From positions 1 through 55,670 of the forward strand of contig JAOARL010000005.1 in the NCBI GenBank assembly GCA_025210555.1: a stretch of 55,670 bases of DNA, given 5' to 3'. Of this stretch, positions 1 to 55,670 are shown one piece after another. The notes beneath the pieces are model-generated. The model saw only the letters and a list, made by a program, of their open reading frames with translations. It did not search any database and was not told where the DNA came from. Every line of letters starts with the position of its first letter. The first letter of the stretch is position 1. Made by a program: the position numbers and the translations under genes. The stretch comes from Clostridia bacterium. GTDB lineage: Bacteria > Bacillota > Clostridia > Lachnospirales > JAOARL01.

Positions 1-50
1 TTGATAATATTTGATAGTAATTGTTGGTAGTTTTGTGTTATAATGTCCAT
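1..50 (-). CDS. Start of a divergent gene cut by the window edge (unknown)
   Basis: On the minus strand an AGGAGG Shine-Dalgarno (complement of 57-62) lies six bases before an ATG at 50-48, and the frame stays open to the window edge. The sixteen visible codons read MDIITQNYQQLLSNII. This is too short to assign a family. The strong ribosome site and divergent position relative to the GGDEF gene make a real gene plausible, but only the sequence left of the window can confirm it. Confidence 0.45.
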   Translation of the reverse strand, partial: MDIITQNYQQLLSNII

Positions 51-52
51 GA

Positions 53-106
53 GGAACCTCCTAGTGATTGTTTTTGTCGACTTCATTATATCGAGGTTTC
101 TTTTTT
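53..106 (+). other. Hairpin with T-tract between divergent genes
   Basis: GGAACCTC (53-60) can pair with GAGGTTTC (93-100), with one G-U pair, and six T follow at 101-106. Read on the + strand it resembles an intrinsic terminator with a long loop. Read on the minus strand the same arms could mask the ribosome site of the divergent gene. The sequence alone does not say which role is real. Confidence 0.3.
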
Positions 107-155
107 ATTGCTACAATCCCAATACTATTTTACACTATCGCTAAGCCTCTTATTT

Positions 156-184
156 TTGATTATGAGTTTTTTATATGATATATT
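156..184 (+). promoter_or_regulatory. Sigma-A-type promoter for the GGDEF gene
   Basis: TTGATT (156-161), a 17-base spacer and TATATT (179-184) precede the GGDEF start codon by about 25 bases, which is a sensible leader length. Confidence 0.5.
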
Positions 185-208
185 TAAAATAGATAAGGTG
201 GTGATTAT

Positions 209-1366
209 ATGGAAAGACACTTTAGGTTTGACAAAAATAAGAATAAACTTTTATTTCATGATAAGGAAACTGTATGTTTCTGGAAAAAAAGCTCTCTAAT
301 TAATTTGATAACACCAGGAATTAAAGCACTGGGAGAGGATTTTTATTTTATAATCACTGCATATGAATCAGCAAAAAATATCGAAGATGATTATTTTGAA
401 CATATAAAATTTAAATCAGCAAAATCATTAGATGAAAAACTTAAGCATTGGTCAGATATAGTACTTTTCGCAGGTTGGGGAGAGTTTGAAAGTTTTAAAA
501 CAGTTAATAATAATAAGTTTGAGCTTGTTGTTAAAGACCCGTGGGAACTGGATGTATATGAAGCTAAAGAAATTAAATATAATATGCCATTTTTATGTGG
601 TAAGTTAGCAGGGTTATTTAGCATAGAATTCAAAACTAATATGAGGGCTGAAGTGGTAAATATAAAAAAAGATGGTGACACTAAATTTGTAAAAATATTA
701 ATAAGTGAAACGGATAGTAATTTAAAAAAAGAGTTAGATAAAATGTATGAGGCAGATGGATTAACAAGAATTCAAAGACTTCAGATAATGAATCAATCTC
801 TAGTAGAGCTAATGAAAGAGTTGAAAGAAAAAAATGAATTGCTAGATAGGTTGAGTTCTACAGACAGTTTAACAGGTATTTATAATAGAAGAACTTTTAT
901 GAAATTGTTTAAAAAAGAATTAAGCAGGGTTAAAAGATATGATGATAAAAGTTCGCTTTTAATTTTGGATATTGATTATTTCAAAAATATAAATGATACA
1001 TATGGACATGCGGCCGGAGATAGGGCCCTCAAAAGATTTTCTAAAAAAATTAATGAAATTCTTAGAGAAGAAGATATATTTGCGAGGTTAGGCGGCGAAG
1101 AGTTTAGTATTATATTAACTAATACGCCTATAGAATATGCAAAAAATACAGCTGACAGAATAAGAAAAGAAATAGCAAAATTAAATTTGATTTCTAATAA
1201 AGTTAAGTTTAAAATGACAGTAAGTATAGGGGTTGTAGAAATAAATAAAAAAGGAACTGAAGATAGGTTGTTAGAATGTGGAGATAGGGCTTTATATTTA
1301 GCTAAATATAAAGGTAGAAATAGAGTTGAATGTGCAACAGGAATATGTAAAGTAGAAGGTGATTAG
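209..1366 (+). CDS. Diguanylate cyclase (GGDEF domain)
   Basis: This 385-residue protein has a C-terminal GGDEF domain that would make the second messenger cyclic di-GMP from two GTP. The active-site motif is GGEEF at residues 295-299. An RxxD inhibitory site (R286-D289) sits just before it, so product feedback is expected. The family's D-S-L-T-G-I-Y-N-R-R motif opens the domain near residue 220. The N-terminal 200 residues match no domain I recognise and no membrane segment is evident; a short helical stretch near 195-215 probably links the parts. The start has a GGTGGTGAT ribosome site. The next gene begins two bases after the stop, suggesting a two-gene operon. Confidence 0.93.
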   Translation: MERHFRFDKNKNKLLFHDKETVCFWKKSSLINLITPGIKALGEDFYFIITAYESAKNIEDDYFEHIKFKSAKSLDEKLKHWSDIVLFAGWGEFESFKTVNNNKFELVVKDPWELDVYEAKEIKYNMPFLCGKLAGLFSIEFKTNMRAEVVNIKKDGDTKFVKILISETDSNLKKELDKMYEADGLTRIQRLQIMNQSLVELMKELKEKNELLDRLSSTDSLTGIYNRRTFMKLFKKELSRVKRYDDKSSLLILDIDYFKNINDTYGHAAGDRALKRFSKKINEILREEDIFARLGGEEFSIILTNTPIEYAKNTADRIRKEIAKLNLISNKVKFKMTVSIGVVEINKKGTEDRLLECGDRALYLAKYKGRNRVECATGICKVEGD

Positions 1367-1367
1367 A

Positions 1368-2039
1368 GTGAATAAATTAAGATCTTTTGTAAAAAACGAG
1401 ATGGAAACATTAAAAAACAAGAGGGATTATAGAAGGTTTAGAGATAGATATAAACATACAAAAAGAGTATTAGAGTGGGCTAGAAGGATTCACGCTGTTG
1501 AGGGTGGAGACTTTACTGTTATAGAAGCAGCAGTATGGTTTCATGATATAGGCTGGGAAGATGGGGTTCCTCATGCACTTGTTAGTGCAAGAATTGCTGA
1601 AGAATATTTAACTAATAATTATTTTTGCACAGAAGAAATTTGCAATGAAGAAACAAGAAATAAAATAATAAATGCTGTAAAAATGCATAGCTATAAGGAA
1701 CTTCCAGGTGATGATATGGATATTGAAACAAGAGTTTTAATAGATGCAGATAACTTAGATGAATTAGGAGCAACTCTTGTTATAATGGATTCGATAACAG
1801 ACTATATTAATCATCCAGAAGAATCAACATATAGAAATGTATATAAAAGAATTTATAAATATTATAGCAAGTTATCAGGTAAAGATAACGAATTTAAAAC
1901 AAACGAAGGACTAAGGTTATATAAGGACAGAATGGAATTTTTAAAAAGTTTTTTAGATAATTTAGAATTTGAACTAGGTCTAGATATGGAAACAGAAAAA
2001 ATGAAAATAGAAAAAGACTTTAAATCAGCTATTAATTAA
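1368..2039 (+). CDS. HD-domain phosphohydrolase
   Basis: The 223-residue product carries the metal-binding residues of the HD superfamily: H-T-K-R-V near the N-terminus, H-D in W-F-H-D-I-G-W, a downstream histidine in V-K-M-H-S-Y, and the late aspartate in A-D-N-L-D-E. It resembles the YedJ-like soluble HD hydrolases, whose substrates are mostly uncertain nucleotides. I chose GTG at 1368 because AAGGTGAT is well spaced before it; a GTG three codons upstream would sit inside that site. It follows the GGDEF gene directly. It lacks the GYP motif of c-di-GMP-cleaving HD domains, so a cyclic dinucleotide role is only a guess from context. Confidence 0.85.
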   Translation: MNKLRSFVKNEMETLKNKRDYRRFRDRYKHTKRVLEWARRIHAVEGGDFTVIEAAVWFHDIGWEDGVPHALVSARIAEEYLTNNYFCTEEICNEETRNKIINAVKMHSYKELPGDDMDIETRVLIDADNLDELGATLVIMDSITDYINHPEESTYRNVYKRIYKYYSKLSGKDNEFKTNEGLRLYKDRMEFLKSFLDNLEFELGLDMETEKMKIEKDFKSAIN

Positions 2040-2051
2040 GCTGATTTTTTC
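2022..2051 (+). terminator. Intrinsic terminator after the HD gene
   Basis: AAATCAGCT and AGCTGATTT form a nine-pair stem that overlaps the stop codon and runs into a T tract. Confidence 0.8.
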
Positions 2052-2054
2052 TTG

Positions 2055-2066
2055 TTAACATGTTAA
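2055..2066. promoter_or_regulatory. 12-bp perfect palindrome upstream of sdaAB
   Basis: TTAACATGTTAA lies about 35 bases before the sdaAB start, in the expected promoter zone. It could be an operator for a dimeric regulator, but such A+T-rich palindromes can arise by chance and no regulator gene is adjacent. Confidence 0.25.
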
Positions 2067-2099
2067 TATATACTAGTAATAACATAAAAGGAGTAGGAT

Positions 2100-2768
2100 A
2101 TGGAAAATTATAGTATATTTGATATTATAGGGCCCGTTATGATAGGTCCATCTAGTTCTCATACAGCTGGAGCTGCTAAAATTGGATATTTAGCTCGTAA
2201 AATATTAGATGACAAATTAAAAAAGGTAAATATAATACTTCATGGTTCATTTGCAAAAACTGGTGATGGCCATGGAACAAAAGTAGCAATATTAGCAGGG
2301 CTATTAGGAATAAATCACTATGATGAAAGATTAAAAGATGCTTATAAGATAGCTGAGGAAGAAAATATTGAATTTAGTTATTCAAATAAAAAATTGGGTG
2401 AAGTTCATCCTAATACAGTTAAAATTGAAATGGAAAGTATAAGTGGAAAAGTCTGCTCAGTAATAGGTTCATCTATTGGAGCAGGAAAGATAAAAATAAT
2501 AAATATTGATAATATATTTGTAGATTTTGATAGTGAGTATAATACATTAATTCTAAGATATAGTGAAAACAAAGAAATAATACACAATATATCAAGAGTC
2601 TTTTTCGAAAAAAATATAGAAATTGACTATATGAAAATGTATAAGGATGATGAAAATGAAAATATATTAATAATAGAAACAAGTAGTAACGTAAGTGAGA
2701 ATATAATAGAGCTAATATCAAATAATAAATTAGATAGTATAAGATATATTGAAAGATTGGAGGCATAA
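2100..2768 (+). CDS. sdaAB: L-serine dehydratase, iron-sulfur type, beta subunit
   Basis: This 222-residue protein is the regulatory beta subunit of the two-subunit, [4Fe-4S]-dependent L-serine dehydratase, which converts serine to pyruvate and ammonia in anaerobic amino-acid catabolism. The family signature I-G-P-S-S-S-H-T-A-G is at about residues 15-24, and G-S-S-I-G-A-G-K-I follows near 120. The C-terminal third looks like an ACT-type ligand-binding domain. The ribosome site AAGGAG precedes the ATG. The 3' end contains the ribosome site of sdaAA, so the two subunits are probably translationally coupled. Confidence 0.95.
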   Translation: MENYSIFDIIGPVMIGPSSSHTAGAAKIGYLARKILDDKLKKVNIILHGSFAKTGDGHGTKVAILAGLLGINHYDERLKDAYKIAEEENIEFSYSNKKLGEVHPNTVKIEMESISGKVCSVIGSSIGAGKIKIINIDNIFVDFDSEYNTLILRYSENKEIIHNISRVFFEKNIEIDYMKMYKDDENENILIIETSSNVSENIIELISNNKLDSIRYIERLEA

Positions 2769-2769
2769 A

Positions 2770-3633
2770 ATGACAATTATTAGAAGTAAAGATATATATA
2801 GTTTATGTGAAAAAAGTGACATAAAAGATGTAATGATTGCATATGAGAAGGAGTTGTCTGGAAAAACCGAAGAAGAGATACTTTCTCAAATGGAATTAAG
2901 TTTTAAAATAATGGAAGAAAGTACAAAATATTCACTTGAAAACAAAACTAGTGGTAAGATTATTGGAGGAGAGACAAAAAAACTATATAGTTATATAAAT
3001 AATAACGATACTTTATCTGATAAATCTACGTTAAGAGCTATTATGTATGGATTTTCAGTAATGGAAAAAAATGTATCTATGGGTAAAATTGTAGCATGTC
3101 CAACTGCAGGATCGTGTGGTGTATTGCCAGGTGTTTTAGTTATGCTTAAGGAAAAGTTTGATTATAGTGATGAAGAAATATTAAGAGCTATGTTTATGGC
3201 CAGTGCAATAGGAATAATAATAGGAAAGAATGCTTCCTTATCAGGGGCAGAAGGTGGTTGCCAGGCTGAAATAGGATCAGCATCAGCAATGGCTTCTGCA
3301 GCAGCAGTTGTTTTGAAAAATGGAACATTAAAACAAGCATTTGATGCAGCAGCAATATGTCTTAAAAATCTTATGGGACTAGTCTGCGATCCAGTTGCAG
3401 GTTTAGTGGAATCACCATGTCTTAAAAGAAATGCAATAGGAATATCTAATGCTTTAATATCAGCTGATATTGCCTTGGCAGGAATTGAAAGCATTATACC
3501 TTTTGATGAGGTTGTTAAAGCTATGAATTCAGTTGGAAAGAGTATGCCATGTGCGCTTAGAGAAACAGCAGAGGGTGGAATTGCAATTTCTAAAACAGGA
3601 ATTAAAATAAGTGAAAAAATCAAGGCACTATAG
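2770..3633 (+). CDS. sdaAA: L-serine dehydratase, iron-sulfur type, alpha subunit
   Basis: The catalytic alpha subunit (287 residues) partners the beta subunit encoded just upstream. The conserved cysteines expected to hold the [4Fe-4S] cluster are visible in C-P-T-A-G-S-C-G, in C-D-P-V-A-G-L-V-E-S-P-C, and in M-P-C-A-L-R-E-T. The ATG at 2770 was chosen because GGAGG (2759-2763), inside the end of sdaAB, sits six bases before it; a start seven codons earlier would lie within sdaAB without a site. Length is normal for the family. Because the cluster is oxygen-labile, the enzyme fits a strict anaerobe. Confidence 0.96.
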   Translation: MTIIRSKDIYSLCEKSDIKDVMIAYEKELSGKTEEEILSQMELSFKIMEESTKYSLENKTSGKIIGGETKKLYSYINNNDTLSDKSTLRAIMYGFSVMEKNVSMGKIVACPTAGSCGVLPGVLVMLKEKFDYSDEEILRAMFMASAIGIIIGKNASLSGAEGGCQAEIGSASAMASAAAVVLKNGTLKQAFDAAAICLKNLMGLVCDPVAGLVESPCLKRNAIGISNALISADIALAGIESIIPFDEVVKAMNSVGKSMPCALRETAEGGIAISKTGIKISEKIKAL

Positions 3634-3648
3634 AGTGTCTTTTTTTGA
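3622..3648 (+). terminator. Intrinsic terminator after sdaAA
   Basis: AGGCACT and AGTGTCT form a seven-pair stem around the stop codon, followed by seven T. The converging membrane-protein gene ends inside the same stem. Confidence 0.75.
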
Positions 3649-4233
3649 TTCAAATGTTAAATATATTGATAGATTTAGTATTGAAAACAACAAAATCAGT
3701 ATAATGTTATTAGCATTCAAAGAAGTAAAAAAATCAATAATAATTTTAAATGGATTTATAAAAATATCCCAACTATTAAATCTAAAGAATCGTCCTATAT
3801 AAATTGCTATTCCTGAAAGTAGAGATAGTATATATATGCTGATTATATTTTCATTAAATAGCGATTTAAAAGCTTTCATCAATATAAGTGACAAATATAT
3901 CCCTAATAATGATGTGAGGGCTAAGAGTGTGAAATCTAACCATATCATAGCATTAGAGTTGAACTTAAAGGACAAAATATTAGAATCATAAAAATTGTAA
4001 TTACATAAGTGTATTAAATCCGTAATAAGATAGGGAGTATTCGGATAAAATATAATAAAAATAGTTAGTAAAATTCTATCTTTTATATATTGTAAATCAT
4101 TAATGTTTATAATTATAAAATACGGAACTAGGGCTAAAAATATATTCCAAATAATGAAAATATAAGATATAGAGTTTGTTAAATATATCCTAGTAATAAC
4201 AATTAATGTTATAAGTGCTAATATTTTTTTCAT
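3628..4233 (-). CDS. DUF1361-like multi-pass membrane protein
   Basis: The 201-residue product is almost wholly hydrophobic, with about six membrane segments. F-Y-P-N-T-P-Y-L-I-T-D-L-I-H-L and I-G-R-F-F-R-F-N-S-W-D match what I remember of the DUF1361 family, whose function is unknown. I took the ATG at 4233 because GGAG lies before it; an upstream in-frame start at 4275 has no good site. The gene converges with sdaAA and the two overlap by six bases. It is divergent from the YjbQ gene. Confidence 0.7.
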   Translation of the reverse strand: MKKILALITLIVITRIYLTNSISYIFIIWNIFLALVPYFIIININDLQYIKDRILLTIFIIFYPNTPYLITDLIHLCNYNFYDSNILSFKFNSNAMIWLDFTLLALTSLLGIYLSLILMKAFKSLFNENIISIYILSLLSGIAIYIGRFFRFNSWDIFINPFKIIIDFFTSLNANNIILILLFSILNLSIYLTFESKKDTL

Positions 4234-4300
4234 TTTAAGTCTCCTTTTTCTTATTAGTATAGTATATTTTAGCATATATTGTGGTTACAAAAAGATGAAT

Positions 4301-4331
4301 TTGAAATTTATACAATATTGTGTGTACAATA
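4301..4331 (+). promoter_or_regulatory. Promoter with operator-like inverted repeat
   Basis: TTGAAA (4301-4306), an 18-base spacer and TACAAT (4325-4330) precede the YjbQ gene. TATTGT and ACAATA (4316-4331, four-base gap) form an inverted repeat over the spacer and -10 box, which is where a repressor would bind. No regulator is encoded next to it. Confidence 0.4.
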
Positions 4332-4351
4332 TATAAAAGGGAGTGATAGAA

Positions 4352-4747
4352 ATGATTTATGATTTTAGTATTCATTCAGGATATCAAATGGAGTTTATTG
4401 ACATTACTAACAAAATAAGGGATCAGATAAAAAAGAGTGGAATACGTGAAGGATTATGTACAGTTTTTGTTCCGCATACTACATGTGGTGTGACAATAAA
4501 TCAAAATGCAAATCCAGATATAAAGACTGATTTTATAAAAACACTTGAGCATTTAGTTCCTAATGAAGAATTATACAAAGCATTTGAGGTTTCATCACCA
4601 CCAAACATAAAAGCAGCACTAATGGGATTTGATCAAACTCTTATAATAAGAGAGGGCGAATTAGTTTTAGGTAATTGGCAAGGGATATTTTTAACAGAAT
4701 TTGACGGGCCACAGATACGAAATATAATGGTTAAAATATTATCATAA
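4352..4747 (+). CDS. YjbQ family protein (UPF0047)
   Basis: This 131-residue protein matches the widespread YjbQ/UPF0047 family throughout. Conserved pieces are V-P-H-T-T-C-G-V-T-I-N-Q-N with its histidine and cysteine, and the C-terminal L-G-N-W-Q-G-I-F-L-T-E-F-D-G-P. Family members have weak thiamin-phosphate-synthase-like activity reported, but the physiological role is unsettled. The ATG at 4352 is eight bases after GGGAG; a GTG three codons upstream would overlap that site. It is transcribed alone and ends at a shared bidirectional terminator. Confidence 0.88.
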   Translation: MIYDFSIHSGYQMEFIDITNKIRDQIKKSGIREGLCTVFVPHTTCGVTINQNANPDIKTDFIKTLEHLVPNEELYKAFEVSSPPNIKAALMGFDQTLIIREGELVLGNWQGIFLTEFDGPQIRNIMVKILS

Positions 4748-4749
4748 AA

Positions 4750-4780
4750 AAAGAACTCATTTGAGTTCTTAATTTTTTTT
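4750..4780. terminator. Bidirectional terminator
   Basis: AAGAACTCATTTGAGTTCTT is a perfect palindrome with A-rich and T-rich flanks. It serves the YjbQ gene and the converging coiled-coil gene, whose stop lies at its edge. Confidence 0.85.
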
Positions 4781-5089
4781 CATTGATAATTCTAAAATGT
4801 TTTTTTCATTATGATTTACCTTAAAAGATAAATTAGTTAAGTTTCCTGAAATAGTGTCTACTTTAGTAGATAAATCATTTAATAGTCCATGTGTCATTCC
4901 GTTAGCATCAAATAAGACTCTAACTTTATTATTAAGTGAATGTTCAACTTCTGATGTTAATTGATTTAATGCTATATTTACGTCACTCACATCAGTTTTG
5001 ATTGAATCAATTGATTGTGTTACATCTGTTTTAAAAGCAGTAAATTCATTGTACATTTTCTCTATAAGAGCATAAGTTTTTTCTTCCAT
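4769..5089 (-). CDS. Small coiled-coil protein, unknown function
   Basis: The 106-residue product is hydrophilic, has no cysteine and no membrane segment, and shows heptad-like spacing of Ile, Leu and Val over most of its length (for example T-Q-S-I-D-S-I-K-T-D-V-S-D-V). It is likely a long helix that oligomerises. I recognise no family. The start has a GGAG ribosome site. It converges on the YjbQ gene and is divergent from the mscS gene, so it is a single-gene unit. Confidence 0.7.
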   Translation of the reverse strand: MEEKTYALIEKMYNEFTAFKTDVTQSIDSIKTDVSDVNIALNQLTSEVEHSLNNKVRVLFDANGMTHGLLNDLSTKVDTISGNLTNLSFKVNHNEKNILELSMKKN

Positions 5090-5199
5090 ACACGAACTCC
5101 TTATAATTTAAGTTTTAATAATTATATCATATAGAAAATAGTTTTAATAGACAAATTTAACAAATTAAATTATACTTTTATAAAAAGGAGGGGGTATCC

Positions 5200-6273
5200 G
5201 TGAATATATTAGGATATGATGTTTTAGATTTTTTTCAAAGTATTTTTTGGAACAATTTAGAAGCATTTAAATTAATAGGAGCAGTAATACTTTTATACAT
5301 TTTAAAAAGACCTATAGTAGCAATCAAATTTAAAGTCTTTAGTAAGATGGCAAGTAAGACAAAGACAGATTTGGATGATAGATTTTTTAAAGCTATAAGA
5401 AAACCAACGGAACTTTTAGTTTTTGTTATATTAGTTTATGTAATATTAAGTTTTTTTGAAATAAGCCCAGAAATTAAGGGAATACTAATTAAAGCTTTAA
5501 ATACATTAGGAATGTATTCAGTAGTATGGGGAGCATATAAGCTAACAGATGTTGTAACAGATATACTTAGTTTTAGTTTAAATAAAACTAATATGGTAGC
5601 TAATAACATGTTAGTTCCATTTTTTAGAAATGTATATAGAGTGCTAGTATTAGTACTAGGAACGCTTATGATTATTAATGAATGGCAAGATGTTGGATTT
5701 ATACTTACTGGTCTTGGTCTTGGGGGATTAGCTTTTGCATTAGCCGCACAAGATACAGCTTCAAACTTATTTGGTAGTGTTATGATTATACTTAGCAAGC
5801 CTTTTGAAATAGGAGATTTTATTAGAACTTCAAATGCAGAAGGTATTGTTGAAGAAATTGGATTTAGAAGTACTTCAATAAGAACTTTAGATAGAGGTCT
5901 TATAGTTGTCCCAAACTCACTTATGAATAATATTCCAATAACTAATTGGTCTAAGAGAGAAAAAAGAAGAGCTAGATATACTTTAGGTTTTACATATGAC
6001 TCTACAAAAGAGCAAATAATGAAATTTAAGCATAAGTTAATTGAATTGTTAAAAGAAGATGATAGAATTCATGATGAAGGAATAGTTGTTAACTTTACAG
6101 AGTTCAATTCTAGTTCATTAGATGTTTTAGTTCAGTTCTTTACCAAAACTACTGACTACAATGAATATTTAATAGTTAATGAAAATATAAATATTGAAAT
6201 AATGAAACTTGTAGAAGAACTTGAATTATCTATGGCTTTTCCAACTCAAAGTATATATATAGAAAAAGAATAG
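5200..6273 (+). CDS. MscS-family mechanosensitive channel
   Basis: The 357-residue membrane protein would release solutes on hypo-osmotic shock. It has about four or five N-terminal membrane helices, then the MscS pore helix and beta domain: L-G-L-G-G-L-A-F-A-L-A-A-Q-D-T-A-S-N is the Gly/Ala-rich pore helix, followed by I-L-S-K-P-F-E-I-G-D-F-I. The C-terminal cytoplasmic part is of normal size for the YnaI/YbdG-like branch. The GTG start is set by a strong AAGGAGGGGG site. It is flanked by a coiled-coil gene on the other strand and a strong terminator, so it is probably monocistronic. Confidence 0.94.
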   Translation: MNILGYDVLDFFQSIFWNNLEAFKLIGAVILLYILKRPIVAIKFKVFSKMASKTKTDLDDRFFKAIRKPTELLVFVILVYVILSFFEISPEIKGILIKALNTLGMYSVVWGAYKLTDVVTDILSFSLNKTNMVANNMLVPFFRNVYRVLVLVLGTLMIINEWQDVGFILTGLGLGGLAFALAAQDTASNLFGSVMIILSKPFEIGDFIRTSNAEGIVEEIGFRSTSIRTLDRGLIVVPNSLMNNIPITNWSKREKRRARYTLGFTYDSTKEQIMKFKHKLIELLKEDDRIHDEGIVVNFTEFNSSSLDVLVQFFTKTTDYNEYLIVNENINIEIMKLVEELELSMAFPTQSIYIEKE

Positions 6274-6282
6274 TTATTATAA

Positions 6283-6328
6283 AAGAAGTTAATTGTCAGA
6301 AAATATTGACACTTAACTTCTTTTTTTG
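6283..6328 (+). terminator. Intrinsic terminator after the mscS-family gene
   Basis: AGAAGTTAA-TGTCA pairs with TGACA-TTAACTTCT across an eight-base loop, with one internal mismatch, and ends in seven T. Confidence 0.88.
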
Positions 6329-6365
6329 ATATATTAATTAGTATATAAACGAATAGAGGTAAGGT

Positions 6366-6752
6366 ATGAGTACAGGAGTGTTTAAAAAAGCAATGGAAAT
6401 AAGAGCTGATCTTTTGCAAATGAGAAGAAATTATGCCAATAACTTTTTGCTAAGGTTGCCGGTAGTAAAACAAATATATTGTCATAGTTACATAAAAAAA
6501 GAAAGACGATGTAAACGTTTAGAAGCAATGTCTATCCAACTTGATAAATATAGTAACTGCAAAAGGAATGCTAGTGAAACTAAACCAACAAATAATTTAT
6601 TTGATAATATGGAAATAGAAGCTCGTGCTTGGAATAAAAAGCACACGGTGGGATCAAGAGTTATTGGAATGCATGCTGATGCAATTGGAATGTTTAAAAA
6701 AGAGGAAAAAGAAGATGCACTTTTAGTTCAAAGGGAGTATGAAAAAATATAA
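6366..6752 (+). CDS. Unknown basic protein, 128 aa
   Basis: I do not recognise this protein. It is Lys/Arg-rich and predicted mostly helical, with no signal peptide or clear membrane segment. Near residues 29-36 it has L-P-V-V-K-Q-I-Y, very like V-P-V-I-K-Q-I-L in the next gene product. Three cysteines are scattered in the middle third (C39, C49 and C66 or so) without a metal-binding pattern. The next gene begins 17 bases downstream with its own GGAGG site, so the two form an operon closed by a strong terminator. Its position between mscS and ylxM does not suggest a job. Confidence 0.7.
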   Translation: MSTGVFKKAMEIRADLLQMRRNYANNFLLRLPVVKQIYCHSYIKKERRCKRLEAMSIQLDKYSNCKRNASETKPTNNLFDNMEIEARAWNKKHTVGSRVIGMHADAIGMFKKEEKEDALLVQREYEKI

Positions 6753-6769
6753 AGACGGAGGTAAAAATA

Positions 6770-7378
6770 ATGGATGGAAAATTTATAAATATAATAGAAG
6801 AATTATTAATGGAGTCTAATATGATAGAAGAAACTGTTGAAAAAAGTAAAGAAAGTTTTTTTAATAAAGTACCTGTTATTAAACAGATTCTTAAAAATTC
6901 TAGAGAAGATGCAATGTATGTGGTTGATATTTTAAGAGGCGTTGGATTTTCATTAAAGCATACAATTTTAACTTATGATGGTGCTTTAGATGATTTTCAA
7001 AATGATAATTATAATAATTTAGATGATCTTATAAAAAATAAAGAGTATGCTATGAATAATGCAAAATCTAGAATTGAAGTAGCTGCTGAAAGTGCTAAGT
7101 TAGCTGAAGAAGCAAAAGATCAAAAAAAATATTCTAAGTACAGAAGTTGTTTAGGTGTTGCTGAAACAAGTTATGGTTATATGAATAAAATTGCAATTCC
7201 ACAGTACAATGAAGCTTTGAATGAAAGTTTAGATAATATAAAATTAACATATGAATTAAGCAGAGAGGAAACATTAGATAAACAAGGTATATTAAGAGAT
7301 GATGAAGGTACAGTAATAACATTTAATAAAGATGTTCAGCAGATGTCAACTTTAAAACAATTAAATGAGGATGATTAA
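6770..7378 (+). CDS. Unknown helical protein, 202 aa
   Basis: This acidic, mostly helical protein has no recognised domain. Residues 30-40 carry F-F-N-K-V-P-V-I-K-Q-I, matching the motif of the preceding gene product. A long Ala/Lys/Glu-rich helix follows around 95-145 and probably forms a coiled coil. There is no signal peptide and no membrane segment. Start, ribosome site (GGAGG) and downstream terminator are all good, so the gene is real. The pair may encode partners of one complex; that is inference from the common motif and tight spacing. Confidence 0.75.
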   Translation: MDGKFINIIEELLMESNMIEETVEKSKESFFNKVPVIKQILKNSREDAMYVVDILRGVGFSLKHTILTYDGALDDFQNDNYNNLDDLIKNKEYAMNNAKSRIEVAAESAKLAEEAKDQKKYSKYRSCLGVAETSYGYMNKIAIPQYNEALNESLDNIKLTYELSREETLDKQGILRDDEGTVITFNKDVQQMSTLKQLNEDD

Positions 7379-7382
7379 ATAT

Positions 7383-7422
7383 TACAAATGTCAATGAAAA
7401 ATACTTGACATTTGTTTTTTTT
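7383..7422 (+). terminator. Terminator that contains the next promoter's -35 box
   Basis: ACAAATGTCA pairs with TTGACATTTGT and runs into nine T. The right arm supplies the TTGACA of the ylxM promoter. Confidence 0.88.
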
Positions 7423-7433
7423 ATTTGTATAAT
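7405..7433 (+). promoter_or_regulatory. Perfect consensus promoter for the ylxM-ffh operon
   Basis: TTGACA (7405-7410), a 17-base spacer and TATAAT (7428-7433) match the sigma-A consensus exactly. The first start codon lies 37 bases downstream. The -35 box is part of the upstream terminator stem. Confidence 0.85.
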
Positions 7434-7470
7434 TGCTTAGTAAAGTAAAAATACTTAACAGAGGTGTCGT

Positions 7471-7815
7471 ATGAAGAATGTGTTAGAAAAAGCTTTAATG
7501 TTTGATTTTTACGGGGAGCTTTTAACTGAAAAACAAAAAGAAATATATGAATTATATTACTTGAATGATTATTCACTAACAGAGATAGCTGATGATTATG
7601 GGACAACAAGACAAGCTGTAAGTGATTTGCTTAAAAGAACTGAGAATAAACTTCAAAATTTTGAAGGGAAATTAGGATTAATTGAAAAGTTTAGTGAGCA
7701 AAAAAGACAGATTAAAGAAATACTTAATATCACTAAGGAAATTGATAATACTAATACAAAAGATGTGCATAGTAAAATTAATGATATAGAAAAGATTATT
7801 AATTCTATTATATAG
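7471..7815 (+). CDS. ylxM: YlxM-like DNA-binding protein
   Basis: YlxM proteins (p13-like family) are small helix-turn-helix proteins encoded directly before ffh in Firmicutes and thought to modulate the signal recognition particle. This 114-residue product has the sigma-70 region 4-like helix-turn-helix: Y-S-L-T-E-I-A-D-D-Y-G-T-T-R-Q-A-V-S-D at about residues 31-49. Its C-terminal 45 residues are a charged helix. Spacing to ffh is ten bases, so they are co-transcribed. Confidence 0.92.
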   Translation: MKNVLEKALMFDFYGELLTEKQKEIYELYYLNDYSLTEIADDYGTTRQAVSDLLKRTENKLQNFEGKLGLIEKFSEQKRQIKEILNITKEIDNTNTKDVHSKINDIEKIINSII

Positions 7816-7825
7816 AGGAGGGCAT

Positions 7826-9142
7826 ATGGCTTTTGAAAGTTTAGGAGAAAAACTACAAGGTGCTTTTTCAAAACTGAAGAAAAAAGGCAAGTTAAACGAA
7901 CAAGATGTTAAAGCTGCTTTAAGAGAAGTTAAAATCGCATTGCTTGAAGCTGATGTTAATTTTAAAGTTGTTAAAACTTTTATTAATAATGTAACTGAAA
8001 GAGCAATAGGACAAGAAGTAATGAAAAGTTTAACGCCATCTCAAACAGTTATAAAAATTGTTCAAGAAGAACTTACAGATATAATAGGTGTTCAAGGAGA
8101 ACTTACATTTAGTTCTAAAGGAACAACTGTATATATGCTAGTAGGACTTCAAGGGGCAGGTAAAACTACAACTGCAGGGAAGCTTGCTAGTTATTTAAGA
8201 AAGAAAAATAAGAAACCACTAATGGTTGCATGTGATATATATAGACCAGCTGCAATTAAGCAGTTAGAGGTTATTGGTAAGGGACTAGATATTCCTGTGT
8301 TTTCTATGGGAGACAAACAAAATCCAGTTGATATAGCTAAGGCTGGGATAGCTAAGGCAAAAGAAGAAGGAAATGATGTTGTTATTATCGATACTGCCGG
8401 AAGACTTCATATAGACGAAGATCTGATGGAAGAATTAGTTAATATAAAGAAAGAGATAAGACCAAATGAAATACTTTTAACAGTAGATTCAATGATAGGA
8501 CAAGATGCAGTAAATGTGTCTAAATCATTTAATGATGCTTTAGGAGTAGATGGTATTATACTTACTAAATTCGATGGAGATACAAGAGGTGGTGCTGCTT
8601 TATCAATAAAGCATGTTACTGGCAAATCTATTAAATTTGTAGGTACTGGTGAAAAGCTAAATGAGTTTGAAGAGTTTAAGCCTGACAGACTAGTATCTAG
8701 AATGCTTGGCATGGGTGATGTATTAAGTCTTATTGAAAAAGCAAAAGAAGCTGTTGATGAAGAAGAAGCAGCTCTTATGCAAGAAAAGTTTAGAAAAATG
8801 GAATTTAACTTCAATGATTTTTTAAAGCAAATGCAGCAAGTTAAAAAAATGGGATCAATGACAGGTTTACTTAAAATGATACCAGGAGCAGGAAAATTAA
8901 AAGATCTTGAAATAGATGAAAAAGAATTGGCTCATATAGAAGCCATAATTAAGTCTATGACAGAAGAAGAAAGAGAAAATCCAGCTATATTAAATCCGAG
9001 TAGGAAAAATAGGATTGCAAAAGGTAGTGGACGTCCAATTCAAGATGTTAATAGATTAGTTAAACAATTCGAAGAAAGCAAAAAAATGATGAAGAAATTC
9101 ATGAATATGTCAAAAAAAGGAAATTTCAAATTACCTTTTTAA
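7826..9142 (+). CDS. ffh: Signal recognition particle GTPase Ffh
   Basis: Ffh binds signal sequences of nascent membrane proteins and delivers ribosomes to FtsY. The 438-residue protein shows the N domain, the G domain with P-loop G-L-Q-G-A-G-K-T from residue 107, D-T-A-G-R and T-K-F-D-G-D motifs, and a C-terminal M domain with the R-N-R-I-A-K-G-S-G RNA-binding helix. Length is normal. It lies in the usual place between ylxM and rpsP. Confidence 0.98.
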   Translation: MAFESLGEKLQGAFSKLKKKGKLNEQDVKAALREVKIALLEADVNFKVVKTFINNVTERAIGQEVMKSLTPSQTVIKIVQEELTDIIGVQGELTFSSKGTTVYMLVGLQGAGKTTTAGKLASYLRKKNKKPLMVACDIYRPAAIKQLEVIGKGLDIPVFSMGDKQNPVDIAKAGIAKAKEEGNDVVIIDTAGRLHIDEDLMEELVNIKKEIRPNEILLTVDSMIGQDAVNVSKSFNDALGVDGIILTKFDGDTRGGAALSIKHVTGKSIKFVGTGEKLNEFEEFKPDRLVSRMLGMGDVLSLIEKAKEAVDEEEAALMQEKFRKMEFNFNDFLKQMQQVKKMGSMTGLLKMIPGAGKLKDLEIDEKELAHIEAIIKSMTEEERENPAILNPSRKNRIAKGSGRPIQDVNRLVKQFEESKKMMKKFMNMSKKGNFKLPF

Positions 9143-9174
9143 TATAAATTAAATTTAAAGGGAGGTGCAATACA

Positions 9175-9417
9175 ATGGTAAAAATCAGACTTAAGAGAAT
9201 GGGTGCAAAGAAGACACCTTTCTATAGAGTAGTTGTTGCTGACGCTAGATCTCCAAGAGATGGAAAGTTCATCGAAGAAATCGGAACTTACAATCCTTTA
9301 ACAGATCCAGCTGAAATCAAAATTGATGAGGAAAAAGCTAGCAAGTGGTTAGAGAATGGTGCTCAACCTTCTGACACAGTTAAGGCTTTACTTAAGAAAT
9401 CAGGAATCATAAAATAA
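9175..9417 (+). CDS. rpsP: 30S ribosomal protein S16
   Basis: The 80-residue product starts [10 protein letters not shown] and includes [15 protein letters not shown], both diagnostic of S16, which helps assemble the 5' domain of 16S rRNA. It has a GGGAGGTG ribosome site, fitting high expression. Confidence 0.98.
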
Positions 9418-9438
9418 TCCTCTATTAGGAGTGATAGT

Positions 9439-9669
9439 ATGAAAGAATTAGTAATATTTATGGCAAAGTCTTTAGTTTCTAACCCTGACGATGTTAGAGT
9501 TGAAGAAGTAGCTAGTGAAAATATGATCACTTACAAGCTAAGTGTTAATAAAGAAGATATGGGAAAAGTTATAGGTAAGCAAGGTAAAATTGCTCATGCT
9601 TTAAGAACTATTCTTAAATCAGCTGCTACTAAGACTGAAACTAAAGTTATGCTGGAAATAGTTGATTAA
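9439..9669 (+). CDS. khpA: KH-domain RNA-binding protein KhpA
   Basis: This 76-residue single KH-domain protein has the RNA-binding G-K-Q-G loop within V-I-G-K-Q-G-K-I-A-H-A-L-R. KhpA usually works with KhpB/Jag in cell-size and envelope control through RNA binding. It follows rpsP by 21 bases, as in most Firmicutes. A terminator-like hairpin follows it. Confidence 0.95.
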   Translation: MKELVIFMAKSLVSNPDDVRVEEVASENMITYKLSVNKEDMGKVIGKQGKIAHALRTILKSAATKTETKVMLEIVD

Positions 9670-9673
9670 TTTT

Positions 9674-9708
9674 ACCCCTTTTAATTATTGTTAAAAGGGG
9701 TTTTATTT
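9674..9708 (+). terminator. Internal terminator between khpA and rimM
   Basis: ACCCCTTTTAA pairs with TTAAAAGGGGT across a six-base loop, with a T-rich tail. No separate rimM promoter is visible in the 13 bases left, so read-through probably feeds rimM at a lower level than rpsP. Confidence 0.7.
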
Positions 9709-9721
9709 TAGGAGGTTACAT

Positions 9722-10222
9722 ATGGAATTTTTTGAGGTTGGTAAAATTCTTGGAACTCACGGATTAAAAGGTGAGATTAAAGTTATGAATTTATCAGATG
9801 ATGAACAAAAATTTGAAAAACTTGAGTATGTTTACATAGATGATGAAAAATATTTTATTTTAAAAATAAGATATCATAAAACTAATGTGCTTATAACATT
9901 GAAAGATTATGAGGACATAAACAAAGTAGAAAGATTAAAAGGAAAACTAATGGTTATTCCAAGAGAATTAGGGGTAGAATTAAATGAGGACGAATATTAT
10001 TTAACTGATTTAATTGGACTTAAAATCATAGATAATAAAAGTAATGAAGAAATAGGTAATTTAAAGGATGTAATAAGAACAGGTGCTAATGATGTATATG
10101 TAATAGATACTGATTTAGTAAAAAATGATTTATTATTACCTGCAATAAAACAATGTATAAAAGAAGTTAATGTAACAGATGGTTATATTAAAGTGGAAAT
10201 TTTAGATGGACTAATTGACTAA
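9722..10222 (+). CDS. rimM: Ribosome maturation factor RimM
   Basis: RimM binds S19 and helps mature the 30S head. The 166-residue protein opens with F-E-V-G-K-I-L-G-T-H-G-L-K-G-E-I-K-V, the family signature, and continues with a PRC-barrel domain near residues 95-165. GGAGG lies before the ATG. The usual partner trmD does not follow. Confidence 0.95.
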   Translation: MEFFEVGKILGTHGLKGEIKVMNLSDDEQKFEKLEYVYIDDEKYFILKIRYHKTNVLITLKDYEDINKVERLKGKLMVIPRELGVELNEDEYYLTDLIGLKIIDNKSNEEIGNLKDVIRTGANDVYVIDTDLVKNDLLLPAIKQCIKEVNVTDGYIKVEILDGLID

Positions 10223-10269
10223 ACCAACTTAAGTGATAAAATGGATATATAAACTGTTGGGGAGGAAAT

Positions 10270-10911
10270 ATGTTTAATATATTAAATATTGTATTAATTG
10301 CAATTTTTAGCTTTTTTGTAACAAAGATATTCTTAGATAATGATAAATTATTTAACAAAGGTAATGTGTTTAAATATAGAGGAATATATCTTTTGAATTT
10401 AGTATTACATTTGCTACTATTAAATATTACAAATGATTTATTTGAATTTATTATGTACTCTATATTTTTAACAGCTAGTTTATTTATTTCTTACATTGAT
10501 AAAGAAATAAAATTAATACCCAATGAGCTTGTTATCATTACTTTAATATGTGGGGTATTGTTATCAATTTCAAGAGCAATAGCTAATAATTCATTTATGC
10601 CAATTATGTATATGGTAATAAATCTATTAATAGGGTTTATGATTATATTTTTGCTTATAGTTATAAGCAGAGGAGGAATGGGACTTGGAGATGCTAAATA
10701 TCTTGCTGTTATTGCAGTTTTATTAGGATATGAAAAAGCAATTTTAGTCTTGTTTATTTCAAGTTTTGCGGGTACATTTTATGCAATATATTTATTAGCA
10801 ACAAAAAAAGGAAAGCTTAAAAGTGAAATACCTTTTGGGCCTTTCTTGACAATGGGGACTTACTGCATGATTTTTTTCGAAAATTTCGTGTATAAAATAT
10901 TTTTTATGTGA
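10270..10911 (+). CDS. A24-family prepilin peptidase-like protein
   Basis: The 213-residue membrane protein has about six or seven helices and the two aspartates of GxGD peptidases: D in Y-I-D-K-E-I-K-L-I-P-N-E-L near residue 78 and D in G-M-G-L-G-D-A-K-Y near 142. Such enzymes cleave leader peptides of type IV prepilins. It lacks the N-terminal cysteine-rich methylase part of classical PilD, so it is a peptidase-only form. No pilin or secretion ATPase genes are nearby, so the substrate is unknown. It stands nine bases before the HlyD-like gene. Confidence 0.87.
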   Translation: MFNILNIVLIAIFSFFVTKIFLDNDKLFNKGNVFKYRGIYLLNLVLHLLLLNITNDLFEFIMYSIFLTASLFISYIDKEIKLIPNELVIITLICGVLLSISRAIANNSFMPIMYMVINLLIGFMIIFLLIVISRGGMGLGDAKYLAVIAVLLGYEKAILVLFISSFAGTFYAIYLLATKKGKLKSEIPFGPFLTMGTYCMIFFENFVYKIFFM

Positions 10912-10920
10912 GTGTGAGCT

Positions 10921-12420
10921 ATGAATAATAAAGTTTATGATATTAGAACAAAGAGAAGAAAAGAACAAATTAAAAAATGGAAAAAGAAAAAAAATGATAT
11001 TTTATTAATGTTATTTACATTTTTATTTATAATCGGATATTTAAGCATTACAGCGGTTTCATTATTTATGAATCCAAATAATAATAAACTTAGAGTTACA
11101 ATGCTTAAAATGGAAGATATTATTTATTCAGAAGGTATTATAGTAAGGAATGAGGTTACTGTTAAACCTAACACTTCTGGTGATGCTTCATATAATTACC
11201 AGGACAATGAAAAAGTAAAAAAAGATGATTTAATAGCAGTTATATCAGATAAAAATTTAAATAATATTAAACGTTCAAGATTGAATGAGATTAATGCAGA
11301 AATACTTAAATTTCAGTCACAGAGAAAAGATCTTTTCTTGTTTAAAGATTCTTTAGTGAAGCTTAATACTTCATTTGATAAGAAAATTAAATATTACTAT
11401 GGTAAAACATTCTATGGAGATAACTTTGAAGAAATATATGCTTTGAAAAAGAACATGGATGACTATTTATATGGTAAAGTTTCTTTATTGTCAGCTGAAT
11501 CAACAGATAATACTGGTTATTATATTGAAAAAAGAAGAAACTTCTTAAACCAAATAGATGCTAATACAGAAAGCTTAGTAGCTCCTATTGGTGGAGTATT
11601 ATCTTATTATACAGATGGTTTTGAAGATATTTATACTAAAGATACACTTTCAAACATTGATTTAGATGATTTTAAAAAATCATTTGCTAATGATGTTTCA
11701 GATTTTTCTAGAATTAATGCTGGAGACAATGCCTTTAAAATTGTAGATGGTTTTGAGTGGTATCTGGCAGGATTGGTTAGCAATAAGGATATTGATAAAT
11801 TTAGTGTTGGACAAACAAAGAAATTAAGATTATTTGGAGTTAGAAACGAAACTGTTAAGGCTCAAATACTAGATATAAAAAAATATGGTGAAAAATCAAT
11901 AGTTTACTATAAACTAGTATCTAAAATTGAAAACTTTTTAAATGTTAGAAAGGTTGATTTTGAGGTAATAGAAAACTCATATGAGGGATATAAATTACCA
12001 AAAAAATCAGTTGTTAAGAAAACATTATTAAAAATACCTACAGATTGTATAGTGAAAATAGCAAAAGTAAGGGGAGTTTTAAAGAAAATAGGAAACGAAC
12101 CGGAATTTACACCAATTGACATTGTATACTCTGACGAAGGATACTCATATATATCTTCTATTGGTAGTCAGTTAAGATTAGGAGATTATTTGGTGAAAAA
12201 AGGAGCAACGATAGAGGATACAGTAGTTTTAAATGAAGTAGCAAATGTTAGTGGTATATATGTTATTAATACTAATATTGCAAGATTTAAAGCAATTGAT
12301 ATTGTGTTAGAACGTGATGATTATGTTCTTGCAAAACCTAATTTACTCTATAGTATAAAACTATATGATCAATATGTTGATGATATAAGTAAAATTTCTG
12401 AAGGAAAGTATGTAAATTAG
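10921..12420 (+). CDS. HlyD-like membrane-anchored adaptor
   Basis: A very basic N-terminus (residues 1-26) precedes one membrane helix (about 28-50), so the remaining 450 residues should face outward. The next part resembles a lipoyl/barrel-sandwich region (S-E-G-I-I-V-R-N-E near 75) interrupted by a helical segment (about 110-210), as in HlyD-type adaptors. Clostridia often encode a protein of this kind next to sepF. No ABC or RND partner is adjacent, so an efflux role is not shown; a role in envelope assembly with the neighbouring division genes is equally possible. Confidence 0.75.
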   Translation: MNNKVYDIRTKRRKEQIKKWKKKKNDILLMLFTFLFIIGYLSITAVSLFMNPNNNKLRVTMLKMEDIIYSEGIIVRNEVTVKPNTSGDASYNYQDNEKVKKDDLIAVISDKNLNNIKRSRLNEINAEILKFQSQRKDLFLFKDSLVKLNTSFDKKIKYYYGKTFYGDNFEEIYALKKNMDDYLYGKVSLLSAESTDNTGYYIEKRRNFLNQIDANTESLVAPIGGVLSYYTDGFEDIYTKDTLSNIDLDDFKKSFANDVSDFSRINAGDNAFKIVDGFEWYLAGLVSNKDIDKFSVGQTKKLRLFGVRNETVKAQILDIKKYGEKSIVYYKLVSKIENFLNVRKVDFEVIENSYEGYKLPKKSVVKKTLLKIPTDCIVKIAKVRGVLKKIGNEPEFTPIDIVYSDEGYSYISSIGSQLRLGDYLVKKGATIEDTVVLNEVANVSGIYVINTNIARFKAIDIVLERDDYVLAKPNLLYSIKLYDQYVDDISKISEGKYVN

Positions 12421-12430
12421 GCAAAATATC

Positions 12431-12459
12431 TTGGAAATTGTTTGCAAATAGAATATAAT
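12431..12459 (+). promoter_or_regulatory. Promoter of the sepF-divIVA operon
   Basis: TTGGAA (12431-12436), a 17-base spacer and TATAAT (12454-12459) lie 40 bases before the sepF start. Confidence 0.7.
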
Positions 12460-12500
12460 ATATGTATAATAAATTTAAATTGATTTTAGGAGGATTTTAA

Positions 12501-12995
12501 ATGGCAGGTTTTTTAGATAAAGTTATGAATGCTATGGGGTTAAGCGCTTATGATGATGACTTTTTTGAAGCTGATGGAGGTAATGTTCAACAATCGGAGC
12601 AACCAACAGAAAGCAGATATTCTAGCAGCAGAATGGCAACACAAGATGTTATGAGAGGGACAGCAAGTCCTAAGGCTAGCTCAAAAGTTGTTAATATTCA
12701 CGCTACTACTCAAATGAAAGTAATTGTTACAACTCCTGAGACTTATGATGATGCAAAAGAAGTTTGTGATCATATTAAGTCAAAGAAGCCAGTTGTTGTT
12801 AATTTAGAAGGAATTGAGAAAGAGAACGCTCAAAAAATAATGGATTTCTTAAGCGGTTCTTGTTATGCTCTTGATGGTACTATTCAAAGAGTTTCAGGTA
12901 ATATTTTTATATTTGCACCTGAAAATGTTGATATTGCTGGTAACATCAAAGAAGAGTTAAGAACTAGAGGTATAATTTTACCTTGGGTTAAATAA
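12501..12995 (+). CDS. sepF: Cell division protein SepF
   Basis: SepF polymerises on the membrane and bundles FtsZ, supporting septum formation. The 164-residue protein has an N-terminal amphipathic helix (M-A-G-F-L-D-K-V-M-N-A-M-G), a flexible linker (about 20-70) and the SepF core with V-V-V-N-L-E-G-I-E and the G-T-I-Q-R-V-S-G-N-I-F-I-F-A-P signature. divIVA follows by 14 bases. No YggS or YggT genes, common neighbours elsewhere, are present. Confidence 0.96.
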   Translation: MAGFLDKVMNAMGLSAYDDDFFEADGGNVQQSEQPTESRYSSSRMATQDVMRGTASPKASSKVVNIHATTQMKVIVTTPETYDDAKEVCDHIKSKKPVVVNLEGIEKENAQKIMDFLSGSCYALDGTIQRVSGNIFIFAPENVDIAGNIKEELRTRGIILPWVK

Positions 12996-13009
12996 TTGGA
13001 GGTTAGATT

Positions 13010-13456
13010 ATGTTAACACCACTTGATATCGAATCAAAAGTTTTTAAAAAACGCCTTCTAGGTGGATATAATAAAAATGATGTAGAGAATTTTATGGAAA
13101 GAGTATTGGTTGATTATGAAGATTTATATAAAAATAATATAGATCTAAAAGAAAAATGTGATAATTTAACTGAAATTATTGCTGAATACGATAAAATCAA
13201 AGAAACTCTAAATAATTCTATATTGGTTGCAGAAAAAGCTGCAGAAGATACAAGGGCTAATGCTCTTAAAGAAGCTGAAAACATTAAGATGGAGGCTAAC
13301 TTAAGACTTAGTAAATTAAAGGATGATATTAATAGATTAGAAGATGATTATGAAGCAAGAAAAATAGAAATCAAGAGATTTTTACAAACACAACTTGATA
13401 TGATTGAAAGATTTAATATCAGCAATTCTAACCAAGTAAATGTAGAAGAAAATTAA
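13010..13456 (+). CDS. divIVA: DivIVA-family cell-pole protein
   Basis: DivIVA senses curved membrane and recruits division or polar partners. The N-terminal lipid-binding domain is clear: L-T-P-L-D-I-E-S-K-V-F-K with G-G-Y-N-K-N-D-V-E-N-F at about residues 19-29. The rest is coiled coil. At 148 residues it is at the short end of the family. It is co-transcribed with sepF and followed by a terminator. Confidence 0.94.
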   Translation: MLTPLDIESKVFKKRLLGGYNKNDVENFMERVLVDYEDLYKNNIDLKEKCDNLTEIIAEYDKIKETLNNSILVAEKAAEDTRANALKEAENIKMEANLRLSKLKDDINRLEDDYEARKIEIKRFLQTQLDMIERFNISNSNQVNVEEN

Positions 13457-13458
13457 TT

Positions 13459-13490
13459 AGAAGGCAGAATTATCTCTGCCTTCTTTTTTT
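13459..13490 (+). terminator. Terminator after divIVA
   Basis: AGAAGGCAGA pairs with TCTGCCTTCT across ATTATC, then seven T. lspA starts 12 bases later, so read-through or an unseen promoter must feed it. Confidence 0.85.
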
Positions 13491-13501
13491 AGGAGATGGA
13501 C

Positions 13502-13966
13502 ATGTTAAAAAAGATAGTATTTGTAATTGGACTTATAGCATTAGATCAGTATACAAAAATATTAGCTGTGATGAAATTAGCTAATATTAGGGTGATTAAT
13601 ACTACTAATCCAATAGTGGATTTAAGATATGTAGAGAATAAGGGTGCAGCATTTGGAATATTAGAGAACCAAGTTTGGTTTTTTATTTTAGTAACAATTG
13701 TAAGTATTTTTGTTCTTTTTAAATATTTTAATGAATCAATACAGAATAAAAACGATTTTTGGTTTACATATTCTGTTTATGTAATATTAGCAGGGGCTAT
13801 TGGAAATTTAATCGACAGAATAAGATTAGGATACGTAATTGATTTCCTGAATTTTAAATTTGTTAACTTCCCAGTTTTTAATATTGCAGATGTATATATT
13901 TGCTTAGGGTTTGCAATATATTTAATAAACTATTATAGAAATGAAAGGATAAAAAATGATAATTAA
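13502..13966 (+). CDS. lspA: Lipoprotein signal peptidase II
   Basis: LspA cleaves the signal peptide of diacylglyceryl-modified prolipoproteins in the membrane. The 154-residue protein has four helices, D-Q-Y-T-K near the start, V-E-N-K-G-A-A-F-G-I, and the catalytic aspartates in G-N-L-I-D-R and F-N-I-A-D-V. I chose the ATG at 13502 because AGGAG at 13491-13495 abuts an upstream ATG (13496) but is well spaced for this one. Its 3' end overlaps rluD by 11 bases. Confidence 0.95.
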   Translation: MLKKIVFVIGLIALDQYTKILAVMKLANIRVINTTNPIVDLRYVENKGAAFGILENQVWFFILVTIVSIFVLFKYFNESIQNKNDFWFTYSVYVILAGAIGNLIDRIRLGYVIDFLNFKFVNFPVFNIADVYICLGFAIYLINYYRNERIKNDN

Positions 13967-14873
13967 ATTTGAATTAGACGAAACAACAAGGATTGACAGC
14001 TTCCTTTCAGAAAAGTTAGCAGAAATGTCTAGGGCAGGAGTGCAAAAACTTCTTAAATCTGGAGATATATTGGTTAATGGAAATGCTGTTAAAGCAAATT
14101 ATAAGTTAAAAATGAATGATGAAATTAGTATAAGCATACCTGAGTCTAAAGAGGTAGAGTTAGTAGCTGAAAATATACCTTTAGATATACTTTTTGAAGA
14201 TGATGATTTATTAGTTGTTAATAAGCCAAAAAGAATGGTTGTACATCCAGCAGCAGGGCATGAAAGTGGAACTTTGGTTAATGCTATTATGTACCACTGT
14301 AAAGAAAAATTATCTGGAATTAATGGAGAAATAAGACCAGGAATAGTTCATAGAATAGATAAAGATACTTCTGGAATTTTAGTGGTTGCGAAGAATGATT
14401 TTACGCATAATCATTTAAGCGAGCAATTCAAAGAGCATAGTATTCTTAGAAGATACCATGCTATATGCCACAATAATATAAAAGAGGATAAGATTAGTAT
14501 TTCAGCTCCAATAGGAAGAAACCCTAATGATAGAAAGAAAATGGCTGTAAACTATCATAGAGGAAAAGAAGCTACGACTCATGTAAGTGTAGTAGAACGA
14601 TTTGGAGAATATACTTATGTTACAGCTTCACTTGAGACGGGAAGAACTCATCAAATAAGAGTTCACATGGCAGATAAAAAAGTTCCACTTATAGGTGATG
14701 AAGTTTATGGACCTAAGAAAAAAGCACCATTTAAGACCAATGGACAATGCTTACATGCTAAAATTTTAGGATTTATACATCCTAGAACTGAAGAATTTAT
14801 GAAATTTGAAATAGATTTACCAGAATATTTTATAAAGATATTAAATAAACTTCGTAATGATAAGGGAGAATAA
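13956..14873 (+). CDS. rluD: 23S rRNA pseudouridine synthase, RluD family
   Basis: The 305-residue enzyme has an N-terminal S4 RNA-binding domain (about 14-75) and the RluA-type catalytic domain with H-R-I-D-K-D-T-S-G; D135 is the expected nucleophile. G-R-T-H-Q-I-R-V-H-M is also present. lspA followed by rluD is a very common Firmicute pair. The exact uridines modified cannot be read from sequence; RluD-type sites in helix 69 are the default guess. Confidence 0.93.
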   Translation: MIIKFELDETTRIDSFLSEKLAEMSRAGVQKLLKSGDILVNGNAVKANYKLKMNDEISISIPESKEVELVAENIPLDILFEDDDLLVVNKPKRMVVHPAAGHESGTLVNAIMYHCKEKLSGINGEIRPGIVHRIDKDTSGILVVAKNDFTHNHLSEQFKEHSILRRYHAICHNNIKEDKISISAPIGRNPNDRKKMAVNYHRGKEATTHVSVVERFGEYTYVTASLETGRTHQIRVHMADKKVPLIGDEVYGPKKKAPFKTNGQCLHAKILGFIHPRTEEFMKFEIDLPEYFIKILNKLRNDKGE

Positions 14874-14874
14874 A

Positions 14875-15762
14875 ATGAAAAAAATATTTAATGGTACAAC
14901 TTTAATGTTACTTACATGTATGATATGGGGGAGCAATTTTGTATTTGCAAAAATGGCTCTTTCTGGAACATCACCTTACATGTACAACTTTTTAAGATAT
15001 GGTATTGGGAGTATAATATTAATTATAATATTTAAGGATCATCTTAAAAACTTAAATAGAGATCTAATTAAAGATAGCTTGTTATTAGCAATATTCACAT
15101 TTATATCTTCAACTTTGTTTACATTAGCGCTAAAAGAATTACCAGCATCAGAAGTAGGTGCATATAGAGCTATACAAGTGCCGCTTATTCCTTTTATTGC
15201 ACATTTTATATTAAAAGAAAAGCTATCATTAAAAAATGTATTTGCAGCAATAATGGCTTTTATTGGATTAGTAATTCTTAATTATACTGGATCAGGATTT
15301 AATATGTCTTATAGTGTGCTTCTAGTGCTATTATCAGCATTGTTTTATTCATTATATATTGTATTTACAGAAAGAGATGTTAATAAAGAAGATGCTATGG
15401 CATTAGCTATAGTTCAATCAAGCTTGATTGCTATATTTGGTTTAATAGCAGTAGTATCAAGAGGAGAGTTAAGTACAATAAGTTCTATAACCAATTATTC
15501 TCTAATTGGAATTTTAACATCAGCATTTTTAGTTAATTCTTTATCATATGTAACTCAATGTATGGCTCAACAAAGAATAAGTGCTTCTGACACTGGAATA
15601 ATAAGTTCAACTTCACCATTGTTTTCAATTTTGTTAGCCGTGATTTTATTAGGCGAAACATTAACAATTAATCAAGCAATAGGAAGCGCTATTATTATTT
15701 CGTCAGTAATGGTTGCTAATAGTCACTTTGAGTTTCATAGAAAGCACATAAAGCATCATTAA
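14875..15762 (+). CDS. EamA/DMT-family transporter
   Basis: This is a ten-helix drug/metabolite transporter of 295 residues, made of two EamA repeats. M-I-W-G-S-N-F-V-F-A-K begins the first and I-I-S-S-T-S-P-L-F-S-I-L-L-A-V-I-L-L-G-E ends the second; both are typical. The substrate is unknown; relatives export amino acids or metabolites. The ATG at 14875 is set by AAGGGAG inside the end of rluD. It runs into the next unknown gene after 12 bases. Confidence 0.9.
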   Translation: MKKIFNGTTLMLLTCMIWGSNFVFAKMALSGTSPYMYNFLRYGIGSIILIIIFKDHLKNLNRDLIKDSLLLAIFTFISSTLFTLALKELPASEVGAYRAIQVPLIPFIAHFILKEKLSLKNVFAAIMAFIGLVILNYTGSGFNMSYSVLLVLLSALFYSLYIVFTERDVNKEDAMALAIVQSSLIAIFGLIAVVSRGELSTISSITNYSLIGILTSAFLVNSLSYVTQCMAQQRISASDTGIISSTSPLFSILLAVILLGETLTINQAIGSAIIISSVMVANSHFEFHRKHIKHH

Positions 15763-15774
15763 TAGGAGGTAGTT

Positions 15775-16314
15775 ATGGATAAATATAAAAATATAATTGT
15801 TATGAAAGTTGGACCTCATAATGATATGTCACTTTCAGAGATAATAACGACAAAAAAGGATGAAGAAACTTTACATGGTGTTCATTTTTGGGGATATTCA
15901 GGAGTTTTTTGTCACCCTAGAAAAGTCCAAGAGTTTTGCAAAAATAGCATTAACAAAGGAATAGTTCCTAAGTTAATTCTTATTGAAACTAAAAGTACTT
16001 ATAATTCAGATATTGGTTTTATTAATAATTATTCGGAAGATGGTGTTAATTATGAGAAATTTAATGGTCCTGTTCAATTACAAGGTGCCCAGTTTTCATT
16101 TGTAACAAAGCGATTGAAAAAGTTAAATAATTTTTCAATATCTAATTATAATGTTGTTGGCGGTAAAAATGATGGCAAATCACTTGATACTCACCTAAGG
16201 TTTAGAGTTAATAAATCTTTTGCAACAATAAAGCATGAAAATTTAAATGATGAAGGTGTAGAAGTTTTAGTGGCTGAGTTAGTAGAGCCTTATGCTATAT
16301 GGTTAAAAGAATAA
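15775..16314 (+). CDS. Unknown soluble protein, 179 aa
   Basis: I recognise no family. The protein is mixed alpha/beta in appearance, with no signal peptide or membrane segment. A striking stretch near residues 35-45 is H-G-V-H-F-W-G-Y-S-G-V-F-C-H-P, rich in aromatic residues and with three histidines and a cysteine, which could form a metal or ligand site. Another possible conserved part is P-V-Q-L-Q-G-A-Q-F near 100. It has an AGGAGG site and lies between an EamA exporter and an NhaC antiporter with 12 and 18-base gaps, so all three are probably one operon. Confidence 0.75.
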   Translation: MDKYKNIIVMKVGPHNDMSLSEIITTKKDEETLHGVHFWGYSGVFCHPRKVQEFCKNSINKGIVPKLILIETKSTYNSDIGFINNYSEDGVNYEKFNGPVQLQGAQFSFVTKRLKKLNNFSISNYNVVGGKNDGKSLDTHLRFRVNKSFATIKHENLNDEGVEVLVAELVEPYAIWLKE

Positions 16315-16332
16315 TCTATTGGAGGAAGTATT

Positions 16333-17727
16333 ATGAATAATAAAAATAAAGCTACATTTTTAGATGCATTAGTTCCTATAATATTTTTAATAGTAAGTTT
16401 AACATATGCTATTATGATTTTAGATGTTAGTCCACATATACCACTATTTACATCAGCTATGGTTGCAACTCTTATTGGTATATTTAGATTAAAATTTAAA
16501 TGGTCTGAAATAGAAGAGGGGATAGTTGAAACTATAAAGATGTCAATGTCAGCTATTATAATACTTATGATTATAGGGATGGTAATAGGTACATGGATTT
16601 TAGCGGGAATAGTTCCAACGATGATATATTATGGACTTAATATATTATCGCCACATATATTTTTGATAGCAACAGTTTTAATATGCTCAATAGTTTCACT
16701 TGCAACTGGTAGTTCTTGGACAACAGTTGGAACGGTCGGTATAGCTCTTATAGGAGTAGGTACAAGCTTAGGAATACCTATCGAAATAATAGGTGGAGCT
16801 ATAATATCTGGATCTTATTTCGGAGATAAGATGTCACCACTTTCAGATACAACTAATCTTGCACCAGCTATGGCTGGGTCAAATTTATTTGATCATATAA
16901 GACATATGGCATATACAACAGTACCAAGTTATATAATAACACTTATATTATTTGGAGTAATTGGATTTAATTATGTTGGAAATGATATAAATAGCGAAAG
17001 TTTAAATGTTATACTGAATGGATTAATATCAAACTTTAATATATCTCCAATTCTTTTATTAGCACCAGCACTAGTAATATTAATAGTTATTAAAAGAATA
17101 CCTGCAATACCTGGACTTTTTTCAGGTGTAGTTATTGGTGGAGCTTTTGCATTTATATTCCAAGGTAGTGATATTGGCAATATTGTTAATGCTGCTCATA
17201 GTGGGTACACTACAGTAACAAATATTACAATTTTAGATGAACTTTTAATAAGAGGTGGATTATCTAGCATGATGGGAACCGTTTCTTTAATACTATGTGC
17301 TATGACTTTTGGTGGAGTTATGGAAAAAACTGGAATGCTTAGAGCTGTTGCAGAAAAGATTCTTAAATTTGCAACTAATACAGGTAATTTAGTTCTATCT
17401 ACCATACTCACTTCAATTGCTATGAATATGGTAGCGGGAGACCAATATCTTGCAATTGTAATACCAGGTAGAATGTTTAAAGATGCTTATGCAGATCATA
17501 ACTTAGATCCTAAAAATTTATCAAGAGTTTTAGAGGATTCAGCTACTTTAACATCGCCACTTATTCCTTGGAATACTTGTGGTGCATTTATGATAACAAC
17601 TTTAGGTCTAGCACCATTTACCTATATACCATATTGTTTCTTAAATATATTAAACCCTATAATTTCAATAATATATGGATATACAGGATTTAGTATGAAA
17701 AGTTTAAATATTGAAACAGATATGTAA
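16333..17727 (+). CDS. NhaC-family Na+/H+ antiporter
   Basis: The 464-residue protein has about twelve membrane segments and NhaC-family motifs: S-D-T-T-N-L-A-P-A-M-A-G, G-S-Y-F-G-D-K-M-S-P-L and, near the C-terminus, T-S-P-L-I-P-W-N-T-C-G-A-F. Members exchange sodium for protons or, in the MleN branch, couple malate and lactate exchange to ions; which applies here is not decidable. It is last in the run that starts with rluD and the EamA gene. No clear terminator follows, and a 112-base A+T-rich gap separates it from the next gene. Confidence 0.92.
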   Translation: MNNKNKATFLDALVPIIFLIVSLTYAIMILDVSPHIPLFTSAMVATLIGIFRLKFKWSEIEEGIVETIKMSMSAIIILMIIGMVIGTWILAGIVPTMIYYGLNILSPHIFLIATVLICSIVSLATGSSWTTVGTVGIALIGVGTSLGIPIEIIGGAIISGSYFGDKMSPLSDTTNLAPAMAGSNLFDHIRHMAYTTVPSYIITLILFGVIGFNYVGNDINSESLNVILNGLISNFNISPILLLAPALVILIVIKRIPAIPGLFSGVVIGGAFAFIFQGSDIGNIVNAAHSGYTTVTNITILDELLIRGGLSSMMGTVSLILCAMTFGGVMEKTGMLRAVAEKILKFATNTGNLVLSTILTSIAMNMVAGDQYLAIVIPGRMFKDAYADHNLDPKNLSRVLEDSATLTSPLIPWNTCGAFMITTLGLAPFTYIPYCFLNILNPIISIIYGYTGFSMKSLNIETDM

Positions 17728-17839
17728 TATTTAATTAATAATAGTTATTTATATATACATATTTTTTATATAGCCAATTAATATTTATAGCTTATACTAG
17801 CTTTATACTAAAAATAATGCTAGGAAGGGTTAAATATTT

Positions 17840-18256
17840 ATGGATACAACAATTATAGAAAATATGGATCAAGAAACAAGAAATAATTTTGAAAAAGATT
17901 ATTCAATAGCTGAAACAAAGGATTATAAGAAGATTTTTATTGGTGTAGGAACTTCAATATTAATAGGATGTTTAGCTTCAAAGTTTGCACCTGAATATAT
18001 AAGTTGGCTAGAAAGTACGGAACCACTTATAATTGGATTAGGTTCAGGTTCAGCAACTGAGTTTGCTAATTTATTAGCAACTGGAAGTAATAATAATAGA
18101 AAAACTGTAATAGAAAAATACAATATTTCTAGAGAAGAAGCTCATCAGTACTTTCATCCAATGCCTTATGAAGAAGATGTTGAAAAAGAAGAACAAAGTA
18201 TTAAGCAAAGTGATGCTAACTTAAATATTAATAAAAATTTAGCTTTTGAAAAATAA
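17840..18256 (+). CDS. Unknown small protein with a hydrophobic centre, 138 aa
   Basis: The N-terminal 30 residues are acidic and polar. Residues 31-46 are hydrophobic (I-F-I-G-V-G-T-S-I-L-I-G-C-L-A) and a second Gly/Ser-rich hydrophobic stretch lies near 62-80, so it may cross the membrane twice or form a helical hairpin. The C-terminal 50 residues are highly charged. No family is recognised. AGGAAGGG lies ten bases before the ATG. The asnS T-box promoter starts immediately after its stop codon. Confidence 0.65.
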   Translation: MDTTIIENMDQETRNNFEKDYSIAETKDYKKIFIGVGTSILIGCLASKFAPEYISWLESTEPLIIGLGSGSATEFANLLATGSNNNRKTVIEKYNISREEAHQYFHPMPYEEDVEKEEQSIKQSDANLNINKNLAFEK

Positions 18257-18257
18257 T

Positions 18258-18286
18258 TTGACATTTAATAAGTTCTGTTATATTAT
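18258..18286 (+). promoter_or_regulatory. Promoter of the asnS T-box transcript
   Basis: TTGACA (18258-18263), a 17-base spacer and TATTAT (18281-18286) sit just upstream of the T-box leader. Confidence 0.75.
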
Positions 18287-18293
18287 TACATAA

Positions 18294-18526
18294 ATTGTTA
18301 AAAGCAGAGATTAGGATAGTAATTATAAATTAAAGCTAAAGCGAGCTAGGGATAGTGTAAGCCTGGTAGTGGTTTTATAATGAAGTAACACCTAGGAGCA
18401 TTTATTCTGAAGTAGTAGTAGGAATAAACGGGTAAGTCCGTTAAAGCTATTAAATTAAGTAATAAATTTAGGTGGTACCGCGTATATACTCTTACGCCCT
18501 ATGATATAGGGAGTAGGAGTTTTTTA
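18294..18526 (+). ncRNA. T-box leader, asparagine specifier
   Basis: The leader before asnS shows the T-box sequence AGGTGGTACCGCG at 18470-18482; its TGGT should pair with the CCA end of uncharged tRNA. Stem I contains GCGAGC and the AGGGATAGTGTAAGCCTGGTA block. The probable specifier is AAC at 18387-18389 in GAAGTAACACC, an asparagine codon, which agrees with the downstream gene. A terminator hairpin (18488-18520) with a T tract ends it. Known mechanism: uncharged tRNA-Asn stabilises the antiterminator and turns asnS on. Confidence 0.92.
18488..18526 (+). terminator. T-box terminator hairpin
   Basis: ACTCTTAC-CCCTAT pairs with ATAGGG-GTAGGAGT (one mismatch, one G-U pair) and six T follow. 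Its left part is adjacent to the T-box sequence that forms the competing antiterminator. Confidence 0.88.
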
Positions 18527-18552
18527 TTTATAAAATTTTAGGAGGTAACAAG

Positions 18553-19944
18553 ATGAAATTAACAACAGTTAGAAGTATTTACAAGGATTATGGTAAATAT
18601 GTAAACCAAGAAATCAGCATTGCTGGTTGGATTAGAAGTGTAAGAGCATCTAATAAATTTGGGTTCATGGAAATAAATGATGGGAGTTTCTTTTCAAATA
18701 TACAAGTAGTATTTAATGAAGATTTAGCAAATTTTGATGATTTATCAAAGCTTACTATAAGCTCATCTGTAACTGTAGTTGGGACTTTAGTTGCAACGCC
18801 AGATGCAAAACAAGATTTTGAAATTCAAGCAAAAGAAGTAATAGTAGAAGGTATCGCAGATAGCTCATACCCATTACAAAAGAAAAGACATACATTTGAG
18901 TATTTAAGAACAATTGCTCACTTAAGACCAAGAAGTAATACATTCTCAGCAGTATTTAGAGTTAGATCTTTAGCTGCTTATGCAATTCATAAGTTTTTTA
19001 ACGAAAAAGATTTTGTACATGTGCATACTCCAATGATTACAGGAAGTGACTGTGAAGGCGCAGGAGAAATGTTTAGACTTACAACTCTAGATTTAACGGA
19101 TGTTCCTTTAACTGAAGATGGTAAGGTTGATGTTTCTAAAGACTTCTTTAAAAAAGAAACTAACTTAACAGTTAGTGGGCAATTATCAGCTGAAACATAC
19201 AGTCATGCATTTAGAGATGTTTATACTTTTGGACCTACATTTAGAGCTGAAAACTCAAATACACCAAGACATGCTGCAGAGTTCTGGATGATGGAACCTG
19301 AGATGTCATTCTGTGATTTAGAAGGTAATATGGACAATGCAGAAGAAATGATTAAGTATGTTACAAAGTATGTAATGGATAATGCTCCTGAAGAATTAGA
19401 GTTCTTCAATAAGTTCATTGACAAAACATTACTTGAGAGATTAAACAATCTTGTAAATAGTGAATTCGGAAGAGTTACTTATACAGAAGCAATTGAAATA
19501 TTAAAAGCTTCTGGAAAAGAATTTGAATATCCAGTAGAGTGGGGTATTGATTTACAAACAGAACATGAAAGATTCTTAGCTGAAGAGCATTTTAAAAGAC
19601 CAGTGTTTGTTACTAACTATCCAAAAGAAATCAAAGCTTTCTATATGAGACTTGATGAAGATAGTAAGACAGTTGCAGCAATGGACCTTTTAGCACCAGG
19701 AATTGGAGAAATGATTGGTGGAAGTCAAAGGGAAGAGAGACTAGATGTCTTAGAATCTAGAATTAAAGAATTAGGATTAAATGAAGAAGATTACTGGTGG
19801 TACTTAGATCTTAGAAAATTTGGTACAGTTAAGCATTCAGGATATGGATTAGGGTTTGCTAGACTTGTTAGATATTTAACAGGTATGGAAAATATAAGAG
19901 ACGTAATACCATTCCCAAGAACTACTGGTAGCGCAGAATTTTAA
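18553..19944 (+). CDS. asnS: Asparaginyl-tRNA synthetase
   Basis: This class II synthetase charges tRNA-Asn. The 463-residue protein has the N-terminal OB-fold anticodon-binding domain (about 1-110), motif 2 with [15 protein letters not shown], where the asparagine-specific reading replaces the aspartate form, and motif 3 in [11 protein letters not shown]. It ends [12 protein letters not shown], typical for AsnS. The T-box with an AAC specifier supports the identity. Confidence 0.97.
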
Positions 19945-19948
19945 TATT

Positions 19949-19971
19949 AGTCACCTTAGGGTGACTTTTTT
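19949..19971 (+). terminator. Terminator after asnS
   Basis: AGTCACC and GGTGACT form a seven-pair stem with a short loop and six T. Confidence 0.85.
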
Positions 19972-20027
19972 ATTGTTATAATAATTATTTAATGGTAAAA
20001 TTATTTTATTGAGTTTGGAGGGAAAAC

Positions 20028-21167
20028 ATGAATAAAATTTTAATAGTACTTATGTCGCTTATAGGTTTTTCGTTTGGAATGTTAGCATTTGAAGATTCTA
20101 TTATTGATATATCTAGAGAACTAATGAATTACAAGAATTTAGCAATCTTTACTGCAGTATTTGCCTTTAGTGAAATACTTGCTAACTTCTTCAATATACA
20201 TATATTAAAGTACAAGTTTAATCCAAAGAAAGTTAGTATCTACACTCTGATTCTAAGTGCAATTTTCTTAGTATTTTCTATTTTTGTAGAGAAAAATATA
20301 TATTCATATTTAGCAATTTTAATAATTGTTACTTTTCTTCTTGAATTTTATTCAATGTATACGTACCAGATTATTAATTATTCGATTAGCAAAAAAAATT
20401 TTCCAACAGTTGATATTATAAGAATTACAACGTTTAAAGTGCTTTTTGCTCTTGGAATTTTTGCAAATTCTTGGCTTTCAACTTTTGCCAATACAAAATT
20501 TTTAATAAGTGGAATTGCAATTTTTTTTATATTATTAAATTGTATTATAATCAGTAAAATAAGCCTTAGAGACAATGAAAGTTCAAATGAAAAAAGTAAA
20601 GTAATTAAATCTCGTGATCTTTTTAAAAACAAATCATTTTGTATACAATTTATAGTTAAGTTTTTTGAAAATGTAGCATTTTTTTCATATATTGTCATTG
20701 CCATGAGAGAAGCTAATATTGAGACTGCTATAATGCTAAAAGGAGTGGCAAAGCTTTCAATTTCGATTAGTTATATAATTGTTATTTATTTAGTAATGAA
20801 GAACTATATTATGAAATCAGCTCTGTATTTTAGAATTATATTTCTTGTTTTTATGACTTTAGCTATATTATATAAAGACCCTTATCTAACTTACGTATTT
20901 TTTGCTGTATTTGGTATAGCTAAATCTGCTGCTAATGCATCACATACTTATAAAATAAATGAGTATCTTTATAATGAATCTAAAACAGAAGCTATAACTA
21001 TACTGAATATAACTATTAAAATATCTAAATTACTGATTTTACCATTATTATTAACTTTAAATGCAAATTTAGTATCATTAATATTAATTACATCCATGAT
21101 AATTGCAATAATTGGAAATATTATAATGGTTACTAAACAAAAAGATACTTTGCAAATTTTAGAATAA
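20028..21167 (+). CDS. MFS-like multi-pass transporter
   Basis: The 379-residue protein has about eleven or twelve membrane helices with a central polar loop (about residues 180-200), the layout of a major facilitator. I cannot see a strong family motif such as the A-motif between helices 2 and 3, so the substrate is unknown and the assignment rests on topology. GGAGG precedes the ATG. The EamA-like gene follows 19 bases later, so they are probably co-transcribed. Confidence 0.65.
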   Translation: MNKILIVLMSLIGFSFGMLAFEDSIIDISRELMNYKNLAIFTAVFAFSEILANFFNIHILKYKFNPKKVSIYTLILSAIFLVFSIFVEKNIYSYLAILIIVTFLLEFYSMYTYQIINYSISKKNFPTVDIIRITTFKVLFALGIFANSWLSTFANTKFLISGIAIFFILLNCIIISKISLRDNESSNEKSKVIKSRDLFKNKSFCIQFIVKFFENVAFFSYIVIAMREANIETAIMLKGVAKLSISISYIIVIYLVMKNYIMKSALYFRIIFLVFMTLAILYKDPYLTYVFFAVFGIAKSAANASHTYKINEYLYNESKTEAITILNITIKISKLLILPLLLTLNANLVSLILITSMIIAIIGNIIMVTKQKDTLQILE

Positions 21168-21186
21168 AACAATACTAGGAGGAAAT

Positions 21187-22041
21187 ATGTACTTAATCGG
21201 AGCAATGTTTTCATTTCTTGCAGTACTTATGTATATTGGAGAAATGGAAATAACTAAAAAATTATTTGAAAAAATTGAAGTTGAAAACCATTTAGTAACA
21301 AAATTATTAATAACCATGCCAATACTTATAGCATTAGTTTTTATTGAACCCAAACTATTGTTAGCAGGATTAGTACCTTGCATAATATATGGATTATGTG
21401 GACTTATAAAGATTCTTTTATTATTTTCAGCAGTTAATAAAGGGGATGTTTTAATAGCAGATACTACTGCTAAATTAACTCTGATTTTTGTTTTAATTAT
21501 AGACTTAAGCTTTGGTTTTATAACACTGGATTTCTTTAAATATGTAGCAATTGCAATTTTTATTTATGGTTTTTGTCTTGCAACAGATCTTATTGGAAAA
21601 CATCAAAGTATAGATTGGCACTCAGATAACTATAAGGCATTACTTATGGGAGTAGTTGCATCAATTTTTAGAGCGGGACAAGCTTATATTTTAAAATATA
21701 TTGTTATAAATTCTTTGGCATCAATAGTTGTTATAATGCTAATTAATAATATGGTTCAATTTTTAGTATTATATTTGCATAAAAGACCAAATGTTTTAGC
21801 ACCACTTAAAGGAAATATAAAAGCTTATATATTTATAGGTATATTTACAGCACTTATAACAGTTTTTAGAGGATATGCAATAAGTTTATCAAGTGCAACT
21901 TTAAATGAGCTTATAACGTCATCATCTGTTATATTAATAGTGCTGTTAGAAACTTTCTTTTATAAAAAGATTAAAACTAAATTAGAATATTTAGGCTCAG
22001 CTCTTATAGCCATGAGTTTAATCTACATTATTTTATACTAA
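21187..22041 (+). CDS. EamA/DMT-like transporter
   Basis: The protein (284 residues) has ten predicted helices in two halves. The C-terminal half ends I-T-S-S-S-V-I-L-I-V-L-L-E-T-F-F-Y-K-K-I-K, close to the EamA repeat end seen in the transporter at 14875, although the glutamate-glycine pair of typical members is modified. The substrate is unknown. It is sandwiched between another transporter and a membrane-anchored protein with near-zero spacing, suggesting a shared task. Confidence 0.8.
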   Translation: MYLIGAMFSFLAVLMYIGEMEITKKLFEKIEVENHLVTKLLITMPILIALVFIEPKLLLAGLVPCIIYGLCGLIKILLLFSAVNKGDVLIADTTAKLTLIFVLIIDLSFGFITLDFFKYVAIAIFIYGFCLATDLIGKHQSIDWHSDNYKALLMGVVASIFRAGQAYILKYIVINSLASIVVIMLINNMVQFLVLYLHKRPNVLAPLKGNIKAYIFIGIFTALITVFRGYAISLSSATLNELITSSSVILIVLLETFFYKKIKTKLEYLGSALIAMSLIYIILY

Positions 22042-22052
22042 AGGTGATAAGA

Positions 22053-23129
22053 ATGAATAAAAAAATAGGTATAATAGCAATTACTACACTAGTAATGATT
22101 GCTGTTAATTTAACACACTCTAACAATAAAACACTTAAAATTAAAAATGATAATGATCAAAGTTATAATTTGCCAAAAGTAATAGAACCCGGTATTCATG
22201 ATAGTTTTAACAACACTATTGCATTTACTTTTGGAGATTTAGTCTATTTTATAGACACTGTAACAAATGAAATTACATATGTTTATAAAGCTCCTAATGA
22301 AGACTGTAAATTAGTTGATATTTCTTTGGAAAATGGCATGTTTAACATTAAGTATTATGCTGAAGAAAAAGAAAATTTAATGACTTATAATGTTACATCA
22401 AAATTAGAAGAGCGCAGTATTGTTAGTAATGTTGAATTCAACAAACTTAAGTATAATAATATAGAATATGATTATAAATTTAATGGGAACTTTATTTCAT
22501 TATCTAGATTGAAATTATTGAAGAAAAAATTCTATATAGAACCAGGTATATATTTTGTAGAAGAGGGGAAAGTATACTTCTCAAAAACAGAGATACAAAG
22601 TTCTAAAAAAGTTGCTAAAGGTTCAGAAGGATTTGTTACCAAGCTAAACCAAGGATACTGGAAGATTGACAATATTGTAAAACACAATAAAAAAGAAGTA
22701 TTGTATGCAAATCTAGTGTCTAACACTTATATTGATAAATCGCTATATATTTATGATAAAACAAATGAATCTATATCTGATAAAATATACAGTCCGTTTA
22801 GTAGTTATATAGTTTCTGAGAATTTTGATTCAATTATAATAGTTCCCAATAGAAACAGAATTATTAATTTAGAATCGGACTTTACTTTATATTTAGATGA
22901 TGGATCTTATGAAAGTTATACTATAGATGTTGGCTTAGGGAATAGATATCCTATGGAAATATTAGATGAGAAAAGAAATGAATTTATAGGAGTAATTTCA
23001 AATAAATATTTCACTTTTAATTTTGAAAACAAAATTATTAATGAATTATATGATATAGAGTATAATGAAGACACTGTAGTTGAGTATGATGCAACTGGAA
23101 GGGTATCAGTTAATGGGAATCTTTACTAA
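22053..23129 (+). CDS. Membrane-anchored extracytoplasmic protein, unknown
   Basis: The 358-residue product starts with a signal-anchor (K-K-I-G-I-I-A-I-T-T-L-V-M-I-A-V) and lacks a lipobox cysteine. The outer part is rich in beta-strand patterns such as alternating Tyr/Val/Lys, perhaps a propeller-like fold. Its last 60 residues match those of the protein encoded at 23247 (D-E-K-x-N-E-[FL]-I and a final Y-D-x-x-G-x-[VI]-x-V-N-G-x-[IL]-Y). I chose ATG at 22053 because AAGGTGAT is well spaced before it. It follows the EamA-like gene by 11 bases, so it may serve that transporter. Confidence 0.75.
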   Translation: MNKKIGIIAITTLVMIAVNLTHSNNKTLKIKNDNDQSYNLPKVIEPGIHDSFNNTIAFTFGDLVYFIDTVTNEITYVYKAPNEDCKLVDISLENGMFNIKYYAEEKENLMTYNVTSKLEERSIVSNVEFNKLKYNNIEYDYKFNGNFISLSRLKLLKKKFYIEPGIYFVEEGKVYFSKTEIQSSKKVAKGSEGFVTKLNQGYWKIDNIVKHNKKEVLYANLVSNTYIDKSLYIYDKTNESISDKIYSPFSSYIVSENFDSIIIVPNRNRIINLESDFTLYLDDGSYESYTIDVGLGNRYPMEILDEKRNEFIGVISNKYFTFNFENKIINELYDIEYNEDTVVEYDATGRVSVNGNLY

Positions 23130-23152
23130 AACGCTTATATAGGCGTTTTTTT
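23128..23152 (+). terminator. Terminator after the anchored protein gene
   Basis: AAAACGC pairs with GCGTTTT over an eight-base loop and is followed by more T. Confidence 0.75.
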
Positions 23153-23168
23153 AATACAAATGTAACAA

Positions 23169-23197
23169 TTGTTAACTAAAATGAAATGGTATATAGT
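23169..23197 (+). promoter_or_regulatory. Promoter for the 129-residue anchored protein
   Basis: TTGTTA (23169-23174), a 17-base spacer and TATAGT (23192-23197) lie 50 bases before the start codon. Confidence 0.5.
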
Positions 23198-23246
23198 AGC
23201 AAATGGTTATATAATATAAACACTTAATAATGAAAGAGTGATTGTT

Positions 23247-23636
23247 ATGAAGAAACAAAACAAACTTACAATAATTTCTTTAGTAGCAATATTAATTTGC
23301 TATTTAGCTGTAAATAGATATCAAGACTTAGTAAAAACTAGCGTTAGCTTAAATGAAACTAGTTCATATAAAAAAGAAGTTATTTTAAATCATAAATTAA
23401 AAAAAGAAATTTTAGATATAGATTCTAATATTAAATTTACTAGTGCTGAATTAATTGATGAAAAAGAAAATGAGTTAATAATTAAATTGAAAACTGAAAA
23501 TGATGATATACAATATTATAAAATAAGCTTAGTTGACTATGAAGTAAATCAATTAAACATAAAATCAAATGAACTTAATATAATATCATATGATAAAAAT
23601 GGAAAAATTAAGGTTAATGGAAAAATCTATGGATAA
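23247..23636 (+). CDS. Small membrane-anchored protein, related to the upstream one
   Basis: This 129-residue protein has one N-terminal membrane helix (about 7-22) and a charged extracytoplasmic domain. Its final 60 residues resemble the end of the 358-residue protein encoded upstream, including the closing Y-D-K-N-G-K-I-K-V-N-G-K-I-Y. It therefore looks like a reduced paralogue made of anchor plus tail domain. The ATG at 23247 is preferred over a GTG three codons before it because the AAAGAG site suits it. It has its own promoter and terminator. Confidence 0.72.
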   Translation: MKKQNKLTIISLVAILICYLAVNRYQDLVKTSVSLNETSSYKKEVILNHKLKKEILDIDSNIKFTSAELIDEKENELIIKLKTENDDIQYYKISLVDYEVNQLNIKSNELNIISYDKNGKIKVNGKIYG

Positions 23637-23685
23637 TAGCATAACAACGAGAAATCTAAAGGTGTTATAACATCAGAAAAAAATA

Positions 23686-23723
23686 AAAACGGCTTAGAAC
23701 GCAAATAAATGAGCCGTTTTTTT
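23686..23723 (+). terminator. Terminator 50 bases after the small anchored protein gene
   Basis: AAAACGGCT pairs with AGCCGTTTT across 17 bases and three further T follow. A 10-bp palindrome TGTTATAACA lies just before it at 23663-23672. Confidence 0.75.
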
Positions 23724-23979
23724 GGTGTTTAATTGCACATATTGGTTGTAACTGGTAGATATAAGTTAGATAAGTTTTTTACAAAAAATGATTAAAAACA
23801 AAATCAAAAAAACAAATAATTGCATAAACCTTAAGAAATGATCTAATAACAAAAGCTTATTAATTATTTGTTTTATATAAAATAAAGAAATAGGTTAGAT
23901 AGTTGTATTATATAATGTAGGAATGTGTGCAATGTTAATCAAAAACAACTATTCGCAAAATGCATCTTTAACGAACAAA
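23724..23979. other. Gene-free A+T-rich gap
   Basis: No credible coding frame is seen on either strand. Apart from the inverted repeat at 23809-23874 there is only a possible -10 box (TATAAT near 23911) on the + strand with no gene after it. The gap separates the + strand transporter cluster from the minus strand GNAT gene. Confidence 0.5.
23809..23874 (-). repeat. 13-bp perfect inverted repeat, possible long-loop terminator
   Basis: AAAACAAATAATT (23809-23821) is repeated in perfect inverted form at 23862-23874 with a 40-base spacer. Read on the minus strand it is followed at once by a T-rich run, so it could end the GNAT transcript about 110 bases after its stop. It could equally be the 3' end of a small RNA. 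Confidence 0.45.
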
Positions 23980-24465
23980 TCAAACTAATTTATTTGTTAA
24001 TCCTATAAGAGTCTTGCCATCGTCATCTTTAACAACTTCTGATATAATCTTAAATCCTGCTTTTAAATGAGCTTTTATACTTACTTCATTAATATCAGGA
24101 TTTATATATACTGCAGAAACACATTTGAAATTTTCTTTTGCAAAATTAAGAAGTTCTAATGCATAGCCATTTCTAAAATGATCTGGATGAATACCAAGCC
24201 CACTTATATATTTATAACCTTTACAGTAGTCAATTAAACTTTTAGCAACATTCTTGCTGCAAATCTCGTCTTCAATACAGATGTATCCAGTAACTTTTGA
24301 ATTTTTGTCTTCATATACATAGATGTATTCTATATCCTCTTTAAGATCTTCTTCACTATATGCACCATAGAAAAATCCGTTTTCCTTATTTTCCAGTAGC
24401 ATTATTCTATTTTCTATTTCTAATATTGATTTAACGTCGTTTTTGTTTGCTTTTCTAATACTCAT
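23980..24465 (-). CDS. GNAT-family N-acetyltransferase
   Basis: This 161-residue enzyme transfers acetyl groups from acetyl-CoA to an amine. Motif A is clear: G-L-G-I-H-P-D-H-F-R-N-G-Y-A-L-E-L-L, with R-N-G-Y-A as the pyrophosphate-binding loop. Motif B with a late asparagine (N-P-D-I-N-E-V-S-I-K-A-H-L-K-A-G-F) resembles RimI-type enzymes. The target is unknown. It is transcribed after the two small membrane protein genes but a terminator separates them, so it is likely an independent unit. Confidence 0.88.
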   Translation of the reverse strand: MSIRKANKNDVKSILEIENRIMLLENKENGFFYGAYSEEDLKEDIEYIYVYEDKNSKVTGYICIEDEICSKNVAKSLIDYCKGYKYISGLGIHPDHFRNGYALELLNFAKENFKCVSAVYINPDINEVSIKAHLKAGFKIISEVVKDDDGKTLIGLTNKLV

Positions 24466-24494
24466 TTTAATATACCCTCTTCCTTTAAATTGTA

Positions 24495-24537
24495 TAAAAA
24501 AATAGACTTGCCACTACTTTTGAGGCAAGCTATTTAT
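24495..24537 (-). terminator. Terminator after the small membrane protein pair
   Basis: On the minus strand TTGCC pairs with GGCAA, extended by ATAG and CTAT, and seven T follow. The stem overlaps the last codons of the 66-residue protein gene. Confidence 0.75.
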
Positions 24538-24714
24538 AAATGCTGCAATGTTGTCATAAAACATAACTATGATAGATATTATAATAGTAAATAACATATA
24601 TATCTCCAAGTTTAAATTCCCAAATGTAGCTTTTAAAGTTCTTACGATTATAAATACAACTCCAAATATAAGCACAACAGCTGGTAGTAGTCCTAAAGTA
24701 ATACTTAAATCCAT
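24514..24714 (-). CDS. Small two-helix membrane protein, 66 aa
   Basis: Two hydrophobic helices (about 5-27 and 37-58) are joined by a short polar loop. The end D-N-I-A-A-F-I-N-S-L-P matches D-N-F-L-N-F-I-T-S-L-G of the next protein, so the two are probably paralogues. The size and topology recall holins, but no lysis gene is near and no family is recognised. GGAG precedes the start. It lies 27 bases after its sister gene. Confidence 0.65.
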   Translation of the reverse strand: MDLSITLGLLPAVVLIFGVVFIIVRTLKATFGNLNLEIYMLFTIIISIIVMFYDNIAAFINSLPQK

Positions 24715-24741
24715 GATTAATAACTCCTTTAATTTTTAATA

Positions 24742-24936
24742 TTAGCCTAAACTAGTTATGAAATTTAAAAAATTGTCATTTGTTAATAGGAAAAATGCCG
24801 CAATTAATATAAGTATAAACAATCCTAGTTTTGATTCAATTCTAGATAAGAAATGAATTAAAAATGGGATTAAGATTATACCTGCAACAGTTACTATAAC
24901 AATGTTGAACGTAACTTGATTTACAAAATCAGTCAT
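24742..24936 (-). CDS. Small two-helix membrane protein, 64 aa
   Basis: This is the first gene of the pair. It has hydrophobic helices at about 10-30 and 38-56 and the same D-N-x-x-x-F-I-x-S-L tail as its partner. Function is unknown; paired small membrane proteins of equal length often act as hetero-oligomers, which is only an analogy here. A GAAGGTG ribosome site lies before the ATG. Confidence 0.65.
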   Translation of the reverse strand: MTDFVNQVTFNIVIVTVAGIILIPFLIHFLSRIESKLGLFILILIAAFFLLTNDNFLNFITSLG

Positions 24937-25069
24937 ATTATCACCTTCTTATGTTTCTTCCTAATTTAATTATATCAAATGCTGTATTCATATTCAATTG
25001 TATATTGATTGTAATTGTTTTAAATTCTAAAAGATGTTATAATCGTAATACTGAATGGAGGTAGATAAT

Positions 25070-25507
25070 ATGACTTACTTTACGCCAAATAAAAATTTTA
25101 TGGGGATATTATTTATATTGTTAGGGTTATTCCTTATAATGTCGCCTATAAAATTTACAGAAGTCGTAATTATTTCATTAGCAACTATAACTATAATATT
25201 TAGCATACATAATTTGATTATGTTGCGGAAGACCAACTTGTTAAATACAAATATACTTTTAAAATACTTAAACAATATGCTTATTGCAACTTTTGTAATA
25301 CTCTATCCTGTTTTTGTATTTAGACTAATTGCACTTAATATTATTATAAATATGATTATTACTAAACAATTTAATATATATAAATTAATTTTAACTTTAG
25401 TGCTTCTACTACGCCCTGATTTTATAATTGATTTTACATTAAATATAATAGGACTTTTCATATTACTTATAGGTGTTGCATTACTTAATAATAAGGAGAT
25501 TTTATGA
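25070..25507 (+). CDS. DUF308/HdeD-like small membrane protein
   Basis: The 145-residue product has about five membrane helices. G-I-L-F-I-L-L-G-L-F-L-I-M-S-P followed by a second similar helix pair resembles the repeated helices of the HdeD/DUF308 family, whose role is unclear. I preferred ATG at 25070 because GGAGGTAG precedes it, instead of the GTG/ATG frame start 15 bases earlier. Its stop overlaps the start of the PP-loop enzyme gene (TTATGA), so translation is coupled. Confidence 0.6.
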   Translation: MTYFTPNKNFMGILFILLGLFLIMSPIKFTEVVIISLATITIIFSIHNLIMLRKTNLLNTNILLKYLNNMLIATFVILYPVFVFRLIALNIIINMIITKQFNIYKLILTLVLLLRPDFIIDFTLNIIGLFILLIGVALLNNKEIL

Positions 25508-26217
25508 AATTACAAAGATTTTTAAGCTTAACTAGAAAAGCTATAGATGAATATAATATGATCGAAGATGGTGACAAAATTGCTATTGGAGTATCAGGTG
25601 GTAAAGATAGCCTTTGCCTTATAAGATTTTTAAAAGAACTACAAAGATTTTATCCAAAAAAGTTTGAAATTGTGGCAGTAACTGTTGCACTTGGATTCGA
25701 CAATTTTGACCTTAAGGGTATTGCTAAATACTGTGAGGATTTAGGTGTTGAGTACCATATAGTTGAAACTGAAATTGGTAAAGTTGTTTTTGAAGAAAGA
25801 AAAGAAAAAAATCCATGCTCTTTATGTGCTAAAATGCGTAAAGGTGCATTTAATGATTTCGTTACAAGTATTGGATGCAATAAAGTAGCGCTTGGTCATC
25901 ATAAGGATGATGTTTTAGAAACATTCTTAATGTCTTTATTCTATGAAGGTAGAATTAATACATTTGCTCCGGTTATGTATTTAGATAGAATGGATTTAAC
26001 TACTATAAGACCAATGATATATATAGAAGAAAATGATATTATTGGGTTCTCAAAGAAAGAAAACTTACCTATTCTAAAGAGCCCTTGCCCTGCTAATGGT
26101 GAAACAAAAAGAGAAGAATCTAAAGAGTTTTTAGCAGAGCTTAGAGATAAGTATGAGCATCTAGATGCAAAACTTATGGGAGCTATAACTAGAAATAAAA
26201 TTAATAATTGGAAATAA
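25504..26217 (+). CDS. TtcA-type tRNA thiolation PP-loop enzyme
   Basis: The 237-residue protein has the ATP pyrophosphatase P-loop G-V-S-G-G-K-D-S near residue 30, a C-x-x-C pair in C-S-L-C-A-K-M-R and G-H-H-K-D-D-V-L-E-T-F-L. These mark the TtcA/TtuA group, which activates a tRNA base with ATP and inserts sulfur, using an iron-sulfur cluster. TtcA makes 2-thiocytidine at position 32; the exact product here is inferred. A third cysteine lies in S-P-C-P-A-N-G. A bidirectional terminator ends it. Confidence 0.88.
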   Translation: MKLQRFLSLTRKAIDEYNMIEDGDKIAIGVSGGKDSLCLIRFLKELQRFYPKKFEIVAVTVALGFDNFDLKGIAKYCEDLGVEYHIVETEIGKVVFEERKEKNPCSLCAKMRKGAFNDFVTSIGCNKVALGHHKDDVLETFLMSLFYEGRINTFAPVMYLDRMDLTTIRPMIYIEENDIIGFSKKENLPILKSPCPANGETKREESKEFLAELRDKYEHLDAKLMGAITRNKINNWK

Positions 26218-26220
26218 TTA

Positions 26221-26265
26221 AAAACCAACCTTTCGGCATATGCCATTAGGTTGGTTTTATTTTTA
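26221..26265. terminator. Bidirectional terminator between ttcA-like and chemoreceptor genes
   Basis: AAAACCAACCT pairs with AGGTTGGTTTT, and an inner palindrome GGCATATGCC caps the hairpin. T and A tracts flank it on both sides. Confidence 0.88.
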
Positions 26266-28329
26266 GTTTAATTTATATTTACTCATTTTTGTAGTTAGTT
26301 CTTCTGCCAGCTTAGCTTGCTCTTCAGAAACCTTTGCTACCTCTTCAATAGCTTGTGTTGTTTCTCTTAAGTTCTCTGAAATTACTTGTGCATCCATTGT
26401 AGATGTTTCTACTGCTGTTGAAACTGCATCAATTGTTTTTACAATTTGTTCAATTGAAAATGCATTCTTATTTGTATTATCTTCAAAAGATTGCATTAAG
26501 TTAGAGATGTCTTCAGCATCAACTAAATATTGCTTACCAGTTTCAACTAAAGATTTATAATCCTTTAAAACTTTTTCATCTATAAATCCAAGCATATCTT
26601 TAGATCCATCTGATAAACTCTCCATAGCATCTTTTACATCTAATACTATCTTTTGTATCTTAGTTGCTGTATCTGATGACTCTTCTGCTAACTTTCTAAC
26701 TTCATCTGCTACAACTGCAAATCCTTTTCCATGCTCTCCTGCTCTAGCAGCTTCAATTGAGGCATTTAAAGATAACAAATTAGTTTGCTCTGCAATTTGG
26801 GCGATTGCACCTGTCATCTCTTCAATTTTAGCAACTACTTTCCCTTTCTCAATTGCTGTAATTATTTCTTTTTGTTTAGATACATAAATATCTTTTGCTA
26901 CTTCCTCTGAGCTTACAGCATTGTCCTTCATTTGTATAGCTCTGGTTTTTATTTCTCTAGTTTTTTCACTACCTTCTTTAACACTTATAAGCAATTGTCT
27001 TGTTGATTCGTCTATTTTTTGGCTTAAGGCATTAACCTCTTCGATACTTGCATTATTTTCTTCCATACTTGCAGCTATATTTTGAGTAGATGTATTAACT
27101 GATTCTGTCTGAGCTGTTATCTCTTCAACTGTAGCTGACAATTCTTCAGAAGATGAGCTTAAATCATTTGCTTCATCCACTATCCCTTTAATCATATTTC
27201 TTTGCTCTATCGACATTGAATCAAGGCTTGCTGCCAAAATTCCAATTTCATCTTCTTTTAGTAATGACTTTTTAGATACCTTTTTTGTAAAATCTCCCAT
27301 AGCAATTGATTTTAAGACATCTACTGAATCAACAATAGGTCTTGTAAACTCTAATGATGCAAAGTTAGCAGCAACTGCACCTATTGCAATTAAGATAACT
27401 AATAACATTATTAAAAATTCTGTTATAGTTTCTGTTACTGAAACCACTTCACTGTACTCTACTAGTGCTATAAACTTCCAATTACTATTAGGTGAAGTGT
27501 ATATATTAGCTAAATATTTTTCTCCATCTATATTAATCTCTCTAGAGTCATTCTTAATTTCTAAAATACCTTCAAATTCTTTTATTTTTAAATCGTTAAT
27601 ATTTTTAAAATTCATGTCTGAATTTTTAGGATGTGCTAGTATAGTTCCATCATCATCAATCAAAATAACATATCCATTTTTACCAATTGTTATTCCTTTA
27701 ATCATCTCAGTTAAACCCTTTAAGCTAACATCAATCCCTTGAACCCCTAAAACTTCACCCTTATCTGACTTTATTGTTTTTACTGTACTGACTTGAACTG
27801 TGTCCCCTGCCTCATAGTAATAAGGCTTTGTTCTAGATATTTTGCCACTGTTTTCTATACCCAGTTTATACCAAGGCCTCTCTCTAGGATCATAACCTGC
27901 ATCAATTGATGTCTCTGGCCATTGTATATATCCGCCATCTATTGTTCCTAAATAAGCATATGCTGTTTTAGTATGTGACTTTGCAAAAATATCATAGTAC
28001 TCATAAATATCTTGCTCAATTCCACCATTTTTACTTGGACTCATTTTTTCTTTTTTCTCTAGTTTTAAATAGTTACTTATTGAATTATTAACACTCTTAA
28101 TTAGTTTACTTGAAACCATAAATTCAACATTTTCTGAAACAGACTCAAAATATAAGTTAATTGCATTATCTACTTGCGCAATCTCTTTATTCGAGCTGTC
28201 TATAAAAGATTCTTTTGTTTCCTTGCTTACTACGTTCCTAACTAAAAATCCTGATATAACAATAGGCAATATAATTGCTGTTAATATCATTATCATTAGC
28301 TTCCCCTTTACTGTTTTTAATTTAAACAT
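26263..28329 (-). CDS. Methyl-accepting chemotaxis protein with dCache sensor
   Basis: The 688-residue receptor has a first membrane helix at about 7-30, a large extracytoplasmic Cache-type domain (about 35-300, with W-P-E-T-S and D-P-R-E-R-P-W-Y-K, typical of dCache_1), a second helix near 305-325, a HAMP domain and a signalling domain. The hairpin tip [22 protein letters not shown] is intact, so it should couple to CheA/CheW. The ligand is probably a small molecule such as an amino acid. It implies the organism is motile. AGGAGGCGG precedes the ATG. Confidence 0.95.
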
Positions 28330-28359
28330 TTTACCGCCTCCTATTTTATGTCATTTTTA

Positions 28360-28365
28360 ATTATA
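28360..28365 (-). promoter_or_regulatory. -10 box of the chemoreceptor gene
   Basis: TATAAT on the minus strand lies about 30 bases before the start codon. No strong -35 box stands 16-18 bases upstream of it. Confidence 0.4.
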
Positions 28366-28399
28366 GTATAACTCTAAGCCATATAAAAGTATTATTTTC

Positions 28400-28429
28400 C
28401 AAAAAAATAAAAGGTTAACCCTTTTATTT
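28400..28429 (-). terminator. Terminator after the NapH-like gene
   Basis: On the minus strand AATAAAAGG and CCTTTTATT form a nine-pair stem with a short loop, followed by T residues. Confidence 0.75.
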
Positions 28430-28468
28430 AAATATTCTAATATTATTCTTAATAATTTTCAAAAGCTT

Positions 28469-28936
28469 TTACCCTTTTCGTTTCTTATGTATTTTACCAG
28501 TTAAATTACCCATAGGACAAACTTGACACCATGTTCTAGGCTTATATACTATTCCCATTAAAACAGCTAAAATAGATGATGAGAATAATAGTCTAAATAC
28601 TGCAAAAGCTACCTTTTCAGGTTCAAAATCTGTAAAATATAGAGATATTCCAAATGATGTAAACATAAAAACAAGTAATCCTTCTTTAAAATAAATACTA
28701 TTCATAAATTTTGGCTTAGTATTTCCAATTGATATCTTATCAATTATCTTTCCTAAGAATGAGCCTCTCGGACAGTACTTAGAACAATGTATCTTTCCCT
28801 CACCCTTAAATACTAATATTAATGGCATAAACATACATATAAATCCTAAAAGACCAAAATATATATTGACTATACTTAATACAAAAAATATTATCATTAA
28901 TACCCATGTTACGTTCATATATGATTTTCTTTTCAT
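28469..28936 (-). CDS. NapH-like membrane protein with Fe-S cysteines
   Basis: This 155-residue protein has about four membrane helices and two cysteine motifs facing the same way: C-S-K-Y-C-P-R-G near residue 53 and C-Q-V-C-P-M-G near 138. This arrangement is known from NapH/NosR/RnfA-neighbour polyferredoxin-like proteins that pass electrons at the membrane, though full proteins usually have two four-cysteine ferredoxin motifs. Only partial motifs are present here, so the cluster type is open. It follows the 249-residue unknown gene by 12 bases. Confidence 0.75.
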   Translation of the reverse strand: MKRKSYMNVTWVLMIIFFVLSIVNIYFGLLGFICMFMPLILVFKGEGKIHCSKYCPRGSFLGKIIDKISIGNTKPKFMNSIYFKEGLLVFMFTSFGISLYFTDFEPEKVAFAVFRLLFSSSILAVLMGIVYKPRTWCQVCPMGNLTGKIHKKRKG

Positions 28937-28948
28937 AAACTTCCCTTT

Positions 28949-29698
28949 CTAGCTAATATTACTCAAGCTGTTATCTTTATCTTGAATTATTTCTAACTTA
29001 CCTTCAATAGCATTTTTTATAAATTCTTTATCTAAATGAGGATTAGCAATATCAAAAATTTCTATAGCTTCCTTATAATTTTCAAGGTCTTTACCTAAAA
29101 AATTTACTTCAGTGCTATTTGGTTTTATTAATGTACCTTCATTATGTATTGTAAAATGTTCTTTGTCGTCTGTTGATTCAACAAAAATCCCTTTTTCAAT
29201 ACCAGCAACTGTTATCATTAAAGTTGCTGTAGGATTCATTAAATCGCCATCTCTATTCTTTATATATTGACCTTCCCAAACAACCTTTGAAAGATCATCA
29301 TCTTCATTCAGTACTTCAGCTGTATACTTATATATTCCAGCATTATTAGCTTCTTTTGAAGCATTAAATTTTTCAAGTGTTTTTCTAATACCAGGCTCTT
29401 CTTTAACGAATTTAACAGTTTCTAATTTGCCCTCAACTTTGTTTTTGTTTTCATAAATTTTATAAGCCATCTTCAAATTGATTAATTTAGATCTAACATC
29501 AGAATCTAAAATATCTGCTACTAAATTTAAATTTTTGTTCATCATTCCTACTATTTTGTTTAATTCTACAATAGAAGTTTTTTTCATATCAATATTTAAA
29601 CCTTCTAATTTTATTTTATTTAACATCGACTTAATTTCAACTACGTTTATAGCTGTTTCACTTCTATTTAAAGCATTCTTTATTTCATTATCAAACAT
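28949..29698 (-). CDS. Unknown soluble protein, 249 aa
   Basis: No family is recognised. The N-terminal 90 residues are helical with coiled-coil character, and the C-terminal part (about 115-200) looks like beta structure. There is no signal peptide and no cysteine. GAGGTGA precedes the ATG. It shares an operon with the NapH-like gene and is divergent from the tyrosine recombinase gene. No job can be inferred beyond a possible link to the Fe-S protein. Confidence 0.7.
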   Translation of the reverse strand: MFDNEIKNALNRSETAINVVEIKSMLNKIKLEGLNIDMKKTSIVELNKIVGMMNKNLNLVADILDSDVRSKLINLKMAYKIYENKNKVEGKLETVKFVKEEPGIRKTLEKFNASKEANNAGIYKYTAEVLNEDDDLSKVVWEGQYIKNRDGDLMNPTATLMITVAGIEKGIFVESTDDKEHFTIHNEGTLIKPNSTEVNFLGKDLENYKEAIEIFDIANPHLDKEFIKNAIEGKLEIIQDKDNSLSNIS

Positions 29699-29754
29699 AT
29701 CTTCACCTCTATATTTTATAAACTAACATTAATTATACTTAATTTTCTGAAAAA

Positions 29755-29783
29755 TTGCAAATAGCTTATAATCAACATATAAT
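29755..29783 (+). promoter_or_regulatory. Promoter of the recombinase gene
   Basis: TTGCAA (29755-29760), a 17-base spacer and TATAAT (29778-29783) lie 23 bases before the ATG. Confidence 0.75.
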
Positions 29784-29805
29784 ATTATACATAGGAGTGA
29801 TATAA

Positions 29806-30864
29806 ATGGCAAATAGATCGTATCATGATAAAGAAAAACATAATAATTTAATAAGACTTAGAGAGATTATATCTACTCTTCCAGAGTTTTGTTTTGAGTT
29901 CTTTTTAGGTATTGAAAATAATACCGCACCTAGAACAAGAATTGCATATGGATATGATCTTAGAATATTCTTTGATTATATTCTTGAATATAAGTATAAA
30001 AAGAAAACACTTGAAACACTAACATTAAAAGACTTAGAAAATATATCTCCAGAAGATATAGAAAGATATAGTGAATATTTAAATTACTATAGGAGATTAG
30101 ATAAAAAGACTGGAAACTATATAGAACATGAAAATGACGAAAAAGGAAAGCTAAGAAAATTGTCTGCTATAAGAACACTATACAGATATTTTTATAAGAA
30201 AAGAAAAATTGAGAAGAACCCTTCTGAACTTATAAATATGCCTAAAATTCATGATAAAAATATAGTTAGGCTTGAGGCTGATGAAGTTGCAAATCTTCTC
30301 GATATAGTAGAAACTGGCAGAGGCTTAACGGACGCACAGCTTAAGTTTCATGAAAAAACAAAGTTAAGAGACTTAGCACTTGTCACTACCCTACTTGGTA
30401 CAGGTATTCGTGTATCTGAATGTGTAGGAATAAATGTAACTGATATAGACTTTAAAATTAATGGGATAAAAATAACTCGTAAAGGTGGAAGTGAATCTGT
30501 TGTATACTTTGGAAACGAAGTTAAAGATTCAATCTTAAATTATTTAGATAATAGATCATCACATTCAAAAGTAATTGAGGCTGAAGCCCTATTCTTGTCT
30601 CTGCAGGGAAAAAGGTTAACTACTAGAGCTGTTCAAAACATAGTTAAGAAGTACTCTAAGCTTGTTACAAGCCTAAAAAACATCTCACCTCATAAACTTA
30701 GAAGTACATATGGTACTAGCTTATATAGAGCTACTGGAGACATTTATCTTGTAGCGGATGTTCTTGGCCATAGAGATGTTAATACAACTAAAAAACACTA
30801 TGCTCAAATCAGTGATGATATAAGAAGGAAAGCTGCAAATGCAGTTAAGTTAAGAGAAGAATAA
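29806..30864 (+). CDS. Tyrosine recombinase (XerC/XerD-like)
   Basis: The 352-residue protein has an N-terminal SAM-like core-binding domain (about 20-135) and a catalytic domain with all expected residues visible: R202 in T-G-I-R, H296 and R299 in H-K-L-R, H322 in G-H-R-D and nucleophile Y332. It is longer than XerC/D (about 300) because of an extended N-terminus and linker. No direct repeats, excisionase or phage genes flank it and it lies next to lexA, so a chromosomal housekeeping role is more likely than a mobile one. Which Xer function it has is not decided. Confidence 0.92.
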   Translation: MANRSYHDKEKHNNLIRLREIISTLPEFCFEFFLGIENNTAPRTRIAYGYDLRIFFDYILEYKYKKKTLETLTLKDLENISPEDIERYSEYLNYYRRLDKKTGNYIEHENDEKGKLRKLSAIRTLYRYFYKKRKIEKNPSELINMPKIHDKNIVRLEADEVANLLDIVETGRGLTDAQLKFHEKTKLRDLALVTTLLGTGIRVSECVGINVTDIDFKINGIKITRKGGSESVVYFGNEVKDSILNYLDNRSSHSKVIEAEALFLSLQGKRLTTRAVQNIVKKYSKLVTSLKNISPHKLRSTYGTSLYRATGDIYLVADVLGHRDVNTTKKHYAQISDDIRRKAANAVKLREE

Positions 30865-30897
30865 AATAGAACCTAAAAGAAGTTAGGTTCTATTTTT
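30863..30897. terminator. Bidirectional terminator
   Basis: AAAATAGAACCTAA pairs with TTAGGTTCTATTTT; it ends both the recombinase gene and the converging LysM gene, whose stop lies inside it. Confidence 0.88.
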
Positions 30898-31204
30898 GTG
30901 CTACTGAAGTTTTATATATTTTAACGGGTACAATTAAATCTTCACCAGCATATATCTTATTTGATTTTAACTTATTAAATGTTTTTATCTCTTTCACAAT
31001 ATTATCAATGTCTTCATTAGTATAATTATATCTATTCGCTATTGTAGAAAGAGTATCTCCTGATTCTACAGTTATTGATTTATATTGAGTTATAGTTGGT
31101 TCAGTTAATGTATTTAACTCTAATCCAACATTATGTATAAGCAATACAAATGCCATTGTACAAAAAACTATAAATCTTTTAATGTTTGTGATTTTGTATT
31201 TCAT
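30890..31204 (-). CDS. LysM-domain protein, YneA-like SOS cell-division inhibitor
   Basis: The 104-residue protein has one N-terminal membrane helix (about 10-28) and a C-terminal LysM domain (V-E-S-G-D-T-L-S-T-I-A to L-I-V-P-V, residues about 47-97), which binds peptidoglycan. In Bacillus yneA lies divergently beside lexA and its product blocks division during the SOS response. The size, topology, LysM domain and LexA boxes here match that plan. The LysM insertion is somewhat longer than usual. ATG at 31204 is set by GGGAGG. I withhold the symbol because sequence identity to YneA cannot be tested. Confidence 0.85.
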   Translation of the reverse strand: MKYKITNIKRFIVFCTMAFVLLIHNVGLELNTLTEPTITQYKSITVESGDTLSTIANRYNYTNEDIDNIVKEIKTFNKLKSNKIYAGEDLIVPVKIYKTSVAQK

Positions 31205-31218
31205 TTTGATACCTCCCT

Positions 31219-31232
31219 CGAACGTTTGTTTG
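31219..31232. promoter_or_regulatory. LexA box 1
   Basis: CGAACGTTTGTTTG fits the Gram-positive LexA consensus (CGAAC, four bases, GTTCG-like). It lies between the LysM gene's -10 box and its ribosome site. Confidence 0.75.
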
Positions 31233-31239
31233 TAATTAT

Positions 31240-31267
31240 ATTTTACCAAACATTTGTTCTTTGTCAA
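31240..31267 (-). promoter_or_regulatory. Promoter of the LysM gene
   Basis: On the minus strand TTGACA (31267-31262), a 16-base spacer and TAAAAT (31245-31240) frame LexA box 2, so bound LexA would block it directly. Confidence 0.7.
31247..31260. promoter_or_regulatory. LexA box 2
   Basis: CAAACATTTGTTCT (reverse complement AGAACAAATGTTTG) lies in the spacer of the LysM gene promoter. Confidence 0.72.
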
Positions 31268-31274
31268 GTTTTTT

Positions 31275-31288
31275 CGAACAATTGTTTG
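31275..31288. promoter_or_regulatory. LexA box 3
   Basis: CGAACAATTGTTTG overlaps the -35 box of the lexA promoter, so it should autoregulate lexA. All three boxes are 28 bp apart start to start. Confidence 0.75.
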
Positions 31289-31313
31289 ATTAATCTTTTT
31301 TTTATGTTATAAT
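31286..31313 (+). promoter_or_regulatory. Promoter of lexA
   Basis: TTGATT (31286-31291), 16 bases and TATAAT (31308-31313). The leader to lexA is about 100 bases long and shows no clear structure. Confidence 0.55.
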
Positions 31314-31422
31314 CATCTTATATTATATATCGGCAAATGTTAATAAATAAGTAATTACAGTATCCTTACAGTTGAATTACAATATTACGATATAATTACA
31401 CAAACATTTTAGGAGGATTACA

Positions 31423-32040
31423 ATGAAAGAAACTTTAAGCGATAAACAACAGAAAATACTTGATTTTCTTAAATCAGAGATTAAATCAAAAGGTTATCCA
31501 CCTTCAGTAAGAGAAATTTGTTTAGCTGTTGGACTTAGATCTACTTCTACAGTTCATGGACATTTAGAGAGATTAGAAAAAAAAGGATATATTAGAAAAA
31601 GTGCTTCTAAAACAAGAGCTATTGAAATACTTGAAGATAACTTCTACTCTAATGAACTTTCTAAAGAGTATTTAGATGTTCCTGTAGTTGGTAAAATAAC
31701 TGCTGGCGAACCAATATTAGCAGTTGAAAATGTTGAAGATCACTTCCCTATTCCAGTCGATTATGCTAATAATAATGATGTATTTATGTTAAAAGTTAGT
31801 GGAGATAGTATGATAGAAGCAGGAATATACGATGGTGACTTAATATTAGTTAATAAGCAAAACACCGCTAGAAATGGAGAAATTGTTGTTGCTTTAATAG
31901 AAGATTCAGCAACTGTTAAAACTTTTTATAAAGAACAAGATCATTTTAGATTACAACCTGAAAACTCTAGTTTAGATCCTATAATTGTAAAAGATTTAGA
32001 AATACTTGGAACTGTATCAGGACTATTTAGAAAATACTAA
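31423..32040 (+). CDS. lexA: SOS repressor LexA
   Basis: LexA represses DNA-damage genes and self-cleaves when RecA filaments form. The 205-residue protein has the N-terminal winged helix (K-Q-Q-K-I-L-D-F-L, then [21 protein letters not shown]). The cleavage site is A94-G95, and the catalytic pair is S129 (G-D-S-M-I) and K166 (A-T-V-K-T). AGGAGG precedes the ATG. It is divergent from the LysM gene across LexA boxes. Confidence 0.97.
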
Positions 32041-32067
32041 AGAGTAATAAATAATTACTCTTTTTTT
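32039..32067 (+). terminator. Terminator after lexA
   Basis: AAAGAGTAAT pairs with ATTACTCTTT over five bases, then more T. The -35 box of the next promoter starts two bases after it. Confidence 0.85.
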
Positions 32068-32068
32068 A

Positions 32069-32097
32069 TTGACTTAACTCTTATAATACCCTATCAT
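32069..32097 (+). promoter_or_regulatory. Promoter, leader unit 1
   Basis: TTGACT (32069-32074), exactly 17 bases and TATCAT (32092-32097). The same -35 box and spacing recur in unit 2. Confidence 0.75.
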
Positions 32098-32117
32098 TAT
32101 ATATAGAGATATTAAAT

Positions 32118-32133
32118 TTATCAGGGGTGATAA
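32118..32133 (+). promoter_or_regulatory. SD-in-loop hairpin, unit 1
   Basis: TTATCA and TGATAA can pair and leave GGGG, the Shine-Dalgarno of the leader ORF, in the loop. This exposes or masks the ribosome site and looks like a binding site for a regulator. Unit 2 keeps the same design with a G-U pair. Confidence 0.5.
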
Positions 32134-32135
32134 TA

Positions 32136-32216
32136 ATGTATCAAAATACTGAAAAATTTAATAATAAATTCAACAATATTCACAGGGACTTTTGCGCTCT
32201 GTGTTTTTTTGTATAA
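32136..32216 (+). CDS. Leader ORF 1, 26 codons, Asn-rich
   Basis: An ATG after GGGGTGAT opens a frame of 26 codons. The first part, N-T-E-K-F-N-N, is shared with leader ORF 2; six of the first fifteen residues are Asn. The rest of the frame crosses the terminator hairpin and stops just past its T tract. Ribosomes reading it would disturb the hairpin. It is likely a regulatory leader, not a functional protein. Confidence 0.55.
   Translation: MYQNTEKFNNKFNNIHRDFCALCFFV
32181..32210 (+). terminator. Attenuator-like terminator 1
   Basis: CACAGGG pairs with CTCTGTG, one G-U pair, then seven T. The next gene starts 28 bases later with no room for a promoter between, so expression of that gene requires read-through. 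Confidence 0.75.
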
Positions 32217-32237
32217 AAAATTAAAGGAGAGATTACA

Positions 32238-32621
32238 ATGAAAAATGGAAAACCAAAGGAACATCTAAATTTCACATCAGCTATTAATAATACTATGCTA
32301 TTTGAACTTGATAAGTATTATCATGATGAAGTTGTTGATTTGATTTTAGAGAACTCAGATGAAGAACAAGCTATTACTAATTCAGCAAGTACTAAAGATG
32401 AGTTAAAAGACATTGAAAATGCTTTGAAAAACGGCTCTATTACACCTAGTGAAGCTATTGAAATTTTCGGTTATGACGTAATAGATCAACTTATTGCTTC
32501 AGCAGAAAATAGCCCTATTGTTGAAGAAATTATACCTGTAGCTGTTCAAGCAGGATGCGGTATTGATAGAAATATTATTAATCATTACTTAGATAATTCA
32601 GGTTTAGATTTTAAAGTGTAA
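32238..32621 (+). CDS. Unknown small protein A of a duplicated pair, 127 aa
   Basis: Residues about 60-125 align with the end of the protein encoded at 32815: A-L-K-N-G-S-I-T-P-S-E-A-I-E-I-F-G-Y-D, then P-V-x-x-G-x-G-I near the end. The N-terminal half (1-55) is not alike. The protein is acidic and helical, has one cysteine and no signal peptide or membrane segment. I know no family. AAGGAGAG lies before the ATG. The gene is fed through a terminator from a promoter shared with the 26-codon leader. It lies directly after lexA, but has no LexA box. Confidence 0.75.
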   Translation: MKNGKPKEHLNFTSAINNTMLFELDKYYHDEVVDLILENSDEEQAITNSASTKDELKDIENALKNGSITPSEAIEIFGYDVIDQLIASAENSPIVEEIIPVAVQAGCGIDRNIINHYLDNSGLDFKV

Positions 32622-32639
32622 TTTTTTTAGTTTTTACTA

Positions 32640-32668
32640 TTGACTAAATTGTCAAAATACTCTATGAT
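32640..32668 (+). promoter_or_regulatory. Promoter, leader unit 2
   Basis: TTGACT (32640-32645), exactly 17 bases and TATGAT (32663-32668). It is the counterpart of the unit 1 promoter. Confidence 0.75.
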
Positions 32669-32688
32669 TATATATGTACATTAAATTT

Positions 32689-32704
32689 TTATCAGGGGCG
32701 GTAA
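32689..32704 (+). promoter_or_regulatory. SD-in-loop hairpin, unit 2
   Basis: TTATC and GGTAA can form five pairs, one of them T-G (U-G), leaving the GGGG ribosome site in the loop. The stem sequence differs from unit 1 at two positions while one change keeps pairing. Confidence 0.45.
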
Positions 32705-32706
32705 CA

Positions 32707-32751
32707 ATGAATTTAAACACTGAAAAATTTAATAATAATTTAGAATATTAA
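32707..32751 (+). CDS. Leader ORF 2, 14 codons, Asn-rich
   Basis: ATG follows GGGGCGG and opens M-N-L-N-T-E-K-F-N-N-N-L-E-Y; six of fourteen residues are Asn. It shares N-T-E-K-F-N-N with leader 1. The stop codon touches the first base of the attenuator stem, so a terminating ribosome would cover the hairpin's left arm. Confidence 0.55.
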   Translation: MNLNTEKFNNNLEY

Positions 32752-32782
32752 ACACAGGCATAGCTATGCCCTGTGTTTTTTT
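32752..32782 (+). terminator. Attenuator-like terminator 2
   Basis: ACACAG-GCAT pairs with ATGC-CTGTGT with one bulged C and an AGCT tip, followed by seven T. It is stronger than terminator 1 and again stands between promoter and gene. Confidence 0.82.
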
Positions 32783-32814
32783 GTACATAAAATAATTTAA
32801 AGGAGAGATTTGAA

Positions 32815-33162
32815 ATGTGTGATGTAAAAAAAATTTGTAAAGAGTACGAAGGCAACCCTGAAGCTGCAGCTGATGCAATAATTCGCGAAGATAACTTGGA
32901 TCGTTTATATGAAATTGGAATGGAAGTTGTTAGTCTTATGAATCAAAAAAAGATTACAGATGTTAATAAAGGAATTGCTTTAGCTGCAAAAAATGGTGCT
33001 ATAACACTTGATGAAATAACTGAGGCATTTGGTTTTGATATAGGGAATGATTTATGTATATGCTCTACTAAAAGTGAACTTAAAGAAACGGTATACATGC
33101 CTGTTACTCCTGGATTTGGGATAAATCCTAGTATTGCTAAAGAATATAGCAATGATCTTTAA
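32815..33162 (+). CDS. Unknown small protein B of a duplicated pair, 115 aa
   Basis: The last 65 residues are homologous to protein A: A-A-K-N-G-A-I-T-L-D-E-I-T-E-A-F-G-F-D, then S-x-x-x-E and P-V-T-P-G-F-G-I-N. The N-terminal half is different: acidic helix with two cysteines near the start. No signal peptide or membrane segment is visible. Upstream lies the second leader unit; a strong bidirectional terminator follows. Function is unknown. The common C-terminal domain is the only shared part of A and B and is probably their working part. Confidence 0.75.
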   Translation: MCDVKKICKEYEGNPEAAADAIIREDNLDRLYEIGMEVVSLMNQKKITDVNKGIALAAKNGAITLDEITEAFGFDIGNDLCICSTKSELKETVYMPVTPGFGINPSIAKEYSNDL

Positions 33163-33163
33163 A

Positions 33164-33203
33164 AAAATAACCAACTACTATACTGTAGTTGGTTATTTTT
33201 TTA
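33164..33203. terminator. Bidirectional terminator
   Basis: AAAATAACCAACTAC pairs with GTAGTTGGTTATTTT. It ends the duplicated pair and the long mutS-mutL operon coming from the right. Confidence 0.9.
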
Positions 33204-34479
33204 TTGTTATTAAATTTCTATTTATCATTTCTTGTAATGCTATCATTATTCCAAGTTTTGCATGACTATAATTAAGTCCACCTTGAAGATAAACATCATA
33301 TGGTTCTTTAATTGGTGCATCTGCACTAAGCTCTATAGAAGAACCCTGTACAAAAGCTCCTGCAGCCATTATAACCTCACTGTCATAACCTGGCATATCC
33401 CATGGCTGTGGCTGCACATGTGAATCTATTGCTGCACCCTTTTGAATTCCTTGGCAGAATGCAATTACTTTTTCTGCATTTTTAAATCTAATAGCTTGAA
33501 CAATATCACTTCTCTTATCTGTTGACTTAGGATTTGTTTCATACCCTAGATTTTCAAACATCTTAGATGCCAATAAAGCTCCTTTAACACTACTATTGAC
33601 AACTTGTGGTGCACTAAATAACCCTTGATAGAATGATTTAATTACTCCAAGTGATGGCCCTACTTCTTTACCTTGTCCTGGAACAGTTAATCTATATGAA
33701 GCATTTTCTACATATTCAGATTTACCTGCTATATATCCTCCAACTGGAGCTAAACCTCCACCAGGATTTTTTATTAATGATCCAACAACTAAGTCAGCAC
33801 CTATTTCACTAGGTTCTTTGTAATCTACAAATTCACCATAGCAATTATCTACCATGATAATCAAATCTTCTCTAATACCCTTTATAAACTTTATTAATTC
33901 TTCTATTTTTTCAATGGTGAAACTATCTCTAAACTCATATCCTTTTGATCTTTGAATTGCAATAAGTTTTGTTCTATCATTTATTGATGATTCGATTTTA
34001 TCAAAATCAAAAGAACCATCCGGCTTAAGATCAACTTGGCTATATGTAATTCCATATTCTTTAAGTGATCCCTTACTTTCCTTAATACCTATTACTTTTT
34101 GTAATGTATCATACGGAGCTCCTGCTGGTGATAATATTTCATCACCAGGTCTTAAATTTCCTGATAAAGCAACAGTCAGTGCATGAGTACCAGATATAAT
34201 TTGTGGCCTAACTAGTGCATCTTCAGTCTTAAACACTTCTGCATAGACTTTTTCAATAGTATCTCGCCCTAAATCATCATAACCATAACCTGTAGCTGTA
34301 TTAAAGTGCATTTCACTTATCCTATTATTTTGAAAAGCTGCAATTACTTTCAACTGATTGTAATCAGTTATTTTATCGATATCTGTAAATTTATCTTTTA
34401 TTTCTTCTTCAGCTCTATTTGTATATTCTATAACATCTTCTGTTAAGTTATATTTATCTTTTAATAATTCATTTAACAT
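33193..34479 (-). CDS. PLP-dependent methionine gamma-lyase family protein
   Basis: This 428-residue protein belongs to the PLP fold-type I group annotated as methionine gamma-lyase or aluminium resistance protein, common in Firmicutes next to miaA. The PLP region is visible: D-N-C-Y-G-E-F before G-S-L-I-K-N-P-G-G-G, with the Schiff-base lysine near residue 238. The true reaction is unproven. The ATG at 34479 is set by GAGGAA, and its codons begin within the end of the MazG-like gene's downstream region. It is the last gene of the operon. Confidence 0.87.
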   Translation of the reverse strand: MLNELLKDKYNLTEDVIEYTNRAEEEIKDKFTDIDKITDYNQLKVIAAFQNNRISEMHFNTATGYGYDDLGRDTIEKVYAEVFKTEDALVRPQIISGTHALTVALSGNLRPGDEILSPAGAPYDTLQKVIGIKESKGSLKEYGITYSQVDLKPDGSFDFDKIESSINDRTKLIAIQRSKGYEFRDSFTIEKIEELIKFIKGIREDLIIMVDNCYGEFVDYKEPSEIGADLVVGSLIKNPGGGLAPVGGYIAGKSEYVENASYRLTVPGQGKEVGPSLGVIKSFYQGLFSAPQVVNSSVKGALLASKMFENLGYETNPKSTDKRSDIVQAIRFKNAEKVIAFCQGIQKGAAIDSHVQPQPWDMPGYDSEVIMAAGAFVQGSSIELSADAPIKEPYDVYLQGGLNYSHAKLGIMIALQEMINRNLITIKK

Positions 34480-34480
34480 T

Positions 34481-34786
34481 TTATTCCTCAACCTTCAGCT
34501 TAATCTTAAGTCCTTCAACTTCTTTATAAACTCTTTTTTCATTTTTGTCCATTTTATTTGTTATTTCATCATGCAAATTATAACCTAAAATTTCGGATAG
34601 ACCTAAAAGAAATATTGCTACATCTGCAAGTTCTTCTCCAAGATCGTCTTTATTTTTAGTATATGCTTCATATGCTTCAGCCATTTCACCATGCATCATA
34701 CAAAACTCATGCTCTACATTAGTAACATTAAATCCTTTATTAATCTTATTTTCATATGCTCTTTTTTGCATCTCTTCTAAAGTCAT
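34481..34786 (-). CDS. MazG-like nucleotide pyrophosphohydrolase
   Basis: The 101-residue protein has the MazG-type E-x-x-E and E-x-x-D metal site (H-G-E-M-A-E-A-Y-E and G-E-E-L-A-D-V-A-I-F), so it probably hydrolyses an NTP or modified NTP to the monophosphate. It is short, like the single-domain dimeric forms. GGAGGT, partly within the miaA stop region, sets the start at 34786, one base after the miaA stop. Housecleaning of damaged nucleotides fits a mismatch-repair operon, but that is inference. Confidence 0.83.
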   Translation of the reverse strand: MTLEEMQKRAYENKINKGFNVTNVEHEFCMMHGEMAEAYEAYTKNKDDLGEELADVAIFLLGLSEILGYNLHDEITNKMDKNEKRVYKEVEGLKIKLKVEE

Positions 34787-34787
34787 C

Positions 34788-35729
34788 TTAGTTACCTCCA
34801 TATATTTGCAACATTTTAGCAATAATGTCATCTAGCTTAAATTCTAGCTCATCAACTTCTATCCAAATAACATTTTTTTCTCTTCTAAACCATGTTAATT
34901 GCCTCTTTGCAAATTTTCTAGTATTTTGTTTAAGTACTTCTATCATTCTTTCGTAACTTACGTTACCTTCTATATAGTCAATTACTTCTTTATAACCAAT
35001 TCCTTGCATTGAATTTAGGTTTTTATTATATTTTTTATTTAGCTTTTCCACTTCTTTAAGTAAGCCCATATCAAACATAATATCTACCCTCATGTTAATT
35101 CTATCATAAAGTAAATCTCTATCTTTACACGTTAAGACAAAGAAAGTTAAATCATATGGACTTTCTTTAGATTCCTCTTGTTCCCTATTATGCTCAGATA
35201 TAGGAGCATTATGTATGTCATAGTACTCTAAAGCTCTAATAACGCGCCTTATATTATTAGGATGAAGTTTATCATACGATTCTTTATCTATATCTTCTAA
35301 AAGGCTATGGACATATTCATTCCCCTTTTCATTAGCTAATTCAAAATATTTATCTCTTATTTCTTGATTTCCTTCTTCTTCATTTTTAAAATCTATATCA
35401 TATATTATAGCTTGAATATAAAAACCTGTTCCACCTACTAATATAGGCACTTTTCCCTTACTATGAATTTCATCTATATAAGCTTTTACTTTATCTTTAA
35501 ACATTACAACATTAACTTCATCGTCTGGATTTACTTCATCTACCATATAATGTTTTATTCCTTGCATTTCTTCTTCAGTTACCTTTGCTGTTCCAATATT
35601 CATTTCCTTATATAATTGCATTGAATCTATTGATATTATTTCGCCATTTATATTTTTAGCAAGTTCAACAGATGAAGCTGTCTTACCAACAGCTGTTGGC
35701 CCTGCTATAACTATTAATTTTTTCTTCAA
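34788..35729 (-). CDS. miaA: tRNA dimethylallyltransferase MiaA
   Basis: MiaA adds a dimethylallyl group to A37 of tRNAs reading UNN codons. The 313-residue protein shows the P-loop G-P-T-A-V-G-K-T at residues 9-16, D-S-M-Q-L-Y with the catalytic aspartate, and a Q-x-x-x-R-x-x-x-x-W-like region (K-R-Q-L-T-W-F-R-R) near the C-terminus. It follows mutL by 14 bases, a common Firmicute order. Confidence 0.97.
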   Translation of the reverse strand: MKKKLIVIAGPTAVGKTASSVELAKNINGEIISIDSMQLYKEMNIGTAKVTEEEMQGIKHYMVDEVNPDDEVNVVMFKDKVKAYIDEIHSKGKVPILVGGTGFYIQAIIYDIDFKNEEEGNQEIRDKYFELANEKGNEYVHSLLEDIDKESYDKLHPNNIRRVIRALEYYDIHNAPISEHNREQEESKESPYDLTFFVLTCKDRDLLYDRINMRVDIMFDMGLLKEVEKLNKKYNKNLNSMQGIGYKEVIDYIEGNVSYERMIEVLKQNTRKFAKRQLTWFRREKNVIWIEVDELEFKLDDIIAKMLQIYGGN

Positions 35730-35743
35730 GCTTCATCTCTCCT

Positions 35744-37573
35744 TTAAACAATTCTTTTAAACATTTTCTCTAAATCTTTTTCATCCATTGACACTATTAT
35801 TGGCCTACCATGAGGACAAGTATATGGATTATCTAACTTAAATAGATCCTTGATCATTCTCTCACTCTCATAAGTGCTTATCTTGTCATTAGCTTTTATA
35901 GCTGCTCTACAAGCTGTAACGGCAACTTTAGCTATCTTTCTTTCAAGATTAGCTCCTGAGGTCTTATCTCCTAAATCAGCAAGTATCTCCATAAAGAAAT
36001 CTGAATCCGATGGCATTCCTGCCATTATAGGAACACTTCTTAAAATATATGACCTATCTCCGAAATCTTCAATTTGATAACCTAGTTCACATAATTCTTT
36101 TATGTTCTCTTTTAATATATTTTCATCATCTATTGATAAATCAACTACAATTGGAACAACCAACATTTGTGATCTAACTGCATCGTTTTCATATTGATTC
36201 ATTATTTTTTCATATAAAACTTTCTCATGCGCTGCATGCTGATCAACAAAAAATACTTTATCATCATGTTCTACAATCCAATATGTACCTAATACCTGAC
36301 CAATTACTTTAAAATCAGCTTGAACTTTACTCTCTTCATAATCTGATACTATTTCCTTAACAACTTGCTGCACACTTGGTTTTGGTTTTTCAAATAAGTT
36401 AACAGACTTCTGTCTTGGGGCATCTTCTCTCTTTTCAAGAACAAAAGAATCTTTTTTAGTTTCAAAATTATTTTTAACTTCAAAAGCTTCTGGAGCAAAA
36501 GTTTTCTCTAGTGTCTTATTTTCTTCAGATTTAGCTTTTAGAGTTATATTATCGTCAACTGGAAGCTTAGCTTTTGGTATTAGCACTTCTTCTGTAATTA
36601 AATCTTTTATAACACTATAGAAAAGATCATATATATTTGTCTCACCCGAAAATCTTACTTCCATCTTAGTAGGATGTACATTCACATCTACATCTTTTGA
36701 AGATATATTTAAATGTAAGCAAAAGACAGGGAATTTATTAACCATGATTCTAGTTTTAAGTGCATCCTCTACAGCTTTGTTAACTATATAAGAATTTATG
36801 AATCTTCCATTTATAAATAAGTTTTCATATTTTCTATTTGCTTTACTTATTTCTGGTTTAGCAATATATCCTTTTATTTCATATCTACCATCATTATAAT
36901 CAACTGGTATAAGCTTACTAGCCACATCTTTACCATAAACATTGTATATTACTGTTTTAAGGTCATTAGTTCCTTCAGTATATAAATTCACTTTACCATT
37001 ATTAATAAATTTAAATGATATTTCTGGATGAGCCATTGAAAGTTTCTCCATTATAGTCCCTATTGCAGCACCTTCTGTTGAAACTGCTTTTAAAAATTCT
37101 AATCTAGCTGGAGTATTATAAAATAAGTTTTGAATAGTTATAGTTGTACCATCAGGAGCACCTACTTCTGTAAGTCCACTCATTTCTCCACCATTTATAT
37201 TAACTTTAGCTCCAATAAAATCTTCTCTTGTCTTTGTTATCATTTCAAGCATAGATACAGCTGCAATTGAGGCTAATGCTTCACCCCTAAAACCTAATGA
37301 CTTAACTTCTAAAAGGTCTTCATCTTTCTCAATTTTACTAGTAGCATGTCTCTTAAATGCTATTTCAACATCATCTTTATCTATTCCAGACCCGTTATCT
37401 GTAACTCTAATATATTTCTTTCCACCATCTTTAATTTCAACTGTAATTGCTGTTGAACCTGCATCAATTGAATTTTCTACAAGCTCTTTAACAACGGATG
37501 AAGGCCTTTCAACAACTTCACCTGCTGCGATCTTGTTTATAGTATATTTATCTAATAATTTAATCTTTCCCAT
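35744..37573 (-). CDS. mutL: DNA mismatch repair endonuclease MutL
   Basis: MutL links MutS mismatch recognition to strand removal. The 609-residue protein has the GHKL ATPase part (A-G-E-V-V-E-R-P, D-N-G-S-G-I, G-F-R-G-E-A-L) and a C-terminal endonuclease motif D-Q-H-A-A-H-E-K-V-L-Y-E, plus C-P-H-G-R-P at the end. So it is the nicking form found in bacteria that lack MutH. The linker around 340-410 is variable. The ribosome site before its ATG is weak. Confidence 0.97.
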   Translation of the reverse strand: MGKIKLLDKYTINKIAAGEVVERPSSVVKELVENSIDAGSTAITVEIKDGGKKYIRVTDNGSGIDKDDVEIAFKRHATSKIEKDEDLLEVKSLGFRGEALASIAAVSMLEMITKTREDFIGAKVNINGGEMSGLTEVGAPDGTTITIQNLFYNTPARLEFLKAVSTEGAAIGTIMEKLSMAHPEISFKFINNGKVNLYTEGTNDLKTVIYNVYGKDVASKLIPVDYNDGRYEIKGYIAKPEISKANRKYENLFINGRFINSYIVNKAVEDALKTRIMVNKFPVFCLHLNISSKDVDVNVHPTKMEVRFSGETNIYDLFYSVIKDLITEEVLIPKAKLPVDDNITLKAKSEENKTLEKTFAPEAFEVKNNFETKKDSFVLEKREDAPRQKSVNLFEKPKPSVQQVVKEIVSDYEESKVQADFKVIGQVLGTYWIVEHDDKVFFVDQHAAHEKVLYEKIMNQYENDAVRSQMLVVPIVVDLSIDDENILKENIKELCELGYQIEDFGDRSYILRSVPIMAGMPSDSDFFMEILADLGDKTSGANLERKIAKVAVTACRAAIKANDKISTYESERMIKDLFKLDNPYTCPHGRPIIVSMDEKDLEKMFKRIV

Positions 37574-37591
37574 TTAATCACATCTTTCTAT

Positions 37592-38788
37592 TTACTCTTC
37601 TGTAACTAAAGTTTTCTCTTCTTTCTCAAGTTCATCTAATCTAGCAATAAACACTAACGACACAATGCTTAGTACAATAGAAAATAGTGCGGTAAGTTCA
37701 AAACCAATTATGTCAATAAGTAGTTTTGACATAAATACTCCTACCCCAGCTAATACTCCTATTGAAGTTTCTACTGTTAGGTAAACATGTTTACGTTCTG
37801 GATCAAAATCATTCATATAGCCATAATATCCAATATTTACAAATGCTACCATTAATCCATATGTAAAGAATCCCAAATAATAATTTCTTGTTACTAATAC
37901 CAATGCTATTGATAAAGTAGTCATTATATGACCCATTATAATATTTTCTCTACTTGTAGTACCTAATCTTGGAATTATTTTATTAAAAACTGCATTTGTA
38001 ACAAAAAACACCATACCTAATGTTACTATTTGTTCTTCTGTATATCCTGCTCTTATTGCCAGCATTGCATATAATATAATCACTCCAAATGATAAGTTCA
38101 GTATACTTTTCCCTACATTCATATTTACACAATTTTTTTCTTCCATTATTTCAAAAATTTCTTTAAATGTAGCTTTTTTTACTTCTTTTGAACTGAACTC
38201 CGGTTCTTTAAATCTGCTATATGAAATCACAATAATCATTCCAATTAATGTTACTAGTGTGAAAATAATTACAAAGTTCATAGGATAAGCAATCTTTATT
38301 ATAAAATATGAAGCTGCCATTCCTATTAAAATAGCAATGCTTCTATAAAACATAATATCTCCTATAACTTTCTTAAAAAGCTTCTCAGGAATAATTTTCA
38401 TTTGAAAGTCCATACTTAAAACTGTAATAAGCCTTTTTACAAACAAATTAATTAAGAATATTACAAATAAAGATGCTGGAGTTATCATATTATAAAATAA
38501 TCCCACTGCAAGTATACCAAATGTTGAATATCTTAAAAATTCTGTTACAACCATACACTTTTTTAGCTTTACATGAGCTATATCAATTCCTACTAACAGT
38601 ATTACTATCCCAAGCATATATTGATTAGTTTGGTTAAGTATTGATAATAAACTTTCTCCACCTACTCTTGAAAACAAAATTTGCATAGTAGTTGATACAT
38701 CTCTTAGTCCAAATTGTAAACCAAATAATATATTAATAATAAATAATATTCTTATATTTCTCTTTATATCTTTACTAATATTTCCCAT
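37592..38788 (-). CDS. MFS-like transporter inside the mutS-mutL operon
   Basis: The 398-residue protein has about twelve membrane helices with charged cytoplasmic ends, the outline of a major facilitator. The substrate is unknown. It starts five bases after the stop of the small 86-residue gene, and GGAGAGA from that gene's end is its ribosome site. mutL follows with an 18-base gap. Transporters are not usual between mutS and mutL. Confidence 0.72.
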   Translation of the reverse strand: MGNISKDIKRNIRILFIINILFGLQFGLRDVSTTMQILFSRVGGESLLSILNQTNQYMLGIVILLVGIDIAHVKLKKCMVVTEFLRYSTFGILAVGLFYNMITPASLFVIFLINLFVKRLITVLSMDFQMKIIPEKLFKKVIGDIMFYRSIAILIGMAASYFIIKIAYPMNFVIIFTLVTLIGMIIVISYSRFKEPEFSSKEVKKATFKEIFEIMEEKNCVNMNVGKSILNLSFGVIILYAMLAIRAGYTEEQIVTLGMVFFVTNAVFNKIIPRLGTTSRENIIMGHIMTTLSIALVLVTRNYYLGFFTYGLMVAFVNIGYYGYMNDFDPERKHVYLTVETSIGVLAGVGVFMSKLLIDIIGFELTALFSIVLSIVSLVFIARLDELEKEEKTLVTEE

Positions 38789-38790
38789 TA

Positions 38791-39051
38791 TTAATCTCTC
38801 TCCAAAGCATTCTCTGTAAGAATATTCCTCACTATAAGGCTTCTGGTAATATTACCTTTTTTATTCTCAGTTGTACTCGATATTTTTCTTTCATTATCTT
38901 CTATTTTTTGCTCTTCACTCAAGCTTTTGCATTTAGCATTTCCATAATGCGCAAACCTCTTGCTTCTTGAAGGTATCCTAGTATTTGATTTGTCTCCTAT
39001 ATTTTCCGTATACATAAATTTATTCTCAAGCATTCCAAAAATATTTTCCAA
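38791..39051 (-). CDS. Small basic unknown protein, 86 aa
   Basis: The product is hydrophilic and Lys/Arg/Asn/Ser-rich, with likely disorder and no family resemblance. A TTG start at 39051 follows AGGAG by nine bases; an internal ATG at 39033 is possible but lacks a site. Its last codons carry the ribosome site of the MFS gene, which argues for real translation. It may be a decayed gene, since its composition looks unconstrained. Confidence 0.5.
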   Translation of the reverse strand: MENIFGMLENKFMYTENIGDKSNTRIPSRSKRFAHYGNAKCKSLSEEQKIEDNERKISSTTENKKGNITRSLIVRNILTENALERD

Positions 39052-39063
39052 TGTTTTCCACTC

Positions 39064-41661
39064 CTAATTTATATTATTTGCTTTTTCTTTTAATCCCTGA
39101 ATAAATGATAATGCTTCAATTGGCGTTATATTCATTACATCTATCTTCTTAATGTAATCTATAAACTCACCGTATTTACAATCATCTACTTCAGCAATCT
39201 TAAGTTGCATACTTGTGTCTATCTGTTTAGCATTATTAACAATATCAGCTCTATTAAGCTCTGATAATATTACTTTTGATCTTTCTATTACTTCATTTGG
39301 AAGCCCTGCAAGTTTCGCTACTTGAATACCATAACTATTAGAAGCTCCTCCACGCTTTATTTTTCTTAAGAATATAATATCATCATTATCTTCTTTTACA
39401 TCTATCATATAATTTTTAACACCATCAAGCTTGCCTTCAAGCTCAGTTAATTCATGGTAATGTGTCGCAAAAAGTGTTTTTGCTGATACCTTATGAGCTA
39501 TATGCTCAACAACTGACCATGCTATACTTAATCCATCAAATGTTGAAGTTCCTCTACCAATTTCATCAAGTATAAGCAAACTTCTACTCGTTGCATTATG
39601 AAGTATATTAGATACTTCGTTCATCTCAACCATAAATGTTGATTGCCCTGATGCTAAATCATCACTTGCACCAACTCTAGTAAAGATTCTATCTACTACT
39701 CCTATCTCAGCTTCTTTGGCTGGCACGAAACTACCAATTTGAGCCATTAATACTATAAGAGCAACTTGTCTCATATAAGTAGACTTACCAGCCATATTAG
39801 GCCCTGTTATAATACTTATATTATCATCTACATTATCTAAGTATGTATTATTAACTATGAACATTCCATCATCTATCATTTTTTCAACAACTGGATGTCT
39901 TCCTGAATCAATAAACAGCTTATCTTTATTAGTTACATTTGGCATAACATAATTATTTCTATATGCTACTTCACCAAGTGACTGTAAAACATCGACCTTT
40001 GATATTTGATTAGCAGTTTCAAGTATTCTAGTAACTTCACTTGATATCTTTGTTCTTATATCAACAAAAGCATTATATTCAAGTGCTACTAACTTTTCTT
40101 CTGCACCTAATAAATCATTTTCAATTTCTTTAAGTTCTGGTGTTATATATCTCTCAGCATTCGCAAGTGTTTGCTTTCTTATATATCTTTCTGGCACTAA
40201 ATCAAAATATGATTTTGTTACTTCAAGATAATATCCAAATACTTTAGTATACTTAATCTTTATATTTTTGATTCCAGTCTTTTCCTTTTCTTCATTCTCA
40301 AGTTTAGCTATCCAGTTTTTACCTTCAGTCTTAGCACTTCTATATTTATCTATATCATCATTATAACCCGTCTTAATTATTCCACCTTCCCTTACACTAA
40401 AAGGTGCATCTTCAACTATAGAATCATCAATAAGTTTATATATGTCTGAAAGTGTATCTAATCTTTCCAAAATATCTTTAACATACTTTGACTCCATCTC
40501 ACTTAAAACAGTTTTAATGTGTGGCAAGAATTCAAGTGAAGATTTAAGAGAAATTAAATCTCTTGCATTCGCTGTCATATAAACAACTTTACTAATAAGT
40601 CTTTCTATATCATAAATACTATTAAGCATTTCTTTTAATTCTTCTCTAGTTATAGTATCTGACTTAAACTCTCCTACTGCAAGTAATCTTTCATTTATTT
40701 CTTTATGATTTATAAGAGGTTGCGTTATCCAATCTCTTAAAAGTCTTCCACCCATAGCAGTTTTAGTTTTATCTAATACCCATAAAAGTGATCCTTTTTT
40801 AGATTTCTCTCTCATAGTTTCTGTAAGCTCAAGGTTTCTTCTTGATGATACATCTATCATCATAAAATTATCTGAGTTGTATGGATATATTTTTGATATG
40901 TGACTTAATGTTACTTTTTGAGTTTCTTTAGCATAATTAAGTAATGCGTTAGCACTTGAAATTCCTGCTGTATATCCTTCAAGTCCAAATCCATTAAGTG
41001 AGCTAACATTAAAATGTTCACATAGCAGCTTTATTGATTGATCAAAGTCATAATTCCACTCTTTATAAATATTTACAAAGATATCAAATCTATCTTTTAT
41101 TTCTTTAACTATATCTGTACTATCATTAGTACTCTCGGCTATTAATAGCTCCGCTGGTGTATATTTAGCCACTTCATCTATAATTTTATTTTCATTTAGT
41201 ATTTCTGTTACTCTATAATTTCCAGTAGTTATATCAAGTACTGATACTCCAAAAATATCATCTTTTTTATATATACTCATAACAAAGTTGTTTTTGTTTT
41301 CGTCTAAGACTTCTTGATTTATAACTGTTCCTGGCGTTACTATTCTTACTACATCTCTCTTAACAATGCCTTTAGCTGCTGCTGCATCTTCCACTTGCTC
41401 ACATATAGCAACCTTATATCCTTTATCAACTAATCTATTTATATAGTTTTCTGCTGAATGAAAAGGAACTCCACACATAGGCGCTTTCTCTTCAAGTCCA
41501 CAATTCCTAGCAGTCAAAGTAATCTCTAATTCCCTTGATGCTGTAAGTGCATCATCAAAGAACATTTCATAGAAATCCCCTAATCTATAAAATAAAATAC
41601 AATCTTTATATTCGTTTTTTATCTCTGTATATTGTTTCATCATTGGTGTTAATTTTTCCAT
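39064..41661 (-). CDS. mutS: DNA mismatch recognition protein MutS
   Basis: MutS binds mispairs and small loops and loads MutL. The 865-residue protein has the mismatch-wedge motif G-D-F-Y-E-M-F-F near residue 28, and the ATPase P-loop G-P-N-M-A-G-K-S-T near 615 with D-E-I-G-R-G-T-S-T. All five domains are covered by the length. It heads the minus-strand operon and has its own promoter. Confidence 0.98.
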   Translation of the reverse strand: MEKLTPMMKQYTEIKNEYKDCILFYRLGDFYEMFFDDALTASRELEITLTARNCGLEEKAPMCGVPFHSAENYINRLVDKGYKVAICEQVEDAAAAKGIVKRDVVRIVTPGTVINQEVLDENKNNFVMSIYKKDDIFGVSVLDITTGNYRVTEILNENKIIDEVAKYTPAELLIAESTNDSTDIVKEIKDRFDIFVNIYKEWNYDFDQSIKLLCEHFNVSSLNGFGLEGYTAGISSANALLNYAKETQKVTLSHISKIYPYNSDNFMMIDVSSRRNLELTETMREKSKKGSLLWVLDKTKTAMGGRLLRDWITQPLINHKEINERLLAVGEFKSDTITREELKEMLNSIYDIERLISKVVYMTANARDLISLKSSLEFLPHIKTVLSEMESKYVKDILERLDTLSDIYKLIDDSIVEDAPFSVREGGIIKTGYNDDIDKYRSAKTEGKNWIAKLENEEKEKTGIKNIKIKYTKVFGYYLEVTKSYFDLVPERYIRKQTLANAERYITPELKEIENDLLGAEEKLVALEYNAFVDIRTKISSEVTRILETANQISKVDVLQSLGEVAYRNNYVMPNVTNKDKLFIDSGRHPVVEKMIDDGMFIVNNTYLDNVDDNISIITGPNMAGKSTYMRQVALIVLMAQIGSFVPAKEAEIGVVDRIFTRVGASDDLASGQSTFMVEMNEVSNILHNATSRSLLILDEIGRGTSTFDGLSIAWSVVEHIAHKVSAKTLFATHYHELTELEGKLDGVKNYMIDVKEDNDDIIFLRKIKRGGASNSYGIQVAKLAGLPNEVIERSKVILSELNRADIVNNAKQIDTSMQLKIAEVDDCKYGEFIDYIKKIDVMNITPIEALSFIQGLKEKANNIN

Positions 41662-41697
41662 TTATTTTCCTCCTGATGATTAATTTCTCTACCATTT

Positions 41698-41726
41698 AGT
41701 ATACTAAAATTAGGCTTTTTTATCAA
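41698..41726 (-). promoter_or_regulatory. Promoter of the mutS-mutL operon
   Basis: On the minus strand TTGATA (41726-41721), a 17-base spacer and TATACT (41703-41698) lie about 36 bases before mutS. The -35 box abuts the ABC operon terminator. Confidence 0.7.
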
Positions 41727-41754
41727 TTAAAAAAGCACATATAAAATGTGCTTA
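41727..41754 (-). terminator. Terminator of the mutS2-ABC operon
   Basis: AAGCACAT pairs with ATGTGCTT over five bases and T residues follow on the minus strand. Confidence 0.85.
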
Positions 41755-43473
41755 ATTGTTTAAAGAATATAGTTCTTTATAGATATCATTTTTATCCATT
41801 AACTCTTCATGCTTGCCTTCTGCCACTACTTGTCCGTTATCTATCATAATAATATTATCTGCATCTACAATAGTACTTAATCTATGAGCTATTACTACTA
41901 TTGTATGATTTTCTTTAAGTTCGTTTATAGTATTTTTTATTATTTCTTGGGCCTTGTTATCAAGTGCACTTGTAGCCTCATCAAACAATAATATTTTACT
42001 ACCTTTAAGAAGAGCTCTAGCTATAGCAAGTCTTTGCTTTTGTCCACCTGATAGATTAACTCCACCTTCTCCTACTATAGTTTTATATCCATCTTTTAGT
42101 TCGTTTATATAATGATGTATATGAGCCTTCTTACATACATTTTCTATTTCTTCATCTGTCGCATCTTCTTTTACCATAAGTAAATTTTCTTTTATACTTA
42201 CATTAAATAAAAATGGCTCTTGCCTTATAACTGATATATTATGTCTTAAAGACTTTTCAGTTAAATCTTTAATATCAATACCATCTATAGTTATCTTACC
42301 ATTTCTATAATCATAGAATCTAAGAAGCAGACTGAATAAAGTTGACTTTCCTGATCCTGATTTACCAACTAAAGCTGTTATCTTATTTGGTTCAATTTCA
42401 AGTGAAATATCTTTTAATACATTCTCGTTTGCATTATATCCAAACTCTATATCTTTTAGTATAACGTTTCCTTTGATTTCAATTAAATCAACTTCTCCAA
42501 ACTCTTCATCCTTGTATTTTTCATTTTTAAGCAAGTACATTATTCTGTCTATAGCTACTTCCATATCTTTTATCTTCTCTGTTAAGTTTCCAATCTTCCA
42601 TACTGCATTATTTAGCATTGCAAAATATGCTTGAATAGCTACCAAATATTTGAAATCTAACTCCCCAGTATATACAAAGTAAATACCTAAAAAAGTCCCT
42701 CCAAACATTGTTAAATTTTCAATAAAGCTCATAATCATAAATTCAGTAACCCATGCATTGTTACTCTCAAGCTCTGCATCTAAATAACCTTCATAATCAT
42801 TAACTGCTATATCATAGTTTCTTTTCTTTATTCCAAGACTTTTTATTTCTCTAATCCCTGTTAATAATTGTTCTAAATTACTCTTGATATCATCATCTTT
42901 AAGTCTTATTTTCTCTCTACATTTTTTCATTTTGCGCCCAGCATACTTAAAGTTATTAAAATTAGCTATAACATTTAAAGCGACTACAATACCAATATAA
43001 ATATTTAGAGTACTTACAAACATTAAAACTATTGCAATTTTAATTAATGACACTACTGCACTAGTTATATCGTCTAAAACATTTACTATTTTACCAACTT
43101 CATTTTCAACTCTATTTATAAATTCTCCGTTTCTTACCTCATCAAAAGCCTTTACTTCTAAATTTAAAACTTTTTCACATAGACTATATCTTAAAGTTCT
43201 TCTTGCGCCATATAAATATTTATAAAAGAATTTAATCTCTCCATAAAATAATACAATTACACTCATACTTACAATAACTGAATACATTAAATATCTAATA
43301 ACTTCTTCAAACTCTTTTCCAGCTGAAATTTTTTCAATAACCGTTCCCCATAATATTGGAACGTATAAAGCTACTATTGTGTTTAACAGCATAAAAACGC
43401 TCATTATTATAAAATTTTTACTATGCTTTTTTAAATATATTGATAAGTCTTTAATTCCGTATTTCCGTTCCAT
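41752..43473 (-). CDS. ABC transporter, fused membrane and ATPase domains (half 2)
   Basis: The 573-residue half-transporter has six membrane helices (about 1-310) and a C-terminal ATPase domain with Walker A G-K-S-G-S-G-K-S-T, signature L-S-G-G-Q-K-Q-R and D-E-A-T-S-A-L-D. The ABC domain is nearly identical to that of the gene just upstream (43495), while the membrane domains differ. Such pairs form heterodimeric exporters of drugs, lipids or peptides. The motif sets are intact in both, so both sites could hydrolyse ATP. AGGAG sets the ATG. Confidence 0.93.
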   Translation of the reverse strand: MERKYGIKDLSIYLKKHSKNFIIMSVFMLLNTIVALYVPILWGTVIEKISAGKEFEEVIRYLMYSVIVSMSVIVLFYGEIKFFYKYLYGARRTLRYSLCEKVLNLEVKAFDEVRNGEFINRVENEVGKIVNVLDDITSAVVSLIKIAIVLMFVSTLNIYIGIVVALNVIANFNNFKYAGRKMKKCREKIRLKDDDIKSNLEQLLTGIREIKSLGIKKRNYDIAVNDYEGYLDAELESNNAWVTEFMIMSFIENLTMFGGTFLGIYFVYTGELDFKYLVAIQAYFAMLNNAVWKIGNLTEKIKDMEVAIDRIMYLLKNEKYKDEEFGEVDLIEIKGNVILKDIEFGYNANENVLKDISLEIEPNKITALVGKSGSGKSTLFSLLLRFYDYRNGKITIDGIDIKDLTEKSLRHNISVIRQEPFLFNVSIKENLLMVKEDATDEEIENVCKKAHIHHYINELKDGYKTIVGEGGVNLSGGQKQRLAIARALLKGSKILLFDEATSALDNKAQEIIKNTINELKENHTIVVIAHRLSTIVDADNIIMIDNGQVVAEGKHEELMDKNDIYKELYSLNN

Positions 43474-43494
43474 CTTACCACTCCTATTGATATA

Positions 43495-45240
43495 TTAATT
43501 ATTTAAAGAATATAATTCCTTGTATATATCATTTTTATCCATTAATTCTTCATGTTTTCCTTGCGCTACTACTTTCCCGTCATCTATCATTATTATATTA
43601 TCTGCATCTACAATAGTACTTAATCTATGTGCTATTACTACTATTGTATGATTTTCTTTTAGTTCATTTATAGTATTTTTAATAATTTCTTGTGCCTTAT
43701 TATCAAGTGCACTTGTAGCCTCATCAAACAATAATATCTTACTACCTTTAAGAAGCGCTCTAGCTATAGCAAGTCTTTGTTTTTGTCCACCTGATAGATT
43801 AACTCCACCTTCGCCTACTACAGTTTCATATCCATCTTTTAGTTCACTTATATAATGATGTATGTGAGCCTTCTTACATACAGTTTCTATTTCCTCATCT
43901 GTTGCATCTTCTTTTACCATTAGTAAGTTTTCTTTTATGCTTACATTAAATAAAAATGGCTCTTGTCTTATAACTGATATATTTTCTCTTAATGAGTTTT
44001 CATTAAATTTATTAATCTCAATGCCATCTATAGTTATTTTACCTTTTCTATAATCATAAAATCTAAGCAATAAGCTGAATATTGTTGATTTTCCTGATCC
44101 TGATTTCCCTACTAAAGCTGTTAGTTCATTTTGCTTTATATCTAAAGTTATATTATTCAATACACTATCATCATCATATCCAAACTCTATATTCTCAAAT
44201 TTAATATTACCATTTGTATTATCTAATTCTTCATTTCCAAACGTTTCGTCTTCATATTCTTTATTATTTAAAATATACATAATTCTTTCTATAGCAACTT
44301 CGATATCTTTGGATTTTTGATTAAAACTTCCTATGTCATGAACGGTAGCACTTATATATGCTAGATAAGTGGTTATAGCTACTAAATATCTTAATTCTAA
44401 ACTCCCTACATAAACAAAATAGCCACCAATTAAAATTCCAGCGAATCTAACAAACCTTGATATAAATGTACCTACAAACATTTGAATAAATGATACTATT
44501 TTAGCTTTACTATCTATTTTTAAATAATTTTCATGATCGTATTCGAATTTTTTATAGACATTTTCTTTTATTCCTAGAGCTTTAACATCTCGTATTCCTG
44601 CTAGAGATTGCTGCAAATTACTTTTCATACTATCATCATTTAATCTATTTTCTTGATGTATTTTTTTAAGCTTCTTGCCTGCAATTTCAAAATTATAATA
44701 GTTTATAATCATACTTATAAAAACAACTAATCCTACATATATATTTATTTTAAGTATCATCAACATTACAAAAGCTGCTCTTATACTATATAAAATAGTT
44801 GAAACTAACCCATCAAATAATGAAGTTATTTTATTTGTTTCATTATCTATTCTGTTTAAAAGTTCTCCATTTCTTACTTCATCAAAAGCTTTAACTTCTA
44901 GTGCTAATACTTTTTTAAATAAATTATATCTTATGACTCTTCTAACTGAATGAGAATATCTTACTCTAAATCCATATTCTCCAATCCAGAATACTCTTCC
45001 TATCATTCCAACTACAAACATCAATAGTGAATAATATATAATTTCATCAAAACTTTCTCTTTTAGCAATTACTTCAATTGTTAAACCAAATATTATTGGA
45101 TGTATTAAGTCCGAACAAACTCTTAGTACCATAAAAAAAGTACTTATAAAAAAATCTTTTTTACAACCTTTTAAAAACTTATATATTTCTCTAATATCTG
45201 AAAGTCGTTTCTTATTATTAACCTCTTCTGTTTTTTCCAC
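43495..45240 (-). CDS. ABC transporter, fused membrane and ATPase domains (half 1)
   Basis: The 581-residue sister half-transporter opens with an acidic stretch and six helices. The final 240 residues match the downstream half with only scattered changes (for example E-T-V-C and S-E-L-K-D-G-Y-E-T-V versus E-N-V-C and N-E-L-K-D-G-Y-K-T-I). GTG at 45240 follows GGGAGTGG. It lies 20 bases after mutS2 in the same operon. The substrate is not inferable. Confidence 0.93.
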   Translation of the reverse strand: MEKTEEVNNKKRLSDIREIYKFLKGCKKDFFISTFFMVLRVCSDLIHPIIFGLTIEVIAKRESFDEIIYYSLLMFVVGMIGRVFWIGEYGFRVRYSHSVRRVIRYNLFKKVLALEVKAFDEVRNGELLNRIDNETNKITSLFDGLVSTILYSIRAAFVMLMILKINIYVGLVVFISMIINYYNFEIAGKKLKKIHQENRLNDDSMKSNLQQSLAGIRDVKALGIKENVYKKFEYDHENYLKIDSKAKIVSFIQMFVGTFISRFVRFAGILIGGYFVYVGSLELRYLVAITTYLAYISATVHDIGSFNQKSKDIEVAIERIMYILNNKEYEDETFGNEELDNTNGNIKFENIEFGYDDDSVLNNITLDIKQNELTALVGKSGSGKSTIFSLLLRFYDYRKGKITIDGIEINKFNENSLRENISVIRQEPFLFNVSIKENLLMVKEDATDEEIETVCKKAHIHHYISELKDGYETVVGEGGVNLSGGQKQRLAIARALLKGSKILLFDEATSALDNKAQEIIKNTINELKENHTIVVIAHRLSTIVDADNIIMIDDGKVVAQGKHEELMDKNDIYKELYSLNN

Positions 45241-45260
45241 TAGACCACTCCCTTATGAGT

Positions 45261-47633
45261 TTATTTTAGTTCTACAACAGTAGCCCCTGAACCACCATCA
45301 TAATGCCCACCTAAAGTAAATCCCTTAACCTGACTATGAGACTTAAGATACTTATGTATTTGTGTTCTTAGCGCACCTGTACCTTTACCATGAACAATTC
45401 TTATAGTACTCATATTTGACATATACGCTCTGTCTATAAACTTATCTATAGCTTCAATAGCATCTAATCCATTATATCCAATTACATTTATTTCAGTATC
45501 GACTGCTCTAACACTTACTTTTTGCCCTTTATTCTTTATTGTAGATTTAGGCTTATTAGACTTTTTCCTATTATCCTTTATCCTAGCAACGTCTGAAATA
45601 TTTGTTTTAACCTTCATTATTCCTATCTTAACTTCAAAGTTACCATTATTATCAGGAAGAGTCATAACTTCTGCTTCCTTACTAAGATTAATAACATAAA
45701 CCTTTTCACCTTTTGTAACATTAGTTACATCTTCATATTTATTTCTATCTAAATTAGACTTTTTAATCTCTTTAGCCTTAATTTCTTCTCTTAGATTCTC
45801 CCTAACTTTTTCAAGTCCTCTAACATTAAAACTCTTCTTAACTTCTTTAGCTTCCTTGTTAAGCTCTCTTATAAGCTTATCACTAGTTTCTTTTGCTTTC
45901 TCAAGTATTTCTTTAGCTTCTGCTTTAGCCTCGTTTATAAGCTTCTCTCTCTGTTCAGCTAGCTTGTTTCTTTCTTTATCAATTTCTTCTTTTAAAGTTT
46001 CAATCTCACTTTTATACTCATCAACTTTATCTTGTTTAGTTTCAAGTTCTTTTCTGCTTATTTCAAGATCAGTTATAACATCTTCAAACTTAATATTCTC
46101 TTTTGATATATTTTGCTTTGCAGCATCTATTATTTCATCTTTAAGTCCTAACCTTTTAGATATAGCAAAAGCATTACTTTTACCTGGCACTCCTATAAGT
46201 ATCTTATAAGTAGGCATTAAAGTATCTACGTTAAACTCACAGCTGGCATTTATAACTCCATCTGTTGTAAGTGCATATGACTTTAGCTCACTATAGTGAG
46301 TTGTTGCCATAACAATGCTACCAACACTTTTAACCTTTTCAAGTATTGATATAGCAAGAGCCGCTCCTTCTACTGGATCTGTTCCTGCTCCAAGCTCATC
46401 AAATAACACAAGCGAATTACTACTAACATTTTTAAGAATATCTACAATATTTACCATGTGAGATGAGAATGTAGATAAACTTTGTTCTATACTTTGTTCA
46501 TCTCCTATGTCTGCATATATTTCATCAAACACACTAATTTCACTTTCATCACTTGCGGGTATATGTAATCCTGATTGCGCCATTAGAGTTAATAGTCCTA
46601 CTGTTTTAAGACTTACAGTCTTACCACCAGTATTAGGTCCAGTTATTATTAAACTATTATACCCATCACCAATACTAATATTTATAGGAACAGCTTCTTC
46701 AACATCAAGTAATGGATGTCTACCCTTAACTATATTTATATACTTATCTTTATTTATTCTTGGTCTATTACAGCCTAAATCAAGTGCTAGAAGTCCTCTA
46801 GCAAATATAAAATCAAGTTCAGCTATAAGATTTAGGTTATTCTCTATTATAGCTATATGCTCAAGTACTAAAAGAGTCAACTCTCTTAGTATTTTGTTTA
46901 TCTCTTCTTTTTCCTTAACTTTAAGTTCAGCTATCTTATTATTAATGTTAATTATAGCTTCTGGCTCAATAAAGAATGTTGATCCCGTTGCTGATTGATC
47001 ATGAACAATACCTTTTATTGATTGCTTATATTCACTTCTAACAGGTATACAGTATCTATCATTTCTCATAGTTACTACTGAATCTTGTAATGCTTTAGAA
47101 TTAGAGTTAATAATCGCATTTAACTTTGACTTTATACTGTTATTAGCAGCCTTTATCTCTTGTCTTATATTAAGAAGTCTAGAAGATGCATTGTCTGCCA
47201 TTTCTGTTTCATTAATAATACATCTGAGTATTTCACTTTCTACCTTTGGAACTCTCTCTATCTTTTCAAAGTACTTATCAATTGATTCATATACTTCACT
47301 TTTTCTATTATCAAAAGCATACTTATAAACTTTATTATAAGCATTTATTGTATCAGCAATCCCTAGCAACTCAGTCATATTTAAAGTTCCATCTTTTAAA
47401 ACTTTATCGATTGAATTTCTTATGTCCTTAGCTCCACCAAGAGGAAGTCTTCCTTTTTTAGTAATCATATCTAAAGATTCTTCTGTTTGGCTTTGTAGCT
47501 TATTAATAACAATAAAATCAGAAGTTGGCATTAAAGATTCACATTTCTCTTTTCCCATCTTAGTTATTGCTTTATTACTTAAAAAAGCTAATATTTTATT
47601 AAATTCTAGTTTTCTTATTATTTTTTCATTCAT
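45261..47633 (-). CDS. mutS2: MutS2 with Smr domain
   Basis: MutS2 suppresses homologous recombination and rescues collided ribosomes; it is not a mismatch repair protein. The 790-residue protein has the ATPase P-loop T-G-P-N-T-G-G-K-T near 335, D-E-L-G-A-G-T-D-P, a long coiled coil (about 520-640) and a C-terminal Smr domain with H-G-K-G-T-G-A-L-R. The usual L-D-L-R-G motif at the start of Smr is replaced by I-N-V-I-G, which may affect its nuclease activity. GAGGTAG precedes the ATG. Confidence 0.94.
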   Translation of the reverse strand: MNEKIIRKLEFNKILAFLSNKAITKMGKEKCESLMPTSDFIVINKLQSQTEESLDMITKKGRLPLGGAKDIRNSIDKVLKDGTLNMTELLGIADTINAYNKVYKYAFDNRKSEVYESIDKYFEKIERVPKVESEILRCIINETEMADNASSRLLNIRQEIKAANNSIKSKLNAIINSNSKALQDSVVTMRNDRYCIPVRSEYKQSIKGIVHDQSATGSTFFIEPEAIININNKIAELKVKEKEEINKILRELTLLVLEHIAIIENNLNLIAELDFIFARGLLALDLGCNRPRINKDKYINIVKGRHPLLDVEEAVPINISIGDGYNSLIITGPNTGGKTVSLKTVGLLTLMAQSGLHIPASDESEISVFDEIYADIGDEQSIEQSLSTFSSHMVNIVDILKNVSSNSLVLFDELGAGTDPVEGAALAISILEKVKSVGSIVMATTHYSELKSYALTTDGVINASCEFNVDTLMPTYKILIGVPGKSNAFAISKRLGLKDEIIDAAKQNISKENIKFEDVITDLEISRKELETKQDKVDEYKSEIETLKEEIDKERNKLAEQREKLINEAKAEAKEILEKAKETSDKLIRELNKEAKEVKKSFNVRGLEKVRENLREEIKAKEIKKSNLDRNKYEDVTNVTKGEKVYVINLSKEAEVMTLPDNNGNFEVKIGIMKVKTNISDVARIKDNRKKSNKPKSTIKNKGQKVSVRAVDTEINVIGYNGLDAIEAIDKFIDRAYMSNMSTIRIVHGKGTGALRTQIHKYLKSHSQVKGFTLGGHYDGGSGATVVELK

Positions 47634-47667
47634 ATATATCTACCTCACAAAAACAAATTCCATGCCT

Positions 47668-47673
47668 ATTATA
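47668..47673 (-). promoter_or_regulatory. Extended -10 promoter element of mutS2
   Basis: ATGCTATAAT on the minus strand is an extended -10 (TGn then TATAAT), about 35 bases before mutS2. No good -35 is seen, as expected for such promoters. Confidence 0.55.
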
Positions 47674-47737
47674 GCATAGAATTATGTCTTTTATATTAAT
47701 GTAATATTTATTTAATTATTGATAATTTTGCTTTTTT

Positions 47738-47769
47738 ACTTGGTCGCTACTTAGTCGGTGACTTGGTCG
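47738..47769 (-). repeat. Three 9-bp direct repeats after the M16 gene
   Basis: ACTTGGTCG (47738-47746), ACTTAGTCG (47749-47757) and ACTTGGTCG (47761-47769) lie 11-12 bp apart, just after the peptidase stop (minus strand sense CGACCAAGT). They are far more G+C-rich than their surroundings. No hairpin with a T tract forms, so it is not an obvious terminator. Confidence 0.6.
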
Positions 47770-47775
47770 GTTATA

Positions 47776-50670
47776 TCATAACTTCCTATAGTCAATTATT
47801 TCATCAAATAATTTCTTATTATCTAATATCTTCTCTTCATTACCCATAACAACAATCTTTGTATTATCTAAACCGTCTCTTAAATATGCTATATAATCTT
47901 TAAAATCATCTACTGTCACGCCTAATACATCTTTTCTCCTTAATTCCTCATAGTTTTCTGGAGCGAATGATTTTTTAAAAGCAACTGAAGTTTTGAAATT
48001 TTCAACCTTAGTTTCATAATTGTCAATGTTTCCTATTGTTTTAACTATGTTTTCATCTATTTGATCTTGAGTAATAGTTATACTTTCTAAGTAATCTGCA
48101 ATTCCTTTGTATATATCTATAGTTTTAGCTATTTCTGGATCTTCAATTGATAAAAGTATTAGTCCTCTTCTTTCTCCAGCAATTATAATAAAGGTAGAAT
48201 ATGCACCGTTTTCAATTCTAACTTTTGTATTTAGATAATCATTTGCAAGTATTTTATTGAACACCCTAAATTTATTACTCCATTTTAAATATTTAGGAAC
48301 TAATGCCATTCCTACATAATTAACCTTATCCTCAGTTATATATGCTTCTGATTTCATATCTAAATTGCCTTTATAAGTATATTTACCATATTCTTTACTA
48401 TTACTAAACTTACTTGCAAAAGCTTTAATTATCTCTAAAGATTCGTCAGTAAAGTTTTCACCTGTTAAGTATATATTTATCTTGGCATTTCTCACTATTG
48501 AATTTCTTAAATCTTCTATAATTATCATTTCTTCTTTAATATTTGCTAAAATCTTATCACATTTATTTTTCAGTCCAACTGAATCAATACTTTTTGTAAA
48601 TGCTGGTATTTTAGCAAATCCTTCTTCAAGTTTTTCTATAACTCTTGAAGGATTTGCTTTTTTAATTCTATCCTCAGCATTTTGCTTATGAGACTTTATT
48701 ATTTTCCTTATATCTTCATAATTATCAAACTTTGTATTACTTATTATTTCTCCTATAAATTCAAATACTTCTTTTTCTTTACCCACCAAATAATTAAAGG
48801 TAACAGCTAATTGGAAATTATATTCATCTCTATTTCTTTTATTTGATAATAGAGAATAACTGAATGATAATGAAGGCACAATTCTAGTGCATTTTATTCT
48901 TAACTCCTTATCAATATATTTCTCTGTATTTATTTGCCCTAATAACCTAGTTAATATAATTAAATTTTGTATTTCGTCTTCTTTTAAATGATTTAAATCA
49001 AAATTTATTTCTGCATGTACAAGCTCTCCAAGCTTTTGTTTTTTATAGTAAATTCCTGGATCACTATTTTCAATGCAATCTAAATCATAAGAATATAATG
49101 CCTTTTCAGATATAGAGTCTTTTTCTTTTCCCCTTATTACGCTCTCATCTTCTTCTGATTGCCACTCTAAAAAGATATTTTGTTCATCTATAATTTTCTT
49201 CTTATCATCTTCATTAAGCTTATTTAATATATTATTATTCTTATTTTCAATTGCTTTTTTATCAGCTTCCATTAATCCTTTTTTAGGTATAAATACTTCG
49301 TATAACGAGTTGTTATCATTAATCAAGTACTTTTCAATTAACTTCTCATAATAGTCAGTATCCACCTTGTCCATTAATTTATTATAAAGTATATTTAAAT
49401 CTAAAAAATCTTTATAATCTTTGTTATATATAGCTAGTCTAGCTATACTATCAAAAATTTCTATTCCTCTAGGCTTATTTGTACTTTCTTGCAATAATGA
49501 AATTTTAAGCCCTTCTATAGTTGAAATTATTATATCTTTATCTAGGCCTTTTGCTAAAGCATTATTAAATGTCTCTTTTATTAAATTAAGAAATTCATCA
49601 CTTTTTTCATAATTTGATCCATATGAACTTATGCTAAGTTGAACTTCCTCTTTACCAAACAATTCAAGCCCATACCCTATACTTTTTGAAATACCTCTTT
49701 GAATAGCACTTTTATTAAATTCTGTAGTGTGAGTACCCATAAGCACATAAATAATTATCCAAACACCATATGTATCTTCTACACTTTTTTCTAAGCCTTT
49801 TATTATTTTATTATATATAAATATTGATTTTTCTTCCTTGCCTTCGTCACCTTCATAAGAATATTCTCTATCAAGCTTTATAATACCACTGCGCTCTTCA
49901 TTTAATTCTATTACAACTTTTTCTTCGCTCTTAGTATAATTAATTAAATATTCTTCATTTAGCATTTTTAAATACCCTAATATTTCTAATTTTCCATAGA
50001 AGTATATAATAAAATTTGAAGGATTATAATATTTTTTATAATAAGCACAAAACTCTTCATATGTTAAGTCATTTATATCTACTGGTTTCCCACCAAAATC
50101 ATATCTATAACAATTTGTATTAAGCGTCTTTGCACTTTTAAAATGTGTTTCCCTTGAAATGTTACTATAAGCTCCCATCATTTCATTAAATACAATTCCT
50201 TTAGCAACCAACTTATCATCTTCAATCTCTTTTCTTATACCTTCTCTTTTTAACAATAAATCATTTTCTAAAATTGTATTATTAAAAATAAGCTCTGTAT
50301 AAATTTCCGCTAATTTTTTAAAATCATATTCATTTGAACTAGCAACTTGATATTTAGTATGATCTGTTGATGTAGATGCGTTAAGGAAAGTTGAAGTAAG
50401 TTTTCTTTTCATTTCAGTAAACATATCCTTATTCTTATATTTAGGTGTTCTTCCAAAAACAGAATGCTCTATTATGTGTGGAATTCCTTTATCGTTATCA
50501 GGTGGTGTTGGAACCCCTATCGCATAAGCTCTATTTATATCATCATTATTTATATAGATAAGTTTAGTTCCTGTTTTCTCATGAATATATAAATTATATG
50601 TTCCATCTAAATACTTATAATATTCACTTTCTACTAATTTAAATCCTTCATATATTTCTCCAATTTTCAA
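47776..50670 (-). CDS. M16C-family zinc metallopeptidase (presequence-protease-like)
   Basis: The 964-residue enzyme has the inverted zinc motif H-x-x-E-H (P-H-I-I-E-H-S-V-F) near residue 64, with the distal glutamate expected about 75 residues later. Four repeated domains make the family's hinge-closed chamber, which digests short unstructured peptides. The length and motif match the M16C branch (Hyp/PreP-like). The start is a TTG, set by AAGGAGG seven bases away. It follows the nucleoside kinase gene by 57 bases and a weak hairpin, so it may depend on read-through. Confidence 0.92.
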   Translation of the reverse strand: MKIGEIYEGFKLVESEYYKYLDGTYNLYIHEKTGTKLIYINNDDINRAYAIGVPTPPDNDKGIPHIIEHSVFGRTPKYKNKDMFTEMKRKLTSTFLNASTSTDHTKYQVASSNEYDFKKLAEIYTELIFNNTILENDLLLKREGIRKEIEDDKLVAKGIVFNEMMGAYSNISRETHFKSAKTLNTNCYRYDFGGKPVDINDLTYEEFCAYYKKYYNPSNFIIYFYGKLEILGYLKMLNEEYLINYTKSEEKVVIELNEERSGIIKLDREYSYEGDEGKEEKSIFIYNKIIKGLEKSVEDTYGVWIIIYVLMGTHTTEFNKSAIQRGISKSIGYGLELFGKEEVQLSISSYGSNYEKSDEFLNLIKETFNNALAKGLDKDIIISTIEGLKISLLQESTNKPRGIEIFDSIARLAIYNKDYKDFLDLNILYNKLMDKVDTDYYEKLIEKYLINDNNSLYEVFIPKKGLMEADKKAIENKNNNILNKLNEDDKKKIIDEQNIFLEWQSEEDESVIRGKEKDSISEKALYSYDLDCIENSDPGIYYKKQKLGELVHAEINFDLNHLKEDEIQNLIILTRLLGQINTEKYIDKELRIKCTRIVPSLSFSYSLLSNKRNRDEYNFQLAVTFNYLVGKEKEVFEFIGEIISNTKFDNYEDIRKIIKSHKQNAEDRIKKANPSRVIEKLEEGFAKIPAFTKSIDSVGLKNKCDKILANIKEEMIIIEDLRNSIVRNAKINIYLTGENFTDESLEIIKAFASKFSNSKEYGKYTYKGNLDMKSEAYITEDKVNYVGMALVPKYLKWSNKFRVFNKILANDYLNTKVRIENGAYSTFIIIAGERRGLILLSIEDPEIAKTIDIYKGIADYLESITITQDQIDENIVKTIGNIDNYETKVENFKTSVAFKKSFAPENYEELRRKDVLGVTVDDFKDYIAYLRDGLDNTKIVVMGNEEKILDNKKLFDEIIDYRKL

Positions 50671-50698
50671 AGTTTTTCCTCCTTATTTAACTAAAATT

Positions 50699-50721
50699 AA
50701 AGGATAGCCTTAGCTATCCTC
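50699..50721 (-). terminator. Weak terminator after the nucleoside kinase gene
   Basis: On the minus strand GGATAGC pairs with GCTATCC across TAAG, followed by TTTAATTTT, an imperfect T tract. Partial read-through into the peptidase gene is likely. Confidence 0.65.
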
Positions 50722-50727
50722 TTATCA

Positions 50728-52215
50728 TTAATCTCTATATATACTTCCACCAACGAATTCTCTTATTAGAGAAGTAAGTGGAATACTTTCTGTGTTAATT
50801 ACTTGGAAGTAATCTAAGAACTCTATCATGCTCTTAGCCTTATCATAGTAAGGACTATCCTTATCAATATTTAAGAATAATGGTTCTGCAAATTGCTTAA
50901 GTACTGATATTTCATAAACTAATGATGAATTGAATATTGCATCTGCCGATTCTTGATGTGGGAATATATTCTTTTCTTCACCTTTTCTTACTGAAGCCCA
51001 CATTTCAAGTGTTTTTTCTGCTCCATGTCCTCTATACTTATTATCTCTTACCATTCTTCTAAGTAATCTTGTATTAGTTGTATGTATTCTATTATGGTTA
51101 TCTAAATTAAGTTGCGTAAGTGCACTTATGTAGATTTTAAATTTATTCTCTTTAGCTATTGAAGCTGTTAACTTTTCATTAAGTCCATGAATTCCTTCAA
51201 CTACTAATACATCGTTTTCTTCTAATTTAATTTTATGACCATTAAACTCTCTCTTACCAAATTTAAAGTTAAATGTTGGTATTTCCACTTCTTCACCAGC
51301 TAAAAGCTTAGTAAGGTGCTCATTAAATAACTTAACATCTACAGCTTCTAAACATTCAAAATCTAATTTTCCGTCTTCATCTACTGGTGTGTTTTCTCTG
51401 TCTACAAAGTAATCATCTAAAGATATTGGGAATGGTCTATATCCTAATACTCTTAAGTGATCTGATAATTTTTTAGAGAAAGTCGTTTTCCCTGAAGACG
51501 ATGGGCCAGCTATAAGAACTAACTTAACTGATCCTCTTCCATCAATTTGCTTAGCTATACTTGATAATTTTTGATCATGTAAAATCTCAGCAACTCTAAT
51601 TATTTCATCTGTCTTACCGGCTGCTACCTTGTCATTAAGTTCTGCAACTGTACCAACTTCTAAAATTTCTCCCCATTTTTCATGTTCTTCCATAACTTTT
51701 CCAACTTTTTCTTGGATAGCATCTTCTGCAGGCATTTCATTACCACTATAAATATCTGGAATTTGCATTATAAATCCATCTGCATGCTTTACTAATCTAT
51801 AGTCTGATAATTGGCTAGTTCTTTCAAATACATTACCATCAAAATGATCTACGAACCAATCTAATCTATATAGTTCAACAACTGATGTAGTTTTATATTG
51901 AATAAGTTTAGCCTTATCATGCATCTTATACTCATTAAACATATCAATTGCATCTTCTTTATTAACAACAATCTTTTCAAATTCGAAATCTTTGTCTATT
52001 GTTTTTCTAATCTCACTATCAATTTTACTTATCATTTCATCTGTTACTTCATTAACCCCTTCAAGTTTACAGAATACCCCTTTTCCAAGCGAATGCTGTA
52101 TAACTACATTCTTGTCTAAAGCATCTTTTACTGCCTTAACAAGCACAAAGCTTAAACTTCTTTGATAAGCTCTCATATCCTCAATTGCTTTTAAATCTAC
52201 TGTAAATTTCGTCAT
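50728..52215 (-). CDS. Uridine-kinase-like nucleoside kinase
   Basis: The 495-residue protein has an N-terminal domain resembling the editing (SAD) part of threonyl-tRNA synthetase (about 1-190) and a C-terminal kinase domain with P-loop G-P-S-S-S-G-K-T-T, S-L-D-D-Y-F and R-R-M-V-R-D. Clostridial relatives usually begin with a TGS domain, for about 550 residues; here the TGS part is missing and the protein starts at the next domain. The nucleoside is likely uridine or cytidine. GGGGGAA precedes the ATG. Confidence 0.87.
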   Translation of the reverse strand: MTKFTVDLKAIEDMRAYQRSLSFVLVKAVKDALDKNVVIQHSLGKGVFCKLEGVNEVTDEMISKIDSEIRKTIDKDFEFEKIVVNKEDAIDMFNEYKMHDKAKLIQYKTTSVVELYRLDWFVDHFDGNVFERTSQLSDYRLVKHADGFIMQIPDIYSGNEMPAEDAIQEKVGKVMEEHEKWGEILEVGTVAELNDKVAAGKTDEIIRVAEILHDQKLSSIAKQIDGRGSVKLVLIAGPSSSGKTTFSKKLSDHLRVLGYRPFPISLDDYFVDRENTPVDEDGKLDFECLEAVDVKLFNEHLTKLLAGEEVEIPTFNFKFGKREFNGHKIKLEENDVLVVEGIHGLNEKLTASIAKENKFKIYISALTQLNLDNHNRIHTTNTRLLRRMVRDNKYRGHGAEKTLEMWASVRKGEEKNIFPHQESADAIFNSSLVYEISVLKQFAEPLFLNIDKDSPYYDKAKSMIEFLDYFQVINTESIPLTSLIREFVGGSIYRD

Positions 52216-52235
52216 TATAAATTCCCCCGTATTTT

Positions 52236-53000
52236 TTATAAATAATTAAATGGATCTATATTTACACTTGATCTTACTACATCTATATCAAGCTTATTGC
52301 TTAAATATTCGTGTAAAACATCCATACATATATTTTCACTACTATAATGAGTAGCATCTATTATAGATAACCCACTTTCTAGTGCGTCTACTGCATCATG
52401 ATATTTTACATCTCCTGTTATGTATACATCTGCCCCTTTTGAAATAGCATTTTTATAAAGTCCCATTCCTGAACCTGTACATATTGCTAACTTTGAAACT
52501 TCCTTAGTTCTATCACCAGTATACTTAATAGTATCTAATTTAAGAACTCCTTTAAGAGTTTCTACTAAACCTTCTAAATCAGTTTCAGCAACTCCTCCTA
52601 TTTTCCCTAAATTAGTAACACTATCTAAAGATTCTAGATTTTCAAGTCCTAATTTTTTAGCTATTATATCATTAGTGCCACCTTCAGTTATATCAAAGTT
52701 AGTATGCATTGAATACAATGATATGTTATTACTAATAAGCTTTATTAACTGTTTTCCCTTAAAATCATTAATACTTACTTTTTTTATTCCACTAATTAAA
52801 ACTGGATGATGAGTAACAATTAAATCAATATTATTTATAACAGCTTCGTCTATAACAGCATCTGTTATATCCAGAGCCACTAAAATCTTACTAATTTCAT
52901 CATTGTTTGTCTCAACTAACATTCCAACATTATCCCAACTTTCAGCTAGTTCAGGTGGTGCAATGTTTTCTAACACTTTTTTTATTTCATTAAGCTTCAT
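52236..53000 (-). CDS. NIF3-family metal-binding protein
   Basis: The NIF3-like protein (254 residues) has the two-metal site: T-H-H-P near residue 65, D-I-T-E near 108, and the late H-Y-S-S-E-N. Its reaction is debated (GTP cyclohydrolase I type 2 is a common but uncertain name). M-K-L-N-E-I-K is the standard start, and the ATG at 53000 lies 11 bases inside trmK, about 12 bases from AAGGAGG. This overlap suggests coupled translation. Confidence 0.92.
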   Translation of the reverse strand: MKLNEIKKVLENIAPPELAESWDNVGMLVETNNDEISKILVALDITDAVIDEAVINNIDLIVTHHPVLISGIKKVSINDFKGKQLIKLISNNISLYSMHTNFDITEGGTNDIIAKKLGLENLESLDSVTNLGKIGGVAETDLEGLVETLKGVLKLDTIKYTGDRTKEVSKLAICTGSGMGLYKNAISKGADVYITGDVKYHDAVDALESGLSIIDATHYSSENICMDVLHEYLSNKLDIDVVRSSVNIDPFNYL

Positions 53001-53679
53001 ATGTATCAAGAACCTCCTTAAATTCATTAATAAGTGAATCTATTTCTTTGATTCTTTTAATTGCAACTTCTGTGTTTTCTCTTTTAAGTTTACTCTTAAT
53101 TTTTTCATAATTAGCTATTTGCTTATTTAGAAAATTTCTAAATACTTTATTTTTTGTTTCAAGTACTATTTTACCATATTTATATTCTAATTCTGTATAT
53201 TTTTCATTACCTTTTTCACAAACTATTATAACGTAATGTTTACCTTCATCTTCTATAAAATCTTCATCTATTATTTCAAATCCTAATTCATGAACTTTTT
53301 TTCTTGTCTCATATACATCTCTTTGAGGTTGCACTATAAGTCTATTAAGCTTTTTAACTTTACTATCACTATCAGATAATATTTTGTTAATAAGCATTCC
53401 ACCCATACCTGCTATTATAGCAACAGTATTTTCTTTTATCTCCACATTTTTAAACCCATCTGATAATATTGTAGTAATATTTCCTTCAAGTTTGTTGTCT
53501 GAAATATTTTTATCTGCTGATAAAAGTGGTCCTTTACCAACATCTGCAGCTACAGCATTTTCTACATAGTTATTCTTAACTAAATGTATAGGAATATACG
53601 CATGATCTGTCCCTATATCAATTAGATTTTCAAATCCGTGCGCATATTCAGATATTTTTTTTAATCTCTTAGAAATCAT
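52990..53679 (-). CDS. trmK: tRNA (adenine-22-N1)-methyltransferase TrmK
   Basis: TrmK methylates A22 of tRNAs with S-adenosylmethionine. The 229-residue protein has a Rossmann methyltransferase domain: I-D-I-G-T-D-H-A-Y-I-P with the SAM-binding aspartates, I-I-A-G-M-G-G near 95, and Q-P-Q-R-D later. The C-terminal third is a coiled coil, typical for the family. It starts after rpoD with its site inside the rpoD end and is followed by nif3, the common Firmicute order. Confidence 0.94.
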   Translation of the reverse strand: MISKRLKKISEYAHGFENLIDIGTDHAYIPIHLVKNNYVENAVAADVGKGPLLSADKNISDNKLEGNITTILSDGFKNVEIKENTVAIIAGMGGMLINKILSDSDSKVKKLNRLIVQPQRDVYETRKKVHELGFEIIDEDFIEDEGKHYVIIVCEKGNEKYTELEYKYGKIVLETKNKVFRNFLNKQIANYEKIKSKLKRENTEVAIKRIKEIDSLINEFKEVLDTYEA

Positions 53680-53680
53680 T

Positions 53681-54847
53681 TTAGTCCTCCAAGAAGTCTT
53701 TTAACTTCTTACTTCTACTTGGATGTCTTAATTTTCTAAGTGCTTTAGCTTCAATTTGTCTAATTCTCTCACGAGTAACGCTAAACTCTTTACCTACTTC
53801 TTCAAGAGTTCTACCTTTTCCATCATCAAGACCAAATCTAAGTCTAAGTACTTTTTCTTCTCTTGGTGTTAATGTGCTTAATACATCAACAAGTTGAGCT
53901 TTAAGCATCATAAAATCTGCCGCTTCATGAGGCATAGGTAATTTTTCATCTTTTATAAAGTCTCCTAAGTGACTATCTTCTTCTTCTCCAATAGGAGTCT
54001 CAAGTGATACAGGATCTTGAGCAATCTTCATAATCTCTTGAACCTTCTCAACTGTCATTCCCATTCTTTTAGCAACTTCTTCTGGTTGAGGATCTTTACC
54101 TAGTTCTTGAATTAACTGTCTTTGAACTCTTATAAGTTTATTAATTGTTTCTACCATATGAACTGGTATTCTTATAGTTCTAGCTTGGTCTGCTATTGCT
54201 CTTGTAATAGCCTGTCTAATCCACCAAGTAGCATAAGTAGAAAACTTATATCCTTTTGAGTAATCAAACTTCTCTACCGCTTTCATAAGCCCTAAATTAC
54301 CTTCTTGAATAAGATCAAGGAAAAGCATTCCTCTACCTACATATCTTTTTGCAATACTTACAACAAGCCTTAAGTTAGCTTCAGATAATAATCTTTTAGC
54401 TTCCTCATCGCCTTCTTCAACTCTTTTTGCAAGTTCAACCTCATCATCTCCAGATAGAAGTGAAACTTTACCAATCTCTTTTAAGTACATTCTTACTGGA
54501 TCATCAACATTTGAACCTTCATGAAAATGAGTATATGTTAAGTCAACATCTATTTCTGCTTTTTCTTCTCCTTCGTCATCGACTATGTCATCATCAATCA
54601 TTTCCTCAACTGATGGATCTCCAATTACACCTATATCATGTTCTTCAAGGTAATCATATATTTTTTCAATATATTCTGATGTGAGTTTGTTTTTTTCAAC
54701 TTCCTTTTCAACGATAGAATATTCTAATACTCCATCAGCTTTCTTTCCTGCTTCTCCAAGTCTTTCGCACACTCCACCTAATAATTCTAAATCAATCTTA
54801 ACTTTTTTAGTACTTTTTTTAGTTGTCTTTTTAACTGTATCTGCCAC
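53681..54847 (-). CDS. rpoD: Primary sigma factor RpoD (SigA)
   Basis: The 388-residue housekeeping sigma factor reads the promoters described in this window. Regions 1.2 and 2 are seen from M-Y-L-K-E-I-G to [18 protein letters not shown], with region 2.4 reading the -10 box; region 3 follows and region 4 ends with [17 protein letters not shown]. The N-terminal part is short and acidic. It follows dnaG by 10 bases. Confidence 0.98.
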
Positions 54848-54857
54848 TTTTATCCTC

Positions 54858-55670
54858 CTATAAAATTACATTTATTTTATCAATTTGTTTTTTCTGCAAT
54901 ATCAACGACATTTTAAGTTCATCTTCTGCATTTTCAATCATCTTATCTACATAAGACCTTTTTATTTTTCTTATCAGCTGAGTTATAGCTTTTTCTTTAG
55001 CTATCTCATCATCATATTTTTCTTTTATTTCAGATATTCTTACTACTAAATTTTGTTCTGAAACCTCTGAAAAATTATTTATAAATTCTGATAGTTTAAT
55101 AATATTTTCTAATTTATAACTATCATTAATTAATGCTACTATTTTTTGATATCTTTCATATATAAACTCATTAATTTTCACATGCTCATGTATCTTATCA
55201 TATATTTTTTTATCTTCAAGCATAAAAGATATAAGTTGATTATTTGCATCTATTAAAGATTGATCTTCAACGTTTTCTTCTTTAGGTTTATATTCTTTTT
55301 TAGGTGCTGCTTTTTCATCAAGCTTTACGGCTTCTTTTAAAATAGCACTTCTATCTATTCCTGTTTCTTCTGATATCTTATTTACATAAACATCTTTTTC
55401 TATCTCATTTGTTACCTCATTAATTATCTTAGTTATCTCATTAACAAATTCAATTTTGTCATCTATATTATTTTTATAATCATATTTTGATTTAAGCATT
55501 TTCATTTTAAAATCTATATGACTTATAGAAGCATCTATAGCTTTTTTAAATTCTGCTCTACCATAACTCTTTATAAAATCGTCTGGATCTTTTTGGTCTT
55601 TTAAATCTAATATTTTAACCTTTAAGTCTTTACTTAAGAGTATAGGTATAGCTCTTAAAATAGCGCTCTT
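54858..55670 (-). CDS. dnaG: DNA primase DnaG, 3' part
   Basis: The frame is open to the window edge, so only about 270 C-terminal residues are here. The first visible residues, [12 protein letters not shown] and later [10 protein letters not shown], are the end of the TOPRIM catalytic domain; the rest is the linker and helicase-binding region. An internal ATG at 55505 is not the true start. It is encoded before rpoD, as in many Firmicutes. Confidence 0.93.

Follow-up and report, generated by a model that had tools for sequence, protein, structure and literature searches.

Two successive units, each made up of a promoter, a leader, an intrinsic terminator and a small protein-coding gene, lie between lexA and a convergent Met_gamma_lyase gene in the window investigated here, a stretch of 55,670 nt from a Clostridia bacterium. 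Based on comparison of their sequences, the two are a true tandem duplication of the whole promoter-leader-terminator-gene unit. It is plausible, although held at somewhat under even confidence, that each is a transcription-attenuation unit in which read-through is likely to come about through a ribosome on a leader ORF masking the terminator. The features of the locus are as follows.

31423-32040: lexA, with the Pfam domains LexA_DNA_bind and Peptidase_S24
32039-32067, +: lexA intrinsic terminator from the terminator scan, AAAGAGTAAT AAATA ATTACTCTTT and a T-run; hairpin -8.7 kcal/mol
32069-32097, +: promoter 1, TTGACT (32069-32074), 17-nt spacer, TATCAT (32092-32097); 10/12 consensus bases
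32110-32163, +: leader hairpin 1 of the minimum-energy fold, arms 32110-32124 and 32149-32163, 93% complementary
32118-32138, +: unit 1 element, TTATCAGGGGTGATAATAATG
32136-32216, +: leader ORF 1, 26 aa, MYQNTEKFNNKFNNIHRDFCALCFFV, stop TAA at 32214-32216, with the SD AGGGGTGAT upstream
32181-32210, +: intrinsic terminator 1, stem 32181-32187/32197-32203, T7 at 32204-32210
32224-32231, +: gene A SD, AAGGAGAG
32238-32621, +: gene A, encoding a 127-aa orphan protein
32640-32668, +: promoter 2, TTGACT (32640-32645), 17-nt spacer, TATGAT (32663-32668); 10/12 consensus bases
32680-32733, +: leader hairpin 2 of the minimum-energy fold, 5′ arm 32680-32695, 3′ arm 32720-32733
32689-32709, +: unit 2 element, TTATCAGGGGCGGTAACAATG
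32707-32751, +: leader ORF 2, 14 aa, MNLNTEKFNNNLEY, stop TAA at 32749-32751
32752-32782, +: intrinsic terminator 2, a 10-bp stem with one bulge, hairpin 32752-32775, T7 at 32776-32782; -11.3 to -12.2 kcal/mol
32800-32807, +: gene B SD, AAGGAGAG
32815-33162, +: gene B, encoding a 115-aa orphan paralogue of A
33160-33203, no strand assigned: bidirectional terminator common to the gene B side and the convergent Met_gamma_lyase gene, a 19-bp perfect hairpin
33193-34491, -: Met_gamma_lyase gene, convergent

Twin units and their uneven conservation

A sequence-only reading of this DNA had described twin units sharing one order of parts. Every part that it listed was located, including TTGACT promoters with a 17-nt spacer in both units where it had placed them, and the upstream regions of units 1 and 2 match with 77% identity over 174 nt (E 5.9e-29), which is more than chance. 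No further copy of the upstream region was found in the host genome, where nothing else comes close. From the positions of the -10 boxes, transcripts would start near 32104 in unit 1 and near 32675 in unit 2.

Identity between the units differs from part to part. In the promoters it is 6/6 for the -35 and 5/6 for the -10 box, around the leader SD and AUG it is 17/24, and it reaches 19/20 in the block encoding NTEKFNN and 8/8 in the gene SD. The terminators share 12/14 stem positions and the complete U-tract (7/7), with just 3/9 in the loop. Genes A and B, when codon-aligned, are 49% identical in DNA, and their proteins have about 30% identity over 93 columns (E 3e-9). This similarity is strongest in the C-terminal 65 residues, to which it had originally been confined; the alignment, however, spans slightly more than that domain. 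Because regulatory parts have been kept while the terminator loop and the genes have diverged, the leader appears to be conserved as a functional element and not merely as part of a recent whole-segment copy. Just two sequences of the unit are known, both in one genome.

Leader hairpin, leader ORFs and terminators

In the minimum-energy folds of both leaders, most of the leader SD, together with the AUG, sits in the loop of a hairpin, which consists of a 10-11 bp helix plus an inner UCAG/CUGA-type helix. A hairpin with the SD in its loop had been proposed previously; the SD is mostly in a loop, but the proposed hairpin is not the minimum-energy fold, its 5′ arm pairing further downstream with the NTEKFNN codons. 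The longest helix is 10 bp in leader hairpin 1 (shuffle P 0.015) and 11 bp in leader hairpin 2 (shuffle P 0.008), and an equally long helix at the same geometry is present in 1.6% of AT-rich places in the window.

The 3′ arm of the leader hairpin is exactly the stretch encoding T-E-K-F-N. Between the units the NTEKFNN block is nucleotide-identical save for one synonymous change, and the leader codons beside it differ mostly non-synonymously. Since the same block is the 3′ arm of the hairpin, its common amino-acid sequence does not independently argue for a peptide, and base pairing would explain the conserved block equally well. Leader ORF 1 has a codon score of -0.42 bits/codon, which is not coding-like, and leader ORF 2 scores +0.16, although its 14 codons are too few for a judgement. 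Both units have the leader SD and AUG, while the reading frames diverge around a shared block that is also a helix arm. On this sequence comparison a leader peptide as such is unsupported: the N-T-E-K-F-N-N block noted in the sequence-only reading is indeed in both leaders, but the helix arm, the non-synonymous flanks and the non-coding score of leader 1 leave selection on the peptide without support. Attenuation by asparagine starvation was likewise rejected; each leader has about five Asn codons among its first 14, but the genome is AT-rich and there is no alternative pairing.

The terminator hairpins of the units (-7.8 to -12.2 kcal/mol) are good terminators, each of which sits in the 5′ leader of its gene, downstream of its own promoter. 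Only 13 nt in unit 1 and 17 nt in unit 2 separate the U-tract from the gene SD, too short for a promoter, and the earlier statement that a second promoter has no room there is borne out. The relation of the leader frames to the terminators was also described correctly: leader ORF 1 reads in frame through the stem of terminator 1, and the stop TAA of leader ORF 2 directly abuts the stem of terminator 2. The terminator scan found no terminator between gene A and unit 2, therefore read-through from unit 1 would run into unit 2 and meet terminator 2.

In a search for antiterminators, the longest upstream helix with the 5′ arm of the terminator was 4 bp in unit 1 and 3 bp in unit 2, where shuffles average 4.9 and 4.7. 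A classic antiterminator switch was rejected, no alternative pairing being better than in shuffled sequence. A long-range helix of the 5′ end with the stretch after the U-tract was rejected as well, its shuffle P values being 0.05 and 0.12, and 0.59 once unit 1 is trimmed to the probable transcription start.

A search with a leader RNA model recovered just two copies, both in the host genome. Its best matches elsewhere (L056, L134) were discarded since they resemble 3′ terminators of unrelated genes, as were the ten matches to TTATCAGGGGNGRTAA..ATG in IMG/VR, which are in unrelated contexts with no common flank. Rfam gave nothing credible at the twin-unit locus, and identity of the leaders as a riboswitch or T-box was rejected, with no match to a described RNA family. 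The sole Rfam match in the window is a T-box leader (18298-18504, +; RF00230, 120 bits) upstream of an AsnRS-like aminoacyl-tRNA synthetase gene (18553-19944). Also in the window, two small hydrophobic ORFs (24496-24940, -) lie ahead of a GNAT acetyltransferase gene (23980-24465, -). The latter of the two ORFs stops within an intrinsic terminator (24496-24535) located some 30 nt short of the acetyltransferase start; this arrangement is possibly an attenuated operon.

Orphan proteins A and B and their genomic setting

Genes A and B score +0.37 and +0.385 bits/codon in frame, respectively, with the other five frames negative in each case; control genes of the window score +0.30 to +0.45. No family or convincing relative of either protein was found in Pfam, NCBIfam, PHROGs, PADLOC, or PDB, and neither matches a toxin or defence family. 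A two-sequence profile of A and B found no convincing relative in samples of 391 class genomes and 392 order genomes, nor did protein B in 295 order genomes. Nothing significant was obtained for A and B in IMG/VR and phages, or for protein B, searched there singly, in plasmids and genome_contigs. The weak hits examined from the class and order genomes, at chance-level E-values, were to unrelated proteins (ABC ATPase, TrkA-like, sigma factor), non-coding frames, or unplaced short ORFs (e.g. L130), and were rejected. AlphaFold models of the two are mostly helical and poor (mean pLDDT 51 and 50.5), which makes fold searches meaningless. Proteins A and B look like coding-like orphans that form a taxonomically restricted family within the sampled collections. 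As a weak guess, the product might be a small helical accessory or regulatory protein that is induced under translation stress.

The source genome is 1.56 Mb in size, 99.6% complete and the sole representative of its family in the genome collection searched. Along the locus, lexA is followed by unit 1 (gene A), unit 2 (gene B) and the convergent Met_gamma_lyase gene, and the lexA terminator forms the boundary between lexA and unit 1. Promoter 1 begins about 2 nt past the T-run of this terminator, such that unit 1 is packed against lexA (32040-32110). The closest relatives of the host LexA in genome_contigs, from uncultured Bacillota and Tissierellales MAGs, have 65-67% identity to it, and LexA of Tepidibacter species 59-60%.

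Neither A nor B is encoded in any of 61 lexA neighbourhoods of other genomes, some of them incomplete (best tblastn E 0.31). For example, the convergent gene lies within a few bases of the end of lexA in one relative (L078), and in three others (L058, L059, L060) lexA is followed by another short gene and then by that convergent gene. Because these neighbourhoods are without A or B and other genes follow lexA there, the cassette is probably a lineage-specific insertion or birth between lexA and the Met_gamma_lyase gene, with tandem duplication afterwards. In relatives L060 and L078 the order is Met_gamma_lyase, hfq, miaA; here, a MazG-like gene (34481-34831, -) is in the place of hfq. No Hfq gene was found in the host genome.

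Candidate control mechanism and known systems

Given this anatomy, each promoter would produce a leader RNA of about 105 nt that is predicted to end by default at the intrinsic terminator, and the downstream gene would be made from read-through only. Read-through would most likely occur if the leader ORF carries a ribosome at the time RNA polymerase is at the terminator. A ribosome within the unit 1 ORF, which runs through the stem, would block folding of the hairpin; one at the stop codon of unit 2 would cover the 5′ arm of the stem to the same effect, in both cases without an antiterminator. As there is no antiterminator, direct masking of the stem by the ribosome would be the simplest control. 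With the leader SD and AUG placed in its loop, the conserved hairpin probably governs the rate at which the leader is loaded. Genes A and B would thereby be coupled to the translation state, for example to initiation capacity or slowed elongation.

In E. coli, termination fell from about 90% to under 10% when a stop codon lay 5 bp ahead of the terminator, an effect that is gone beyond 27 nt (PMC4824070), and the geometry of unit 2, with its stop touching the stem, appears to fit this distance rule. Likewise, the pyrBI terminator is inside its leader ORF (PMC4824070, PMC3641672), a plan that the geometry of unit 1 appears to fit. Counting against occlusion, suppression is poor in E. coli for terminators less than 100 bp from a start codon (PMC4824070), and both unit terminators lie no more than about 75 nt from the leader AUG; RNA polymerase also outruns the ribosome in B. 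subtilis (PMC9226507). Because of this poor suppression near the AUG, and because the polymerase may outrun the ribosome, polymerase pausing or a stalled ribosome would be needed. Read-through would be expected just when leader initiation is very efficient, the polymerase pauses, or the leading ribosome stalls, with termination as the default otherwise. The original claim that leader translation prevents termination is therefore supported in part: the geometry is compatible with ribosome occlusion and there is no antiterminator, but leader 1 is non-coding-like and the peptide block is also a helix arm.

Alternatively, a ligand, protein, or RNA might bind the conserved leader hairpin with its GGGG loop and alter terminator efficiency, the AUG in the loop being secondary or just lowering leader translation. 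The hairpin has been kept in both units despite an indel-shifted 5′ arm (helices of 10 and 11 bp, P 0.015 and 0.008), its 3′ arm block is 19/20 identical and the unit 1 leader peptide is not coding-like, all of which would suit such binding. We nevertheless regard it as unlikely: the hairpin and the terminator stem do not overlap and no switch between exclusive structures is visible, there is no Rfam family match, an SD and AUG with their spacing kept would be needless in a pure binding element, and 1.6% of AT-rich window places have an equally long helix at this geometry. The units might instead be free-standing small RNA genes, perhaps dual-function or type III antitoxin-like, each with an RNA of about 105 nt and with the protein gene fed by leaky read-through at a fixed ratio. 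Both units do look like complete sRNA-like transcription units with U7 tails, and the layout of promoter, RNA, terminator and small gene is reminiscent of type III toxin-antitoxin loci. Against this, an SD plus AUG is conserved in the RNA, the leader lacks a tandem-repeat RNA, having just a 25-nt imperfect 12-mer, neither A nor B resembles a toxin or defence family, and an Hfq-dependent sRNA is rejected on the lack of a detected Hfq gene in the host genome; such a role is improbable.

It is also doubtful that the units are simply unregulated, with leaky terminators left over from the duplication, an upstream likeness due to gene conversion or to recent duplication with fast-evolving genes, and leader ORFs that are accidental in AT-rich DNA. 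There are just two copies in one genome, the two leader frames are of unequal length and are placed differently relative to the terminator, and codons outside the paired block differ mostly non-synonymously, as would be expected in that case. However, the differences cluster in the terminator loop and linker and spare the stems, U-tract, SD and promoter, a pattern that suggests selection on termination; under conversion, the loops should have become alike too.

If leader translation does prevent termination without an antiterminator, a Clostridia-type bacterium would have a simple attenuator of the occlusion type, in a group where the polymerase may outrun the ribosome, going by B. subtilis. 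The twin units, with their different ORF-to-stem geometry, would be a natural experiment, and A and B a taxonomically restricted family tied to the translation state. If occlusion is untrue, they would be an ordinary orphan gene pair behind attenuator-like leaders. It seems unlikely, though conceivable, that the locus represents a mobile or duplicating cassette of attenuator plus small orphan protein, combining an antiterminator-free occlusion attenuator, a Bacillota-type host and a new stress-induced family in one family-level lineage.

Among known systems, vmlR, hflXr/rli80, and cplR of Bacillota share the order of a short SD-led ORF, an intrinsic terminator and a gene, with a constitutive short transcript expected. 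The cplR uORF is likewise in a 5′ hairpin (PMC10201436) and the hflXr leader has 14 aa (PMC6310831), as does leader 2 here, whereas the antiterminator/anti-antiterminator pairings of these systems (PMC9226507, PMC6310831, PMC10201436) are absent from the twin units. Neither leader has an RLR-type stall motif, and A and B, for which Pfam, NCBIfam, and PDB gave no family, are not ABC-F, HflX or methyltransferase proteins. Type III toxin-antitoxin loci (ToxIN) are alike in promoter, RNA, terminator, and small gene, but here there is no tandem-repeat RNA and no ToxN/CptN/TenpN-like toxin. The tandem attenuators of Salmonella mgtCBR are similar in that a single locus contains multiple attenuation elements with short ORFs, but those serve one operon and answer to two signals, while here each unit precedes its own paralogous gene. 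The E. coli pyrBI leader resembles unit 1 in having an ORF through the intrinsic terminator and no antiterminator, such that a ribosome would block the hairpin. It differs in that no pyrimidine gene is present here, the downstream gene being an orphan, and in its uridine-rich pause stretch, which is not seen here between the leader AUG and the stem; in addition, the unit 2 ORF ends before the stem, and coupling may be weak in a Bacillota-type host. An absence of any described family with this plan had been claimed, and this holds for the proteins, for which no relatives were detected, whereas the control plan is already known from pyrBI, vmlR, hflXr, and cplR. By analogy, that plan would fall among the ribosome-sensitive attenuators, nearest to pyrBI, a principle already known; the novelty lies in the two orphan proteins and in the duplication of an entire unit in tandem.
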